Of a stretch of 64,000 nt of DNA, positions 1-64,000 are shown one piece after another (position 1 is the first letter of the stretch; every line of letters starts with the position of its first letter). A program made the position numbers and the translations under genes. Source of the stretch: Polaribacter sp. (lineage in GTDB: Bacteria; Bacteroidota; Bacteroidia; Flavobacteriales; Flavobacteriaceae); assembly GCA_029250685.1 (NCBI GenBank), contig JAQXEU010000028.1:1-64000 (forward strand). The letters run 5' to 3'. The notes beneath the pieces are model-generated. The model was not told where the DNA came from, ran no database searches, and saw only the letters and a list, made by a program, of their open reading frames with translations.

Positions 1-771
1 ATAGAATATTTAAAACAAAAACTTCAGGGAATTGATTTTTTAGGTGTCATAAAATTAACAAAAGATAAGACATCTAATGAGGTTAAATCAATACAATATG
101 AACTTATGAAAAGAATTTATCATAATATTAATATGATAATTCCTAAATCCAAAAATGGATTGTCAATCATGGTTACATCATGTATTAAAGATGAAGGGAA
201 AACATATACTGCCTATAATTTTTCAAATTTCTTAGCAAAAACGGGCAATAAGGTACTTCTTATTGGAACTGATTTAGGAAATCCTGATTTATCAAAATTA
301 TTTGACAATAAAAATACCAAATTAAACGCAAAAGGGCTCACAGATATTATTTATGATAATGAAAATGATTTTAAAGAGCTTTTTGAACAATATAAAATAA
401 ATGAAAATCAACTAGACACTCTTTTTGTTGGAACAAATAATTTAGGGCACAATGTTTTTGAGCATAATAAATTTGATGAAATAATATCTTATTTAAAGGA
501 AAAATATGATTACATAGTTTTTGATACTGCGCCAGTGATGATGATGGTTGATACTTTAAAATTATTAGAAAAATCAGACTTTATTATTCATGTTTTTAGA
601 AAGTATTTCTCATCAAAAAAGTTAGTGAATTTTCTAATAGAATATAATGAAAAATTTAAGCCAAAAAACATAGGCTATGTTATTACTGATGACACCAAAC
701 CGGATAAATTTATTGATAAATACGGATACGGGTATGGGTATGGGTATGGGTATGGATACGGAACCACATAA
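1..771 (+). CDS. Capsule/EPS-type bacterial tyrosine kinase, C-terminal part (5' end outside window)
   Basis: The reading frame is open back to base 1, and the residues before the first ATG (106) match the linker normally found just before the kinase core, so this is a truncated view of a longer Wzz/Wzc-like protein and not a gene starting at 106. Visible are a Walker A-like TSCIKDEGKT, a Walker A' region LLIGTDLGNPDL and a Walker B YDYIVFDTAP. The protein ends in seven Tyr-Gly repeats. Family knowledge: BY-kinases autophosphorylate a C-terminal tyrosine cluster and control polymerisation and export of capsule or exopolysaccharide at the inner membrane. The partner chain-length domain should lie upstream. 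The role is inferred from family, and the assignment is strong. Confidence 0.85.
   Translation: MEYLKQKLQGIDFLGVIKLTKDKTSNEVKSIQYELMKRIYHNINMIIPKSKNGLSIMVTSCIKDEGKTYTAYNFSNFLAKTGNKVLLIGTDLGNPDLSKLFDNKNTKLNAKGLTDIIYDNENDFKELFEQYKINENQLDTLFVGTNNLGHNVFEHNKFDEIISYLKEKYDYIVFDTAPVMMMVDTLKLLEKSDFIIHVFRKYFSSKKLVNFLIEYNEKFKPKNIGYVITDDTKPDKFIDKYGYGYGYGYGYGYGTT
721..762 (+). repeat. Hexanucleotide tandem repeat encoding (Tyr-Gly)7
   Basis: Seven consecutive six-base units of the form TAYGGR (TACGGA, TACGGG, TATGGG x3, TATGGA, TACGGA) end the kinase gene just before ACC ACA TAA. Because the unit is six bases, gain or loss of copies would keep the frame and change only the number of phosphorylatable tyrosines. 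Confidence 0.9.
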
Positions 772-1028
772 ATCAACTCTATTTACTCTAAAACATTGTG
801 CCCTAAATTATTGTCATCTCACACTTCAATGAAGATATTAGAAAACCACTACATCAATCCACTTTTATTAAACGTAGAAGAAGAAAAATTAATGAAGATT
901 AAAATATTTGGATAGTCGAATTTTATCTAACACAAGAGTGTAGCACGTATAACGCAAAAAGGATTATATATTTGTAACTACTTGAAAATGAACCGATAAA
1001 AATATGTGAATTTAGGCAGTAAGGAGTG

Positions 1029-1066
1029 TTATGAGCCCGACGAGCTACTTACTGCTCTATCCCGCG
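1029..1066 (-). pseudogene. 5' half of initiator tRNA-fMet (CAT), truncated in the anticodon stem
   Basis: Read on the minus strand, the 38 bases from 1066 to 1029 are the first half of an initiator tRNA. They contain a CGCGGGA acceptor strand, TA, a GAGC/GCTC D-stem, a TCGGG anticodon 5' stem with the three G's typical of initiators, and the loop CTCATAA with anticodon CAT at 1033-1031. The matching 3' stem should read close to CCCGA, but the sequence becomes CACTC and no T-arm or acceptor 3' strand follows. It is therefore a fragment, not a functional tRNA. CAGTAAG (1017-1023) is an exact inverted repeat of CTTACTG (1048-1054) in the D-loop. Confidence 0.8.
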
Positions 1067-1076
1067 ATTTGGAATG

Positions 1077-1108
1077 CAAAGATACAACGATTTTATTCTT
1101 CTTTGCAA
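1077..1108 (-). promoter_or_regulatory. Bacteroidota-type promoter of the truncated tRNA-fMet
   Basis: On the minus strand there is a TTG at 1108-1106, a 21-base spacer, and TATCTTTG at 1084-1077, matching the -33 TTG / -7 TAnnTTTG pattern. The -7 box ends 10 bases before the first tRNA base (1066), as expected for a tRNA promoter. It appears intact although the tRNA is not. Confidence 0.7.
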
Positions 1109-1195
1109 GAAAAATTAAAGTTTATTTTAAAAAATATTTTAAAATACTCAACTACAATATCCTATCTTTTAAAGGCGCAAAATCAAAAAACAAAC

Positions 1196-1203
1196 TATCT
1201 TTG
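1196..1203 (+). promoter_or_regulatory. -7 element TATCTTTG immediately upstream of era
   Basis: A perfect TAnnTTTG ends only four bases before the era ATG (1208). Transcription should therefore start at or about the start codon, giving a leaderless or nearly leaderless mRNA. No clear -33 TTG lies 17-23 bases upstream. Confidence 0.55.
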
Positions 1204-1207
1204 CAGC

Positions 1208-2089
1208 ATGACACATAAAGCTGGTTTTGTAAATATTATTGGGAACCCTAATGTTGGTAAATCAACATTAATGAATGCTCTTGTTGGCGAGAAATTATCT
1301 ATCATAACTTCTAAAGCACAAACAACAAGACATAGAATTCTAGGAATTGTAAATGATGATGATTATCAGATCATTTTTTCGGATACGCCAGGAATTATTC
1401 AACCTGCATATCAATTACAAGAATCTATGATGGATTTTGTAAAGTCTGCTTTTGAAGATGCTGATGTGTTAATCTATATGGTAGAAATGGGCGAAAAAGA
1501 GTTAAAAAACGAAGCCTTTTTCAATAAAATTATCAATTTAAAAATTCCTGTTATTTTATTGTTGAATAAAATTGACACTTCAAATCAAGATGATGTAGAA
1601 GAGAAACTTGCTTATTGGACAGAAAAAGTACCAAATGCATCTGTCTTTATCATTTCTGCTTTAGCAAAATTTAATATTGATGTTGTTTTAAATAAAATTA
1701 TTGAATGCTTACCAGAAAGCCCAGCATTTTATCCGAAGGACCAATTAACCGATAAACCAGAACGTTTTTTTGTGAATGAAAAGATTAGAGAAAAAATTCT
1801 AATGCATTACAAAAAAGAAATTCCGTATTCTGTAGAAGTAGAAACTGAGGAATTTGTTGAGGAAGAAAAAATTATTAGAATTCGCTCTGTTATTATGGTA
1901 GAACGAGAAACTCAAAAAGGAATTATTATTGGTCATAAAGGAACTGCAATAAAACGTGTTGGAACTGAAGCTAGAAAAGATTTAGAACAATTTTTCGAGA
2001 AAAAGGTTTTTATGGAACTATATGTTAAAGTGAATAAAAATTGGCGAAACGATAAAACGCAATTAAAACGTTTTGGGTATAAAGATTAG
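1208..2089 (+). CDS. era: GTPase Era (ribosome assembly, KH domain)
   Basis: The 293-residue protein has the usual Era length. The P-loop GNPNVGKS is at residues 12-19, the switch TT at 39-40, DTPG at 59-62 and NKID near 120. The C-terminal KH-type RNA-binding region contains GHKGTAIKRVG. Era binds 16S rRNA near its 3' end and assists 30S maturation. ATG 1208 was chosen because the protein then begins as Era homologues do. The longer frame from 1031 would run through the tRNA fragment and promoter. It stands alone on this strand, with its own -7 box directly upstream. Confidence 0.95.
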   Translation: MTHKAGFVNIIGNPNVGKSTLMNALVGEKLSIITSKAQTTRHRILGIVNDDDYQIIFSDTPGIIQPAYQLQESMMDFVKSAFEDADVLIYMVEMGEKELKNEAFFNKIINLKIPVILLLNKIDTSNQDDVEEKLAYWTEKVPNASVFIISALAKFNIDVVLNKIIECLPESPAFYPKDQLTDKPERFFVNEKIREKILMHYKKEIPYSVEVETEEFVEEEKIIRIRSVIMVERETQKGIIIGHKGTAIKRVGTEARKDLEQFFEKKVFMELYVKVNKNWRNDKTQLKRFGYKD

Positions 2090-2090
2090 T

Positions 2091-2591
2091 TTATTTCTCG
2101 ATAATTGAAATCATTAACTCATGTAAATCATTCATTTGTTTATGACCTGTACTTTTACCAATTCTTCCCAAAAAATATAGCAAAATCCATAATAATGGTA
2201 AAAATATAACCATCATTAATGGAAAAATAAACCCTTCATCTAAACTCCAATTTACGTATAACATTACGCTAAAGATCAAAAAAGAAATTCCAACAACAAA
2301 ATGGATAAACATAAACAATGTCCAAACTTGTGGTTTTGGTCCAAATAGCCCTTTTAAAACACCTTTGTTATCTTCCGATTTTTCAATTTCTAAATTCAAT
2401 TGTGGAGACCAGAAATGTTCTTCCTTTTTTGGAACATCAATAATAATATGTCCATCAGAAAAACGAAATGGAAAACTGTTTTCTTTTAATTCGTTTTTAA
2501 ATTTTTCAATTACTTTTTCGTGATTTTCATCCAGGTCAATTGTAAATCTTGGTCTTAAAAAAACTTCACTGCTTGTTGTTTCTTTCATCAT
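2091..2591 (-). CDS. Conserved two-TM membrane protein of unknown function
   Basis: This 166-residue protein has a soluble, charged N-terminal half (about residues 1-85) followed by two hydrophobic segments (about 91-113 and 120-142) and a short basic/acidic tail. I do not recognise a named domain. It lies two bases downstream of the SIMPL-domain gene on the same strand, so the two are probably cotranscribed, and it converges on era with a one-base gap. Two adjacent ATG codons could serve as start (2591 or 2588). No function is assigned. Confidence 0.75.
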   Translation of the reverse strand: MMKETTSSEVFLRPRFTIDLDENHEKVIEKFKNELKENSFPFRFSDGHIIIDVPKKEEHFWSPQLNLEIEKSEDNKGVLKGLFGPKPQVWTLFMFIHFVVGISFLIFSVMLYVNWSLDEGFIFPLMMVIFLPLLWILLYFLGRIGKSTGHKQMNDLHELMISIIEK

Positions 2592-2593
2592 AA

Positions 2594-3325
2594 TTAATCT
2601 GCTTTATAAGTAAGTTTCATTGTAATGGAGGCCGTTTTTAATTTTGAAGCCGTATTAAAAGTTCCACCCCAAGAATACGTTTCTTTAGAGTTCTGACCCG
2701 TAATTTGAAAAATCCCCATTTTGGCAGAAATAAGATTCCCTAATTTTCCACCAGAATTTGAAGCAATATTATCTGCTCTTAATTTTGCATCAGATGTTGC
2801 TTTAGAAATCATTTCTAATTTTAAATCTGCCAATTTAGTATAATAATATCTTGGAGGTTGAGAGTAAAACTCAATTCCTTTATTTAATAGCTCTGTAATT
2901 TTTCTAGATATTTTCTCAACCTTTTCTACATCTTTAGAATCTACTTGCAACGATTGTGTTAAAATATAACCTAAAAACTGTTCACCAATATATTTTCCTT
3001 CGCTGTTGTAATTTCCTTTGGTGTTTTTTCTACTTGCAACGGCTTTAAAAACCAATTCATTCTGCTTAACTCCTTTAGAAAACAAATAATCAGAAATTAT
3101 TTTCTTTGCTTTTTCTAAATTATTGTATGCTGTTTTTAAATTTTTGCTTTCACTATAAAAAGAACCTTCCCAAACAATTAAATCTGAAGTGAAATTTGCG
3201 TTTCCCAATCCTGTAACAGAGATAATTCCATCTGAATTATTCCTATTTATGATAGAGTTTCCTAATAAAAATGCTGCAATTACAATTGCAATTGAAAAAA
3301 TGATGGCTGTTAAATTATTTTTCAT
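2594..3325 (-). CDS. SIMPL (DUF541) domain protein, membrane anchored
   Basis: There is an N-terminal hydrophobic segment (about residues 7-25), then ISVTGLGNANFTSDLIVWEG, the typical opening of SIMPL/DUF541 proteins, and a repeat-like beta/alpha region to the end (243 residues, normal for the family). SIMPL proteins are periplasmic or surface proteins, often of unclear role, some linked to oxidative stress or signalling. It is divergent from der, and first gene of a likely two-gene unit with the 2091 membrane protein. Confidence 0.85.
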   Translation of the reverse strand: MKNNLTAIIFSIAIVIAAFLLGNSIINRNNSDGIISVTGLGNANFTSDLIVWEGSFYSESKNLKTAYNNLEKAKKIISDYLFSKGVKQNELVFKAVASRKNTKGNYNSEGKYIGEQFLGYILTQSLQVDSKDVEKVEKISRKITELLNKGIEFYSQPPRYYYTKLADLKLEMISKATSDAKLRADNIASNSGGKLGNLISAKMGIFQITGQNSKETYSWGGTFNTASKLKTASITMKLTYKAD

Positions 3326-3378
3326 AGTAGTAAGATTTATAACTCTTTAAAATTAAACAAATATCATTCCCTAATTAG

Positions 3379-3386
3379 TATCTTTG
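3379..3386 (+). promoter_or_regulatory. -7 element TATCTTTG upstream of der
   Basis: A perfect TAnnTTTG ends 15 bases before the der ATG at 3402. No convincing -33 TTG is seen. A TTG at 3384 is part of this box and is not the der start. Confidence 0.55.
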
Positions 3387-3401
3387 CAAAAATATTTTTT
3401 G

Positions 3402-4715
3402 ATGAATAATAGTATTGTTGCCATTGTAGGGAGACCAAATGTAGGAAAATCGACTTTATTTAATCGATTGGTTCAACGAAGAGAAGCAATTGTAGATTCT
3501 GTAAGTGGTGTAACTAGAGATAGACACTATGGAAAATCGGATTGGAACGGGAAAGAATTTTCTGTGATTGACACTGGTGGATATGTGGTGGGTTCTGATG
3601 ATATTTTTGAAGATGAAATCCGTAAGCAAGTGCAATTAGCTTTAGACGAAACAGATATTATTGTTTTTGTGGTTGATGTTGAGCAAGGAATTACACCGAT
3701 GGATTCTGAAGTTGCTAAATTGCTTAGAAAAGTAAAAAAACCAATATTTATTGCAGTGAATAAAGTTGACAACGCAATGCGTGATGCGGATGCTGTTGAA
3801 TTTTACAACTTAGGATTAGGAGATTATCATACAATTTCATCAATTAACGGAAGTGGGACTGGAGAATTATTAGATGCTTTAGCGGAAATAATGCCAGAAC
3901 CGGAAGAAGTTGATTTAGAAAAAGAAGAATTACCAAGATTTGCTGTTGTTGGAAGACCAAACGCAGGAAAATCATCCTTTATTAACGCATTAATTGGAGA
4001 AGACAGAAATATTGTAACCGATATCGCTGGAACAACAAGAGATTCTATTGACACAAAATACAATCGTTTTGGATTTGATTTTAATTTGGTTGATACAGCC
4101 GGAATTAGAAAAAAATCAAAAGTAAAAGAAGATTTAGAGTTTTACTCAGTAATGAGAGCTGTTAGAACTATTGAATATTCTGACGTTATTATTTTAATGA
4201 TCGATGCAACTCGTGGTTTTGAAGGTCAAGATCAAAATATTTTTTGGTTGGCAGAAAAGAACAAAAAAGGAGTTGTAATTTTAGTTAATAAATGGGATTT
4301 AGTTGATAAAGAAACGAATACTGTTAGAGATTACGAAGCAGCTATTAGAAAAGAAATTGCACCATTTACTGATGTGCCAATTATCTTTATTTCAGTTTTA
4401 ACAAAGCAACGTATTTTTAAAGCAATAGAATCTGCTGTAACTGTTTTTCAAAATAGAAAGAATAGAATTACTACAAGCAAATTAAACGAAACAATGCTAG
4501 AGATTATTAAAAGTTATCCACCTCCAGCAATTAAAGGAAAGTTTGTGAAAATTAAATATTGCATGCAATTGCCTACACCAACGCCGCAATTTGCATTTTT
4601 TGCGAATTTACCTCAATACGTAAAAGATTCTTACAAAAGATTTTTGGAAAATAAAATGAGAGAGATCTACGATTTTTCTGGTGTTCCTATTATCATCTAT
4701 TTTAGACAAAAGTAA
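3402..4715 (+). CDS. der: GTPase Der (EngA), double-GTPase ribosome assembly factor
   Basis: Two GTPase domains in tandem are visible: GRPNVGKST near the N-terminus with DTGG and NKVD, and GRPNAGKSS near residue 180 with DTAG and NKWD. A C-terminal KH-like domain follows. The length of 437 residues is standard. Der acts in 50S subunit maturation. The frame extends to TTG 3384, but ATG 3402 is preferred because the TTG lies in the -7 box and Der homologues begin right before the first G1 motif. era and der share this neighbourhood but are transcribed separately. Confidence 0.95.
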
Positions 4716-4723
4716 ATTCCTTT

Positions 4724-5686
4724 TTATTTAAAGACAAAAGCAATTATTGAGAGGATAATCCCGCCAAAAAAAACCACATAAGTATATTTTAATATTTTTC
4801 TTTTAAAGTTGATTTGCTGATTCAATACATCTTTGTTTGTTGCTTGTTTAACTTTTAAAGGTCCAGCAATGATAAGTGCTAAAACAGCAGAAATCACATT
4901 AAAAAAGAGTAACACAAGTACTGGAATGAATACTTCTTGGTTTTTTATTGTAGTATTCAATATATAGTAACCAACTAACAACCCAAAAAGCATCAACGAA
5001 TTTACAGCTAGAATAATTGTTGCTTTTATTGTTAATGTGTTATGAGTTTGAAAAGAAGATTCAAAATTGTTTTGATTGGTTTTATCGTTTAAAAGTTTCT
5101 TTTCAATTTTTACCAATTTTGCTAAGTTTTTATCTTTTCCATTTTGCCAATTTTCTTGCGCATGATTCGTGTAAAATCGATGCTCTTTTACAAAGGTGTT
5201 GATGTTCTTCTGAATCCATTCTAATTCAGAATAATCAGAATTAAAAAGCAACTTTAACTCTTGTTTTAATAGCTCATTTTTATCAACAAAGCTAGTTTCA
5301 GCATAGTAAAATGAAACAGCATCTTTCATTATTTTTTCTAAAAGATCTTTTGCTTCTAATTCGGTTTTAGTAACTCTAATCAACCTAACAACATCGTCTA
5401 TAATCGTATTATCGATGTTATATTCTTCTAAAAATGTAGTTGCAATATTTACACTTGCTTCTGTATGGTTTTCTTTTCTATTGATAAATCCAACATTATG
5501 GAACCAGGCTGCAAACAACAAAATATTAGCGTCTACTTCAGAGATTTTTTCGCCCTTAATTAATTCTTTAATAGAATTTACAACTTGCTGAGTTTTTGCC
5601 ACATTATGAAACAAATAATCCTTATTTAACTTTTTAGTTAATAAAGACACTGTGTAATTCTCGGTGTTCAGCAAAAATTTCTTCAT
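4724..5686 (-). CDS. Degenerate HD domain fused to Pycsar-effector-like (PycTM/DUF5706) membrane module
   Basis: The 320 residues form an N-terminal HD-fold region (about 1-180) and a C-terminal membrane module with helices near 223-243, 253-275 and 299-318. The TIKATIILAVNSL stretch and following helices resemble the PycTM/DUF5706 pattern of Pycsar effectors. HD enzymes of this class read HNxxH...HD...D. Here the second His is Lys31 (HNVAK), and the HD doublet is His63-Asn64 (AAWFHNVGF), while His27 and Asp122 remain. Two of four metal ligands are therefore changed, so phosphohydrolase activity is unlikely. No cyclase gene is adjacent. It ends nine bases from der, convergent. The family call is from recalled motifs. 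Confidence 0.7.
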   Translation of the reverse strand: MKKFLLNTENYTVSLLTKKLNKDYLFHNVAKTQQVVNSIKELIKGEKISEVDANILLFAAWFHNVGFINRKENHTEASVNIATTFLEEYNIDNTIIDDVVRLIRVTKTELEAKDLLEKIMKDAVSFYYAETSFVDKNELLKQELKLLFNSDYSELEWIQKNINTFVKEHRFYTNHAQENWQNGKDKNLAKLVKIEKKLLNDKTNQNNFESSFQTHNTLTIKATIILAVNSLMLFGLLVGYYILNTTIKNQEVFIPVLVLLFFNVISAVLALIIAGPLKVKQATNKDVLNQQINFKRKILKYTYVVFFGGIILSIIAFVFK

Positions 5687-5774
5687 AAAAGAATTATTTC
5701 TACTAAGATAAAAATTTGAAATGAAATAGTAACTGCAAGTGTATTACAATTAAAAAATTAGTGTCCTTTTTGGA

Positions 5775-6581
5775 TTACCAACCTCCAGAAGATCCTCCGC
5801 CGCCGAATCCGCCGCCGCCGAATCCACCACCAAAGCCACCGCCACCAAAACTACCTCCTGATGAACCGCCACCAAAGCTTCCGCCACCACCAAAACCTCT
5901 TCCGGCATTGCTTAAAATGATTGCATCTAAAATAGAAAACCCACTTCTTCGTTTTCCACCACCTCGTCCACCTCGGTTATTTTTGTTGGAAAGAATAATG
6001 AATAAAATGATAAAAAAGATAATGGGTATTATTCTGAAAAAACTAGAATCGGTGTTCTTTTTTCGTTTTCTCGTTTCTTTAAATTCCCCTTTTAAGGCTT
6101 TAAAAATTGCATCAGAACCTTTGTCTAACCCAGTATAATAATCGCCTTTTTTAAACTCAGGAGTTATAATATTGACTCTAATATCTGTAGAAATATAGTC
6201 GGTTAATAGGTGCTCTACACCATACCCTGTTTGCAAACTAAGTCTTCTATCATCTTTAGCCACTAAGATAAAAACTCCATTGTCTTTTCCTTTTTGACCA
6301 ATACCCCATTTTTGTGCCCAATTGGCTGCCAAAAACCCAACATCTTCCCCTTCTGTTCTTGAAATAATAGCAATTACTATTTGAGTTGAAGTTGAATCTG
6401 AATAGCGAATTAATTTTTTTTCAAGATTGGTTTTTTGATTTGTAGAGAGTAACCCAATATAATCGTAAACACTGGTTTGTACTTTGGGTAGTTCCGGAAT
6501 TTTATATTGCCCAACAATGGTTTGAACAGCAAAAAAACTGAATAAAACAAGTATTAATTTGAAGCTATTTTTTAAACGCAT
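5775..6581 (-). CDS. Exported TPM-domain (YgcG-like) protein with Gly/Ser-rich tail
   Basis: It has an N-terminal signal sequence (about residues 1-25, ending VGQ), then a TPM domain (about 33-160) with the expected RYSDSTSTQIVIAI and GYGVEHLLTD-like segments. A transmembrane helix near 185-203 follows, then a tail of about 40 residues made almost only of Gly, Ser and Phe. TPM proteins are membrane-associated, and photosynthetic homologues act in photosystem II repair. The bacterial role is not firmly known. It is last in the LemA-TPM-TPM gene set, overlapping the previous gene by one base (shared stop/start). Confidence 0.85.
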   Translation of the reverse strand: MRLKNSFKLILVLFSFFAVQTIVGQYKIPELPKVQTSVYDYIGLLSTNQKTNLEKKLIRYSDSTSTQIVIAIISRTEGEDVGFLAANWAQKWGIGQKGKDNGVFILVAKDDRRLSLQTGYGVEHLLTDYISTDIRVNIITPEFKKGDYYTGLDKGSDAIFKALKGEFKETRKRKKNTDSSFFRIIPIIFFIILFIILSNKNNRGGRGGGKRRSGFSILDAIILSNAGRGFGGGGSFGGGSSGGSFGGGGFGGGFGGGGFGGGGSSGGW

Positions 6582-7018
6582 TATCCTTTAGAAATTTCGT
6601 TAGACAATTCGTTTTCATCATCAGTTTGCCAAGGAAAAAATTGTTTCAATTGTATTCCTGCATTTAAGATTCCTGAGACAATACCATCTTTAAAATTTCC
6701 TTTCTTAAAATCTTCAGCAATAGTATCTCTTGTACAATCCCAAAAATCTTCAGCAACAACATTATTGATGCCTTCATCACCACAAATGACAAACTTCCTG
6801 TCTTCCGCAGCCACATAAATTAAAACTCCATTTCTTTGCTCTGTTTGGTACATTTTTAATTCATTAAAAACATCCAATGCTCTTTCGTAAGCATCTTTAT
6901 TTGCTTTCCCTTCAATATGGATTCTAATTTCACCAGAAGTATTCAATTCGGCTTTTTGAATTGCTTCAATTACTTCTTGTTCATCAGCTTTAGATAAAAA
7001 TTCGTTTGTTTTTGGCAT
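6581..7018 (-). CDS. TPM-domain protein (cytoplasmic-looking paralogue)
   Basis: The 145 residues consist almost entirely of a TPM domain, without signal peptide, TM helix or Gly-rich tail. Motifs such as NTSGEIRIHIE, NGVLIYVA and KFVICGDEGIN are typical of the short TPM proteins found next to LemA in Bacteroidota. Start and stop codons overlap with both neighbours by one base, so the three genes are translationally coupled. It probably works with the LemA protein and the larger TPM paralogue. The biochemical activity is unknown. Confidence 0.85.
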   Translation of the reverse strand: MPKTNEFLSKADEQEVIEAIQKAELNTSGEIRIHIEGKANKDAYERALDVFNELKMYQTEQRNGVLIYVAAEDRKFVICGDEGINNVVAEDFWDCTRDTIAEDFKKGNFKDGIVSGILNAGIQLKQFFPWQTDDENELSNEISKG

Positions 7019-7623
7019 TATTCTTTTTTGTTGAAATCAAAATTTACATCTGGTGCTTTATCTGCTCCTTTATCTGAGGCGTATAAGCTCATTTTTTCAA
7101 AACCAGCCAAACTTGCAATAAAGTTTTTTGGGATTTTTTGAATGTAAATATTATAATCTCCTGCAGAAGTATTAAATCTGTTTCTTTCAACATTAATTCT
7201 GTTTTCAGTTCCTTCTAATTGATTTTGCAATTGCAAAAAGTTTTGATTTGCTTTTAAATCAGGATAACGCTCTACAACTACCATCAACTTAGACAAAGCA
7301 CTTGTCAGCCCTGCTTGTGCCTGTTGAAAAGCTGCCATTTTTTGTGGTGTTAAATTACCTGCATCAATTGTGGTAGAAGTTGCTTTTGCTCTTGCATTAA
7401 TCACTTCTGTTAAAGTGTTTTTTTCAAAATCTGCCGCACCTTGAACAGTTTTAACAAGGTTCCCTATCAGGTCATTTCTACGTTGATAAGAACTCTCAAC
7501 ATTTGCCCAAGATTTTTCTGCTTGCCCCTTCATATCAACCATTGTATTGTTGATACTAATTCCCCATCTTACTAAAGCAAAAATTAAAACTCCAATAATT
7601 ATAAGTGGTAACCATTTTTTCAT
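7018..7623 (-). CDS. LemA family membrane protein
   Basis: One N-terminal TM helix (about residues 4-22) is followed by a long helical region with SYQRRNDLIGNLVKTVQG and the typical ENRINVERNRFNTSAGDYN segment. The length of 201 residues is normal for LemA. The name comes from Listeria, but the molecular role is undefined. LemA followed by TPM proteins is a common arrangement. It lies 20 bases downstream of the MerR-type regulator gene on the same strand. Confidence 0.93.
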   Translation of the reverse strand: MKKWLPLIIIGVLIFALVRWGISINNTMVDMKGQAEKSWANVESSYQRRNDLIGNLVKTVQGAADFEKNTLTEVINARAKATSTTIDAGNLTPQKMAAFQQAQAGLTSALSKLMVVVERYPDLKANQNFLQLQNQLEGTENRINVERNRFNTSAGDYNIYIQKIPKNFIASLAGFEKMSLYASDKGADKAPDVNFDFNKKE

Positions 7624-7643
7624 AATTGTGTTCTTTTAAATAT

Positions 7644-7973
7644 TTATAATTGACTTTTTATATTGTTTAATTCAGCTTTTACTTTTTCTAATCTGCTGAT
7701 AATTTCGTGATTGTTAATGGTACTTTCAGGATTTTTTTTCAATTTTTTCTTTGCACCATCCAATGTAAAACCGCGTTCTTTTACAAGATTGAAAATCAAT
7801 TTAAAGTTGGCAATATCATCTTGTGTAAATAAACGAGTTCCTTTCGCATTTTTTTTCGGTTTGATAACATCAAACTCTTTTTCCCAAAAGCGAATTAAAG
7901 ATGTGTTTACACTAAAAGCTTTAGCAACCTCTCCTATTTTGTAATACCTTTTTTCTGGTAAATCGACGTGCAT
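7644..7973 (-). CDS. MerR-type transcriptional regulator, short form
   Basis: The 109 residues consist of a MerR winged-helix DNA-binding domain (about 10-80: KIGEVAKAF, IRFWEKEF, GTRLFTQDDI) and a short helical tail. There is no C-terminal metal- or drug-binding domain and no cysteine cluster, so any inducer would have to bind elsewhere. The start ATG overlaps the stop of the M23 peptidase gene by one base, so it is in one operon with the peptidase and probably with LemA/TPM. An envelope-related or autoregulatory target is possible but inferred only from position. Confidence 0.88.
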   Translation of the reverse strand: MHVDLPEKRYYKIGEVAKAFSVNTSLIRFWEKEFDVIKPKKNAKGTRLFTQDDIANFKLIFNLVKERGFTLDGAKKKLKKNPESTINNHEIISRLEKVKAELNNIKSQL

Positions 7974-8944
7974 TAATCTAAAGATTGATTTTCTCTTGAT
8001 GCTAACTCTAACATTCTATCGTATTCTTCTGGAGATAAATCGTTAAAGTAATAATAAACAGGATTCATTTTTCTGTTGTCTTTATGCACTTCGTAATGTA
8101 AATGCGGTGCAGTTGAAGTCCCAGAAGTACCAATATATCCTATTAAGTCTCCTCTTTTTACTTTTTGATTTTTACGAACAATATATCTTTCCATATGTCC
8201 GTAAACAGTTACATAACCATAACCGTGATCAATTTTTACATAATTCCCTAAACCTTTTCTGGTTCTAATTGCCTTGCTAACAACACCGTTTCCAGTTGCA
8301 TAAACTGGCGTTCCTTTTGGCGCAGAGAAATCCATTCCCCAGTGATATTTTCTAGTTTTATAAATTGGATGAACTCTATATCCATAACCAGAAGCCATTC
8401 TTTTTAATTCTTTATTTGCAACAGGTTGAATTGCTGGAATTGACGCCAACATTTCTTCTTTATTTTTTGCCAACTCTACAATTTCATCTAACGATTTTGA
8501 TTGCACAACTAGTTGTTTAGATAAAATATCGATGTCCTTTGTCGCTTTTTTAATCATTGAAGAATTGTCAAATCCTTCTAAATATTGATATCTATTAACG
8601 CCACCAAAACCTGCTTTACGTTGCTCTTCTGGAATTGGATTTGTTTCAAAATAAACTCTATAAATTGTATTGTCTCTTTCTTGTAAATCTGTTAAAACCT
8701 TTCCGCTTTCATCAATACGTTTACTTAATAGTTCGTAATGTAATGTTAAGTTATCTAGTTCTCTTTTTTGAGCACGCTCGTTCGGAGACATTAAAAACTG
8801 ACTAAAACCAATAAAACCGAAGAATGCGACCAAAACAACTGCCAACATTATAAAACTAATCTTTTTATAAATGCTTTTTTTGTTTCGTTCAATCTTTCTG
8901 TACGATAAAGTATCTGCGTCGTAATAATATTTTACCTTTGCCAT
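7973..8944 (-). CDS. M23 family metallopeptidase (LytM/endopeptidase), membrane anchored
   Basis: A cytoplasmic N-terminus is followed by a TM helix (about residues 29-50), a coiled-coil region (about 58-170) and a C-terminal M23 domain. The Zn2+ ligand pattern is visible as YHWGMDF (His and Asp), with GHMERY and the catalytic HLHYEV. Such enzymes cut peptidoglycan cross-links or activate amidases during growth and division. All catalytic residues expected are present, so it should be active. First gene of the minus-strand operon down to 5775. Confidence 0.92.
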   Translation of the reverse strand: MAKVKYYYDADTLSYRKIERNKKSIYKKISFIMLAVVLVAFFGFIGFSQFLMSPNERAQKRELDNLTLHYELLSKRIDESGKVLTDLQERDNTIYRVYFETNPIPEEQRKAGFGGVNRYQYLEGFDNSSMIKKATKDIDILSKQLVVQSKSLDEIVELAKNKEEMLASIPAIQPVANKELKRMASGYGYRVHPIYKTRKYHWGMDFSAPKGTPVYATGNGVVSKAIRTRKGLGNYVKIDHGYGYVTVYGHMERYIVRKNQKVKRGDLIGYIGTSGTSTAPHLHYEVHKDNRKMNPVYYYFNDLSPEEYDRMLELASRENQSLD

Positions 8945-8994
8945 AATCTTAAATGTACTATTTTTGTATTCTCTTTTGTTTAATTAATAGTTAG

Positions 8995-9010
8995 AAAACA
9001 CGCAAATTTA
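8995..9010 (-). promoter_or_regulatory. 16-base promoter motif upstream of the M23 peptidase operon
   Basis: The minus strand carries TAAATTTGCGTGTTTT, which contains TAnnTTTG. The identical 16 bases lie upstream of nqrA (40161-40176, minus). It ends 50 bases before the peptidase ATG. No good -33 TTG is seen at the normal spacing. Confidence 0.5.
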
Positions 9011-9154
9011 CAAAATGTTTTACAACTACCTTTTTTAGATGAATTATTTAAAGGTAAATTAACTTTTAAGAGCAAAAACATATTGTAATAGCTAACTATA
9101 AGTAGCTGAATTTTACAAAATGTTACAAATTATTATTGATTGAAAATATTACAG

Positions 9155-11770
9155 ATGAAATCGCAAGACGTTAGAGCTACTTTTTTAAACTTTTTTAAAG
9201 AAAAACAACATAGCATTGTGCCTTCTGCACCAATGGTTTTAAAGAATGATCCAACATTGATGTTTACCAATTCTGGTATGGCACCATTTAAAGAATATTT
9301 CTTAGGGAATGCTGCTCCAAAGAACAATCGTATTTCAGATTCTCAAAAATGTTTACGTGTTTCTGGTAAACATAACGATTTAGAAGAAGTTGGCTACGAT
9401 ACGTATCATCATACGATGTTTGAAATGCTAGGAAACTGGTCTTTTGGAGATTATTTTAAGAAAGAAGCAATTGCTTGGGCTTGGGAATTACTAACTGAAG
9501 TTTACAAGATTGATAAAGACATTTTATACGTAACCGTTTTTGAAGGAAGTGATGATAAAGACAACTTATCTTTAGATCAAGAAGCTTACGATTATTGGAA
9601 AGAAATTATCCCAGAAGATAGAATCTTGATGGGAAATAAAAAAGATAATTTCTGGGAAATGGGCGAACAAGGTCCTTGTGGTCCTTGCTCAGAAATCCAT
9701 GTTGACATAAGAACTCCAGAAGAAAAAGCTGCTGTAGACGGAAAAACATTGGTCAATGAAGATCATCCACAAGTTGTAGAAATCTGGAACTTAGTTTTTA
9801 TGCAATTCAATAGAAAAGCAAACGGAACTTTAGAAGATTTACCTTCAAAGCATATTGATACCGGAATGGGTTTTGAACGTTTATGTATGGTAATGCAAAA
9901 TGTAAAATCTAATTACGATACAGATGTATTTACGCCATTAATTAGAGAAGTTGAAACAATTACAAACACTAATTATGGTAAAGATGAAAAAACAGACATT
10001 GCAATTCGTGTAATTATAGACCACGTAAGAGCAGTTGCTTTTTCTATTGCAGACGGGCAGCTACCAAGTAATACCGGAGCGGGTTATGTAATACGTAGAA
10101 TTTTAAGAAGAGCTATTCGTTACGGATTTACTTTTTTAGACAAAAAAGAGCCATTTATTTATCGTTTAGTTGATGTATTGAGCAAAAGAATGGGAATAGC
10201 ATTTCCTGAATTAAAAGCTCAAAAACAATTGATAGAAAACGTAATTAAAGAAGAAGAAGCTTCTTTTTTAAGAACACTAGACCAAGGTTTAGTTTTATTA
10301 GATAAAATAATTACAAATTCACCAGAAAAGGAAATCTCGGGTGAAAAAGTTTTTGAATTATATGACACTTTCGGATTCCCTGTAGATTTAACTGCTTTAA
10401 TTTTATCTGAAAAGGGATATACCTTAGATGAAAAAGGGTTTAACGAAGAACTACAAAAGCAAAAAAATCGTTCTCGTGCTGCTAGTGAAATGAGCACAGA
10501 TGATTGGACAATTATTTCAGAAAATTCTGCCGAAGAATTTGTTGGTTACGATTCTTTAGAAGCATCTGTAAAACTAACTAGATACAGAAAAGTTGTTTCA
10601 AAAAAAGATGGAGAAATGTTTCAATTAGTTTTTGATAAAACTCCTTTTTATCCTGAAGGCGGTGGACAAGTTGGTGACAAGGGGTATTTGGAAGTTCCGA
10701 ATGGTGATGTTGTTTATATTTTAGACACAAAGAAAGAAAGTAATGTAATCATACATTTTTCTAAAAATTTACCAAAACATTTAAGCAAAACATTGAAAGC
10801 TGTAGTAGATAAAAAGCAGCGCTATAGAACAGAATGTAATCATACTGCAACTCATTTATTACACCAAGCTTTAAGAGAGATTTTAGGAACTCACGTAGAA
10901 CAAAAGGGTTCTGCAGTGCATTCTAAATATTTACGCTTTGATTTTTCTCATTTTTCTAAATTAACCGTAGATCAATTACGCGATGTAGAAAGTTTCGTAA
11001 ACAGAAGAATTGCTGGAAAGTTACCCTTAGAAGAAAAAAGAAACATACCAATGCAACAAGCAATTGACGAAGGTGCAATGGCGTTGTTTGGAGAAAAATA
11101 TGGTGATGAGGTTAGAGCTATTCGTTTTGGGCAATCTATTGAACTTTGTGGTGGAACTCACGTGAAAAACACATCAGATATTTGGCATTTTAAAATTAAA
11201 TCTGAAGGCGCAGTTGCAGCCGGAATTAGAAGAATTGAAGGGATTACAAGTGATGCTGTAAAAGGTTTTTATTCTGAAAATAATAAAGCTTATTTTGAAA
11301 TGAAAGACTTATTAAATAACGCTAAAGAACCTATAAAAGCATTACAAAATTTACAAGAAGAAAACACTCAGTTAAAGAAGGAAATTGAACAATTGCTAAA
11401 AGACAAAGCAAAAAACTTAATTGGCGATTTAAGAAATCAACTAGAGGAAATAAACGGAATACAATTCTTAGCAACTAAAGTAGATTTAGATGCAAATGGA
11501 ATTAAAAACCTTGCTTTTGATTTAGGCAAAGAACACAAGAATTTATTTTTAGTTTTTGGTTCGGCAATAAAAGACAAAGCATTATTAACTTGTTCTATTT
11601 CTAAAGAATTGGTTGAAGAAAAAGGTTTAGATGCTGGAAAAGTAGTTCGCGAGTTAGGAAAATTCATTAACGGTGGCGGTGGTGGACAAAAATTCTACGC
11701 AACTGCTGGGGGTAAAAACCCTGGAGGAATCAAAGAAGCCTTAAAAAACGCAAAAAATTATATTTCTTAG
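9155..11770 (+). CDS. alaS: Alanyl-tRNA synthetase
   Basis: Full-length class II enzyme of 871 residues. The N-terminal catalytic domain has the typical [11 protein letters not shown] and [18 protein letters not shown] segments. The editing domain shows [12 protein letters not shown], and CGGTHV, the Zn-binding/editing motif, is followed by a C-Ala domain ending in [13 protein letters not shown] Gly-rich sequence and AGGKNPGG. It charges tRNA-Ala and clears Ser/Gly mischarging. ATG 9155 is preferred over TTG 9140 because [13 protein letters not shown] is the usual start. Divergent from the M23 operon, followed by a strong terminator. Confidence 0.97.
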
Positions 11771-11793
11771 TTTTTAAAAAATTTAAAATACAC

Positions 11794-11833
11794 AAAGGTT
11801 CAAAGTATCATTTTACTTTGAACCTTTCTTTTT
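11794..11833 (+). terminator. Rho-independent terminator after alaS
   Basis: A perfect 14-bp stem (AAAGGTTCAAAGTA pairing with its complement, 11794-11807 and 11814-11827) with a six-base loop is followed by a T-rich run. Confidence 0.85.
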
Positions 11834-11862
11834 TATATATTTATCCATTGAATTAAATTTCC

Positions 11863-12840
11863 ATGAAACTACAAACACAAATGCCCGTTAAAAAAGAAAT
11901 CCATAATTCATTAAATTATGATTCAAAAATTCTTTTATTAGGTTCTTGTTTTTCAGAAAATATTGGCAATAAGTTGACGCTCTATAAACTTCAATCAAAT
12001 CAAAATCCATTCGGTATTTTATTTCATCCAAAAGCAATAGAAAATTTAATTACAAACGCTATAAATAAGAAAACATACACAGAAAAAGATATTTTCTTTT
12101 TAAACGAACGCTGGCATTGTTTTGATGCGCATTCAAGTTTAAGTAATCCAAATAAAACCCTTTTGTTGCAAAATTTAAATACAACTATTGAGCAAACAAA
12201 TAAACAAATAAACGAATCAACTCATATCATAATTACTTTAGGAACCTCGTGGGTGTATCGTTTTATAGAAACAGATTCAATTGTTGCAAATTGCCATAAA
12301 GTTCCGCAGAAAAAATTCTTAAAAGAGTTATTATCATTTGATGAGGTTGCAGAAAGTTTAGAAGCAATAATTGCTTTAATTAAATCGGTTAACCCAACAA
12401 TAAATATACTTTTTACAGTTTCTCCTGTTCGTCATTTAAAAGACGGTTTTGTAGAAAATCAACAAAGTAAATCGCATTTAATTTCGGCAATTCATAATGT
12501 TGTTGAACCAAGAAACAACACGCATTATTTTCCGAGTTATGAAATTATGATGGATGAGTTACGCGATTATCGTTTTTATGCCGAAGACATGATTCACCCA
12601 AATCAAACAGCCATTAATTATATTTGGGAAAAGTTTACAGATTCGTGGTTTTCTGATAAATCTAAAGAAACAATGGAAGAAGTTTCTACAATTCAAAACG
12701 GGATTAACCACAAACCTTTTAATCCAAATTCTGATCGACACCAACAATTTTTAGAAGGATTGAAAAATAAAATTGCACGTTTACAAGAAGAACACTCATT
12801 TATCAATTTTTTTAGTAAAAAAGAACAAGACAACAACTAA
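11863..12840 (+). CDS. GSCFA domain protein (SGNH-like fold)
   Basis: The family signature is visible near residue 29 as LLLGSCFSENIG, with NPFGILFHP soon after, followed by FNERWHCFDAHS-type and FTVSPVRHLKDG segments and the C-terminal MIHPNQTAINYIW catalytic-His region. The 325-residue length is normal for the GSCFA family, found mainly in Bacteroidota and alphaproteobacteria and related to SGNH acyl-esterases. The substrate is unknown. The last 68 bases overlap an out-of-frame LuxR-type HTH reading frame. No signal peptide is seen, so it is probably cytoplasmic. Confidence 0.92.
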   Translation: MKLQTQMPVKKEIHNSLNYDSKILLLGSCFSENIGNKLTLYKLQSNQNPFGILFHPKAIENLITNAINKKTYTEKDIFFLNERWHCFDAHSSLSNPNKTLLLQNLNTTIEQTNKQINESTHIIITLGTSWVYRFIETDSIVANCHKVPQKKFLKELLSFDEVAESLEAIIALIKSVNPTINILFTVSPVRHLKDGFVENQQSKSHLISAIHNVVEPRNNTHYFPSYEIMMDELRDYRFYAEDMIHPNQTAINYIWEKFTDSWFSDKSKETMEEVSTIQNGINHKPFNPNSDRHQQFLEGLKNKIARLQEEHSFINFFSKKEQDNN

Positions 12841-13051
12841 AGAGACAAAAACTGAAGAAATAAAATTAAGCAAAAGAGAAACAGAAATTCTAGAGCATTT
12901 AAGTAAAGGTTTAAAATACAGCGATATTGCAAATAATTTAATCATTTCTCCAGCAACAGTGCGTAAGCATATCGAAAATATTTACAAAAAACTACATGTT
13001 CATAATAAAATGGAAGCTGTAATTAAAGCACGACAGCATAAATTAATTTAA
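12773..13051 (+). CDS. LuxR-type HTH protein with no clear start, overlapping GSCFA in the +1 frame
   Basis: A complete LuxR/NarL-type DNA-binding domain is encoded from about 12865 to the stop (LSKRETEILEHLSKGLKYSDIA, then ISPATVRKHIENIYKKL). Upstream in frame there is no ATG or GTG at all. The only conventional start is TTG 12773, which lies 68 bases inside the GSCFA gene. Possible readings are a coupled small regulator starting at TTG 12773, a rarer start such as ATT, or a C-terminal HTH joined to GSCFA by a one-base shift at the A6 run about 12817-12822. There is no receiver domain. The domain is certain, the start is not. Confidence 0.7.
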   Translation: MHVYKKNTHLSIFLVKKNKTTTKETKTEEIKLSKRETEILEHLSKGLKYSDIANNLIISPATVRKHIENIYKKLHVHNKMEAVIKARQHKLI

Positions 13052-13107
13052 ATTATTTAAATTATTTTTAGTAAATTTATAGTGTAATATTTTCCCGATT
13101 TAAAAAA

Positions 13108-13503
13108 ATGATTAAAAAAACACTTATAGGCATTATTATTGGAACTCTTATCGGGTTATTCACAACATCTTTCTTCATGCCAAAAGGAATTCATCTTTTC
13201 GCCTTGTTTTGGACTAAAATCACTGCAACTTCGATGATTACTGGAATGTTTTGTGGTTTTTACGCATCATTCTCTAATTCTAAGCTTCAAATATTTTTAG
13301 TTTCTATTATAATTGGTATGATTGTGTTTTTTACAAAATACTTAATCACTGGCCATGATTTTGACCCATTAACGATGGGTGCTTTTAATGGAGCTCTTAT
13401 TGGAGGAGCTTTATCTATATTTAAAAAAATCGAAACTACTAGACAAGTAATGAGGCGTTTAAAAAGACATCGGAAAAGTGGATTTAATAATTATGGTTAT
13501 TAA
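13108..13503 (+). CDS. Small four-TM membrane protein, unknown function
   Basis: 131 residues with four hydrophobic segments (about 5-23, 32-55, 60-80 and 90-107) and a strongly basic C-terminal tail (RQVMRRLKRHRKSGF). Glycine patterns (GIIIGTLIG, GAFNGALIGGAL) suggest closely packed helices. I do not recognise the family. Its stop codon overlaps, by three bases, the stop of the convergent rhodanese gene. It follows the HTH frame by 57 bases, and cotranscription is possible. Confidence 0.75.
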   Translation: MIKKTLIGIIIGTLIGLFTTSFFMPKGIHLFALFWTKITATSMITGMFCGFYASFSNSKLQIFLVSIIIGMIVFFTKYLITGHDFDPLTMGAFNGALIGGALSIFKKIETTRQVMRRLKRHRKSGFNNYGY

Positions 13504-13808
13504 AGATGTAAATCTACATTTTGCCAAGGTCCACCATTAATAACATCAATCCCATTACTTTTTAAAAATTGAGTTGCTTGCCCGCTTCTTCCACCACTTA
13601 AGCAAACTGCAATTACAGGTTTATTCCAAGATTTAATTTCATCAATTTGCAACGGAATTAAATTTAAAACAATATGTTTTGCTTCTTTACTATGACCAGA
13701 ATCCCATTCACCTTTGGTTCTAACATCTAATACAATAGCTCCTTTATTTAAATATTCTTTAATCTCGTTACTCATATCTTTTCTCTTAAACATGTCAAAA
13801 ATACCCAT
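13500..13808 (-). CDS. Single-domain rhodanese-like sulfurtransferase
   Basis: The 102 residues contain one rhodanese domain, with LDVRTKGEWDSGH early and the active-site loop VCLSGGRSG, in which the Cys is the sulfur-accepting residue. No signal peptide, so probably cytoplasmic. Family role: transfer of sulfane sulfur from thiosulfate or persulfides to acceptors. The specific partner is unknown. Convergent with the small membrane protein, the two stop codons overlapping. Confidence 0.92.
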   Translation of the reverse strand: MGIFDMFKRKDMSNEIKEYLNKGAIVLDVRTKGEWDSGHSKEAKHIVLNLIPLQIDEIKSWNKPVIAVCLSGGRSGQATQFLKSNGIDVINGGPWQNVDLHL

Positions 13809-13836
13809 GTTGCTTTATTTTTTTTAATAATTAAAC

Positions 13837-15579
13837 TTAATTTTCGCACAAAGCTATACCTTTTTCAATAAGTATCGTGTAACTTTTATTACACTTCAAC
13901 TCTTCTAGCCTTCTCAATAGTTCTTTTTTAATTGAAAAATTATTTCTTACAGATAGTTCATACAGTTCCAATAACAACAACCAATCACTTGAAAACTTCA
14001 TTATTAATTTATTATTGATGTCTTCTATATCAATTTCTGAAATATTTTTTTTCTCTCTAAAATTTCTAACCTTTTGATATAAACCATAGAGTTCTTTATC
14101 AACATCAGAATATTTAATTTTATGTGTTTTTGTTTCTGAAACTTTATTGACATCTTCAAATGAATGTAAAGAAGCGGGACCAGAATAAGCAGACACAATT
14201 TCCTCACCAACTGCCATATCATAAACACCCCAGGAAGGATCAAACAAAATAGTATCTTTGTAAGTTACTGTACAGTCTTTAAAAGAAATAATTTGAATTT
14301 TCCCTCTTAAATCTCTAGTTCCTGTAATTGCTGTTCCTTCAACTTTTACACCACCAACAAATTCTAAAACAACCTGTTTTCCTTCGTAAATACCGTATGC
14401 TTCCAAATCTCTTGGACTCATGTTTTCAATAGAAATATTTATTCCTTTTAACTTTCCAATCGGGCTTCCAAAACCTTCTCCATGATAAGCAACCCCATGA
14501 CCAATTAACTCTTTATCTCTATTAGCTAATGCCGTTTCACCAATTGTTTGAATATAAATTGGTTTATTATCTAATTCAATTACATTAGAGAATCTACCAG
14601 AAATTTGCAAACCAGTACTTAATTCAATAGTTCCCAAATTTTTAGAGTTGATTAATTTTTTTACACCACTTAGGCCCCCTTTTCTAATTGCCATTGTATT
14701 TGCAAATTGCTCTAAAACGAAGCTTAATTCCGCAAAATTTGGCGTTACAAATAATTGTGGCTGAGGTTTTGTAATATCAAAACTAACATTTGCAGCTTCT
14801 AATGAATATGGAATCTTTTTCACTTTATCAGTTAAACACCAAGCACTTTCTCCTATTGACGACAACAATCCCGCTCCATATATTTGTGGTTGACTAATTT
14901 CACCTATTAAACCATATTCAACTGTCCACCAATGCAAATTTCTAATTTGTGCCATTTCAGATAATTCGCCCATATTTTTTTGCAATTCTTCTACCGCATT
15001 TTGAGCAGCTGTAATTTCTTTTTCAGAACTACTAGGGTCTTCTTTTAAAATGGACAATAACCTTATTGCCTCATACATTTCATAATCTTTTGATGATGAA
15101 ATTGCTTTGCTTCCTATTTCTCCAAATCTTCTTAAATATTCTGCATATTCTGGATTTGCAATTATAGGAGCATGTCCAGCTGCTTCATGTATAATATCTG
15201 GTGCTGGAGTGTATTCAATATGATCTATGGTTCTCATGTCAGAAGCAATTACAAGCACATTATATGCTTGAAATTCCATAAAAGCGTTTGGAGGAATAAA
15301 TCCATCAACCGAAACTGCAGCCCAACCTATTTCTTTTAAAATTCTGTTCATTCCTTCCATATGTGGAATTGAATCAACAGAAATCCCAGTTTTCTCTAAA
15401 CCTTCCATGTAAGATTCGTGCGCAACACGTTTTAAATAATCTACATTTAACCGCATTACATAACGCCAAACTGCTTGATTTTGTGCTGTATATTCTTCAT
15501 ACGGTTGCTTTACAATAAACTTATGTAAATGTTTTGGTAAGTTTTTGGTAACTTCATTTAATTCAAAATGATTTTCCAT
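13837..15579 (-). CDS. Aromatic amino acid hydroxylase (phenylalanine 4-hydroxylase-like), long form
   Basis: The catalytic core carries the Fe2+ triad His131 and His136 in IIHEAAGHAP and Glu221 in WWTVEYGLIGE. The core ends near residue 300. About 280 further residues follow that are not part of the short bacterial PhhA enzyme, including GVYDMAVGEEIVSAYSGPAS. Long forms of this kind are common in Flavobacteriia. The expected reaction is pterin- and O2-dependent ring hydroxylation, most likely Phe to Tyr. No pterin-carbinolamine dehydratase gene is nearby. Monocistronic. A TAACTTTA box lies upstream on the minus strand. Confidence 0.9.
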   Translation of the reverse strand: MENHFELNEVTKNLPKHLHKFIVKQPYEEYTAQNQAVWRYVMRLNVDYLKRVAHESYMEGLEKTGISVDSIPHMEGMNRILKEIGWAAVSVDGFIPPNAFMEFQAYNVLVIASDMRTIDHIEYTPAPDIIHEAAGHAPIIANPEYAEYLRRFGEIGSKAISSSKDYEMYEAIRLLSILKEDPSSSEKEITAAQNAVEELQKNMGELSEMAQIRNLHWWTVEYGLIGEISQPQIYGAGLLSSIGESAWCLTDKVKKIPYSLEAANVSFDITKPQPQLFVTPNFAELSFVLEQFANTMAIRKGGLSGVKKLINSKNLGTIELSTGLQISGRFSNVIELDNKPIYIQTIGETALANRDKELIGHGVAYHGEGFGSPIGKLKGINISIENMSPRDLEAYGIYEGKQVVLEFVGGVKVEGTAITGTRDLRGKIQIISFKDCTVTYKDTILFDPSWGVYDMAVGEEIVSAYSGPASLHSFEDVNKVSETKTHKIKYSDVDKELYGLYQKVRNFREKKNISEIDIEDINNKLIMKFSSDWLLLLELYELSVRNNFSIKKELLRRLEELKCNKSYTILIEKGIALCEN

Positions 15580-15710
15580 GCAGCTGTTTATTTTAAGAAA
15601 TAAGAACTCTTTTTATTGTTGTAAAGTTACATATTTTGCGATTGATTTTCAAGAATTCTTTTTGAAAAGAGCTATTTCACTATCTTAGCGTAAATCAAAT
15701 ATTCAATCGA

Positions 15711-16820
15711 TTGAAAAACATATTTATATTTCTATTTTCTTGTATAATCTTCATCAGTTGTAATGATCAAAAATTAACAAAAACAGATGTTAAAAATGAT
15801 ATCGTCAATCCAAAAACATATGTTGTTTATAAAACTACAAGTTCATTAATTATTGATGGAAAAGCAGATGATTTAGATTGGAAAAACACAAGTTTTACAG
15901 AGAACTTCATTGATATTGAAGGTGTAAAAACTCCGAAGCAAATTACAAAAATAAAGATGCTTTGGGATGTGAATTACTTATATATCTACGCAAAATTAGA
16001 AGAAAAACACATTTGGGGAGACATCACAAAACGGGATGCAGTCATTTTTTACAACAACGATTTTGAAGTTTTTATAAGTCCGTCAAATGACACTCATAAT
16101 TATGGAGAGATTGAAGTAAATGCATTAAATACTATTTGGGATTTAGTATTAAATAAGCCTTATAATGTTGGTGGAAAACCAAAAAACAACTGGAATTTAA
16201 AAGATTTAAAATCTGAAGTTTTTATCAAAGGAACATTAAACTACCCTGATGATGAAGATGAGTATTGGTCAGTTGAAATGGCGATTCCTTTAAATGCCTT
16301 TGCTGAATTAAAAAATCGCCCAAAAGTAAAACCAAAAGAGGGCGAACAATGGCGGATTAATTTTTCTAGAGTTCAGTGGGATCACGATATTATTGACGGA
16401 AAATATTCAAGAAAAAAGAAAGATGGTAAGTTTTTAAGAGAATATAATTGGGTTTGGTCTAATCAAGGAGCAATTAATATGCATTTACCTGAAAATTGGG
16501 GGTATGTTCAGTTTTCTGATAATGATGCAACTTCTCAAATCGAATTTAAACATCAAACAGATGTCTTAACCGAACAAATAACATATGCTTTGTATAGAAA
16601 TATTGCATTTAAAGAATTGAAATATCTCAAACAAGAAAAAGTTGGATTTCAAACAGAATTTGAACCCATAAAAATTGAAAACGAAACTATCAATGCTTCG
16701 TTTTTAAAAACGCATACTGGTTTTACGCTACAAACTCAAAACAGTAAAAAAGACATTCTATATTCAATCAACGAAACCGGATTGATTCAACGAAAAAAAA
16801 CCAACAACATTAAAAAATAA
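15711..16820 (+). CDS. SPII lipoprotein with CBM9-like carbohydrate-binding fold
   Basis: A TTG start (15711) gives a short hydrophobic leader with lipobox FISC and Cys17. Next comes a beta-rich region opening SLIIDGKADDLDWKN and including LYIYAKLEEKHIWGDI and NDFEVFIS, the pattern of CBM9-like domains seen in Bacteroidota sugar-active lipoproteins. No catalytic motif is visible. It is five bases upstream of a glycosidase-like lipoprotein, so the pair is probably cotranscribed and acts on the same glycan in the envelope. The TTG is favoured because the leader would otherwise be lost. Confidence 0.8.
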   Translation: MKNIFIFLFSCIIFISCNDQKLTKTDVKNDIVNPKTYVVYKTTSSLIIDGKADDLDWKNTSFTENFIDIEGVKTPKQITKIKMLWDVNYLYIYAKLEEKHIWGDITKRDAVIFYNNDFEVFISPSNDTHNYGEIEVNALNTIWDLVLNKPYNVGGKPKNNWNLKDLKSEVFIKGTLNYPDDEDEYWSVEMAIPLNAFAELKNRPKVKPKEGEQWRINFSRVQWDHDIIDGKYSRKKKDGKFLREYNWVWSNQGAINMHLPENWGYVQFSDNDATSQIEFKHQTDVLTEQITYALYRNIAFKELKYLKQEKVGFQTEFEPIKIENETINASFLKTHTGFTLQTQNSKKDILYSINETGLIQRKKTNNIKK

Positions 16821-16825
16821 ATCCT

Positions 16826-17902
16826 TTGAAAAAATTTCTTCTACTTTTAATATTGATGCTAGTAATTTCTTGTAATCAGAAAGAGAAAGCATCAAAAAAC
16901 GATTCAAAATTCACCTTTAGTTCTTGGACAAATGCTGGAAATAATTTTAAAGAAGAAGCCTGGGTTAAACGTTTAAATTATTACGATTCATTAGGAATTA
17001 GCGAATTATTAATTGGAGGATCACCAGAAGTTTTAGAACAAATCATTCCGTTAGCAAATAAGAAAAACATTAAAATTCATGGCTGGATGTGGACGTTAAA
17101 TCGACCTGGAGATACAATCACTCAGAAACATCCAGAATGGTATGCAGTAAACAGAAATGGACAAAATTCGCTCGAGTATAAAGCATACGTTAATTATTAT
17201 CAATGGCTAAGTCCTTTTCATCCAGAAGCAAGAAAACACATTATAAATAATGCAAAAAAACTAATGAAAGTAAAAGGTTTAGCTTCTGTTCATCTAGATT
17301 ACGTGCGCTATCCTGATGTAATTTTGGGCGCCGATTTACAACCGAAATACAATTTGGTCCAGGAAACTGAAATGCCTGAATATGATTACGATTATCATCC
17401 ATTAGCGAGAAAAGGCTTTAAAGATATTTTTGAAAAAGACCCAATGGATTTTAAACACCCTGAGTTATCTACAGAATGGAGACAATTTCGATTAAATGCG
17501 GTTACCCGTTTGGTCAATGAAATTATTGACATCGCACATTCAAAAGGTAAAAAAGTTACTGCTGCTGTTTTTCCTTTTCCAGAAATGTCCAGGCAAATGG
17601 TTAGGCAAGCTTGGAACGATTGGAATTTAGATACTGCGTATCCGATGCTGTATCAAAATTTTTATAGAGAAAATATAAATTGGATTGGTTTTGCAACAAA
17701 ACAAGGCGTTTCTGATGTAGATTTTCCAATTATTTCTGGATTATACGCTCCAGCTTTAAGAGATCCAAAAGATTTAGAAAAAGCAATTAACATCGCTAAA
17801 GAAAATGGAGCAAAAGGAATTTCTATTTTCACTGCAGACAACTTAACAAAAAAACAAAAAGCCGTGTTTGTTAAATTGAAAAAATTAACTTCTAAAAAAT
17901 AA
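16826..17902 (+). CDS. SPII lipoprotein, family-10-like glycosyl hydrolase (GHL10 / DUF187 type)
   Basis: A TTG start gives MKKFLLLLILMLVISC with lipobox Cys16. A (beta/alpha) barrel-like region follows with IKIHGWMWTLNRPGDT, VHLDYVRYPD and a late NLDTAYPMLYQNF segment, all characteristic of the GHL10 family. The HLDYVRYP motif holds the Asp/Tyr expected at the active site. The glycan substrate is unknown. It pairs with the CBM9-like lipoprotein immediately upstream. Neither gene has the SusC/SusD neighbours of a classical polysaccharide utilisation locus. Confidence 0.82.
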   Translation: MKKFLLLLILMLVISCNQKEKASKNDSKFTFSSWTNAGNNFKEEAWVKRLNYYDSLGISELLIGGSPEVLEQIIPLANKKNIKIHGWMWTLNRPGDTITQKHPEWYAVNRNGQNSLEYKAYVNYYQWLSPFHPEARKHIINNAKKLMKVKGLASVHLDYVRYPDVILGADLQPKYNLVQETEMPEYDYDYHPLARKGFKDIFEKDPMDFKHPELSTEWRQFRLNAVTRLVNEIIDIAHSKGKKVTAAVFPFPEMSRQMVRQAWNDWNLDTAYPMLYQNFYRENINWIGFATKQGVSDVDFPIISGLYAPALRDPKDLEKAINIAKENGAKGISIFTADNLTKKQKAVFVKLKKLTSKK

Positions 17903-17944
17903 CTAAAATCTAATTGTTTCTTACTTTTACACTTTACAGTTACT

Positions 17945-19462
17945 ATGAATAAAAAAGTAATCTTATTAATTTTAGATGGTTGGGGAATTACGCAAGACCC
18001 AAAAGTTTCTGCAATCTACAATGCAAAAACACCTTTTATAAATTCGTTATATAATAAATTTCCACACGCAAGTCTAAGAACTGACGGAGAGCATGTTGGT
18101 TTGCCAGAAGGACAAATGGGAAATTCTGAAGTTGGCCATATGAATTTAGGAGCTGGAAGAATTGTATATCAAAATTTAGCAAAAATTAATAAAGCCATAG
18201 AAGAAGGTACTTTAGCCAAAGAAAAAACACTAATTAATGCTTTTGACTACGCTAAAAAAAACAATAAAAAAGTGCATTTTTTAGGATTGGTTTCAAATGG
18301 AGGAATTCATTCTCACATCAATCATTTAAAAGGATTATTAAAAGCAGCAAAAGAAAATAATGTAGAGAATGTATTCTTACACGCTTTTACAGATGGACGG
18401 GATTGTGACCCAAAATCCGGAAAATACTTCATCAATGACATTGAAAAAGTCATGCAAGAAACTACTGGAGAATTGGCTTCAATTACGGGCAGATATTTTG
18501 CAATGGACAGAGATAATCGTTGGGAGAGAGTGCATTTAACTTATGACGCATTGGTAAATGGAAATGGAGAAATATCTACAAATGCAACCGAAAGTATTCA
18601 TAAAAATTATGATGAAAATGTAACGGATGAATTTATCAAACCAATTATTATGGTTGATAAAAATGAGAACCCAAAAGCTACGATTCAAAAAGATGATGTA
18701 GTTATTTTCTTCAATTATAGAACAGATCGAGGAAGGCAGTTAACGAATGCTTTAAGTCAGAACGATTTTTCAGAATTTAATATGAAAAAGATTCCGTTGT
18801 ATTATGTTACGATGACAAGCTACGATGAAACTTTTAAAAACATAAATATTGTTTACAAATCAAATAATATTAAAAACACGCTTGGTGAAGTTTTAGAAAC
18901 AGCTGGTAAAAAACAAATCAGAATTGCTGAAACAGAAAAATATCCACATGTAACATTTTTCTTTTCTGGTGGAAGGGAAAAAGAGTTTACTGGAGAAAAA
19001 AGATTGTTATGTCAGTCGCCAAAAGTTGCAACGTATGATTTAAAGCCAGAAATGAGTGCATACGAAATCACAGATTTAATCGTTCCTGAATTAGAAAATG
19101 GTGATGTTGATTTTGTTTGTTTAAATTTTGCTAACGGTGATATGGTTGGTCATACAGGAGATTTTGAAGCTGCAATAAAAGCTTGTGAAGCTGTAGATAT
19201 TTGCACTAAAAATGTCATTTCTTCTGCTTTAGAAAATAATTATACAACAATCTTAATTGCAGATCATGGAAATTGTGAAACAATGATGAACCCAGATGGA
19301 ACTCCACATACTGCTCACACAACAAACCCAGTACCAATGATTTTAATTGACAAGGATTTGAAATCGATAAAAAATGGCATCTTGGGCGATATTGCTCCTA
19401 CAATATTACATTTAATGGGTATTGAAAAACCAATAGAAATGACACAAAAATCTTTAGTTTAG
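17945..19462 (+). CDS. gpmI: 2,3-bisphosphoglycerate-independent phosphoglycerate mutase
   Basis: The 505-residue length is standard for GpmI. Metal ligands are in LDGWG (residues 10-14) and in DHGNCE and HTAHTTNPVP near the end. The catalytic serine is Ser61 in GNSEVGHMNLGAG. It converts 3- to 2-phosphoglycerate in glycolysis and gluconeogenesis using Mn2+. The thioredoxin-like gene follows after eight bases and the HAD gene after that, so the three probably form one transcript. Confidence 0.97.
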   Translation: MNKKVILLILDGWGITQDPKVSAIYNAKTPFINSLYNKFPHASLRTDGEHVGLPEGQMGNSEVGHMNLGAGRIVYQNLAKINKAIEEGTLAKEKTLINAFDYAKKNNKKVHFLGLVSNGGIHSHINHLKGLLKAAKENNVENVFLHAFTDGRDCDPKSGKYFINDIEKVMQETTGELASITGRYFAMDRDNRWERVHLTYDALVNGNGEISTNATESIHKNYDENVTDEFIKPIIMVDKNENPKATIQKDDVVIFFNYRTDRGRQLTNALSQNDFSEFNMKKIPLYYVTMTSYDETFKNINIVYKSNNIKNTLGEVLETAGKKQIRIAETEKYPHVTFFFSGGREKEFTGEKRLLCQSPKVATYDLKPEMSAYEITDLIVPELENGDVDFVCLNFANGDMVGHTGDFEAAIKACEAVDICTKNVISSALENNYTTILIADHGNCETMMNPDGTPHTAHTTNPVPMILIDKDLKSIKNGILGDIAPTILHLMGIEKPIEMTQKSLV

Positions 19463-19470
19463 TTTTGAAA

Positions 19471-19992
19471 ATGAAAAAAATAATACTTGTATTTACGCTA
19501 ATTTTATCAGTACATAGTTACGCTCAAAAAATAACAGCAACTAGAAATGCTTCTGGAGATTTAGTTGGAATCGCACATAAAGAAGATTTTAAACAATTAC
19601 CATACTCTAAATGGTTTGATAAAAACTATGAAGCATACCAACCTGATTCAAAGAGTATTAATAAGCTTAAAAAAAAGCTAAAAAATATTACAATAAAAGC
19701 ATTTGTCGCTTCATGGTGTCATTTAAGCAAAAAAGATATTCCACGTACCTATAAAATTTTACAGCAAGCAGGGTTTGATTTTAATAATATAGACTACATC
19801 ACATTAAATAGAGGAAAAAGCACTAAAGATAATTTACAGAAAGGTTATGATATTAAAAGTGTTCCAACTTTTATTTTTTATAAAAAAGGAAAAGAAATTG
19901 GAAGGTATATAGAGTATCCTCTACAAAATTTAGAAAAAGATTTTTTAACAATTGTAAGCGGTAAAGAATACAAGCAAAACAAAATAAAATAG
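19471..19992 (+). CDS. Exported thioredoxin-like protein with a single active-site Cys
   Basis: ATG 19471 gives a signal peptide (about residues 1-19, ending SYAQ). The thioredoxin region has FVASWCHLSKKDIP, where Cys83 is followed by His-Leu-Ser86, so the second Cys of CxxC is Ser. The cis-Pro loop SVPTFIFYKKGKEIG is present. With one Cys it should act as a thiol-binding or chaperone-like protein, or a monothiol reductant, in the periplasm, and not as a disulfide oxidoreductase. A CxxS form is, as I recall, common in this Bacteroidota subfamily. TTG 19465 is an alternative start. Confidence 0.85.
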   Translation: MKKIILVFTLILSVHSYAQKITATRNASGDLVGIAHKEDFKQLPYSKWFDKNYEAYQPDSKSINKLKKKLKNITIKAFVASWCHLSKKDIPRTYKILQQAGFDFNNIDYITLNRGKSTKDNLQKGYDIKSVPTFIFYKKGKEIGRYIEYPLQNLEKDFLTIVSGKEYKQNKIK

Positions 19993-19995
19993 ATT

Positions 19996-20398
19996 ATGCT
20001 ACCAAATAATCATTTAATAATTGCAGTAGATTTTGATGGCACTATTGTTAAAGATACGTATCCTAAGATTGGAAAACCTATGATTTTCGCTTTTGAAACT
20101 TTATTAAAAACTTCAAAAAGAAGGTCATCGAATTATTCTTTGGACGTATAGAAACGGAAGAGCTTTAAGAGAAGCTGTTAAGTTTTGTGAAGAAAACGGT
20201 ATTGAATTTTATGCAATCAATAAAAGTTATCCAGAAGAAGAACTTGATGGAAAAATAAGTCGAAAAATTCATGCAGATTTATTTATTGATGATAGAAATG
20301 CTGGTGGATTTATAGGTTGGACAGAAGTTTATAAACTTGTTTTTAATTACACACCTGAAGTTCCAAAAAAGAAAGGTTTTTTCTCTATATTTAAATAA
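19996..20398 (+). pseudogene. HAD-type phosphatase (BT0820-like), frameshifted
   Basis: The first frame reads IIAVDFDGTIVKDTYPKIGKP and runs to a premature TAG at about 20150. The +1 frame then continues EGHRIILWTYRNGRALREAV and ends with IHADLFIDDRNAGG and a short tail. Joined, they give an ordinary protein of about 133 residues with the HAD nucleophile motif DFDGT and the distal IDDRN acid motif. Deleting one A from the A5 run at 20106-20110 or that at 20115-20119 restores the frame. It starts three bases after the thioredoxin-like gene. It may be a real lesion, a switch or a sequencing error. Confidence 0.85.
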
Positions 20399-20418
20399 TT
20401 TAAAAGTTTTGTAAACAG

Positions 20419-21687
20419 TTATTTTATCCCCTCAAAATAGCTTTTCTCTATACTTTCTCTAAAATTTGGATGCGCAATATTTACTAACTCTTTAATTCGT
20501 TGTTTAATTGTTTTTCCATATAAATTTGCAACTCCATATTCTGTAACAATATATTGCACATGAGCTCTTGTTGTTACAACTCCAGCACCTTGTTTTAAAA
20601 AAGGAACAATTCTACTAATTCCTTTATTTGTAATTGATGGAAGTGCAATAATTGCTTTCCCTCCTTCACTTAAAGAGGCACCTCTAATAAAATCCATTTG
20701 ACCACCAACCCCAGAATACATGTTTTTACCAATAGAGTCTGCACAGACTTGACCAGTAACATCTACTTCTATTGCAGAATTAATAGCAACCATTTTAGGG
20801 TTTTGACTAATGACACCAACATCATTTGTGTAATTTGAAGCTCTCATTTCTATAAAAGGATTATCATCAACATAATCATACAAACGTTGAGAACCTATTA
20901 AAAATGTTGCCAAGGCTCTTCCTCTATTTACTTTTTTATAATTGCCATTTATCACATCTTTTAAAATCAAATCAATCACTCCATCAGAAAACATTTCGGT
21001 ATGCAACCCTAGATCTTTATGATTTCCTAATCGGGATAAAACAGCGTTCGGTATACTTCCAATACCCATTTGCAACGTACTTCTATCTTCTATTAAGTTT
21101 GCAACATGATTACCTATTTTATTTTCTATTTCTGAAGGTGGAGCAATTTCATGTCCTGGTAATTTATCATTACAATCTACAAATGCATTAATTTCAGAAA
21201 CATGTATAATTCCTGCACCAAAAGTCCTTGGCATATTTTTATTTACTTGAGCAATAACAAAATTTGCGTTTTCAATAGCTGCTAATGTTGCTTCTACTGA
21301 AACTCCTAAAGAACAATAACCATGTTTATCTGGAACAGAAACATGAATTAAAGCTACATCAACATCAACAATATTTCTTCTAAACAAAGTTGGTAATTCA
21401 CTCAAAAAAACTGGTGTATAAGAACCGTTTCCTGCTTTTAATGTATGGCGTACATTTTTACCAATAAAAAATGAATTTACATGAAAACTATTTTTTAATT
21501 CTGGGTTTGCATAAGGTGCTTCTCCTTCGGTATGTAAATGACAAACCTCAACATTTCTCAATTCTTCATGTCTTGCAGACATTGCGTTAATTAATTGTTG
21601 TGGAGCTGCAGCAGCAGCTTGAATATATACTCTATCATTTGATTTTATTACTTTTACTGCTTCTTCTGCAGATACGGATTTGTACAT
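20419..21687 (-). CDS. Acetyl-CoA hydrolase/4-hydroxybutyrate CoA-transferase family protein
   Basis: ATG 21687 gives MYKSVSAEEAVKVIKSNDRV, the usual start. TTG 21717 would add ten residues. Family features include NKIGNHVANLI, the GLHTEMFSDGVIDL segment carrying the Glu that forms the acyl-CoA intermediate, and the C-terminal VTEYGVANLYGKT. The length of 422 residues fits family I CoA-transferases and hydrolases. The exact acyl substrate cannot be read from the sequence. It stands alone and divergent from map. Confidence 0.9.
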   Translation of the reverse strand: MYKSVSAEEAVKVIKSNDRVYIQAAAAAPQQLINAMSARHEELRNVEVCHLHTEGEAPYANPELKNSFHVNSFFIGKNVRHTLKAGNGSYTPVFLSELPTLFRRNIVDVDVALIHVSVPDKHGYCSLGVSVEATLAAIENANFVIAQVNKNMPRTFGAGIIHVSEINAFVDCNDKLPGHEIAPPSEIENKIGNHVANLIEDRSTLQMGIGSIPNAVLSRLGNHKDLGLHTEMFSDGVIDLILKDVINGNYKKVNRGRALATFLIGSQRLYDYVDDNPFIEMRASNYTNDVGVISQNPKMVAINSAIEVDVTGQVCADSIGKNMYSGVGGQMDFIRGASLSEGGKAIIALPSITNKGISRIVPFLKQGAGVVTTRAHVQYIVTEYGVANLYGKTIKQRIKELVNIAHPNFRESIEKSYFEGIK

Positions 21688-21801
21688 TCTATTCTCTTTA
21701 TCGTTTCTAAGTAGCAAATCTAAATACTACAACGTATTAAAAAGCTATCAAAAGTCATGTTTTTTAAAAAAAATCTATTTTTTATTAGTTGATTTTTAAA
21801 G

Positions 21802-21809
21802 TATCTTTG
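21802..21809 (+). promoter_or_regulatory. -7 element TATCTTTG upstream of map
   Basis: A perfect TAnnTTTG ends 18 bases before the map ATG (21828). The TTG at 21789 is only 10 bases upstream of it, too close to be a standard -33 box. Confidence 0.5.
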
Positions 21810-21827
21810 CGCATTAATTTTACCTTA

Positions 21828-22634
21828 ATGATTCAAATAAAAACCTTAGAAGAAATAGAAATCATGCGAGAAAGCGCATTGGTTGTTTCTAAAACTTTAG
21901 GAATGCTTGCCAAAGAAGTAAAACCTGGTGTAACTACATTACAACTAGATAAATTGGCAGAAGACTTCATTCGTTCTGAAGGTGCAATTCCTGGTTTTTT
22001 AGGATTATATGATTTTCCAAATACATTATGCATGAGTCCAAACGCACAAGTTGTGCATGGATTTCCTACTGATGAACCATTAATTGAAGGTGATATTATC
22101 TCAATTGATTGTGGTGCTTTTAAAAATGATTTTTATGGTGATCATGCTTATACTTTTGAAGTTGGAGAAGTTGCTCCAGAAACAAAGAAATTACTAGACG
22201 TAACTAAGCAAAGTTTATACGAAGGAATTAGAGAATTAAAAGCGGGTAATAGAGTTGGTGATGTTGGTTTTGCAATTCAACATTATGCAGAAAAGCATGG
22301 ATATGGAGTTGTAAGAGAATTGGTTGGACATGGCTTAGGTAGAAAAATGCATGAAGACCCAGAAATGCCAAATTACGGAAAACGTGGTAGAGGAAAGAAA
22401 TTTGTAAACGGAATGGTGGTAGCAATTGAGCCAATGATTAATATGGGAACTCACCAAATAAATCAACTTAAAGATGGCTGGACTATTTTAACTAGAGATG
22501 GAAAACCTTCGGCACATTTTGAGCACGATGTAGCCATTGTAAACGGAAAACCTGAGTTGCTTTCTACATTTCAATATATTTATGAAGCATTAGGAATCAT
22601 TTCTAATGAAGAAGATGAGTTTAGAGCTAAATAA
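21828..22634 (+). CDS. map: Type I methionine aminopeptidase
   Basis: ATG 21828 gives 268 residues, a normal type I length. TTG 21789 lies upstream of the -7 box and is rejected. The pita-bread fold metal ligands are visible in order: IDCGAFKNDFYGDHAYTF (two Asp), GHGLGRKMHEDP (His), AIEPM (Glu) and EHDVAI (Glu). It removes the initiator Met from nascent proteins. The methyltransferase gene follows after two bases, so the pair is probably one transcript. Confidence 0.96.
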   Translation: MIQIKTLEEIEIMRESALVVSKTLGMLAKEVKPGVTTLQLDKLAEDFIRSEGAIPGFLGLYDFPNTLCMSPNAQVVHGFPTDEPLIEGDIISIDCGAFKNDFYGDHAYTFEVGEVAPETKKLLDVTKQSLYEGIRELKAGNRVGDVGFAIQHYAEKHGYGVVRELVGHGLGRKMHEDPEMPNYGKRGRGKKFVNGMVVAIEPMINMGTHQINQLKDGWTILTRDGKPSAHFEHDVAIVNGKPELLSTFQYIYEALGIISNEEDEFRAK

Positions 22635-22636
22635 AT

Positions 22637-23398
22637 TTGTCTGTATTTAAAATCATACTAAACACAATTCCAAGACCAATTCTTATTAAATTAAGTTATT
22701 TGGCAAAGCCTTTTATTGCTTTTTCTTTAAAAGGAAATAATTATACAGATCCAATTGACGGAAAAAGTTTTCGTAAGTTTTTACCTTACGGATATGAAAA
22801 ACAACGTGAGAACGCCCTATCTCCAAGTACTCTTTCGTTAGAAAGGCATCGATTAATGTGGCTGTATTTACGAGATGAAACAGATTTTTTTTCAGCAGAA
22901 AAAAAAGTGCTTCATATGGCACCAGAACAATGCTTTTTACCGCTTTTTAGTAAGCAAAAAAATTTAGATTATACCACTGCAGATTTATATTCTCCGATAG
23001 CAGATGTAAAAGCAGATATCTGTGACTTGCCTTTTGAAGAGAATTCTTTTGATGTTATTTTTTGTAATCATGTATTAGAACACATTACAGATGACACAAA
23101 AGCAATGCAAGAATTATATCGAGTTTTAAAACCTGGCGGAATGGGAATTTTTCAAATTCCACAAGATGTATCAAGAGCAACAACTTTTGAAGACGATTCT
23201 ATAACAAATCAAAAAGAACGTGCTAAAATATTTGGACAATATGACCATGTAAGAGTTTATGGAAGAGATTACTTTGACAAGTTACGTACTATTGGTTTTA
23301 AAGTTAACGAAGTAGATTATACAAAAAAAATCGCTCCTGAATTAGTGGAACGATTTTGTTTATCTAAAGGCGAAATTTTGCCTGTATGTTTTAAATAA
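22637..23398 (+). CDS. SAM-dependent methyltransferase (class I)
   Basis: TTG start two bases after map. The 253 residues carry a class I Rossmann methyltransferase domain: VLHMAPEQCFL as the glycine-loop equivalent, ADLYSP with the acidic residue for SAM ribose, ADICDLPF, and FDVIFCNHVLEHI (motif post I/IV region). A hydrophobic N-terminal segment (about residues 8-33) could be a membrane-proximal helix. The substrate is unknown. Similar map-linked methyltransferases are widespread in Flavobacteriia. Confidence 0.85.
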   Translation: MSVFKIILNTIPRPILIKLSYLAKPFIAFSLKGNNYTDPIDGKSFRKFLPYGYEKQRENALSPSTLSLERHRLMWLYLRDETDFFSAEKKVLHMAPEQCFLPLFSKQKNLDYTTADLYSPIADVKADICDLPFEENSFDVIFCNHVLEHITDDTKAMQELYRVLKPGGMGIFQIPQDVSRATTFEDDSITNQKERAKIFGQYDHVRVYGRDYFDKLRTIGFKVNEVDYTKKIAPELVERFCLSKGEILPVCFK

Positions 23399-23400
23399 TT

Positions 23401-24682
23401 TTAAGGATTATTTCTAATAAATGTTTCTAAAGTTTCTAACTTCTCATCACCTAAAATAATAAATTTTTCTCCATCAATTTCTTGTTGAATTTGATAACCT
23501 CCATTTTCTAATCTTACCAATTCAGACTTACCAGTATATTTACCAGCTTCATTAGTTGCGTCATCAACCTTTGTTCCATTTTGATTTACCCAAAAAGAAT
23601 CTGATCCTTTTGCAACATGTGCTTTACCGTTATAAAAAGCTCCTAAATTATTGAATTCGCTTGCTTGTAAAACTGTACCATCAATTCCACATAAAAACCC
23701 AAACAATGTATAATCAGGTAAGTATAAAGGATGAATTCCTCCGCCTATATGACCACCGAAATTATACCAAACTTTATTGACTCTTACCTGGCCATCTTTA
23801 TTGAATTTTTCAATTTTCTTTGTCTTCCTTAAATCCTTAATTACATTCACATAAGAATTACTATCAAACTCTTTAGTAGCAATGTCGAACACTACCGCTT
23901 TTAAAGAATTGTTTGGATAGGTAATTATTTTTCCATCTCCTCTAGGCAACATTACGTTACCATAATGTGTAGAAAGTGTATTAAAATCAGAAATTTTTGG
24001 CAACATAAAACCTTCTTTAGTTTTACTATTAAAAGAATAAATTTGAGTTGGATTCTCTTCTTGATTCAACAATAAGATATAACCGTCAAAGCTTTTAATA
24101 CTTTTATAAGTGTCTGCCTCCACTAGCACCGCTCCTGAATCATCCATTATACCAACAAATTCATCTTTTTCAAAAACAGAAATTCCTTGCTTGTTAAATG
24201 CTTGAATTGATTGAAACTGAAATGTTAAGGCATCTGATTTATTTTGCCAAACTGTTTTTAACGAATCTATTCTTCTTGTTTCTTTTTCTTTAGCAAGTTT
24301 TATTTTTTCTAATTTTGCTTTTTCAAGATTAACCTTCTCAAGTTCCTCATCAATAGTCACATATAAATCAAGTAATTGAGTATACGATTCTGTTTTTTTG
24401 TTTTTTACTAAAGCAAAATATTGTTTCGCATAATTTTTAGCTTCTGTAAACTTGTTTAATTTAAAATGTATTAGACTACCTAATCTTGCAACATTTGCCT
24501 CTGTAATAGTGTCTAAAAGTTTTACTGCTCTTTCAAAGTTTTTTGAAGCTTCATCAAGTTTTAAACTTGAATAATTAGCTTGAGCTTTACGAATATAAAC
24601 TCCAGCAATTTCTTTATTTGTTTGTCCATAAGTAGACAAACTCAAAAAAAACAATTGATAGTGTAAAAAATATTTTCTTCAA
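23401..24682 (-). pseudogene. Exported TPR/WG-like protein, frameshifted in the signal peptide at an A8/T8 tract
   Basis: On the minus strand, TTG 24682 opens a signal peptide (MKKIFFTLSIVFF-type). The frame that continues it, LSLSTYGQTNKEIAG onward, is shifted by one at eight T's (A8 on plus, 24644-24651). Removing one T joins the two into a normal leader. The main body (about 410 residues) has TPR-like helices (about 10-80), a charged coiled coil (about 95-140) and a beta-rich C-terminal part with GxYxxxxxx repeats resembling WG-type modules. I recognise no named family. Without the leader it would stay in the cytoplasm if started at TTG 24654. Confidence 0.75.
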
Positions 24683-24767
24683 AGTTAAAGTATTAATTAT
24701 CCCTTAAAATAATTGTAGTGCGCAAGATAGTAAAATTAAAAAAACTCAGCAATTTAAAAGCCTTTTA

Positions 24768-25745
24768 TCAAAAATTTCTATATTCTTTAAAAGAATTGTA
24801 TTTGTCTAAATAAATCAAAACAACTTTAATACTACTGCTCCTTTTTAAAAACGCTATTGTTTTTTCGAAACCCATGGCCATAAAAGCGGTTGCATATGCA
24901 TCTACATCAGCACAATCTGAATTTGAAATTACAGATACACTTAACAAATCACTTTCGGTTGCGAAGCCTGTTTTTGGGTTTACAGTATGTACATACTTTT
25001 TGCCATCTTTAGTAATTCTAAATTTTCTATAATTACCAGAAGTTGCCATTGACTCATTTTCTAGTTGAATTGCAGACTGAAAAGATTGCGTTCCGTCAGT
25101 ATTAGGCTTTTCAATTGCTACTTTCCAAAAATTCCCTTCTTTATTTTTTCCTTTTGCTCTAATTTCCCCTCCGATTTCAATCAAATAATTTTTGACATTC
25201 TTACTTTCTAAAAATCGACCAATAACATCAATTCCAAAACCTTTTGCAATAGAATTAAAGTCTAAAAAAGTTTCTTTAAAGTCTTTTTGAATTTTACCAT
25301 CTTTCAATTGTACTTTATCTAAACCTACAAACTGCATCATTCTTTCAACTTCTTCATCAGCAATTTCTTTTTTTCTTTCTTTTGGGCCAAAACCCCAAGC
25401 GTTTACCAAATCACCAACTGTTGGATCAAAATAACCATTTGTTTCTTTAAAAATTTGTTTTGATTTTTTAAAAACTTCTTTAAAGATATCATCAACAATA
25501 ATGGTAGAGTCTCCTAAATTAATTTTTGAAATGTCTGAAGTTGGAATATATGTTGAAGTAGACTTATTTACTAAAAAGAATAAACTATCTATTGATTTTT
25601 GATAATCAAATTCTAAATCGGTTTGTAAAGTAATGTGATAGGTTGTTCCGAAAACAAATCCCTCAAAATTAATAGTTTGCATTTCTTTTTTTGGAGAACA
25701 CGCAACTAAAAGCACTGTAAAAAACAGTAAAAAATACTTTTTCAT
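24768..25745 (-). CDS. apbE: FAD:protein FMN transferase (ApbE), lipoprotein
   Basis: ATG 25745 starts a lipoprotein leader with lipobox VACS. The frame is open eight codons further but those add nothing. ApbE motifs are visible: ATSGNYRKF, HTVNPKTGFA and DADAYATAFMAMG near the C-terminus. Family role: Mg2+-dependent transfer of FMN from FAD onto a Thr in D-x-(S/A)-GA-T-x-T sequences on the outer face of the inner membrane. The likely clients here are NqrB and NqrC, encoded about 10 kb away. It ends in TGA. Confidence 0.94.
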   Translation of the reverse strand: MKKYFLLFFTVLLVACSPKKEMQTINFEGFVFGTTYHITLQTDLEFDYQKSIDSLFFLVNKSTSTYIPTSDISKINLGDSTIIVDDIFKEVFKKSKQIFKETNGYFDPTVGDLVNAWGFGPKERKKEIADEEVERMMQFVGLDKVQLKDGKIQKDFKETFLDFNSIAKGFGIDVIGRFLESKNVKNYLIEIGGEIRAKGKNKEGNFWKVAIEKPNTDGTQSFQSAIQLENESMATSGNYRKFRITKDGKKYVHTVNPKTGFATESDLLSVSVISNSDCADVDAYATAFMAMGFEKTIAFLKRSSSIKVVLIYLDKYNSFKEYRNF

Positions 25746-25872
25746 TCTTATAAAATTAAATAAAATCAAAGATAATTATAAAATACTCATAAAGTCGTCA
25801 TAAAAACAAGTGAAGTGCTCTGTATATTAGAATCATTTTTATAAATTTGTTGAACGAATAATTTTAAGAAAA

Positions 25873-26739
25873 ATGAAAAAAATACTACTTTCTTTAGCCG
25901 TTGTTTTACTACTGGCTTCTTGTGTGTCTAAAAAAGATTATGTTGCTCTAGAAGCTGCAAATCAAAAAGCAACAGATGAATTGCTCGCTGTAAGGGCCAA
26001 TTTAACGAAATGTTTAATTGAAACAGAAAAAAATCAAACTTTAGCTTCTTCTTATAAGTCTAAAATTTCTGATTTAGAAGTTACTGTAAAAGATTTACAG
26101 AAAGACAAAAGAAAAACTTTAGAGTTTGTAGACAACTTAACAGTTCTTACAAAAGGTGCAAATGACAACATCAAAGAAACGTTGATTCAGTTAAGCAAAA
26201 AAGACCAATACATTAAGTATATCCAAAGAGCAATGACAAAGAAAGATTCATTGAATTTAGCTGTTGCTTTTCACTTAAAGAAAGAATTGAAAGAAGGTTT
26301 AGATGATGAAGATATTGAAATTAATGTTGAAAAAACAGTAGTTTTCATTTCTATTTCTGACAAGTTATTGTTTAAAAGCGGAAGTTACAATGTAACTGAA
26401 AAAGCATACAAAGTATTAGAAAAAGTTGCAACTGTTATAAACGGACAACCTAATATGGATGTGATGATTGAAGGTCATACAGATTCTAAATCTATAAAAA
26501 CAGAATTCTTACAAGACAACTGGGATTTATCTGCAAAAAGAGCGACCTCGATTGCTAGAATTTTACAGAACAGGTTTGAAGTAACTCCAGGTAGATTAAT
26601 TGCTGCAGGTAGATCTAGTTATGTGCCTTTAGCACCAAATGATTCTGAGGCAAATATGGCGAAAAACAGAAGAACAAAAATTATCATCATGCCAAGACTA
26701 GATCAATTCTTTGAATTGTTAGAAGAAAAAGCTGAGTAA
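25873..26739 (+). CDS. OmpA-family lipoprotein
   Basis: The lipobox ASC at Cys17 is followed by a coiled coil (about residues 25-120) and a C-terminal OmpA peptidoglycan-binding domain with MIEGHTDSKSIK, WDLSAKRATSIARIL and NRRTKIIIMP. Such Pal/OmpA proteins tether the outer membrane to peptidoglycan. The length is 288 residues. It stands alone with its own terminator. The promoter region upstream (25746-25872) shows no clear TAnnTTTG. Confidence 0.95.
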   Translation: MKKILLSLAVVLLLASCVSKKDYVALEAANQKATDELLAVRANLTKCLIETEKNQTLASSYKSKISDLEVTVKDLQKDKRKTLEFVDNLTVLTKGANDNIKETLIQLSKKDQYIKYIQRAMTKKDSLNLAVAFHLKKELKEGLDDEDIEINVEKTVVFISISDKLLFKSGSYNVTEKAYKVLEKVATVINGQPNMDVMIEGHTDSKSIKTEFLQDNWDLSAKRATSIARILQNRFEVTPGRLIAAGRSSYVPLAPNDSEANMAKNRRTKIIIMPRLDQFFELLEEKAE

Positions 26740-26758
26740 TTTTTTACTACATATTTTA

Positions 26759-26790
26759 AAAGCCTGTTTCGTTTGAGACAGGCTTTTTTG
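26759..26790 (+). terminator. Rho-independent terminator after the OmpA lipoprotein
   Basis: The stem AGCCTGTTTC / GAGACAGGCT has one T-G wobble and a four-base loop, and is followed by six T's. Confidence 0.9.
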
Positions 26791-26863
26791 TTGTTCTTAT
26801 TTTTTATTGATTCTTAATCTATAAAAAACTAACTTAGCTCAACACTTATTTTAGTCATTAAAA

Positions 26864-27232
26864 ATGGGATTCCATCCAATAAACTTAGTTTTTAGATTTA
26901 TTTTAGAAGTTTGTGCTTTCATTTCGGCTGGACTTTGGAGCTTCAATCAAACAGATGGATTGCTAAAATTTTTATTTGGGTTTGGGTTTCCAATTTTTCT
27001 GGCAATAATTTGGGGTGTTTTTACAGTTCCGAATGATAAAAGTCGTTCTGGGAATGCACCAATTCCAACAAATGGGATTATACGTTTAGCAATCGAATTA
27101 GGAATATTCGCTATGGCAACTTGGTCTTTGTACAGTTTGGGATATAATAACCTTTATCTTATTTTTGGAATAGCTGTGGTGATTCATTATGTTCTATCAT
27201 ATGATAGAATTTCATGGCTTATCTCAAAATAA
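26864..27232 (+). CDS. YrdB family (DUF2568) membrane protein
   Basis: 122 residues with four TM segments and the family pattern FILEVCAF early, then AIIWGVFTVPNDKSRSG in the middle. YrdB/DUF2568 proteins are small integral membrane proteins of unknown role. It is convergent with the 27235 gene, with only two bases between stops. No operon partner. Confidence 0.88.
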   Translation: MGFHPINLVFRFILEVCAFISAGLWSFNQTDGLLKFLFGFGFPIFLAIIWGVFTVPNDKSRSGNAPIPTNGIIRLAIELGIFAMATWSLYSLGYNNLYLIFGIAVVIHYVLSYDRISWLISK

Positions 27233-27234
27233 TA

Positions 27235-27600
27235 CTACTCCAAAATCTTAATAAAATCTTCGAAAGCGACGTAATAAGGTTGATCTTTAAAAACAGGATT
27301 TTCAGTACTTTCTGCATTTGCAATTCCGATACCGGCAAACCAAACCTTGGCATTTTGCTTTTTTGCGTGTGCTTTAAAGGTTTCCATCCATAAGACATCG
27401 TAGTCTTCAGGAGTTTGAATATTATTAGAGGTTTTTACCAACACAAAAATGGTTGGCTCTCCTTTTTTAAACAATACAAACTGTGGATGTTTCTTTAACT
27501 CGCTATTAACTGCAACAAACTCATAGCCCATTTTTTGGAGTTTTTTTCCAATTAAGTTCATTCCTAAATTATGCAATTCTTGAGCTGTTAAAACTTGCAT
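27235..27600 (-). CDS. Small conserved Bacteroidota protein, unknown function
   Basis: 121 residues, soluble, with alternating beta and alpha pattern (QFVLFKKGEPTIFVLVKT, YDVLWMETFKAHAKKQNAKVWFAGIGIA). I recall relatives carrying a database label for Na+-NQR subunit F, but there is no [2Fe-2S] cysteine set, FAD motif or NADH site here, so that label would be wrong. The fold might resemble a small nuclease-like sheet, which is only a guess. Two bases downstream of the DEAD-box helicase, probably cotranscribed. Confidence 0.8.
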   Translation of the reverse strand: MQVLTAQELHNLGMNLIGKKLQKMGYEFVAVNSELKKHPQFVLFKKGEPTIFVLVKTSNNIQTPEDYDVLWMETFKAHAKKQNAKVWFAGIGIANAESTENPVFKDQPYYVAFEDFIKILE

Positions 27601-27602
27601 TA

Positions 27603-28961
27603 TTATTTCTTTTTATTGTGCTTGTTGTAATTTTTATCGCCACGAGTTTTTGGCTTTTTGTATTTCTTAGCAATCTCTCTTCTGTAAGAACCACCTTGGT
27701 TTGTTTGGCTATTCTTTTCGCTCTTTTCATGAAATGCCGGACCAGGAACATATTCTAAACCTGTTCTGTTTTTAGAACGTTCCCTGTCTTCTCTTGGTCT
27801 TTCATCTTCAGTTAAGATTTCAGAAATTTCGATTTCAGTTGGCAATGTCATTTTCTGGATTGAGATTCCCATCAAATCCTCTATTGCAGCTTTATGTTCT
27901 TGCTCTTTTGGTGTTGAAAACAACATGGTTTGCCCTTCTTTTTCTGCTCTACCAGTTCTACCAATTCTGTGCATGTAGTTTTCTGGAAACATCGGTGTGT
28001 CAAAATTGATTACATGACTTACGCCATCAAAATCTAAACCACGCGCCATTACATCTGTTGCAACTAAGATTCGATTCATTCCTTCGTCAAACTGACGGAT
28101 AGATCGAATTCTATAATTTTGTGTTTTGTTAGAATGAATCAAACAAATTTCATCAGCAAAAGATTCGTCTAAAGAATTAAACAATAAATCTGCAGTTCTT
28201 TTAAAACCAACAAAAACCAATACTTTCGTATACGTTTTTTTGTCTCTTAAAAAATGATTCAATAAATTAACTTTAGTGAAAAAGTTAGGAACATCGTAAC
28301 ATTGTTGTGCAATATTATCTAAAGGAGTTCCACTTACTGCAATTGATATTTTTTCTGGTGATTTAAAAAAGTCTGTAATTAAGGCATCTACATCATCTGT
28401 CATTGTAGCAGAAAACATAATGTTTTGTCTTCGCTCCGGTAAAACATCAAAAATGTTTAGTAATTGAAATCTAAAACCTAAATCTAACATTACATCAACT
28501 TCATCAATTACCAATTTCTGAATCGATTTCATGTTTAATGCCTTACTCAACGCCAAATCGTACAATCTTCCAGGAGTTGCAACCACAATATCTTGACCTT
28601 GCATTATGGCTCTTTTTTGCACATTTATGTTTGCACCACCATAAACTCCTAACACACGAAGTGTAATATATTTTGCTAATTTTTCTACCTCTTCTACAAC
28701 TTGCAATACCAACTCTCTTGTTGGCACTAGTACCAAAATTCTTGGATGTTGTTGTTTAGAAAATGCTAAATCTCTAAGAATCGGCATCATATACGCAAAG
28801 GTTTTTCCTGTACCAGTTTGTGCAATTCCAACAACATCTTTACCAGATCTTACTACAGAAAATGCTTTTTCTTGAATTGGTGTTGGATGTGTAAATCCTA
28901 AATCTTCTACAGCGTTTAAAAGCTGCGTAGATAAATTTAAATCTTGAAAAGTAGTTTGCAT
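27603..28961 (-). CDS. DEAD-box family ATP-dependent RNA helicase (DEVD variant)
   Basis: Helicase core motifs in order: Q motif (HPTPIQ), AQTGTGKT, PTRELV, TPGR, VIDEVD (DEVD in place of DEAD), SAT, then ARGLD and HRIGRTGR. The C-terminal 70 residues are rich in Lys, Arg and Asn, typical for RNA binding. It unwinds or remodels RNA, probably in ribosome assembly or cold adaptation. The DEVD form is, as I recall, usual in this Bacteroidota subgroup. A -7 box (28979-28986) lies just upstream. Confidence 0.95.
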   Translation of the reverse strand: MQTTFQDLNLSTQLLNAVEDLGFTHPTPIQEKAFSVVRSGKDVVGIAQTGTGKTFAYMMPILRDLAFSKQQHPRILVLVPTRELVLQVVEEVEKLAKYITLRVLGVYGGANINVQKRAIMQGQDIVVATPGRLYDLALSKALNMKSIQKLVIDEVDVMLDLGFRFQLLNIFDVLPERRQNIMFSATMTDDVDALITDFFKSPEKISIAVSGTPLDNIAQQCYDVPNFFTKVNLLNHFLRDKKTYTKVLVFVGFKRTADLLFNSLDESFADEICLIHSNKTQNYRIRSIRQFDEGMNRILVATDVMARGLDFDGVSHVINFDTPMFPENYMHRIGRTGRAEKEGQTMLFSTPKEQEHKAAIEDLMGISIQKMTLPTEIEISEILTEDERPREDRERSKNRTGLEYVPGPAFHEKSEKNSQTNQGGSYRREIAKKYKKPKTRGDKNYNKHNKKK

Positions 28962-28978
28962 ACAAAAAAATTATGCGG

Positions 28979-28986
28979 CAAAGATA
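28979..28986 (-). promoter_or_regulatory. -7 element TATCTTTG upstream of the DEAD-box helicase
   Basis: On the minus strand TATCTTTG is located 17 bases before the helicase ATG. No clear -33 TTG at the right distance. Confidence 0.5.
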
Positions 28987-29001
28987 CCAATTCTAAAAAT
29001 G

Positions 29002-29799
29002 CTAATTCGCTAAAATTGACTTTAATGCGTTGGTGTATTTTTCAAAATCTCTTACGTTATGATGTGTGCCATTTTCTAAAGAAATAAATTCTTTATTTGT
29101 TGAAGAACTCAATTCAAATAACAGTTTGGCTCCTTCAATTGGCGTGGTTTTATCAGCCGTTCCGTGAAAAATAGTCATCGGACTTTGAATTTTAGTAATG
29201 TATTCGTTGGATTTGAATTTAAAGTTTAAAATAAACTTCGGAATTACTTTGTATTTAAAATTTGCTGCGTGATGTAAATTATAAAAAGGCGCTTCTAAAA
29301 TTACATGTTTCGGGTTGTTCTCTGAGCCTACTTTTGCAGCAAATGTAGTTCCTAAAGAACGACCGTAAACAATAATATTCTCTTCTGAAAAATATTCTTT
29401 CACATACTCATAACTCAACAATGCATCGTTGTACATATTTATTTCATTAAAATCTCCAGTGCTTTTTCCATAACCACGATAGTCAATGACAAAAACATCA
29501 TAATTAAATTGTGTAAAATAAGAAGTGATGCTTCCCCAACGAATTAAATTCCCTTGATTTCCATGAAAATACAAGATAATTCCTTTTGGCTTTTTAGCTT
29601 TAATATGTAACGCATTTATAGTTTGATTATCTGCTGTTTTCAAGTTTACTTCTTCAAAATCAAACGGAAATTGATACACATGTGCTGCGTCAATTGGTTC
29701 TTGTAAAAAAATAACTCTCTCTTGAAATAAATGTAATAATCCCATAATTAAAATCCATAAAGCAAGTAAGGTTAAAACTACTTTTTGAAGCTTTTTCAT
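29002..29799 (-). CDS. Alpha/beta hydrolase, membrane-anchored (second of tandem pair)
   Basis: An N-terminal TM segment (about residues 5-22) precedes an alpha/beta hydrolase fold with the oxyanion region YFHGNQGNL, YRGYGKSTG, and the nucleophile elbow VYGRSLGTTFA. The acid is expected in HGTADKTTP and the base in NGTHHNVRDF. The 265-residue length is right. It overlaps the upstream paralogue by four bases (ATGA). The substrate is unknown. Confidence 0.88.
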   Translation of the reverse strand: MKKLQKVVLTLLALWILIMGLLHLFQERVIFLQEPIDAAHVYQFPFDFEEVNLKTADNQTINALHIKAKKPKGIILYFHGNQGNLIRWGSITSYFTQFNYDVFVIDYRGYGKSTGDFNEINMYNDALLSYEYVKEYFSEENIIVYGRSLGTTFAAKVGSENNPKHVILEAPFYNLHHAANFKYKVIPKFILNFKFKSNEYITKIQSPMTIFHGTADKTTPIEGAKLLFELSSSTNKEFISLENGTHHNVRDFEKYTNALKSILAN

Positions 29800-30665
29800 T
29801 TTTTTGATTTTCGTTTAGATCTTATAAAATCTATACTTGTGTTTTCTCTATCAACTGATGCAATTCCTTTGGAATCTAAAATTTCCTTTAAAGCAATATG
29901 ATAGTCATCAAAATTATGTAAATCTTTATGTCCACCATCAATAACAGGATACAATCTAGTTAAATTTGGTCGCATTTTAGACAATCGTAAACTCGATGTA
30001 AACTTAATCACTTTATCGCTTGTTCCATGAATAATATTAATTGGGCAATCTACATATTTAATCCATTTATACGTTGGCATTTGATAGCGCATTACCAATC
30101 CTAAAGGGATAAATGGCAAATATCTTTTTACATTTTTAGACATGCTAAAATACGGACACGCCAACACTAACATTCTTGGATTGTTCATCGATGCAACTTT
30201 GGTTGCCAAACCTGTTCCGAGAGATCGTCCATAAACAATAATATTTTTTTCATCAACAATTTCTTTTAGTTTATCATACACCAACAATGCGTCATCTTTC
30301 ATAGATTGTTGACTCATTTTTCCTGTACTTTTTCCAAATCCGCGATAATCAATCATAATCACATCGTAACCATGTAATGTAAAATCTACCGCGAATTTCC
30401 CCCAACCTTTTATACTTTTAGAGTTCCCTTTTAAATAAAAAACGATGCCTTTAGAGTTCTCTGCTTGAAAATGTAATCCGTTTATAATTACACCTTTTTT
30501 AATCTCCAAATTGTATTCTTTTACTTTTTGGTTTTCATATTGAAATTGAAAATCTTCAGGTAATTTTTCTGGGTGAAATAAGAATCGTTCTTGAAAGAAA
30601 TACAACACAACACTTACAAAAGCAATTACTGAAAGTATAATGATGATAAAGGAAGTATAACTCAT
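29796..30665 (-). CDS. Alpha/beta hydrolase, membrane-anchored (first of tandem pair)
   Basis: An N-terminal TM helix (about residues 5-23) and a hydrolase domain with YRGFGKSTG and VYGRSLGTGLA, acid in HGTSDKVI and base in DGGHKDLHNF. Closely related in order of motifs to the next gene, so the two are tandem paralogues, translationally coupled through an ATGA overlap. The 289 residues include a basic tail (FIRSKRKSKK). The substrate is not evident. Confidence 0.88.
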   Translation of the reverse strand: MSYTSFIIIILSVIAFVSVVLYFFQERFLFHPEKLPEDFQFQYENQKVKEYNLEIKKGVIINGLHFQAENSKGIVFYLKGNSKSIKGWGKFAVDFTLHGYDVIMIDYRGFGKSTGKMSQQSMKDDALLVYDKLKEIVDEKNIIVYGRSLGTGLATKVASMNNPRMLVLACPYFSMSKNVKRYLPFIPLGLVMRYQMPTYKWIKYVDCPINIIHGTSDKVIKFTSSLRLSKMRPNLTRLYPVIDGGHKDLHNFDDYHIALKEILDSKGIASVDRENTSIDFIRSKRKSKK

Positions 30666-30758
30666 TTATAAATATTGAATCACTAATCTACTGATTTTAA
30701 ATTCAATAAAAAAATAGTAACTTTAACAACATCAATCAACTAAACAAAAACAATAACT

Positions 30759-30950
30759 ATGGGAATTTTTTGGGACTTAATGCAACAAGACGAAATTCAA
30801 AAGCAAGAGGAAAAAGCCAACAGTATAGAAGAGCGTGTTGAGCAACTAGAAAAAGAATTAGGTAACACAAAAGAGTTACTCCGTAAAACGTTAATTGCTT
30901 TAGAAAAACACATTGTTCAAGATATTGATGGCGATGGAAAAATGGGATAA
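30759..30950 (+). CDS. Small coiled-coil protein ending in an EF-hand-like loop
   Basis: 63 residues: an amphipathic N-terminus, a heptad-rich helix (about 18-45, IEERVEQLEKELGNTKELLRK) and an acidic end DIDGDGKMG that looks like a Ca2+-binding EF-hand/dockerin loop core. ATG 30759 is the first base of a normal frame. It lies 33 bases before the DUF885 lipoprotein, and the pair may be cotranscribed. I do not recognise a family. A TAACTTTA box lies about 40 bases upstream. Confidence 0.65.
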   Translation: MGIFWDLMQQDEIQKQEEKANSIEERVEQLEKELGNTKELLRKTLIALEKHIVQDIDGDGKMG

Positions 30951-30983
30951 AAAAAGGTTGAAATTTTAAAAACAAATATCAAA

Positions 30984-32648
30984 ATGAAACATTTATTAGC
31001 ACTACTATTTATCAGTTTTCTTATGATAAGCTGTAATTCTGAAGAAAAGTCAAAAGAGGCTGAAACACAAACTTATAAAAGCAACAACTATGATGATTTA
31101 GTACTGCTTTTTAAAGAGTGGAGAAACTTTGAAAAGCCTCCATTGCTTGAAGGTGCTCCAGATTACACAAAAGCAACCTTTAACAAACGCTGGTCTAAGT
31201 TTAAAGAGCTGCAAGCAAGCTTAAAACAGATTGACACTGCAAATTGGGCAGTAGAACATCAGGTTGATTGGATGCTTGTTTGGGCAGAAATGAATGGATA
31301 TGATTTTAACCATAATATTTTAATGCCTTGGGTACGTGATCCTGCATTTTATACAACGGTTTGGAGTCATAAAAGTGATGTTCCAGCTCATGAAGGTCCT
31401 ACAAATCATGGTACAACAGAATTATGGACTTATAGTTTTCCGTTATCTCCAAAAGAACGAAAACGGTTTCTTAATGATTTAAAAATAATTCCGCCATTTT
31501 ACAAGCAAGCTAAACAGAACTTAACCGGAAATGCCAAAGATTTATGGATTACTGGTGTAAGAGATATTAAAAGCCAAAGTGTGGTGTTAACCAATTTAAA
31601 ATCAAAAACTGAAATTAAAAATGATACAGAAATCATATCGACAATTGATGCCGCTATTTCTGCAACAGACAATTTAGCGTCTTGGCTACTTAAAGAGGCT
31701 AGTTCTAAAACAGGATCATCAGGAATTGGCAAAGAAAATTATACCTGGTATTTACAAAATGTGCATTTGGTTCCATTAACTTGGGATGATGAAGTAATGA
31801 TTTTAAAAAGAGAACTAGCCAGAGCATGGTCATCACTAAAACTAGAAGAGCATAGGAACAGAAACCTACCTAAACTTGTTGATGCTAGTTCTCCAAAAGC
31901 ATATGATAAAATGGCTGATGAAGCCGCCAAAAGTTTGATGACTTTTTTAGACGAACAAGATATTGTTACTGTAAAGCCTTATTTCGAAACTGCCTTGCGT
32001 CAACATTTAGGTGAATATGTGCCAAAAGAGAAACGTAACTTTTTCTTAATTGGAGAACATTATGATCCACGACCATTATACTCACATTTTTACCATTGGT
32101 TTGAATTAGCAAGAATGGATATTGAACCTCATAAAAGTGAAATCAGAAAAGGTCCGTTATTGTACAATATTTTCGATTCTAGAAATGAAGGAACCGCAAC
32201 TGCTGTTGAAGAAATGTTTATGCAAGCTGGCTTGTATGATGACAGTCCGCGTTCAAAAGAGATTGTATATATTATGATTGCACAACGTGCAGCAAGAGGC
32301 TTAGGTTCTTTATATGCACATGCCAACGAAATGACGATGGAAGAAGCTGGAGGAATTCATAGTGAATACACACCTCGTGGTTGGATGAAAACCGAAAAAG
32401 AACTGCTTATTTTCGAACAACATTTGTATTTACGTCAGCCTGGTTATGGAACTAGCTATATTACTGGAAAACATTTATTAGAAGCTGCTCTAGCAGATTA
32501 TGCTCGAATTCAAGAATTAGAGGGGAAATCATTTATTACCAAAGACTTTTTTGATACGCTAAACAGTATTGGTAATATTCCAATTGCACTAGGACATTGG
32601 CAAATGACAGGAGAAAAAAAGCATTTAGAATCTATTATCAATGATTAA
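30984..32648 (+). CDS. DUF885 family lipoprotein
   Basis: The lipobox ISC at Cys17 is followed by about 537 residues with segments I associate with DUF885 proteins: [41 protein letters not shown] and late [16 protein letters not shown]. Family members are exported bacterial proteins of about this length and uncertain function, sometimes compared with metallopeptidases. No clear HExxH is present, although [13 protein letters not shown] is at the corresponding place. It is followed by a convergent broken gene. Confidence 0.78.
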
Positions 32649-32699
32649 ATTCTTTAGAAAAAGAATGGATCCATAGAGTTTAGTTTTTATAAAAATACT

Positions 32700-34019
32700 T
32701 TATTTTTTAACAAATAGAGAGTTCTTGAATTTTAATACATTGTTTTTATCAGTAATTCGTAATAAATACAATCCGCTTTTTAAAAAAGATATATCTAGTC
32801 GATAGTTTTTAGTTGTTGGTTTTAAATTTTCAAACAATAGTTTACCTTCAATAGAATAAACATTTATTTCAACATCTATATTTGAAAAATTAATATTCAG
32901 GTTGTCAATTACAGGGTTTGGAAAAAGTTGAATCTTTGATTTTTCTAACTCTTTAATAGATAGAGTTCCCTCTATAATTGTTTTAAGTACCTCAACAGAT
33001 TTTCCGCATCTATTTACAGCTAACTTTACAATATATTTACCATCTGAAGCATATGTGTGTTTTGGATTTTTATCACTTGATGATGTTCCATCTCCAAAAT
33101 CCCACAAATAACTATCTGCAAATTCAGTTTTATTTGTAAAAGTTACCTCTAAATTTGCTCCAATTTGAAAATCAAAGGACACATCTTCATCTTCTTTTAT
33201 ATTTTTCCAGTTAGATAAACCTTCAAATGAAACAGCTTTTACCGCATTTTTAATACGAACTATTTCATTTGCTGGAATACCTGCATCATAAGTTGATGCA
33301 TTTGCATCTTTATCAAAAAGGATCGTATAAAAAGTCATAGTTCCAACAAAACTTCCTTTTAGTGATGGATGCGTTTTATCTGGGTCAAATAATTCAATTA
33401 ATGGGTAATTACTCCTTAAGCTTCTCCAAACTGGTCCAACAGGAGCAATTATTGCATTAAATTTAGTTGCCATTTCTTTGAATCGATCTTGCAACTGATT
33501 ATCCATACTCGTGTAATCACAAACATTTGGCCAAGTAGCACAAGAACTAGGAATTCCATCTTTATAACCCCAAGTATGATATAAAATAATTTTAGCACAT
33601 GGATTTGTTTCTTCTATCAAATCTTTTAGTTGTTGTAAGTATGGGTAAATATTATCCTCTACATGAGTATCCCATAAAGCCGGCCAAGCGCTTCTTTCTT
33701 GAAGAATCACATAATCCCAGCCTCCTTTTCTGATTTTATTCCTTGTTTCTGAATTGTTAATGTGCTATCTTAAACTATAACTTGGAATTGTAGACTCTTC
33801 GTATGTCAAAACATCGCCTAAACAATTGGCAATATTCTGAGTCATTTTAGGCAAATCATTATAAAATGTTTGACTGTTTCCAATGAATAATACATTTTTA
33901 GTTTCTTGAGCGAATCCAATTTGAATAAATGAAAAGCATAAAAACAATAAGCTTAATCGAATACTCGATTTAATTGAACTTAAACAAAAAATTTTATTTA
34001 TCATTTTTAAAAAAGTCAT
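32700..34019 (-). pseudogene. T9SS-exported SGNH hydrolase with PKD domain, interrupted by an in-frame TAG
   Basis: The two reading frames 34019-33765 and 33710-32700 are in the same phase, separated only by a TAG at 33765-33767. The first part has a signal peptide and the SGNH start VLFIGNSQTFYNDL. The text after the stop reads HINNSETRNKIRKGGWDYVILQ, with DKTHPSLKG (catalytic Asp/His) later. A PKD domain (WDFGDGT, near the middle) and a T9SS type A sorting domain (LFPNPVIDN to FVKK) follow. A single base change accounts for the stop. Read-through or a sequencing error is also possible. The main product should be secreted to the cell surface. Confidence 0.88.
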
Positions 34020-34055
34020 TGAATTGGTAAGATAATAATAATGTTATTAAAAAGT

Positions 34056-34087
34056 AAAAACCGACACATTTCTGAATCGGTTTTTTA
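34056..34087. terminator. Bidirectional terminator between nqrF and the SGNH gene
   Basis: A nine-base stem AAAAACCGA / TCGGTTTTT (34056-34064 and 34077-34085) with a 12-base loop, flanked by T-runs on both strands. On the minus strand it ends the nqr operon. Confidence 0.75.
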
Positions 34088-34110
34088 AATATATTATTTC
34101 AACTTGAAGT

Positions 34111-35421
34111 TTAACCTCCAAAGTCATCAAATCGGATGTGCTCATCTGGAATTCCAAAATCTTCTCCCATTTTTTGTACTGCTTGATTCATCAATGGTGG
34201 TCCACAGAAATACAATTCTAAGTCTTCTGGTGATTCATGATGATTTAAATAGTTTTCTATTACACAATTGTGAATAAACCCTACAAAACCATCTCCATCT
34301 GTATCATTAACATCTTTTTTCTTAGTCCAATTATCTGCTTCTGTAGGATCAGATAAGGCAATATAGAATTTGAAATTTGGGAAATCTTTTTCTAAAGCTC
34401 TAAAGTGTTCTATATAAAACAATTCTGCTTTAGAACGTCCTCCATACCAATATGTAACAGTTCTTCCTGTTTTCAATGTTCTGAATAAATGATATAAATG
34501 AGAACGCATTGGCGCCATTCCAGCTCCACCACCAACATAAAGCATTTCTGCTTCAGATTCGTTGATAAAGAATTCTCCGTAAGGACCTGAAATCACACAT
34601 TTATCACCTTTCTTTAAGTTAAAGATATATGATGATGCAATTCCTGGGTTTACATCCATCCATCCGCCTTTCACTCTATCAAAAGGAGGCGTAGCAATAC
34701 GAACATTTAACATAATCTCTCTTCCTTCTGCAGGAAAAGAAGCCATAGAATATGCTCTTTCTACAGTTTCTGCATTTTTCATCACTAATGGTCTTAAGTT
34801 AAACTTATCCCATTCAGCTTCAAATTTATCTGGTGTATCATGTTCTTCTGGATGCGCAGTAATATCCATATCAGAATATTTTACTTCACATTCTGGAATT
34901 TCAATTTGAATATATCCACCTGCTTTATAACCCATATCTTGTGGAATTTCTACTACAAATTCCTTACTAAAAGTGGCTACATTATAATTTCTAACAACAA
35001 CTGCATCCCATTTCTTAATTCCGAAAATTTCTTCTGGAATAGAGATATCCATGTCTTGTTTTACTTTTACCTGGCAAGATAAACGCACACCATGCGCTAA
35101 TTCTTTTCTTGTAAAGTGAGGTGTTTCTGTTGGTAAAGCTTCACCTCCACCAGAATTTACGTGACATTCACATTGAATACACGTTCCACCTCCACCACAA
35201 GCTGATGGTAAAAATATTTTTTCTGCCCCTAAAGTTGATAATAAAGTTCCTCCAGAACCAACTTCAATTGTTCTTTCTCCATTTATGGTAATTTTTACAG
35301 GACCAGACGGAGATAATTTTTGTTTTACAAATAATAACAATGCAACTAATAACAAAGTTATAACAAGGAATGCAGCTACTGTAGCTACGATAATTCCTAA
35401 TGTACTTGCTGCTAAAATCAT
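34111..35421 (-). CDS. nqrF: Na+-NQR subunit F (NADH dehydrogenase, 2Fe-2S and FAD)
   Basis: N-terminal TM helix, then a ferredoxin-like domain with [2Fe-2S] ligands in ACGGGGTCIQCECH and SCQVKV. An FAD domain (RAYSMASFP) and NADH site (YVGGGAGMAPMRSHL, YFCGPP) follow. 436 residues, standard. It takes electrons from NADH and feeds NqrD/E and NqrC. Last gene of the nqr operon, overlapping nqrE by one base and followed by a bidirectional terminator. Confidence 0.97.
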   Translation of the reverse strand: MILAASTLGIIVATVAAFLVITLLLVALLLFVKQKLSPSGPVKITINGERTIEVGSGGTLLSTLGAEKIFLPSACGGGGTCIQCECHVNSGGGEALPTETPHFTRKELAHGVRLSCQVKVKQDMDISIPEEIFGIKKWDAVVVRNYNVATFSKEFVVEIPQDMGYKAGGYIQIEIPECEVKYSDMDITAHPEEHDTPDKFEAEWDKFNLRPLVMKNAETVERAYSMASFPAEGREIMLNVRIATPPFDRVKGGWMDVNPGIASSYIFNLKKGDKCVISGPYGEFFINESEAEMLYVGGGAGMAPMRSHLYHLFRTLKTGRTVTYWYGGRSKAELFYIEHFRALEKDFPNFKFYIALSDPTEADNWTKKKDVNDTDGDGFVGFIHNCVIENYLNHHESPEDLELYFCGPPLMNQAVQKMGEDFGIPDEHIRFDDFGG

Positions 35422-36161
35422 TATTCTTGAATTTCTTTAGTGTTATTCGCTAATTCTTTTTTCTTCATTTTAATAGCTTTTGCATCTTCAGTTTTAATCA
35501 CTTTAACAACTTGTGTGTTAGGAGCTTCTTCTGCTTCTTCATCACCACCTGTTAACATTCCACCAAAACTCATAAATCCAATCGCCATTAAACCTGTTAC
35601 AATAAATGTAATTCCCAATCCTCTTAATGGAGCTGGAATATTAGAGTATCTAATTTTTTCACGAATTGCTGCAATAGCCAAAATAGCTAAAAACCATCCA
35701 ATTCCTGAACCAATTCCGTAATTTAACGCCAAGCCTAAAGTAGCTATTTCACGAGATTGCATAAATAAAGATCCTCCTAAAATCGCACAGTTTACTGCAA
35801 TTAATGGTAAGAAAATACCTAATGAATTGTATAAAGAAGGTGAGAATTTCTCAACGATTATTTCTACTAATTGTACCATCGTTGCAATGGTTGCAATGAA
35901 TAGGATAAATGATAAGAAACTTAAATCGTATTCAGCATATTCTGGACCTAACCATACTAATGCTCCAGGCTGTAATATATATTGATCTAACAACCAGTTT
36001 AAAGGAACGGTAACGGCTAATACAAAGATTACCGCAGCTCCTAAACCTACAGCTGTAGTTACTTTTTTAGATACAGCAAGGTAAGAACACATTCCTAAGA
36101 AGGTTGCAAATACCATGTTATCTATAAAAATCGACTTGAAAAATAATTCTAAATGTTCCAT
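35421..36161 (-). CDS. nqrE: Na+-NQR subunit E with charged C-terminal extension
   Basis: Six TM helices with the typical opening [20 protein letters not shown] and the buried Cys pair for the iron centre ([10 protein letters not shown] and [12 protein letters not shown]). The canonical protein ends near residue 200. Here a Lys/Glu-rich tail of about 45 residues follows ([15 protein letters not shown] onward). NqrE with NqrD forms the Fe site in the membrane. Overlaps nqrF by one base. Confidence 0.96.
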
Positions 36162-36167
36162 AATTAT

Positions 36168-36815
36168 CTAGTTCTCTTCAATTAATGCTTCGTTTCTACT
36201 ACGTTGAATCCAAATAATAATTCCAACAACAATTAACGCCATCGGTGCTAATAACATAAATCCGTTATTTTCATATCCAAAGGCATAAACTCCTGTTTTT
36301 TCAATTGGATCTCCCAATACTTTAAATCCTAATAAAGTACCAGAACCTAATAATTCTCTAAAGAATCCAACTAAAATTAAGATTACACCATAACCAACTG
36401 CATTTCCAATTCCGTCTAAGAAAGAACGCCAAGGTCCGTTCGCCAAAGCAAAAGCTTCAAAACGTCCCATAATGATACAGTTTGTAATTATCAGTCCAAT
36501 AAAAGCTCCTAAGGTCTTACTCAATTCGTACTGAAAAGCTTTTAGTACTAAATCAACAATAATTACCAATGTTGCAACAACAATTAGCTGTACAACAATT
36601 CTAATTTTTGAAGGAATGATATTTCTCATTAAAGAGATGACTACATTTCCTACACCTAACACAAACAATACAGAAATTGCCATTACGATTGAAGCTTTTA
36701 ACTCTGCTGTAATTGCCAATGCAGAACAAATTCCTAATACCTGAATGGTAATTGGATTATTATCCGCAAATGGATCTGTGATTAATGCTGCGTCTTTTTT
36801 TGATAAAAGTCCCAT
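36168..36815 (-). CDS. nqrD: Na+-NQR subunit D
   Basis: 215 residues with six TM helices. The family's opposing Cys residues are in LGICSALAIT and LIITNCIIMGRFEAFA. With NqrE it holds an iron centre that relays electrons across the membrane. Six bases from nqrE and one base from nqrC on the same strand. Confidence 0.97.
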   Translation of the reverse strand: MGLLSKKDAALITDPFADNNPITIQVLGICSALAITAELKASIVMAISVLFVLGVGNVVISLMRNIIPSKIRIVVQLIVVATLVIIVDLVLKAFQYELSKTLGAFIGLIITNCIIMGRFEAFALANGPWRSFLDGIGNAVGYGVILILVGFFRELLGSGTLLGFKVLGDPIEKTGVYAFGYENNGFMLLAPMALIVVGIIIWIQRSRNEALIEEN

Positions 36816-36816
36816 A

Positions 36817-37563
36817 TTAATTTGTTTTTAAAGTGTTAAAGTAGGTTACGTATTTTCTCAACTCAGTTTTGATCATTGCTGATACTCCATCACCAGTTAT
36901 TGTTGCTCCGGCAATTGCATCTACTTCGTTATCTATTTTATCTATATTCTTTGGATCGTTGTTCGATTTAGAAATTGTAATTCCTTTAAAACTACCATCC
37001 TTCTTTAAATGCTCTCCAATAAAATCATCCATAAAGAAACGCAGTTTAATGTTTGCACCTAATCCTGCTGTTTCTCCCTTATGATCAAAATAGGCTCCTT
37101 GAACAACCATGTTCGCATCCATTCCAACATACCCCCAAACGGCATCCCAAAGTCCTTTACCTCTAATTGGTGCGATATAAAATGTTTTACCATCTTTCTC
37201 ACCAACAAACAAAGGCAATCTTCTTTCTTTTCCCTCTTTGGCTGCTGTTTGTTCTTTTTTAATATCAATTAAATACGCTTTCTGATCTTCAGTTACTTTA
37301 CCTCCTTGAATAACCAATTGTTTTGTGATGTATTTTGAAAACTCACTAGCGACATTCTCTTTAGAAACAAAGATTGCACTGCTTTCGTCGTTTTCATTAA
37401 CACCCATTGCGTATAAAATATTCTGCTGCTTTTCAATACGTTTGTTCTCATCAATTGTCGGTTTTAATGACGATGCTAAAAACGCTAATATTGTTCCTAC
37501 AACTAACACCATTCCTATGGCGAATAACATTGTATATAAATTACTATCTGTTCTCTTACTCAT
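36817..37563 (-). CDS. nqrC: Na+-NQR subunit C (covalent FMN)
   Basis: One N-terminal TM helix (about residues 12-32) and a periplasmic domain. The flavinylation motif is DAIAGATITGDGV, the second Thr of ATIT being the FMN attachment site by family rule. 248 residues. Lies between nqrB and nqrD with gaps of two and one bases. It depends on ApbE for FMN. Confidence 0.96.
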   Translation of the reverse strand: MSKRTDSNLYTMLFAIGMVLVVGTILAFLASSLKPTIDENKRIEKQQNILYAMGVNENDESSAIFVSKENVASEFSKYITKQLVIQGGKVTEDQKAYLIDIKKEQTAAKEGKERRLPLFVGEKDGKTFYIAPIRGKGLWDAVWGYVGMDANMVVQGAYFDHKGETAGLGANIKLRFFMDDFIGEHLKKDGSFKGITISKSNNDPKNIDKIDNEVDAIAGATITGDGVSAMIKTELRKYVTYFNTLKTN

Positions 37564-37565
37564 AA

Positions 37566-38777
37566 CTAGGCAGTTTTAACTTTAGCACGTTTTAATCTTC
37601 TTTTTACGTTTCCTTGAACCACATAATGGTCAATAGTTGGAGCAAACACATTCATTAAAAGAATTGCTAAAAACACTCCTTCTGGATAAGCTGGATTGAA
37701 TACACGTATCATAATTGAGATAAACCCAATTAAGAAACCATAGATCCATTTTCCTTTATTTGTTTGTGATGCTGTTACAGGATCTGTTGCCATAAATACG
37801 GCTCCAAATGCTAAACCACCAATGATTAAATGTTCATACCAAACCGTGTTCATTAATCCGTAGAATTTGCTTGAACTTGTAATAATATCTGCTGCTACAA
37901 TTTGATTAAAGATGAATCCCATTACTGCAGCTCCTAAGAATGTAGAAACTATTATTCTCCAACTTCCAATCTTGGTAAAGATTAAAAAGGCAGCTCCTAA
38001 TAAAATTAAGAAAGCAGAAGTTTCACCAACTGAACCGGGAATAAATCCGAAGAACATATCCCATAGATCATATTTCGGTGTTAAGTTTTGCGCATAGCTT
38101 CCTAAAATAGTTTCACCAGAAATAGCATCTGCAGTTCCTACTCTATTTACTGCATCGTGCACCCAAACTTTATCTCCAGACATCCACGTTGGATATGCAA
38201 AGAATAAAAATGCTCTAATGGTTAACGCTGGATTTAAGATATTCATTCCTGTTCCTCCAAAAACTTCTTTTCCGATAACAACACCGAAAATTACAGCTAC
38301 TGATAACATCCATAATGGAGTATCAATTGGCACAATTAATGGCACTAACATTCCTGTTACTAAGTATCCTTCTTCTACTTCATGTCCTTTAATTACAGCG
38401 AAAATAAATTCCACTAACAAACCAACTCCGTAAGAAACGATTACTAATGGTAATACTTTTACAATTCCAATCCAGAAATTATCCATTGTTAAAAAAGAAC
38501 CCAATACAGAAAACTCTGAAGTGATTCCTTTTGCAGCATCTATTGCTGAATAATGTTGATACCCTGCATTAAACATACCGAAAATTAAACATGGAATTAA
38601 TGCCATGATTACAATATTCATTGTACGTTTTAAATCGTCTGCCGCTTTAATATGAGTTCCTCCGTGAGTTGTCTCATTCGGCAAATATAAAAAGGTATGG
38701 ATTGCGTTAAACGCAGGAGCCATTTTTGTCCCTTTATATTTTTCTTTTAAATTATGTAAATTTTGTTTTAAGCCCAT
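37566..38777 (-). CDS. nqrB: Na+-NQR subunit B (covalent FMN, membrane core)
   Basis: About ten TM helices over 403 residues. The second FMN site is in PGSVGETSAFLIL (Thr of GETS). Other family landmarks are GGTGMNILNPALTIRAF and ATDPVTASQTNKGKWI. NqrB forms the Na+ path and riboflavin/FMN core. It starts four bases after the nqrA stop. Confidence 0.97.
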   Translation of the reverse strand: MGLKQNLHNLKEKYKGTKMAPAFNAIHTFLYLPNETTHGGTHIKAADDLKRTMNIVIMALIPCLIFGMFNAGYQHYSAIDAAKGITSEFSVLGSFLTMDNFWIGIVKVLPLVIVSYGVGLLVEFIFAVIKGHEVEEGYLVTGMLVPLIVPIDTPLWMLSVAVIFGVVIGKEVFGGTGMNILNPALTIRAFLFFAYPTWMSGDKVWVHDAVNRVGTADAISGETILGSYAQNLTPKYDLWDMFFGFIPGSVGETSAFLILLGAAFLIFTKIGSWRIIVSTFLGAAVMGFIFNQIVAADIITSSSKFYGLMNTVWYEHLIIGGLAFGAVFMATDPVTASQTNKGKWIYGFLIGFISIMIRVFNPAYPEGVFLAILLMNVFAPTIDHYVVQGNVKRRLKRAKVKTA

Positions 38778-38781
38778 AATC

Positions 38782-40134
38782 TTATCCTAATTCTTCTCTC
38801 ATTAAATCTAATCCTTCACGAATTATCTTTTGATGTGGTTGTTTTGATACACAAATAAATTCTGTCAAAGCAAAATCTTCTGGCGCTACTTCATAAGCAC
38901 CTAAAGCTTCCATTTCATCTAAATCTTTATACATACAAGATTTTAACAATTGCATTGGATAAATATCTAATGGGAATACTTCTTCGTAAGAACCTGTAAC
39001 AACGAATGCTCTGTGTTCTCCGTTCGTATTTGTGTTTAAATCGTATTTTTTCTTTGGATTCATCCAAGAAAAAGTGAATGCTCTAGAAGTAGAAACTTTA
39101 TCAAAAACTGGCTTGTTCCATCCAAATAATTCATAATCGTCTCCTTCTGGAATTGCCGTAATTTGATTGTCATAATACCCTAAAGCTCCGTCTAAAGAAA
39201 CTTGAGTTCCAGACAATACATTACCACTAATAATTCTTGTATTTTCTGCATTTAAATTGTCTGTAACCACATTTGAAATTGTTGCTCCAGGATATGCAGT
39301 TACATATTTAGGTTTCGAAAACTGAGAACCTGTTAAAGCAATTGTTCTTTTTGCATTGAACTTTCCTGTTAACAATAACTCACCAATTACAACCAAATCT
39401 TGTGCAGTAACAACCCAAACAAATTCTCCTTTATTAATAGGATCTACTTGTGAAATTTGTGTACTAACATTTCCAACTGGATGTGGACCAACTAAACCGT
39501 AAAGTTCAGCGCCTTTTATTCCGTTAAATGGAGATAAATTTGCACCTTTAGAAACAGAAACATGTACTTTTCCATTAGTTAATTTACCTAAGGCAGTAAC
39601 TGCTTCTTGCAATTCTACTTCTTTTCCTTTTAAGGCATAATCTAAATCTGCTGCTAATGGCGCGCTATTATATCCTGAGATAAAAATTGCTTTTGGCGCA
39701 TGATTTGGATTTGCAACAACATCATACGGACGTTGTTTTACAAATGGCCAACAACCTGAAGAAAGCAAATGAGTTTTCACTTCTTCTCCAGACATTTTAG
39801 CTGCCTCTTTTATACCAAAATCTGCAAACTGCTGTGTAGCTTCTGCTTGGATTTTAATTTCTAATACTTTTCTTCTTTCTCCACGAATAATCTCTTCTAC
39901 TTTTCCGCTAACTGGCGATGGAAATAAAATACGCTCATCACTTTTTGAATAAAATAGTGATTCACCTGCTTTTACTTCTGCTCCAATTTTAACGCTAAGT
40001 TTAGGTGTTATTCCGTGAAAATTTTCTGGCTTTATAGCATAAACACCAGCAGTATTAGTAACTGCTGTAGTTTGTTCTGCTTCGCCAATAAGTTTGATAT
40101 TCAAACCTTTCTTTATACGGATGTCTTTTGACAT
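38782..40134 (-). CDS. nqrA: Na+-NQR subunit A (ubiquinone/menaquinone side)
   Basis: 450 residues starting MSKDIRIKKGLNIKLIGEAE, with SGCWPFVKQRPYD, LVGPHPVGNVSTQI and ALTGSQFSKPKYV as family landmarks. NqrA is the cytoplasmic quinone-reducing subunit, first gene of nqrABCDEF. Order and spacing of the six genes are canonical, so the complex should be complete. Confidence 0.97.
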   Translation of the reverse strand: MSKDIRIKKGLNIKLIGEAEQTTAVTNTAGVYAIKPENFHGITPKLSVKIGAEVKAGESLFYSKSDERILFPSPVSGKVEEIIRGERRKVLEIKIQAEATQQFADFGIKEAAKMSGEEVKTHLLSSGCWPFVKQRPYDVVANPNHAPKAIFISGYNSAPLAADLDYALKGKEVELQEAVTALGKLTNGKVHVSVSKGANLSPFNGIKGAELYGLVGPHPVGNVSTQISQVDPINKGEFVWVVTAQDLVVIGELLLTGKFNAKRTIALTGSQFSKPKYVTAYPGATISNVVTDNLNAENTRIISGNVLSGTQVSLDGALGYYDNQITAIPEGDDYELFGWNKPVFDKVSTSRAFTFSWMNPKKKYDLNTNTNGEHRAFVVTGSYEEVFPLDIYPMQLLKSCMYKDLDEMEALGAYEVAPEDFALTEFICVSKQPHQKIIREGLDLMREELG

Positions 40135-40160
40135 AAAAATATGACTTTAATTATCTTAAA

Positions 40161-40176
40161 AAAACACGCAAATTTA
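40161..40176 (-). promoter_or_regulatory. 16-base promoter motif upstream of nqrA
   Basis: The minus strand reads TAAATTTGCGTGTTTT (TAnnTTTG included), identical to the motif before the M23 peptidase operon at 8995-9010. It ends 26 bases before the nqrA ATG. Confidence 0.55.
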
Positions 40177-40257
40177 TGAATTTTGCAAGCTTCCTAAAGA
40201 CTAAAACGAAGTTTATCTTATTTAAAATATACTATTTATATTTATTCTAAATAACGA

Positions 40258-40290
40258 TTGTTTTCACTAATATATATTTTAGTACGTTTG
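40258..40290 (+). promoter_or_regulatory. Promoter of the T9SS plug gene (TTG-N22-TACGTTTG)
   Basis: TTG at 40258-40260, a 22-base spacer, and TACGTTTG at 40283-40290, matching the Bacteroidota -33/-7 rule. The ATG is at 40326. Confidence 0.65.
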
Positions 40291-40325
40291 TACAAATACA
40301 ATCATCAATTTCTAGAAATAAAGCA

Positions 40326-41543
40326 ATGAGAAAAAAGAAACTTTTAACAATACTACTTTTCTTTATTTGGATATTTTCTTTCTCTCAAAAAAACATTAAA
40401 AGCATACAGTTGAAACCCTTAGGTCAGAATAATTTTTCTACGATTGTTCCTTTAGGAAACACTTTGCAACTTACTTTTGACGATTTAGATGCTGATCAAA
40501 AAGAATATTCTTACATGGTTGAGCACATGGATTCTGATTGGAAACCAAGTAATATTTCAACCAGTCTTTATATTACCGGCTTTAATCAAAACAGTATTTT
40601 AGAATACGAAAATTCTTTTAATACATTTAAAAATTATACAAATTACAGAGTTCAAATACCAAATTCAAATACCCGAATAACTAAAAGTGGAAATTATTTG
40701 ATTTCTATTTTAGATGAATACGAAAATATTGTTTTTACTAGAAGGTTCACATATTACGAAAGCAAAGCTTTGGTTGGAGTTCGTGTGATAAGAGGGCGAA
40801 ATACTACCGCAGAAAATCAGCAACAAACTGTACAGTTTACTGTAAATTACAATGCAAATGAAATCCGAAACCCATCGCAAGAAATAAAAACGATTATCTT
40901 GCAAAATAACAATTGGGAAACTGCAATTTTTGATTTAAATCCTCAATTTTTCAAAAACAATCAATTGGTTTATAAATATTACGACAAGTCTAATTTCTGG
41001 AGCGGAAATGAGTATTTAAACTTTGACAACAAGCAAATCAGAAATAGTACCGTTCAAATTGCTCGTGTAGAAAAAAAAGACATTTATCAGACCTATTTAT
41101 ATCCTCAAGAGCCCAGAAAAAACAAACCATACACCTACTTTCCAGACATCAATGGCCAATTTGTGATTAGAACAATTGAAGCAAATAACCCCGATACAGA
41201 AGCAGATTATGCAATGGTTCATTTCTCATTAAATACTGATGAAATCAGCAACAAAGAAATTTATGTTTATGGCGCTTTTAATGATTTTCAAACAACATCA
41301 GAAAACAAAATGGAATTCAATTCTGAAACAAAAAAATACGAAATTTCAATTTTACTAAAACAAGGATTTTACAATTATACGTTTGTCACAAAAGGCGAAA
41401 ATGAACTTGTAAACCCGACAGAAATTAACGGTTCTTTTTATCAAACAGAAAATGAATATACCGTTTTGGTTTATTATAAAGCTTTTGGAGAAAATTTTCA
41501 ACGCGTACTCGGAGTTGGAACTGGATTTATCAATCAACAATAA
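40326..41543 (+). CDS. Type IX secretion system plug-domain protein (DUF5103)
   Basis: Signal peptide (about residues 1-20, IWIFSFSQ), then a beta-sandwich protein with LQLTFDDLDADQKEYSYMVE, GFNQNSILEYENSFNTF, NYRVQIPN and AYDKSNFWSGNEYLNF-like segments that I associate with DUF5103. This family was identified as the plug that closes the periplasmic side of the SprA translocon pore. The length is 405 residues. No other T9SS gene is adjacent. Confidence 0.88.
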   Translation: MRKKKLLTILLFFIWIFSFSQKNIKSIQLKPLGQNNFSTIVPLGNTLQLTFDDLDADQKEYSYMVEHMDSDWKPSNISTSLYITGFNQNSILEYENSFNTFKNYTNYRVQIPNSNTRITKSGNYLISILDEYENIVFTRRFTYYESKALVGVRVIRGRNTTAENQQQTVQFTVNYNANEIRNPSQEIKTIILQNNNWETAIFDLNPQFFKNNQLVYKYYDKSNFWSGNEYLNFDNKQIRNSTVQIARVEKKDIYQTYLYPQEPRKNKPYTYFPDINGQFVIRTIEANNPDTEADYAMVHFSLNTDEISNKEIYVYGAFNDFQTTSENKMEFNSETKKYEISILLKQGFYNYTFVTKGENELVNPTEINGSFYQTENEYTVLVYYKAFGENFQRVLGVGTGFINQQ

Positions 41544-41614
41544 TAAAACGCACTTATATTTTCGTATTTACTTAAAGTTCTTATATTTGGTAAGCTAACT
41601 TTTTTTAAAACCGA

Positions 41615-42001
41615 ATGGTACAGCAAATTACAAACGGCATAAAAATATCTGTTAAAACCAAATTTAATGGAACAATTGAACGAAACCAAAACATATTTAA
41701 TGCGTTTAGTTATTTTATCACGATTCAAAATGAATCAGATGATGCTGTACAATTATTAGAGCGTTTTTGGGAAATATCTGACGCTTTAAACGATAAAGAA
41801 TTTGTAGTTGGCGAAGGCGTTGTTGGACAAAAACCAACGTTAAATCCAAACGAGCAGTATACATATAGATCTAATTGTTTCTTATTGGGCGATTCTGGCT
41901 CAATGAAAGGAACTTTTAAGATGATTAACAAAAGAACAAGTCACCTTTTTCAAGTAATTATACCAACCTTTCAACTAACAACCATTCCGTTCCTTAACTA
42001 A
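41615..42001 (+). CDS. apaG: ApaG domain protein
   Basis: 128 residues with the ApaG beta-sandwich sequence: SVKTKFNGTIERNQNIFNAFSYFITIQNESDDAVQLLERFW, GVVGQKPTLNPNEQYTYRS and MKGTFKMINKR. ApaG is linked to Co2+ resistance and Mg2+ efflux in enterobacteria; its biochemical function is unclear. The stop TAA overlaps the ATG of the DUF3667 gene (TAATG). A TATATTTG box is at 41582-41589. Confidence 0.93.
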   Translation: MVQQITNGIKISVKTKFNGTIERNQNIFNAFSYFITIQNESDDAVQLLERFWEISDALNDKEFVVGEGVVGQKPTLNPNEQYTYRSNCFLLGDSGSMKGTFKMINKRTSHLFQVIIPTFQLTTIPFLN

Positions 42002-43146
42002 TGAAACTTAAACTTAGAACGAAAAAGAATAAACTTGTAAAGGCGAAACCTTTAGAATGCTTTAATTGCTGACATCCTTTTTTTGGGAATGAAAAATTTT
42101 GTCCAGAATGCGGACAAATAAACAAAAACCCAAAAATAACTTTCGGAAGTTTTGTCCATGAAGTTTTTAACGGATTTATATCTTGGGATTCAAAATTTTG
42201 GACAACCATTATTCCGCTTTTAACAAAGCCAGGTAAAGTTTCAAGAGATTATATTGATGGTAAAAGAATGCGTTATGCAAACCCGTTTCGTTTTTACTTA
42301 ACCATTTCTGTACTATTCTTTTTAATTATAGGAGCAACAGAAAGTTATGACAAATTTGAGGAATATAGAAAAGGGAAAGTTAAAACTGACGCTACACCTT
42401 CAATCAATTCACAAATCGACATAGCAGCATCAACCTTAGACCCTAATTCTCCAAATTTCAACACTAATATAAATGAAGCATTAAAAAAGATAGACTCTAC
42501 AGATAGGAAAGAATTACTAAAAATAACACCTAGCGTAAAACTTGACTCTATAAAAAAAGACACAATAACTAATAAAAACCAAAATGTTATTAGCTTTCTG
42601 CCAAACTGGAGTAAATTCTCTAAGTTTCAAAGGAAATACCCAAAAGTAGAAATTGAAGACGCCCTGGACAGTTTAAGTGTTGAGCATACTTTTTTCAACC
42701 GTTTTTTATACAGCAGAGTAAAGGCTGCATATGAAATAGGAGATAATGACAATGATAAACTTACACAACTAAAAAAGCAATTTATTTCTTATGTTTCTAT
42801 TTCTCTCTTTGTTTTCTTACCGCTATTTACATTGTTTTTAAAATTATTTTATGTCAGAAGAAAATATACATACGTAGAACATCTAGTATTTGTTTTTCAT
42901 ACACAAACGGTCTTTTTTCTACTTTCGATAATCTTTTACCTAGTCTATTATTTTAAAACAAATGATTATATGATTGGTATTTTCCTATTACTCTTTGTTA
43001 TTTACTTGTACTTGGCCATGAGAAAATTTTACCAACAAAGGCGTTTTAAAACCTTTTTAAAATTCGTGCTGATCAATTTTTCTTTTTTTATAATTTCAAC
43101 CATAGGAGCTATAACCATTGCATTGATTACTTTTATGATGTATTAA
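42001..43146 (+). pseudogene. DUF3667 membrane protein, interrupted by TGA in the zinc ribbon
   Basis: ATG 42001 opens a frame reading CFNC, then TGA at 42070-42072, then HPFFGNEKFCPECGQINKNPK in the same phase, running on to 43146. Homologous zinc ribbons read CxNCG, so the TGA replaces a Gly codon (GGA). The rest has ISWDSKFWTTIIPLLTKPGKVSRDYIDGKRMRYANPF (about codons 60-97), the DUF3667 hallmark, a hydrophobic segment, a charged middle and three more TM helices. ATG 42268 could start only a truncated form. UGA is a normal stop here. Confidence 0.88.
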
Positions 43147-43820
43147 AGTAAACTAATGTAGTTCATTATCGTGTTTTTATCACTTTTCCTTACTGAAGTA
43201 ATGCTTACTGTCTCAACATAACTGCGCTTCATTTTGATAGAATTCTCTGTCGTACCGGTTTCTGAATTGTGATGAAATTTTAAAATTTCTTGTTGACTAT
43301 ATTCAGAGTGATTTATCAACCAATCTGCAAACCAAGTTTTTCGTAATTGTTTTTCTTGTTTTGTATATAAAGTTGATGAAGACCAAATTTTAGGTTCTTG
43401 TTTTAGCTTTGAAAAATATTTTTGTGTTCCGTCCCAAACCAATTCGTAGGTTTTTAAAGTTGAAAACCAATCTACCAAAACAATTGTAAAAGGCTCAATT
43501 CCTATAAAATCAAAATCATTTATATAGTTTTCAAAATCGTCCGACTTTAAAATTGCTTTTACAATAACTCCACGACTCATTTTATATGAAGGCTCTCTTT
43601 GATAAGATTCAAATCCGCCATTTAACAAACAAACCAATCTTTTTTTATCGCTTAAACCTATCCAGGTTCCACCAGCTAATTCATCTTTCGGATAGGTTAA
43701 TTTTACGTTATCTTCAACATATTCTTTTGGTTCAATAGTTTTTCGTGAAGGTTGTTCATCTCTATTAGAAGTCAAAATAAAATCAGCATCGCCAATTGGT
43801 AAATAGGTAACTGTACACAT
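43143..43820 (-). CDS. NRDE (TANGO2-like) family protein
   Basis: N-terminal MCTVTYLPIGDADFILTSNRDE with the name-giving NRDE and Cys2 as probable nucleophile after Met removal. 225 residues, a normal length. The family is related to Ntn hydrolases; in eukaryotes TANGO2 affects haem and lipid handling, but the bacterial role is unknown. Its stop overlaps that of the convergent DUF3667 gene by three bases. Confidence 0.9.
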   Translation of the reverse strand: MCTVTYLPIGDADFILTSNRDEQPSRKTIEPKEYVEDNVKLTYPKDELAGGTWIGLSDKKRLVCLLNGGFESYQREPSYKMSRGVIVKAILKSDDFENYINDFDFIGIEPFTIVLVDWFSTLKTYELVWDGTQKYFSKLKQEPKIWSSSTLYTKQEKQLRKTWFADWLINHSEYSQQEILKFHHNSETGTTENSIKMKRSYVETVSITSVRKSDKNTIMNYISLL

Positions 43821-43861
43821 AAATAGTATTTGTTTTTGATAATTTACAACGTAAAATCAAG

Positions 43862-43892
43862 TTCATAAAACTAAAAATAAATTGTAACTTTG
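43862..43892 (+). promoter_or_regulatory. Promoter of pruA (TTC-N20-TAACTTTG)
   Basis: A near-consensus -33 TTC at 43862-43864, a 20-base spacer and TAACTTTG at 43885-43892. The ATG is at 43933. Confidence 0.55.
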
Positions 43893-43932
43893 CACTTCAA
43901 AATTAGTAGATTAAAACTTAAAATCATATAAA

Positions 43933-45555
43933 ATGGCACGAGGATTTTTTAAAGTTCCAACGGCAGTAAATGAACCTGTTAAAGGTTATGCTCCAGGATC
44001 TCCAGAGAGAGAAGAATTATTAGCAACTTACAAAGAAATGTTCAACAGCAACATTGATGTACCAATGCATATTAATGGTGAAGTTAGAACAGGAAACACC
44101 AAAAATATTACTCCGCCACACGATCACCAACATGTTGTTGGTCAATATCACGTAGCAGAAAAATCGCACGTTGATACTGCAATTGCTACAGCGTTGGCTG
44201 CAAGAGAAGCTTGGTCTTCTGTTTCTTGGATGGAAAGAGCTTCAATTTTCTTAAAAGCTGCTGAATTATTAGCAGGGCCTTATAGAGCAAGAATGAATGC
44301 TGCAACAATGATTGCACAATCTAAAAATGTACATCAAGCAGAAATTGATGCGGCTTGTGAAATGATTGATTTCTTCCGTTTCAATGTACAATACATGACT
44401 GATATTTTTAAAGATCAGCCAGATTCTGCTCCTGGAATATGGAACAGAGTTGAGTACAGACCTTTAGAAGGATTTGTATACGCAATTACACCGTTTAACT
44501 TTACATCTATTGCTGCAAATTTAGTTGCTGCACCAGCTTTAATGGGGAACGTTATTGTATGGAAACCATCTGATCATCAAGCATATTCTGCACAAGTAAT
44601 TGTAGATTTATTTAAAGAGGCAGGTTTACCTGATGGCGTAATTAACGTTGTTTATGGGGATCCAGTAATGATTACTGACACTGTGTTAGCTTCTCCAGAT
44701 TTCGCTGGATTACACTTTACAGGATCTACAAATGTTTTCAAAAACTTATGGAAACAAATTGGAAACAACATTCATAATTACAGAACATATCCAAGAATTG
44801 TTGGAGAAACTGGTGGAAAAGATTTCATTTGGGTTCACAACTCTTCAAACCCTTTACAAGTTGCAACAGCAATTACAAGAGGTACTTTTGAATATCAAGG
44901 ACAAAAATGTTCTGCTGCTTCAAGAGCTTACATACCTGCTTCATTATGGGAAGAAGTTAAAGGACATTTAATAGCACAAGCAAGTGAATTAAAAATGGGA
45001 TCTACTGAAGATCCGAGCAACTATATCAATGCAGTAATTCATGAAGGATCTTTTGATAAAATTGCAAGTTTCTTAGATGCTGCAAAAACGGATGCGGATG
45101 CTGAAATTATAATTGGTGGAGGTCACGATAAATCTGTTGGATACTTTATTGAACCAACTGTTATTCTAGCAAAAACTCCAAAGTACACAACAATGTGTAC
45201 AGAGTTATTTGGGCCTGTAATGACTATTTACGTGTACGAAGATGCTGAATGGGAAGCTTCATTAAAATTAGTTGATGAAACATCTGAATACGCATTAACA
45301 GGGGCAATTTTTTCTACGGATAGATACATTGTTGAAAAAGCTTCAAAAGCATTAGAAAACGCTGCTGGAAACTTTTATATCAATGACAAACCAACTGGGG
45401 CAGTTGTTGGTCAGCAACCATTTGGAGGAGCAAGAGCTTCTGGAACAAATGACAAAGCTGGTTCTGCACAAAACTTATTACGTTGGACATCTGTTAGATT
45501 GATAAAAGAAACATTTGTAACTCCACAAGATTATAAATACCCTTATTTAGGGTAA
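43933..45555 (+). CDS. pruA: 1-pyrroline-5-carboxylate (L-glutamate gamma-semialdehyde) dehydrogenase
   Basis: 540 residues. The aldehyde dehydrogenase fold is visible: VYAITPFNFTSIAANLVAAPALMGN, HFTGSTNVFK, the Glu in GETGGKDF, and the catalytic Cys in YQGQKCSAASR. The length and the NDKPTGAVVGQQPFGGARASGTNDKAG end are those of the single-domain PruA in Bacteroidota. It oxidises the proline breakdown product P5C to glutamate using NAD+. No proline dehydrogenase is adjacent. A hairpin terminator follows. Confidence 0.95.
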   Translation: MARGFFKVPTAVNEPVKGYAPGSPEREELLATYKEMFNSNIDVPMHINGEVRTGNTKNITPPHDHQHVVGQYHVAEKSHVDTAIATALAAREAWSSVSWMERASIFLKAAELLAGPYRARMNAATMIAQSKNVHQAEIDAACEMIDFFRFNVQYMTDIFKDQPDSAPGIWNRVEYRPLEGFVYAITPFNFTSIAANLVAAPALMGNVIVWKPSDHQAYSAQVIVDLFKEAGLPDGVINVVYGDPVMITDTVLASPDFAGLHFTGSTNVFKNLWKQIGNNIHNYRTYPRIVGETGGKDFIWVHNSSNPLQVATAITRGTFEYQGQKCSAASRAYIPASLWEEVKGHLIAQASELKMGSTEDPSNYINAVIHEGSFDKIASFLDAAKTDADAEIIIGGGHDKSVGYFIEPTVILAKTPKYTTMCTELFGPVMTIYVYEDAEWEASLKLVDETSEYALTGAIFSTDRYIVEKASKALENAAGNFYINDKPTGAVVGQQPFGGARASGTNDKAGSAQNLLRWTSVRLIKETFVTPQDYKYPYLG

Positions 45556-45575
45556 AAATAAATCTTAACTTATTT

Positions 45576-45625
45576 AAAACCTCATCCTTATGCTGAATTT
45601 ATTTCAGTAACTGATGAGGTTTTTT
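45576..45625. terminator. Structured terminator element, copy 1 (after pruA)
   Basis: The outer stem AAAACCTCATC / GATGAGGTTTT encloses an inner stem CTGAA / TTCAG; a T-run follows. The 24-base middle TTATGC...TCAGTAAC is identical in copy 3 (63445-63498). Confidence 0.85.
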
Positions 45626-45724
45626 GGCTTCTAAATAATCCTACTAATTCTTTAACAGTATTGAAACTGAAGATTTTGTATATTTATCGTCATTTAAAAA
45701 AAATACTCACAAACAACCAAAATA

Positions 45725-48556
45725 ATGACTAAAAAAATTCTCCTTTTTGCATTTGCAATTATTTTAATTGCCTGCAATACAGAAAAAAAAGAAACAACTT
45801 CTTTAAATGTTCCTTTTGAAAAATTTGAATTAGAAAACGGCTTACAAGTTGTAATGCATATAGATAAATCTGATCCTGTTGTTGCGGTCGAATTAATGGC
45901 ACATGTTGGTTCTGCAAGAGAAATTGCAGGAAGAACTGGTTTTGCGCATTTATTTGAACATTTATTATTCTTAGAATCAGAAAACTTAGGGAAAGGTGGA
46001 TTGGATAAAATGAGCGCAAGAATTGGCGGTTCTGGTGCAAACGGTTCTACATCTAGAGACAGAACGAATTATTTACAAACGGTACCAAATGATGCCTTAG
46101 AAAAAATGATTTGGGCAGAAGCAGATAAATTAGGTTGGTTTATAAATACCGTAACTGATCCTGTTTTAGCAAAAGAAAAACAAGTTGTAAAAAACGAAAA
46201 GCGTCAGAGTTATGACAATCGTCCATATGGATTTAATCAACAAATAATTGATAGAAACTTATATCCGAAAGATCATCCTTATAATTGGCAAGTAATTGGT
46301 TCTTTAGAAGATTTACAAAATGCGACTTTAGAAGATGTAAAAACATTTTTTAGAAAATGGTATGTTCCTAACAATTCAACATTAGTGTTGTCTGGAGATT
46401 TTGATCCTGCGCAAGCAAAAAAATGGGTTGAAAAATATTTCAATGAGATCCCGAGAGGAGATGAAATCATTCCTCAAAAGAAAAGACCTGGAACTGTAAA
46501 TGAATCTAAGTTATTATACTTCGAAGACAACTTTGCAAGATTACCTATGTTAACAATGGCTTGGCTAGCAGTTGAACTTTACAACAAAGATTCTTACGCA
46601 ATAAATATCTTAACGCAATACTTATCTCAAGGAAAAAACGCTCCTTTAAATCAAGTTCTAGTTGATGATTTAAAATTGACTTCTTTTACTTCAATGGGAA
46701 CTTACACTTCTGAATTAGCAGGCCAAATTCAATTAAGTGTTCGCGGGTTTAACAATGTTGATTTGAATAAAATTAATGATGGAATTCAAAAAGCTTTTGA
46801 AAATTTTGAAAAAAATGGTATCCCAGAAAAAGACTTAAATAGAATTAAAGCAGGTTTAGAGACTCGTTTTTATAACAGTTTATCAAGTGTTTTAGGAAAA
46901 GGAACAAACTTGGCGTCGTTTAATACGTATGCTGGTGATCCCAGTTACATCAACAAAGAAATCGGTTACACATTGAATGTTACTGAAGATGATGTAATGC
47001 GTGTTTTTAACAAATACATTAAAGGAAAAAACTTTATCGCGACGAGTTTTGTACCAAAAGGAATGAGCAAATTAGCGCTTAAAAATTCTAAAGAAGCAAT
47101 TATAAAAGAAGAAAAAATTGTTCAAGGAGCTGAAGAAAATTTTGATCCAAAAATTGCTGCGAAATACACAAAAACGCCATCAAAAATAAATCGTTCTGTT
47201 GAACCTCCTTATGGAAAATCTCCAGCTTTAAGTGTTCCAAATGTTTGGAAAGAGGAATTATCAAACGGAATAAAAGTTTTCGGAATTGAAAATAGCGAAG
47301 TTCCTTTAGTGCGTTTTAACTTAGTAATTGATGGTGGTCAATTATTGGAAAAAATGGACAAATTAGGTGTTGCAAATTTAACAGCTAGCTTAATGAATAG
47401 AGGAACAAAAAACAAAACGGTTGCTGAATTACAAGAAGCTGTTCAAGGTTTAGGAGCATCAATTAGAGTTTCTGCTTCAAAAGAAAACATTACAATTAGC
47501 GGAACAACATTAGCAAAAAACTACACAAAAACATTAGCATTGGTTGAAGAAGTTTTATTAGAGCCACGTTGGGACGAAACAGAATTTGAATTATTAAAAA
47601 GATCTGTTGTTGGTAATTTACGTCAGCAAGAAGCAAGTCCGACAACTATTGCAGGCAACGTCTTTAATGGTTTAATTTATGGTAAAAATAATATCCGTTC
47701 TAAAAACACTTTAGGAACTATTGAATCTGTTGGAAAAATCACTTTAGAGGATTTAAAAGCATTTTACACGAATTACGTTTCTCCTTCCGTTGCTAAAATG
47801 CATATTGTAGGTGATATCAATCAAGATAACGTATTAGCATCTTTACAAAATTTAGCATCTAATTGGGTAGCGAAAGAAGTAACTATTCCTGTTTATAAAA
47901 CACCAGATGCACCGAATAAACCAACTGTTTATTTTTACGATGTGCCAAAAGCAAAACAATCTGTAATTAATTTTGGAGCTCCTGCTTTAGCGGTAACTGA
48001 CAAAGATTATTATCCTGCAACGGTTATGAATTACATTCTTGGTGGCGGTGGATTTGCTTCTCAATTAACACAAGAACTAAGAGAAGGAAAAGGGTATACT
48101 TACGGAATTGGTTCTCGTTTTTCTGGAACAAAAGCAGCTGGAGCATTTTCAATTTCGAGTAGAGTTAGAACCAACGTCACCTTAGAATCTGCACAATTAG
48201 TTAAGAAAATAATTACCGATTATCCTAAGAATTATTCTGAAAAAGATTTAGCAACTACTAAAGGGTTCTTAATAAAAAGTAATGCGCGTAGATTTGAAAC
48301 TATGGGCGCAAAATTAAACATGTTGCAAAGCATGAGTGCTTACGGATTTAGTTCTGACTACATTAAAGACAGAGAGAAAATTGTAAACGAAATGACGATT
48401 GAGGAAATTCAAAAATTATCTAGAAAATATGTAAATCCAAATAAGATGATTTGGTTATTTGTAGGTGATGCAGAATCTCAATTAGATCGTTTAAATGAAT
48501 TAGGTTTTGGAAAACCAATTCTATTAAACAAAACCAAAGAAAAAATTAAAAATTAA
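45725..48556 (+). CDS. M16 family zinc protease (pitrilysin-like), lipoprotein
   Basis: Lipobox IAC at Cys17. The inverted zinc motif HxxEH is His75-Glu78-His79 (FAHLFEHLLF) in the first half. The second half lacks an HxxEH and carries the substrate-binding arm, as expected in a two-half M16 protein of 943 residues. It degrades oligopeptides in the periplasm. The S41 tricorn-like protease gene starts five bases after its stop, probably one transcript for peptide breakdown. Confidence 0.94.
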   Translation: MTKKILLFAFAIILIACNTEKKETTSLNVPFEKFELENGLQVVMHIDKSDPVVAVELMAHVGSAREIAGRTGFAHLFEHLLFLESENLGKGGLDKMSARIGGSGANGSTSRDRTNYLQTVPNDALEKMIWAEADKLGWFINTVTDPVLAKEKQVVKNEKRQSYDNRPYGFNQQIIDRNLYPKDHPYNWQVIGSLEDLQNATLEDVKTFFRKWYVPNNSTLVLSGDFDPAQAKKWVEKYFNEIPRGDEIIPQKKRPGTVNESKLLYFEDNFARLPMLTMAWLAVELYNKDSYAINILTQYLSQGKNAPLNQVLVDDLKLTSFTSMGTYTSELAGQIQLSVRGFNNVDLNKINDGIQKAFENFEKNGIPEKDLNRIKAGLETRFYNSLSSVLGKGTNLASFNTYAGDPSYINKEIGYTLNVTEDDVMRVFNKYIKGKNFIATSFVPKGMSKLALKNSKEAIIKEEKIVQGAEENFDPKIAAKYTKTPSKINRSVEPPYGKSPALSVPNVWKEELSNGIKVFGIENSEVPLVRFNLVIDGGQLLEKMDKLGVANLTASLMNRGTKNKTVAELQEAVQGLGASIRVSASKENITISGTTLAKNYTKTLALVEEVLLEPRWDETEFELLKRSVVGNLRQQEASPTTIAGNVFNGLIYGKNNIRSKNTLGTIESVGKITLEDLKAFYTNYVSPSVAKMHIVGDINQDNVLASLQNLASNWVAKEVTIPVYKTPDAPNKPTVYFYDVPKAKQSVINFGAPALAVTDKDYYPATVMNYILGGGGFASQLTQELREGKGYTYGIGSRFSGTKAAGAFSISSRVRTNVTLESAQLVKKIITDYPKNYSEKDLATTKGFLIKSNARRFETMGAKLNMLQSMSAYGFSSDYIKDREKIVNEMTIEEIQKLSRKYVNPNKMIWLFVGDAESQLDRLNELGFGKPILLNKTKEKIKN

Positions 48557-48561
48557 GAAAT

Positions 48562-51500
48562 ATGAAACTACTAAACAAAAGCATTATTGTTATTGCATTG
48601 TTCTTTTCAACAATTGTTTTAGCACAAGAAACACGATTATTACGCCAACCAACAATGCATGGAAATAATGTTGCATTTGCGTACGGTGGAGATATTTGGA
48701 CAACCAATTTAACAAACAATAGCACCACAAGATTAACAAGTACATCAGCAGTAGAAAGCACTCCACATTTTTCTCCAGATGGAAAATGGGTTGCGTTTAC
48801 ATCTAACAGATCTGGTTCTTCGTCAGTATATATAGTTTCTGTAAACGGAGGCGAAGCAAAAAGATTAACATGGCACACAAGTGGGAATATTGCTAGAGGA
48901 TGGACTAATGATGGAAAAAATGTATTGTTTGCTTCTAATAGAGATGCAGCACCATCAAGATTTGACAGATTGTATACCGTTTCTGTTAACGGCGGACCTG
49001 TTTCAAAATTAATGGAACAAATGGCAACTTCTGGTTCGTATTCGCCAAATGGAAAACAACTAGTTTTTGATAGAGTGAGTCGTTGGGATATTGAATGGAG
49101 AGATTATCGTGGAGGGCAAAACACACCGCTTATCATTGTTGATTTAAAAACATTAAACGAAACTTTACTGCCAAATAATAAAACGACAGACAGACATCCT
49201 GTTTGGTTAAATGATATGGTTTATTTTGTTTCAGATAGAACGCACACAGCAAATGTTTGGTCTTACAACACAAAAACGAAAGCAGTAAAACAAATCACAA
49301 AATTTAAAGGAACTGCAGTAAAATCGTTAAGCGGAACTAAAAACACTTTGGTTTTTGAACAAGATGGTTATTTGCATACGTTAGATGTAAAAAGCAATAG
49401 GTCTAAAAGATTAAAAATTTCTATAAAAGGAGATTTTCCTTGGACAGCAACAAAGTGGGAAAATGTAAATAGCCGTGTAGATTTCGCAAGTATTTCTCCG
49501 AACGGAAAAAGAGTTGTCATGGCTTCTCGTGGAGATATTTTCACAACTCCTGTTGAATTTGGTGACTCTAGAAACATTACACAAACTTCTGGAACTGCAG
49601 ACAGAGCTCCGATTTGGTCTCCAAAAGGAGATAAAATCGCATGGTTTTCTGATGCAAATGGAAAAAATTATGCGTTGCATATTACCAATCAAGACGGAAC
49701 CGCAAAAACTGAAATTATTTCAATTGGTGTTTCTAAAATGGCTTGGGAACCAACTTGGTCTCCAGACGGAAAGCACATTGCTTTTGTAGATGATGATACT
49801 AGAATAAGAATCATTAACATAGAAAAGAAATCTATTAAAACCATAGACAATGCAGGCACTAATTTAGAACGTGGTAGAATGGGGATAACTTGGTCTCCAG
49901 ATTCTAATTGGCTAGCCTATGCAAAAGCAGGTGATAACGGAATGAAACAAATTAAAGTTTGGTCATCAGGAACAAATAGAGTTACTGCAATAACAGATCC
50001 TTTTGCAGATTCTTTTTCTCCAGCTTGGGATTTAGACCATAAACATTTATACTTTTTAGCAAGTACAGATGTAGCATTACGTTCTGGTTGGGCAAATACA
50101 AGCTCTATGACGGCTAGACCAAATTACGCTGCCTATGTAATTAATCTTGCAAAGAAAGACGCTTCTCCTTTTAAACCAAAAAGTGATGAAGAAGCTGTTA
50201 AAAAAGACAAGTCTTCTGATAAAAAGGATGACAAAAAGAAAGATGCAAAGAAAAAACCTACCGCTAAAAAAGATAAAAAAGTAATCATCGATTTTGATGG
50301 AATTTCTCGTAGAATTATGGCATTGCCCTTAAGAGGAAATTACAGAAGCATTATTGCTGGACCAGCTGGATTTGCTTTTATCAATGAAGGAAGCACAGTT
50401 CATAAATTCGATTTAAAAAAATTAAAAGCTAAAGAATTCGGGAAAGGTTTAAACATCTATGCGGTTTCTGCAAACGGAAAACACATGGTTGTTAGAGCTG
50501 GTAGAAATTGGAAAGTAGCAAAAACTGCTGGACCAAATGCTAAAAGTGCAAAAACGTTAAAGCTAGATTTCAACATGAAACTGAATCGTTTGAAAGAATG
50601 GAAACAAATGTTTGAAGAAGCTTGGCGTTACGAACGTGATTATTTTTACGATCCAGGAATGCATGGAAGAGACTGGAACAAGGTATACAAACGTTATGCT
50701 CCATTAGTTAAATTTGTAAAACATAGAGCAGATTTAACCTACATTTTAGACCAAGTAAACGGAGAATTATCTGTTGGGCATAGTTTTGTTGGCGGTGGAG
50801 ATTATCCAACTAATGACAGAGCAAAAGGCGGATTGTTAGGTGCAGATTTTACAGCGAGACAAGGAAAATGGCAAATCAAAAGAATTTATACTTCAGAAAG
50901 TTGGAACCCAGGATTGAATGGTCCTTTAGATCAACCTGGAGTGAACATAAAACAAGGTCATTATTTAGTAGGAATTAACAATCAAGAAATTACTGATAAA
51001 GACAATATTTACAAATATTTAGACGGAACTTCTGGAAAACAAACTACGTTACACATCAATACAAAACCAACTTTTGAAGGTTCTTGGAAAGAAATTGTAA
51101 AACCAATTAGAAGCGAAAATTCTTTACGCCAAAGAACTTGGGTCGAAGATAATAGAAGAATGGTTGATAAATTATCTGGTGGAAGATTGGCGTACATCTG
51201 GGTTCCAAATACTGGTGGGCCAGGATTTACATCATTTAACAGATACTTTTTTGCACAGCAAGACAAAGAAGGCGCAGTAATTGACGAGCGTTTTAATGGC
51301 GGTGGATTGTTAGATGATTATATGGTAGATTTAATGACACGTAAACCAAGAGCAGCACTTACAAATGAAGTTCCGAACGGAAAACCAATGCGTTTGCCAG
51401 CAGGAATTATGGGGCCAAAAGTATTGTTGATCAATGAGCTTGCAGGTTCTGGTGGAGATTTTTTCCCTTGGGTTTTTAGACAACAAAAAGCAGGTTTATT

Positions 51501-51792
51501 AATTGGCGCTACAACTTGGGGCGGATTGGTAAAATCTTCGACACATTACAGATTAATTGATGGTGGTTCTTTAACAGCACCAGACAATGCTGTTTTTGAC
51601 CCAGTAACAAATACTTGGGTTGCAGAGAACAAAGGAGTTGCGCCAGATATTGCTGTAAGACAAGATGCTAAATCATTAGAACAAGGTGTAGATCCTCAGC
51701 TAAAAAGAGGAGTAACAGAATTATTAAAACAATTAAAAGGGAGAAAAAAAATAACGCCTCCGGCATTTCCGAGACCAACTAAAGAGAATTAA
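48562..51792 (+). CDS. Tricorn-like S41 protease with beta-propeller repeats
   Basis: Signal peptide (about residues 1-22), N-terminal PD40/WD-like repeats (several TSDGK / SPDGKWVAF units), a Lys- and Asp-rich insertion near 545-580, a PDZ-like region and a C-terminal S41 domain with NELAGSGGDFFPW (catalytic Ser) and GATTWGGLV. 1076 residues, right for tricorn homologues. It is the likely partner of the M16 protease just upstream. A terminator follows. Confidence 0.95.
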   Translation: MKLLNKSIIVIALFFSTIVLAQETRLLRQPTMHGNNVAFAYGGDIWTTNLTNNSTTRLTSTSAVESTPHFSPDGKWVAFTSNRSGSSSVYIVSVNGGEAKRLTWHTSGNIARGWTNDGKNVLFASNRDAAPSRFDRLYTVSVNGGPVSKLMEQMATSGSYSPNGKQLVFDRVSRWDIEWRDYRGGQNTPLIIVDLKTLNETLLPNNKTTDRHPVWLNDMVYFVSDRTHTANVWSYNTKTKAVKQITKFKGTAVKSLSGTKNTLVFEQDGYLHTLDVKSNRSKRLKISIKGDFPWTATKWENVNSRVDFASISPNGKRVVMASRGDIFTTPVEFGDSRNITQTSGTADRAPIWSPKGDKIAWFSDANGKNYALHITNQDGTAKTEIISIGVSKMAWEPTWSPDGKHIAFVDDDTRIRIINIEKKSIKTIDNAGTNLERGRMGITWSPDSNWLAYAKAGDNGMKQIKVWSSGTNRVTAITDPFADSFSPAWDLDHKHLYFLASTDVALRSGWANTSSMTARPNYAAYVINLAKKDASPFKPKSDEEAVKKDKSSDKKDDKKKDAKKKPTAKKDKKVIIDFDGISRRIMALPLRGNYRSIIAGPAGFAFINEGSTVHKFDLKKLKAKEFGKGLNIYAVSANGKHMVVRAGRNWKVAKTAGPNAKSAKTLKLDFNMKLNRLKEWKQMFEEAWRYERDYFYDPGMHGRDWNKVYKRYAPLVKFVKHRADLTYILDQVNGELSVGHSFVGGGDYPTNDRAKGGLLGADFTARQGKWQIKRIYTSESWNPGLNGPLDQPGVNIKQGHYLVGINNQEITDKDNIYKYLDGTSGKQTTLHINTKPTFEGSWKEIVKPIRSENSLRQRTWVEDNRRMVDKLSGGRLAYIWVPNTGGPGFTSFNRYFFAQQDKEGAVIDERFNGGGLLDDYMVDLMTRKPRAALTNEVPNGKPMRLPAGIMGPKVLLINELAGSGGDFFPWVFRQQKAGLLIGATTWGGLVKSSTHYRLIDGGSLTAPDNAVFDPVTNTWVAENKGVAPDIAVRQDAKSLEQGVDPQLKRGVTELLKQLKGRKKITPPAFPRPTKEN

Positions 51793-51800
51793 AAAATCAA

Positions 51801-51834
51801 AACCCCTGTAACTAATTGTTGCAGGGATTTTTTA
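51801..51834 (+). terminator. Rho-independent terminator after the S41 protease
   Basis: The stem CCCTGTAAC / GTTGCAGGG (51804-51812, 51818-51826) has one wobble and a five-base loop, followed by six T's. It ends 13 bases before the next ATG. Confidence 0.85.
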
Positions 51835-51846
51835 TATTTAAGAATC

Positions 51847-53373
51847 ATGAAAAATAGAATATTCCAACTCGTTATTTTGTTACTTGTTATTCAGCTTATA
51901 GGCTGTAAAACTGAGCCTAAAATCACCTCTGTTGATATTGCAATCATCAATGGTAATATTATTGATGGAACTGGAGCAAAAGACTATAAATCTAACATCT
52001 ATATTAAGGGTGATAGTATTGTCTATATTGGTAAAATAGAAAGTCCTGATTTAAAAATTGGTAAAATAATTGATGCAAAAGGGAAATTTGTGAGTCCAGG
52101 TTTTATAGATTTACATGCACACGGAAATCCGTTAAGAACTCCAGATTTTGAAAATTTTTTAGCAATGGGAGTTACAAGTATTGTTTTAGGACAAGATGGC
52201 TCAAGTCCGAAAGTTCAAGACTTAAAAACCTATTTAAACTCTGTAAATCAACAAAATTTAGGTGTAAATATTATTGAGTTTGTTGGACATGGAACATTAC
52301 GAAATCTTGCCGGAATTGGAATCAAAAGTAAAATTTCCGCCACCGAGTTAGAATCTCTAAAAAGTATTTTACAAGAACAATTAAAATTCAGTTTTGGTTT
52401 ATCAACAGGATTAGAATATGCTCCTGGGTTATATGCTGAAGAAAGTGAATTGATAGAATTAGCAAAAATAGTAGGCGAACAAGATAAAATCATCATGAGT
52501 CATATGCGAAATGAAGACGATGATGAGCTTAAAAAATCTATCGACGAATTAGCAAAGCAAGGGAAATATACACGCGTACATATTGCACATTTAAAATCAG
52601 TGTTTGGAAAAGGCGCACAACGAGCAAACCAAATCTTAGACAATATAAAACAGATAAGAAAATCTGGAGTACAACTAACTGCGGATGTGTATCCATACAT
52701 GGCAAGTTATACAGGAATTTCGATTGTTTTTCCTGATTGGTCTAAAACAACAAAGCAATTTACTGTTGCAAAAAGAAACCGAAAAACTGAGCTTGAAACC
52801 TTTATTAGAAATAAAGTGAATTTACGCAATGGACCAGAAGCAACATTATTAGCATCAGCTCCATATACTGGAAAAACCTTAGCAGAAGCAGCTGCTTCAA
52901 AAAACAAACCTTTCGAAAAGTTCTTAGTAGAAGATGTTGGCCCTCAAGGAACTTCTGCTGCTTATTTTGTAATGAATAAAGAACTACAAGAAACATTGTT
53001 GCAAGATGATTTAGTTGGCATTTGTTCTGATGGAAGTAAAACTGGTTTTCATCCGAGAGGTCATGGAACATTTGCTAAAATTATTGAAAACTATGTTATA
53101 AAGGGTAGCCTTTTAAGCCTTGAAAAAGCAGTTCAAAAAATGACTTCATACCCAGCTGAAATTCTCCAATTAAAAGATAGAGGTCTTTTAAAAATTGGCA
53201 AAAAGGCTGACATTATTATTTTTAATCCAATAAATGTAAAAGCAACGGCAACTTATGTAAATCCACATCAGTTAGCAACAGGTTTTGATATGGTTTTGGT
53301 AAACGGTAAATTGGTTAGAGAAAACGAGCAATTAAAAACATCGTTAAGCGGAAAAGTATTATTGCCCGAATAA
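51847..53373 (+). CDS. Amidohydrolase-family lipoprotein (D-aminoacylase-like)
   Basis: Lipobox IGC at Cys20. The amidohydrolase N-terminus INGNIIDGTGAKDYKSNIYI leads into metal-binding GFIDLHAHG. The sequence RVHIAHLK supplies a further metal His, and IICSDGSKTGFHPRGHGTFA-like text fits N-acyl-D-amino-acid deacylase enzymes. 508 residues. It acts in the envelope on acylated amino acids or related amides; the substrate is not determined. Starts 13 bases after the S41 terminator. Confidence 0.9.
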   Translation: MKNRIFQLVILLLVIQLIGCKTEPKITSVDIAIINGNIIDGTGAKDYKSNIYIKGDSIVYIGKIESPDLKIGKIIDAKGKFVSPGFIDLHAHGNPLRTPDFENFLAMGVTSIVLGQDGSSPKVQDLKTYLNSVNQQNLGVNIIEFVGHGTLRNLAGIGIKSKISATELESLKSILQEQLKFSFGLSTGLEYAPGLYAEESELIELAKIVGEQDKIIMSHMRNEDDDELKKSIDELAKQGKYTRVHIAHLKSVFGKGAQRANQILDNIKQIRKSGVQLTADVYPYMASYTGISIVFPDWSKTTKQFTVAKRNRKTELETFIRNKVNLRNGPEATLLASAPYTGKTLAEAAASKNKPFEKFLVEDVGPQGTSAAYFVMNKELQETLLQDDLVGICSDGSKTGFHPRGHGTFAKIIENYVIKGSLLSLEKAVQKMTSYPAEILQLKDRGLLKIGKKADIIIFNPINVKATATYVNPHQLATGFDMVLVNGKLVRENEQLKTSLSGKVLLPE

Positions 53374-53483
53374 TTTTAATCTTTCATTTTTAGCTACCAC
53401 ATTTAACTTGATTCTAATCTAATTTAGATAACTTCGCTAACATTAAATTTAGTACAGTAAAATTATATTATAAGTTAAGATAA

Positions 53484-54131
53484 ATGAATAAATTCGGTAC
53501 AAAATATCTTCCTTACTTCCCGATAATAGGCTTGGGACTATATCTCATCGTATTTACAATTGCAGCTGCAGCATATCCTGGTGGGTCTGCTAATTATCCG
53601 CATGCAAATGGATATAGTTTTTATCACAATTTCTTGTGCGACACCATGAATCCTATCACTCAAAGTGGAATCATAAATGAAGCTCGGTTTATGGCTGTCA
53701 TTTCACATTTGATTTTGAGTTTTACGATGATTTCATTCTTCTACATTTTACCAAAAATGTTCTCAGTAAAAAACCGTAATACAAAATTAATTGCTTTTTT
53801 TGGAATAGCATCGATGACTGCAATGGTTTTTATGTATACTGAGTATCATGACGTAGTTGTAACAATTACTGGAGTTTTGGGCGCAATTGCATTGATTCCA
53901 TTTTTCATAGAACTTCGTCATTTCAAAAACAAAGGATTAAAACGATTAGCCTATTTATGTTATATCCTGAGTATAATCGTGTTTTTTATTTTTGAAACAA
54001 AAATCGGAATCTATTACCTTCCTTTTATTCAAAAAATAACTTTTGCTGCGGATGCTTTTTGGGTTACATGGTCTTGTATTATTGTGATCAATAAAAATAA
54101 AATCTCTTTAAACTTCACCTCGAAAATATAA
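53484..54131 (+). CDS. DUF998-like six-TM membrane protein
   Basis: 215 residues with six hydrophobic segments. The first loop carries AAAAYPGGSANYPHANGYSFYHNFLCDTMN, typical of the DUF998/frag1-like membrane family, where a conserved F/HNFLCD motif is seen. The function is unknown. It stands alone between the amidohydrolase and rsmG (convergent, 14 bases apart). Confidence 0.75.
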   Translation: MNKFGTKYLPYFPIIGLGLYLIVFTIAAAAYPGGSANYPHANGYSFYHNFLCDTMNPITQSGIINEARFMAVISHLILSFTMISFFYILPKMFSVKNRNTKLIAFFGIASMTAMVFMYTEYHDVVVTITGVLGAIALIPFFIELRHFKNKGLKRLAYLCYILSIIVFFIFETKIGIYYLPFIQKITFAADAFWVTWSCIIVINKNKISLNFTSKI

Positions 54132-54145
54132 AAGAAGGATAAAAA

Positions 54146-54778
54146 TTACTTTACTTTAAATTTCATTGGTAAATGCACAACTTTTTTGGTTTCAAAAAAG
54201 TCTTCTTCAAAGTAGTTTGGTAAATCGTAAATAGTAGCAGAGGTGTATTTTGCTAATTCTTCAGACAAGTCACCGCCTTTTAAATATAAGATTCCGTTTT
54301 TTAAATCGTGATTTTGTTTTTTAGTAATCTTCCCTTTGTTCCAACGCACAAAAGTTTCCATTTGCGCAACGGCTCTACTTACAATAAAATCGTATTCTTC
54401 TTTTATTTCTTCAACTCTACCATGTGTCGTTTTTACGTTTTGTAATCCTAACCCTTCAGCAACTTCATTGACTACTTTTATCTTTTTTCCGATAGAGTCT
54501 ACTAAATGAAATTTTGTTTCTGGAAATAAAATTGCCAACGGAATTCCAGGGAATCCTCCACCAGTTCCAACATCCATCACTTTAGACCCTGGTTTAAAAG
54601 AAATTATTTTTGCAATCCCTAACGAATGCAATACATGACGCAAGTACAATTCGTCAATATCTTTACGAGAAACCACATTGATTTTCAAGTTCCAATCTTG
54701 ATATAGTTCTTGCAATTTAGAAAATTGGGCAACTTGAATTTCAGTTAAATCTGTAAAGTATTTCTGTATAATTTCCAT
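54146..54778 (-). CDS. rsmG: 16S rRNA (guanine-527-N7)-methyltransferase
   Basis: 210 residues, standard RsmG. The SAM-binding motif is DVGTGGGFPGIPLAI, with HLVDSIGKK and FIVSRAVAQM as later family motifs. It methylates G527 of 16S rRNA; loss is known to give low-level streptomycin resistance. Divergent from the desaturase. Single gene. Confidence 0.96.
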   Translation of the reverse strand: MEIIQKYFTDLTEIQVAQFSKLQELYQDWNLKINVVSRKDIDELYLRHVLHSLGIAKIISFKPGSKVMDVGTGGGFPGIPLAILFPETKFHLVDSIGKKIKVVNEVAEGLGLQNVKTTHGRVEEIKEEYDFIVSRAVAQMETFVRWNKGKITKKQNHDLKNGILYLKGGDLSEELAKYTSATIYDLPNYFEEDFFETKKVVHLPMKFKVK

Positions 54779-54900
54779 AAAAAAGTAATAAAGAGCAAAA
54801 ATAGTGATTACTTAACAAACAATTAGTAACAAAAACTGACGTTTATCATACTTAGAAACTACAAAAAGCATATTTTTGTCACTTATAAATTCATAACTAA

Positions 54901-55995
54901 ATGAAAACCATCAATTTTTCGAGAATAGATAAAGCTAAATTTTTTAGAACGTTGAACAAACGTGTCAATTCTTATTTTAAAGAAAACGATATAAAACGTA
55001 CTGGAAACTGGAAGTTGTATTCAAAAGCAATTGTTATGTTTTCGCTATTCTTGGTTCCGTTTATTTTAATCTTAACCGTTTCTATGCCACAATGGCTAAT
55101 GGCTATGCTAATGGTTGTTACAGGAGTTGGAATGGCTGGCGTTGGAATGAATGTAATGCATGATGCAAATCATGAATCCTTTTCAAAGAGAAAATGGGTA
55201 AACAAATTGATGGGGAGCAGTATTTATATTCTTGCCGGAAATGTGTATAATTGGAAAGTACAGCACAATGTGTTGCATCATACATTTACCAACGTAAAAG
55301 ATCATGATGAAGATATTGATGCGGGAAGAATTATTCGTTTTTCTCAACATTCTAAATGGTTTAAAATTCATCAATTTCAAAAATATTATTCAATTTTTTT
55401 ATATGGACTACTAACCATCAATTGGGCAATAACTACTGATATCAAACAAATGCGCAACTATTTAAAACGCAAATTATCTTATGGTAAATTTCCAAATCCA
55501 AAAGTAGAATGGACAAAATTAATTATCTCCAAAATTGCGTATTATGCACTGTGGATAGTCTTACCGCTTTTAGTTTTAGACATTGCTTGGTGGAAAGTTA
55601 TTGTAGGATTTCTAGTAATGCATTATACTGCCGGTATGATTTTAAGTTTGGTTTTTCAGTTGGCACATATTGTACCAAATACAACCATGCCAATTCCTGA
55701 TAAAGATGGGAATTTAGAACACACTTGGGCGGTTCATCAATTGTACACAACATCGAACTTTGCACCAAGTAATTGGATTGTAAACTTTTATACTGGTGGA
55801 TTAAACCACCAAGTAGAACACCATATTTTCCCTCATATTTCTCATGTTCATTATCAGAAATTAGCGAAAATTGTAAAAGACACAGCAAAAGAATTTAATT
55901 TGCCATACAACGAATATCAAACTACAAGAAGAGCTATTATTGAGCATTTTAAGCATTTAGGAAATCTAGGCAAACACCCAGAAGTAGTAGCGTAA
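54901..55995 (+). CDS. Membrane fatty acid desaturase (acyl-CoA type)
   Basis: Three His boxes for the di-iron site are visible: HDANHES, HNVLHH and HQVEHH. Four or more TM helices in 364 residues. Front-end desaturases have a Gln in the last box, as here, so it may be a delta-6-like enzyme, but the position of the double bond is not readable. It probably serves membrane fluidity at low temperature. A TATTTTTG box lies just upstream. Confidence 0.9.
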   Translation: MKTINFSRIDKAKFFRTLNKRVNSYFKENDIKRTGNWKLYSKAIVMFSLFLVPFILILTVSMPQWLMAMLMVVTGVGMAGVGMNVMHDANHESFSKRKWVNKLMGSSIYILAGNVYNWKVQHNVLHHTFTNVKDHDEDIDAGRIIRFSQHSKWFKIHQFQKYYSIFLYGLLTINWAITTDIKQMRNYLKRKLSYGKFPNPKVEWTKLIISKIAYYALWIVLPLLVLDIAWWKVIVGFLVMHYTAGMILSLVFQLAHIVPNTTMPIPDKDGNLEHTWAVHQLYTTSNFAPSNWIVNFYTGGLNHQVEHHIFPHISHVHYQKLAKIVKDTAKEFNLPYNEYQTTRRAIIEHFKHLGNLGKHPEVVA

Positions 55996-56021
55996 AAATC
56001 AACTTATAGAATTTCATTTCA

Positions 56022-57209
56022 ATGTCACATCCTTTATCAGACAGAATAAACAGCTTACCAGTTTCTCAAACATTGGCAATGGCTGCAAAAGCAAGAGAAT
56101 TAAAAACTGCAGGAAAAGATATTATTAGTTTAAGTTTGGGTGAACCAGATTTTAACACGCCAGATTTTATTAAAGACGCAGCAATTGAAGCAATCAATCA
56201 AGATTACAATTCTTACACGCCTGTTGATGGTTATGTAGAATTAAAAGAAGCGATTTGTGTAAAGTTTAAACGCGATAATAATTTGGATTACAATCCGAAG
56301 CAAATTGTGGTTTCTACAGGAGCAAAACAATCAATTGCAAATATTGCGCAGGTTTTATTAAATCCCGGTGATGATGTTTTATTACCAGCGCCATATTGGG
56401 TAAGTTATTCTGCAATTGCAACTTTATGTGAAGCTAATTATATTGAAATCCCTTCTACTATTGAAACGGATTTTAAAATTACTCCAGCACAATTAGAAGC
56501 GGCAATTACACCAAGAACAAAAATGATTTTCTTCAATTCGCCGAACAATCCTAGTGGGACCATTTATACAGAGGCAGAATACAAAGCATTGGCTGTAGTT
56601 TTAGAAAAACATCCTCAGATATTTATTTTATCTGATGAGATTTATGAACACATCAATTACGGGACAAAACCTTTTAGTTTTGCCGCTATTGAAAATATGT
56701 ACGACAGAACAATTACCGTAAACGGGTTGGCAAAAGCATTTGCAATGACAGGTTGGAGAGTTGGTTATATTGGCGCTCCAGAATGGATTGCAAAAGCATG
56801 TACAAAAATGCAAGGTCAAATTACTTCTGGCACAAATTGTATTGCGCAAAGAGCTGCAATTACTGCTGTTTTAGCAAATCCAAGTAAAGTGAAATTTATG
56901 GTAGATGAATTTAAAAACCGTAGAGAAATGGTATTGAATTTACTTGGAGAAATAGACGGATTTAAATTAAATATTCCTGACGGAGCTTTTTATGTTTTTC
57001 CAGATATTTCTGCATTTTTCGGGAAAATAATCAAAGGAAAGTCAATCAACAACGCAAACGATTTTTCGATGTTATTATTAGAAGAAGCAAATGTTGCAAC
57101 AGTAACTGGTGAAGCATTTGGTGCACCAAATTGCGTACGATTGTCTTATGCTGCATCTGTAGAACAATTACAAGAAGCAATTAAAAGAATAAAAAAACTA
57201 CTAAGTTAA
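56022..57209 (+). CDS. PLP-dependent aspartate-type aminotransferase (class I)
   Basis: 395 residues with ISLSLGEPDFNTP, NSPNNPSGTIYTEAE, SDEIYEHI, and the PLP lysine Lys238 in NGLAKAFAMTGWRVGY. The Arg in CVRLSYA binds the substrate carboxylate. Fits the Ib subgroup of aspartate aminotransferases. It follows the desaturase by 26 bases on the same strand. A structured terminator is immediately after its stop. Confidence 0.94.
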   Translation: MSHPLSDRINSLPVSQTLAMAAKARELKTAGKDIISLSLGEPDFNTPDFIKDAAIEAINQDYNSYTPVDGYVELKEAICVKFKRDNNLDYNPKQIVVSTGAKQSIANIAQVLLNPGDDVLLPAPYWVSYSAIATLCEANYIEIPSTIETDFKITPAQLEAAITPRTKMIFFNSPNNPSGTIYTEAEYKALAVVLEKHPQIFILSDEIYEHINYGTKPFSFAAIENMYDRTITVNGLAKAFAMTGWRVGYIGAPEWIAKACTKMQGQITSGTNCIAQRAAITAVLANPSKVKFMVDEFKNRREMVLNLLGEIDGFKLNIPDGAFYVFPDISAFFGKIIKGKSINNANDFSMLLLEEANVATVTGEAFGAPNCVRLSYAASVEQLQEAIKRIKKLLS

Positions 57210-57232
57210 CTTTTAACTTATTTTAAAAAATT

Positions 57233-57282
57233 AAAATCTCATTTACACTGAATTTCTTTCAGTTCCTAAATGAGATTTTTTT
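57233..57282. terminator. Structured terminator element, copy 2 (aminotransferase / small protein)
   Basis: The outer stem AAAATCTCATTTA / TAAATGAGATTTT (13 bp) encloses an inner stem CTGAA / TTCAG with loop TTTCT. T-runs are on both strands. Related in design to copies 1 and 3 but with a different outer stem. Confidence 0.85.
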
Positions 57283-57287
57283 ATTCT

Positions 57288-57503
57288 CTAAAAAAGGATG
57301 ATTACCAAGAAAATGGCAAAAAGTGATACTCGTAAAACAGTTCCGGTTTGACTTTGAAGTTTGTCATGACTGTTTAAAATTGAAGATTTAATGCGAGACA
57401 AAGACTTTTTCTTCATTTCACTAATGTTCTGTCTTATTTCTTGTTTATAAGCAGAAGTTAAAATTCCTCTTTCAATGACTCGTGAATGTGATGCTAATTT
57501 CAT
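57288..57503 (-). CDS. Small tail-anchored-like protein, unknown
   Basis: 71 residues: a polar, basic N-terminal part (about 1-53) and one C-terminal TM segment (about 54-70, VLRVSLFAIFLVIILF) that reaches the end, as in tail-anchored proteins. ATG start; stop TAG six bases from the shared terminator. I recognise no family. Coding is plausible but without homology support. Confidence 0.55.
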   Translation of the reverse strand: MKLASHSRVIERGILTSAYKQEIRQNISEMKKKSLSRIKSSILNSHDKLQSQTGTVLRVSLFAIFLVIILF

Positions 57504-57592
57504 GATATTTAATTTTAATGTTATACTAAAAAGACGAGGATAAAGTTAAAATGTTACAGTACTGAATGTAAAACAACATAAAAAAGCAAATT

Positions 57593-57627
57593 CAAAGCCA
57601 CTGCTTATCAATAAACTAAAGGCTTTG
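57593..57627 (-). terminator. Possible terminator after the retropepsin-like gene
   Basis: The short stem CAAAGCC / GGCTTTG (57593-57599, 57621-57627) has a long 21-base loop. On the minus strand it is followed by TTTGCTTTTTT. Weak. Confidence 0.4.
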
Positions 57628-57652
57628 AAATGTGTTTTTGAAATGTGAAAAA

Positions 57653-58132
57653 TTAAAAAGGAATTTCGTTTTTATCTTCTTTAAAAAGTGACTCTTTTTT
57701 TAAATACAAAACCAAAGTATTATAATCTATAATTGCTTTTCCTTTTTCTAAAATATCTGCGCCAATAATTCCATGAACTTCGTTTGCATTGTGTTGTGTT
57801 AATGCAGTGTTAACATGTGTCATATCAAACAAAACTAAGTGACTCTCATTGGTTTTCCATTTCCCAATTTGCAGCCTATTATCTGTAGATTTTTGAGTTT
57901 CCATATCTGTTGCTCCAGCGCCTGCAGCTTTGGTTTCAGATTCTTCAGCGTCCAATTTAAAATAATCAATTAAATCTAAACCCACACAAGAGTTTGATGC
58001 GCCGGTATCCAATATAAATCGCCCCTTAACTCCATTTATTTTGGCTTTTAATTCCAGATGATTTGTTGCAATTTTTGTGAGCTTAATTTTTATATATTTC
58101 TTTTTATGTAATACTTTTTTAAGACTTGGCAT
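57653..58132 (-). CDS. Retropepsin-like aspartic protease
   Basis: 159 residues. The active-site motif is FILDTGASNSCVG with Asp42, and IIGADILEKG is the conserved later strand. One domain only, so it should act as a dimer, as retropepsins do. There is no signal peptide; an N-terminal basic stretch (LKKVLHKKKYIKIK) is present. Divergent from tatD. The target is unknown. Confidence 0.9.
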   Translation of the reverse strand: MPSLKKVLHKKKYIKIKLTKIATNHLELKAKINGVKGRFILDTGASNSCVGLDLIDYFKLDAEESETKAAGAGATDMETQKSTDNRLQIGKWKTNESHLVLFDMTHVNTALTQHNANEVHGIIGADILEKGKAIIDYNTLVLYLKKESLFKEDKNEIPF

Positions 58133-58168
58133 TTAACTGTATTTTTGTGTTGCTAAAATACATTTTTA

Positions 58169-58933
58169 ATGATTACCGATACACATACACATTTATATTC
58201 AGAACAATTTGATCAAGACAGAAACGAAATGATTCAACGTGCAAAAGACGCTGGTGTTTCTCGTTTTTTTATTCCTGCTATCGACAGTTCTTACACAATA
58301 AGTATGCTAGAATTAGAATCAAATTTTAAAGATGATGTGTTTTTAATGATGGGTTTGCATCCAACTTCTGTAAAAGAAAATTACAAGGAAGAATTAGCGC
58401 ATGTTAGAGAATGGATTGACAAACGAAGTTTTTATGCAATTGGTGAAATCGGGATTGATTTGTATTGGGACAAAAGTTTTTTAGCACAACAGCAAGAAGC
58501 GTTTAGAACTCAAATACAATGGGCAAAAGAAAAGAAACTACCCATTATAATTCATTGTAGAGATGCTTTTGACGAGATTTTTGAAGTCTTAGAAACCGAA
58601 AAAAGTGATGATTTATTCGGAATTTTTCATTGTTTTACAGGGACTAAAGAACAAGCCAAAAAAGCAATTTCGTATAATATGAAACTAGGAATTGGTGGCG
58701 TTGCGACTTTTAAAAACGGAAAAATTGATACGTTTTTAAATGAAATCGATATCAAACATATTGTACTAGAAACAGATTCGCCTTATTTAGCGCCAACGCC
58801 TTTTAGAGGGAAAAGAAATGAAAGTAGTTACATTACCAAAGTTGTAGAGAAATTAGCCATAATTTATAGTTTAACTTTCGAAGAAATTGCCGAAATTACT
58901 ACTCAAAATTCAAAAGATATTTTTGGAATCTAA
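58169..58933 (+). CDS. tatD: TatD family metal-dependent hydrolase
   Basis: 254 residues. Metal ligands are His6 and His8 in DTHTHL, Glu in GEIGIDLY, His in IIHCRDA, His in FHCFTG and Asp in LETDSPYL. TatD proteins are 3'-5' DNA exonucleases. Overlaps the ogt start by 11 bases, so probably one transcript. A TATTTTTG box is about 25 bases upstream. Confidence 0.95.
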   Translation: MITDTHTHLYSEQFDQDRNEMIQRAKDAGVSRFFIPAIDSSYTISMLELESNFKDDVFLMMGLHPTSVKENYKEELAHVREWIDKRSFYAIGEIGIDLYWDKSFLAQQQEAFRTQIQWAKEKKLPIIIHCRDAFDEIFEVLETEKSDDLFGIFHCFTGTKEQAKKAISYNMKLGIGGVATFKNGKIDTFLNEIDIKHIVLETDSPYLAPTPFRGKRNESSYITKVVEKLAIIYSLTFEEIAEITTQNSKDIFGI

Positions 58934-59405
58934 CGAAACTACATACTATAAAACACCCATCGGAACTGCAAAAATTATTGGAGATAAAAATGGCATTCAA
59001 TCTATTTCTGTATTGGATGATGACATTGAAACTTCAAAAAAAATTCCTACTTATTTTAATGATTGTATTACACAATTAGATGAATATTTTTCTGGAGCTA
59101 GAACTGAATTCGATTTAAAACTAAATCCAAAAGGAACATCATTTCAACAAATAGTTTGGAAAGAATTGTTAACTATTCCATTTAATAAAACCAGAACGTA
59201 CTTAGAACAGTCAAAAGCACTTGGAGATGTTAAAGCAATAAGAGCTGTAGCTTCTGCAAACGGGAAAAATCCTATTTGGATTGTAATTCCATGTCATCGC
59301 GTAATTGGTTCTGACGGGTCTTTAACGGGTTATGCTGGCGGAATTTGGCGTAAAAAATGGTTGTTAGATCATGAGAATCCTGTAAAGCAACAATCATTAT
59401 TTTAA
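58923..59405 (+). CDS. ogt: Methylated-DNA--protein-cysteine methyltransferase
   Basis: 160 residues from TTG 58923, which lies in the last codons of tatD; the frame is open to TTG 58887 but the extra residues do not look like the family. The active-site motif is VIPCHRVIG (Cys accepts the methyl group), and FQQIVWKELLTIPFNKTRTY precedes it. It repairs O6-methylguanine in DNA by suicide transfer. Confidence 0.93.
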   Translation: MESNETTYYKTPIGTAKIIGDKNGIQSISVLDDDIETSKKIPTYFNDCITQLDEYFSGARTEFDLKLNPKGTSFQQIVWKELLTIPFNKTRTYLEQSKALGDVKAIRAVASANGKNPIWIVIPCHRVIGSDGSLTGYAGGIWRKKWLLDHENPVKQQSLF

Positions 59406-59436
59406 ACTATTTTTACATTTAGAACGTTTAATTTAC

Positions 59437-62400
59437 ATGATTAAAAAAGGTACTTTTTTTATTCTCTTCTTTATAGGTTTTTCAGCTTATTCCCAAATTG
59501 GTTCTTCTGATTTTAGATCAAAGAATTTCAAACTGGTAAAAGATACCATTCTAATTGATTCTGTAAATATCAATTCACAATTATTTAAAGTTTTTGATGC
59601 TTCTAAAGCCATAATTCCACCTTCAGAGTATACAATCGATTTTATTAAAGCAATCCTTATTATTAATTCAAAAAAGTATCCAATAATTACCGTTGAGTAT
59701 TTTCGATTTCCAGAATTTGTAACAAAAACATATCAAAAATATGATGAAAGCATCATTGTTCCGAATACCAACAATACACAAAAACTCTATAGTTTAACAA
59801 CAAATAAAGTCGAACAGAAAAAAGAGTTGTTCAACAACTTAGAAACTTCTGGAAATATTACAAGAGGATTAACCATTGGAAACAATCAAAACTCGGTTGT
59901 AAATTCATCTTTAGATTTAACAATTAAAGGGAATTTATCTAAAGACGTTCGCATAAAAGCAAACATTTTTGACACAAACATTCCTTTACAAAACAACGGA
60001 TATTCTCAAAGTATCACAGATTTTGATCGAATATTTATTGAATTTGAACATAAAAAATGGCGTGTAAAAGCAGGTGATTTAGATTTATCTAATAGTGATA
60101 GTTATTTTATGCCTTTTACTAAAAAAGTATCGGGAATTGAAGTTGAAGCTAGCTTAAGTAGCAATCTAAAAGCACTTGCGTCTGGAGCAGTCGTTAGAGG
60201 AAAGTTTACCAGTTATTTATTTGTTGGTAAAGAAGGAAATCAAGGGCCCTATAAAATTATCGGTCCAAATAACGAAGCGTTTATTACAATTGTAGCCGGT
60301 AGTGATGCTTTATATGCAAATGGAATTTTATTAAACAGAGGAGAAAACAAAGACTATACCATAGATTATGTCAATTCAGAAATTAGATTTAACACAACAT
60401 TCCCTGTTACAAATGACATCCGTTTTCACTTAGACTATCAGTACTCTAACAGGAATTACACTCGTTTTGTAACGTATGAAAAAGCAAGTTACAAAGGAGA
60501 AAATTTCACTATAAATGGTATTTTTTATAACGAAAATGACGCAAAAAATCAGCCAATTCAACAAAACTTAACTGATGTTCAAAAACAGATTTTAACTAAT
60601 GCTGGTAATGATGATTCTAAAATGTTTGCAAATAGTGCGTATAAAGATGTCTATTCTGAGAACAGAATTTTGTACAAAAAAATTGTCAATGGCACTAATG
60701 AAAGCTTTGAATATTCAACAAATTCTACTGATGAATTATACAACGTAACATTTACTTTTATTGGCCCTAACAAAGGTGATTATGTTTTAGATAAAACTAT
60801 TGCAATTGGAAATATTTACAAGTATGTAGGAACCAACTTAGGAAGTTATCAACCAAAAATAAGATTGGCTGCTCCATCAATATCTCAAGTTGCAATTATT
60901 AACACAATATATAACCCTACAAAAAAAACTAACATTTTTGGAGAACTTGCTTTAAGTAATAATGATGCAAATTTATTTTCATCAATAGATGATTCTCAAA
61001 ATAAAGGATTAGCTGCAAAATTACAATGGGAGCAAATTTTTATTGATAAAAAATGGAAATTTTCTACGAACATAGCTTATGAATATTTCCATCAAAATTT
61101 TGCTACAGAACAAGGTTATGAGGATATAAATTTTGAACGTGATTGGAATATTTTAAACCCTGTAGGTAACAGACAAATAATAAATACACTTTTTATTTTT
61201 GACAACAAGCAAAACTCAAAATATGTTTATGGTTTTAACCTAATAAACTATACTGATAACTATAACGGAATTAGACATAACTTCAACAGTCAAACGAAAA
61301 TAAAAAACACAAAATTAAGTTCGTTTGTTAGTTTACTAAATAGTGCTTCAACTTTAGAAGAAAAGAAATTCTTAAAGGCTAAAGGAAAAATAGAACATTC
61401 TTTTTCTAATGCTTGGATAGGCGGGTTTTTTAATACAGAAACCAATAGAATTGAATCAAAATCAAATCAACTGTTAAATAACTTAAGTCACCAATTTAAA
61501 GAATACGGAACCTATATAGGCCTAGGAGATTCTGCAAAAGTTTATACGAAAATCGGATTTAATTATAGGCAAAACGATAGTATTAGAAACAATGCTTTTA
61601 TAAAAATAAACTCACGTAAAACCTATTATGTAAAAAGTAGAGTTCTACAAAGTAACACAAGTAATTTATCGCTTTTTGCAAATTATAGAACTACTGATAA
61701 TGCATTTTCAAACAATGAAAAAGCATTGAATTCTAAAATTGTTTACGGTCAAAAACTCTTTAATAATTTTATCAATTTTAATACGGTTTATGAAACTTCT
61801 TCCGGGAATATTCCGCAGCAAGAGTATGTATATATTAAAACAGAGCCTGGACAAGGTTTTTACACTTGGATTGATTATAATAACAACGGTGTTAAAGAAT
61901 TTAATGAGTTCGAAATTGCTATTTACAAAGATCAAGCAGAATATTTACGTGTTGCGTTACCAAACATTACTTTTATAAGTACGCAACGAGCAAAATGGCA
62001 ACAAGTTTTCACGATAAATCCGTCTCAATGGTCTAATAAAACTGGATTTAAAAAAATACTTTCTCATTTTTATAATCAAACAAATCTTCTGATTGACAAT
62101 GAACAAAAAAGAACTAATGATTCTTTTAATTTAAATCCGTTTGATATTGATGAAACCAAATTATCGGGTTTAAATTTTAGTCTTAGAAACAGCTTATACT
62201 TAAACAAAAATCAAGATAACTATAGTATTATTTTTACATATGGAACTTCTAAAAATAAGCGCTTGTATAATATCGGAAATCAAGAAAATAACACCAAATT
62301 ACATCAGTTAGAGTTTTCTCATAAATTGTCTACTTTTTGGCTTTTTGACTTTAAATCAAACACAACTAAAGATGAAATAATTACTGAGAATTTTACGAAT

Positions 62401-62814
62401 CAGAATTATAAAATTGACGCGTATGAATTAGCTCCAAGATTCACTTTTGAATACAGTAAAAACCATCAGTTTTCTTTCTTCTACAATTATAAGAATAAAG
62501 AAAATAACGTTACAAATTTAGAAGCGTTGCAACAACAAAAAATTGGTAGTTCTTATTATTACAAATCAACCAAGAACACCATAATCAGAGCCGAATTTAA
62601 TTTGTTTCATAACGATTTTACTGGGAGTCAAAATAGTCCGGTTGCATATCAAATGTTAGAAGGTTTACAAGCAGGAAGAAATTATACCTGGTCTTTAGTA
62701 TATCAGCAAAAAATAAATTCTTTTATCAATTTAAACTTTAATTATCTTGGGAGAAAAGGAGAAAACGCTACTGTAATTCATACAGGTTCTGTTCAATTAC
62801 GTGCAGATTTTTAA
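59437..62814 (+). CDS. Large exported surface protein, probably outer-membrane beta-barrel, unknown function
   Basis: Signal peptide (about residues 1-19, FSAYSQ). 1125 residues, beta-rich, with NITRGLTIGNNQNSVVNSSL (residues about 138-157) and WRVKAGDLDLSNSDSYFM, patterns I have seen in unnamed Bacteroidota proteins, and many alternating aromatic/polar strands to the C-terminus, which ends in HTGSVQLRADF as barrels do. A Ca2+-like DYNNNGVKEFNEFE loop is near residue 810. No TonB box, PKD or T9SS sorting domain is seen. Monocistronic. Confidence 0.7.
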   Translation: MIKKGTFFILFFIGFSAYSQIGSSDFRSKNFKLVKDTILIDSVNINSQLFKVFDASKAIIPPSEYTIDFIKAILIINSKKYPIITVEYFRFPEFVTKTYQKYDESIIVPNTNNTQKLYSLTTNKVEQKKELFNNLETSGNITRGLTIGNNQNSVVNSSLDLTIKGNLSKDVRIKANIFDTNIPLQNNGYSQSITDFDRIFIEFEHKKWRVKAGDLDLSNSDSYFMPFTKKVSGIEVEASLSSNLKALASGAVVRGKFTSYLFVGKEGNQGPYKIIGPNNEAFITIVAGSDALYANGILLNRGENKDYTIDYVNSEIRFNTTFPVTNDIRFHLDYQYSNRNYTRFVTYEKASYKGENFTINGIFYNENDAKNQPIQQNLTDVQKQILTNAGNDDSKMFANSAYKDVYSENRILYKKIVNGTNESFEYSTNSTDELYNVTFTFIGPNKGDYVLDKTIAIGNIYKYVGTNLGSYQPKIRLAAPSISQVAIINTIYNPTKKTNIFGELALSNNDANLFSSIDDSQNKGLAAKLQWEQIFIDKKWKFSTNIAYEYFHQNFATEQGYEDINFERDWNILNPVGNRQIINTLFIFDNKQNSKYVYGFNLINYTDNYNGIRHNFNSQTKIKNTKLSSFVSLLNSASTLEEKKFLKAKGKIEHSFSNAWIGGFFNTETNRIESKSNQLLNNLSHQFKEYGTYIGLGDSAKVYTKIGFNYRQNDSIRNNAFIKINSRKTYYVKSRVLQSNTSNLSLFANYRTTDNAFSNNEKALNSKIVYGQKLFNNFINFNTVYETSSGNIPQQEYVYIKTEPGQGFYTWIDYNNNGVKEFNEFEIAIYKDQAEYLRVALPNITFISTQRAKWQQVFTINPSQWSNKTGFKKILSHFYNQTNLLIDNEQKRTNDSFNLNPFDIDETKLSGLNFSLRNSLYLNKNQDNYSIIFTYGTSKNKRLYNIGNQENNTKLHQLEFSHKLSTFWLFDFKSNTTKDEIITENFTNQNYKIDAYELAPRFTFEYSKNHQFSFFYNYKNKENNVTNLEALQQQKIGSSYYYKSTKNTIIRAEFNLFHNDFTGSQNSPVAYQMLEGLQAGRNYTWSLVYQQKINSFINLNFNYLGRKGENATVIHTGSVQLRADF

Positions 62815-62924
62815 CTTTTTATACTTTCTAAATCTTAAAAAATAACAGTAGATTTGTAATCGCATATAATTGTTGCAAATTATTTGCGTTATACTGTAAA
62901 CAATATTAATATTAAACATAAAAA

Positions 62925-63422
62925 ATGAAAAAGCTATTTATCGTTATTGCTATATTAACCGCCTCATTTACACAAGCGCAGCAAGAAATTAAATTAGATA
63001 TTTTTGATGCTCTGGTATTAAAAACAATTGAAGTTTCTTACGAGAAATACATTGATGACACTTCTTCTTTTGGTATTTCTGCATTGATTAATTCCGAGAA
63101 AAATAGTGCTGATTTGAGATACAACGAACAAAGAGTGTTAACGCCATTCTTTCGTCATTATTTTACTTCTGATAGCAATTGGAATTTCTTCGGAGAAGGT
63201 TTTTTTGCATTTAATTTTGGAGAAAAGAAAGTAATAAATGGAGCTACAAGCACATATGAAGATTATACAGATGGCGCTTTAGGTGTTGCCGTAGGAATGA
63301 AATATGTTACTGAAGGAGGTTTTACTGTTGATCTTTATGGTGGTGCTGGACGTAATTTATTTAGTAATAATTCTTATCCTGTTATTCCAAGAGTTGGTGT
63401 AAATGTTGGTTGGAGATTTTAA
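62925..63422 (+). CDS. Small outer-membrane beta-barrel protein
   Basis: 165 residues, with signal peptide (about 1-18, FTQAQ) and an eight-strand-like pattern ending in GVNVGWRF, the aromatic C-terminus recognised by the outer-membrane assembly machinery. Motifs VYEKYIDDTSSFGISAL-like and LGVAVGMKYVTEGG resemble DUF3575-type proteins. The function is unknown. Followed by a structured terminator and the convergent glyS. Confidence 0.8.
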   Translation: MKKLFIVIAILTASFTQAQQEIKLDIFDALVLKTIEVSYEKYIDDTSSFGISALINSEKNSADLRYNEQRVLTPFFRHYFTSDSNWNFFGEGFFAFNFGEKKVINGATSTYEDYTDGALGVAVGMKYVTEGGFTVDLYGGAGRNLFSNNSYPVIPRVGVNVGWRF

Positions 63423-63444
63423 AAATTTGGAACTATAAAATATT

Positions 63445-63498
63445 AAAAAACCACATCTTTATGCTGAATTTATTTCAGTAACAGATGTGGTTTTTTTA
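63445..63498. terminator. Structured terminator element, copy 3 (barrel protein / glyS)
   Basis: The outer stem AAAAAACCACATCT / AGATGTGGTTTTTT (14 bp) encloses CTGAA / TTCAG. T-runs are on both strands, fitting two convergent genes. It shares a 24-base core with copy 1. Confidence 0.88.
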
Positions 63499-63519
63499 TT
63501 CCTTAACGAGACATAGTGT

Positions 63520-64000
63520 CTACATTTTTTGCAACCATGTTTTCACGGCAACTTCTGCTTTAATAATATCTTTCAATTCAGCAATAGCAACACGCTTTTG
63601 TTCCATGGTATCTCTATGACGAATCGTTACTGTTTTATCTTCTAAAGTTTGATGATCTACAGTAATACAAAACGGTGTTCCGTTTGCATCTTGTCTTCTA
63701 TAACGTTTTCCAACCGCATCTTTCTCATCGTAAAAAACGTTAAAATCCCATTTTAAATCGTTTAAAATTTCACGAGCAACTTCTGGCAAACCATCTTTTT
63801 TAACCAAAGGTAAAACTGCTGCTTTAAAAGGTGCTAATACTCCTGGTAATTTTAAAACCGTTCTTGTTGTACCGTTTTCTAGTTCTTCTTCTTTTAAAGA
63901 ATTTGAGAAAACTGCTAAAAACATTCTATCTAAACCAATCGATGTTTCTACAACAAATGGCGTGTAACTTTTATTTTCTTCGTGATCAAAGTATTGTAAT
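63520..64000 (-). CDS. glyS: Glycyl-tRNA synthetase, C-terminal part (5' end outside window)
   Basis: The frame is open to base 64000 and reads HEENKSYTPFVVETSIGLDR, then FLAVFSNSL, the motif 3 region of the single-chain class II enzyme. A C-terminal anticodon-binding domain follows (LPGVLAPFKAAVLPLVKK, YRRQDANGTPFCITVDHQTL, HRDTMEQKRV). The ATG at 63924 is internal and not a start. About 160 of an expected 500 residues are present. It charges tRNA-Gly. Confidence 0.95.
   Translation of the reverse strand, partial: LQYFDHEENKSYTPFVVETSIGLDRMFLAVFSNSLKEEELENGTTRTVLKLPGVLAPFKAAVLPLVKKDGLPEVAREILNDLKWDFNVFYDEKDAVGKRYRRQDANGTPFCITVDHQTLEDKTVTIRHRDTMEQKRVAIAELKDIIKAEVAVKTWLQKM

Follow-up and report, generated by a model that had tools for sequence, protein, structure and literature searches.

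Near the left end of a 64,000-nt stretch of Polaribacter sp. DNA, which is termed the window here, lies the 5′ half of an initiator tRNA (tRNA-fMet) gene together with its promoter. This half is very probably the chromosomal side of an attachment site, where an element with a tyrosine integrase would have recombined in the initiator tRNA gene linked to era. At the level of sequence, comparison with related genomes establishes the junction, the adjoining integrase, the rebuilt gene of the relatives and the reconstructed empty site. The features concerned are as follows.

1..771, plus strand: C-terminal 256 aa of a tyrosine kinase of the polysaccharide type, truncated at the start of the contig (kinase identity, AAA_31).
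775..915, plus strand: C-terminal remnant of the tyrosine integrase gene intA, with an internal deletion at about 797-804 (match to intA of G093, translation).
916..1027, no strand: element end (y-end), from the integrase stop codon to the tRNA half (similarity at eight other half-tRNA junctions).
1028..1066, minus strand: orphaned 5′ half of the era-linked tRNA-fMet gene, nt 1-39, with a G-to-A change at presumed position 18 (match to G020, nine-locus alignment, intact copies).
1077..1108, minus strand: native tRNA promoter, TTG (1106-1108), N21, TATCTTTG (1077-1084) (direct reading and motif scan).
1208..2089, plus strand: era, a host gene divergent from the tRNA, which marks the native site (MMR_HSR1 and KH_2 domains, synteny with intact fMet).

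An earlier note on this DNA had recognized a truncated tRNA-fMet 5′ half behind an intact promoter on the minus strand, which is confirmed by a motif scan and by the fMet region of the relative G020, matching the half plus 25 upstream nucleotides at 95% over 64 nt (E=2.2e-23). The half had been described as 38 perfect-looking bases whose match stops inside the anticodon stem. It comprises 39 nt, namely the acceptor 5′ strand, the D arm, the 5′ strand of the anticodon stem, the loop CTCATAA and one further stem base; the stem is thus reached, but homology ends one base past the loop, with foreign DNA beyond. Nor is it perfect, since it reads AGTAAGTAGC where all intact relatives compared have two G (AGTAGGTAGC or AGTAGGCAGC), and the changed base presumably corresponds to G18 in tRNA numbering. 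The TTG box at 1106-1108 is taken here to be part of the tRNA promoter. For flavobacteria, the −7 box is given as TAnnTTTG in the available portion of PMC9723704. ARAGORN called no tRNA in the window, and no terminator-like site was detected on either strand of 600-1300. An Rfam scan of 1-6000 returned six hits, all of which fell below their gathering scores and were rejected, intron families being absent. The best of them, RF02896 (Staphylococcus sRNA S774; 29 of 48 bits), overlaps part of the half; this weak match (1047-1137) aligns on the fMet 5′ start, and the 3′ end of the family resembles the start of an initiator tRNA.

The element side of the half consists of about 110 nt followed by the integrase C-terminus (775-915), of which 775-796 and 805-899 match the intA DNA of G093. 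PF00589 was found in intact intA relatives, and in G169 an intact 411-aa integrase with this domain stands beside the half. When 146 genus genomes were searched with the remnant, 11 matched at E<=0.1 and eight of them, the window's own included, at 1.1e-5 or better, while 12 integrase loci, several within the same genomes, came from scanning named genome contigs. The protein search yielded 155 integrase relatives, and three of five inspected among the matches listed measured 411 aa; no sequence relatives were found in the PDB at E<=0.01. An integrase piece of 87% identity was also observed beside a tRNA-Phe gene in another MAG (L137 10001-10913). Locus L136 is labelled Rhodobacteraceae, yet it holds this flavobacterial element and, judged by eye, flavobacterial-type genes, so that mis-binning is possible.

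The kinase (1-771) shares 67-69% identity with kinases of G007, G010 and G014. Its stop codon lies three bases before the integrase remnant, which suggests that the two were joined by deletion, and the kinase may have been element cargo. A link to turnover of a polysaccharide locus, as the earlier note proposed, is possible but weaker, the evidence being one truncated kinase gene (771 bp) at the end of a contig. Different genes adjoin the element where it occurs elsewhere. Two further observations concern this segment: an inverted repeat (88%) is formed by 436-477 and 772-812, and the filler in the integrase deletion equals, with its flanks, 23 bp of the kinase gene in inverted form, as after a template switch.

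The native site could be recognized in relatives. A query of era plus the half found matches in 55 of the 59 genomes searched, own included, and an intact tRNA-Met divergent from era was present at 26 of the 29 relatives' loci fetched (L040-L068), the remaining three being L056, whose contig ends inside the tRNA, L067 and L068. The comparison with related strains suggested earlier brought to light both intact fMet genes at era and occupied sites of the predicted arrangement. Near era in G018, G008 and G027 (L050, L062, L064), two or three whole fMet copies occur in tandem.

The element end joined to an fMet 5′ half was found at nine loci in eight genomes: G000 (the window's own), G136 (two), G141, G071, G169, G171, G172 and G174. 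This recurrence in seven other genomes, with the integrase remnant beside the junction, bears out the integration of an element, which had been offered together with deletion as the cause of the truncation. The element end plus half (916-1045) is 80-97% identical to the eight other half-tRNA junctions, and the halves of G174 and G172 are altered as well. An exact pattern of the truncated half, which misses halves changed within it, was found in five of 166 genus genomes, or in four (five loci) after G112 was dropped as a stem variant of an otherwise whole fMet. At two loci, in G019 and G175, the same element end abuts sequence other than a tRNA half; window 807-1030 is 91% identical to G019 DNA lying 0.4-0.6 kb upstream of era. 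Erosion has affected the integrase end in G023, where era has no half beside it any more, and in G093 the sequence after the open integrase frame is masked, so its junction is unreadable. In G175 (L146, about 10270) the element end retains TTATGAG and adjoins what reads as coding sequence of the T9SS-sorting type; this may be a secondary insertion site. By eye, the ORF abutting the element end in G019 (L112 4067-4700) resembles an ORF beside the far end of G171 (L169 4783-5307), which is weakly DUF4236-like.

Four of these genomes (G000, G136, G071 and G172) carry the half at era, as would be expected if one old insertion had been inherited vertically instead of repeated lateral insertions having taken place. 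However, the half occupies non-era positions in G141, G169, G171 and G174. Moreover, the element end plus half is 95.4% (G136), 94.6% (G172) and 93.1% (G071) identical to the window, against 85.4%, 77.6% and 80.2%, respectively, for era, a pattern that fits lateral spread. Selection on the region bound by the integrase could yield the same pattern, because an element end of this kind could evolve slowly; vertical inheritance is therefore rated as unlikely but still deserving some weight beside lateral spread.

The other end of the element was identified through intact fMet genes standing behind a common upstream region in G023, G096, G136, G093 and G171. These far-end regions show 86-100% identity over 147-230 nt of the G023 sequence, with the promoter TTG-N19/20-TATATTTG in all five genomes, and in G023, G096 and G136 the terminator after the 3′ half is of the type seen in G020's native gene. 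G136 has the native promoter and 5′ half at era, and a native-type 3′ half with terminator lies 33 kb away; joined together, the era side and the distant 3′ side align to the empty site of G020 at 91.2% over 262 columns, whereas alignment of the far-end side by itself starts no earlier than about 19 nt ahead of the tRNA. These alignments point to a far-end promoter and 5′ half borne by the element, and to a 3′ half and terminator of native type. In G171 both element ends occur on one contig, 11.8 kb apart; G171 and G136 display a tRNA fragment at one end and a rebuilt fMet gene at the other in the same orientation, and G171 and, with its eroded end, G023 agree with the arrangement in G136. The contig of G169 terminates within far-end sequence, 12 positions before the tRNA start, which indicates that draft assemblies can stop there.

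The far-end search matched 19 of 166 genomes in 20 rows, six of which had a long match followed by an intact fMet (G023, G096, G136, G139, G093 and G148). The others led to an orphan half (G141) or to no tRNA (two rows of G126, one of G119), gave a 58-nt match with an fMet further downstream (G147), or were short matches before tRNA-Gly genes (nine rows). The far-end fMet of G139 lies 10 kb from era. The y-end was not detected in G139 and G148 despite their far-end-type fMet genes, so that the promoter could predate the element, or the y-end could have been lost.

A deletion or unrelated rearrangement might also have broken the tRNA gene, with the integrase remnant there by coincidence, as a single tRNA half could be left by a deletion and the remnant is itself deleted and fused to the kinase 3′ end. 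This is highly improbable, because the breakpoint falls on the same base in all nine aligned loci and coincides with the anticodon loop, a usual crossover site according to the available part of PMC4383910, and because the 3′ half is present at the other end in G136 and G171.

The assembly of the window's own genome, with 61 contigs and 95.8% completeness, has 30 tRNA matches above the Rfam cut-off, one of which (C60:77090-77162) received no ARAGORN call; ARAGORN named two tRNA-Met(CAT) genes, neither of which is fMet by sequence. A search with the fMet region returned the window half as the sole match in this assembly, with no intact fMet and no second 5′ half, and a search for a separate 3′ half at <=3 mismatches matched only the gene at C52. 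The matching 3′ half and the intact tRNA-fMet for which the earlier note had advised searching are therefore both missing from it. Far-end sequence was not found in the assembly either, and the N-terminal two thirds of the kinase are absent, the only other match being a 26%-identical kinase on C44. These joint absences suggest that sequence to the left of the contig start is missing from the assembly, and the same far end is presumably present in this genome. Intact fMet is missing from the assemblies of five of the eight genomes with orphan halves (G000, G071, G141, G169 and G172); the intact fMet of G174 begins at a contig edge, without the far-end upstream region.

Such a draft, with the junction about 1 kb from a contig start and no intact fMet, invites the suspicion that the contig start was wrongly joined inside a tRNA repeat. 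The identical junction and element end in seven other genomes, two of which have it inside contigs of 0.5 Mb (G136) and 1.1 Mb (G171), make such a chimera exceedingly improbable, and the doubt that stays concerns the kinase side of the join (772-774), which was found in G000 only. A function for the half itself, either as one part of a split tRNA joined in trans or as a regulatory RNA of the tRNA-half kind, is hardly more credible. Its promoter is intact and no other fMet gene is in the assembly, but a separate 3′ half was not found in its own genome, G18 is mutated here, the halves of G174 and G172 are also changed, and a normal fMet gene exists wherever the far end is assembled.

According to the preferred reading of an attachment site, the initiator tRNA gene next to era would be the target of element A, which carries intA, with recombination taking place in the anticodon loop. 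On the era side, the native promoter and 5′ half would stay in place and abut the end of the element that bears the integrase; the native 3′ half and terminator would end up at the element's other end, to which the element would bring its own promoter and 5′ half, thereby rebuilding a whole fMet gene. The crossover in the loop, the takeover by the element promoter and the stranding of the native one are all deduced from the arrangement of the sequences; the element-borne promoter is probably active, and the stranded promoter may be active too, reading antisense into the integrase. The kinase gene had been regarded as the target of such antisense reading, and the gene order does end at the kinase, but the element end and the integrase remnant come first.

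There are also signs of stacking. Two element ends lie 24.6 kb apart in G136, ahead of the intact fMet, and the second copy has a damaged half and adjoins another integrase gene, intB. Upstream of the half in G141, identity to the far-end type is only 74%, and this likeness suggests that a second copy hit an element-borne gene. The intB product is a tyrosine integrase unrelated to that of intA, encoded upstream of fMet copies in G023 and G136, and these copies lack the consensus promoter and have a damaged acceptor strand. The intB loci (L113 844-1884; L128 7428-8440; L133 13490-14531) use the same anticodon-loop core. ARAGORN calls the second fMet copy of G023 (L113 718-791) tRNA-Met, but with AACAGG as its acceptor 5′ strand, and in the absence of a consensus promoter upstream, it is judged non-functional. 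The cargo is variable, including a TonB receptor, a resolvase, a DNA methylase and a weakly ParB-like protein in G171, a ParB-methylase protein, a second methylase and another integrase gene in G172, arginine-decarboxylase, arginase-family and deoxyhypusine-synthase genes in G169, and a sugar-uptake set, read by eye, in G023.

Tentatively, these islands may be held by an excision ratchet that needs no toxin, in which the decayed native half keeps the island in place, with additional islands stacking on the copy that the element carries. If transcription of the sole working initiator tRNA gene came from the element, nothing would keep the orphaned native half from decaying. Precise excision should then rebuild a defective initiator tRNA, as expected from the G18 change in the window half, so that the island would be locked in. 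In addition, the orphaned tRNA promoter might hold the integrase down via antisense transcription. Whatever the merit of this idea, the locus allows occupied sites to be compared cleanly with empty ones for a mobile element that appears to furnish an essential tRNA gene with its promoter and front half. The only functional-looking fMet would depend on the element promoter in the assembly of G171 and in G023, whose genome is a single contig of 98% completeness. Such an arrangement would also explain the presence of a half-tRNA gene next to a variable island of marine flavobacteria, and the liability of draft assemblies to break there.

Taken together, the junction, the rebuilt gene and the empty site identify a tRNA island of the 5′-fragment type, a known minority. 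In the accessible text of the Islander study, 3760 of 3919 islands have a 3′ fragment and 159 a 5′ fragment (PMC4383910), in agreement with the earlier statement that the 5′ side is less often the one left behind. An integrase lies at the attachment site (a remnant in the window, intact in G169), and the site is empty in the relative G020. The 5′ part is displaced and the gene is rebuilt behind what the sequence arrangement and promoter consensus mark as an element-borne promoter; fragment and rebuilt gene stand at opposite ends in G136 and G171, though not within the window's own assembly. No place among temperate phages or plasmids is suggested, since no record among 50,697 from phages and 72,556 from plasmids matched intA at E<=1e-5. 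An attP form was not found; the two pattern hits in viral contigs had neither era nor an integrase, a tRNA half or either end of the element in their vicinity and were discarded as chance.

The 5′-fragment islands of Islander, as described in the same accessible text, likewise combine a tyrosine integrase, crossover in the anticodon loop, a 5′ fragment with a rebuilt gene, and tandem arrays (PMC4383910); in contrast with them, the target here is the initiator tRNA, and the rebuilt copy in G023 and G171 is the only functional-looking one. The available part of a review states that rebuilt bacterial tRNA genes keep their original promoter with very few exceptions, and that archaeal integrases of the pTN3-like group act on the 5′ half of tRNA genes (PMC8371274). 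Elements of the pTN3 type resemble the present one in having attB in the tRNA 5′ half and a tRNA rebuilt from an element-borne promoter, but they are archaeal and their integrase gene is split on integration, whereas here it is whole and beside the site (PMC8371274, same part). SXT at prfC and IMEVchUSA3 at dusA, as presented in the accessible part of PMC8409611, also insert in the 5′ part of a gene and supply a new promoter and start, although their targets are protein genes and not an initiator tRNA. Tycheposons are alike by description, with aquatic bacterial hosts, a tRNA-Met border, a tyrosine recombinase and variable cargo (available part of PMC10872708). A literature search aimed at the marine flavobacterial family, which partly covered abstract openings, found no published description of it. 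As far as these searches reach, the family is a new member of a kind of island that was already known.
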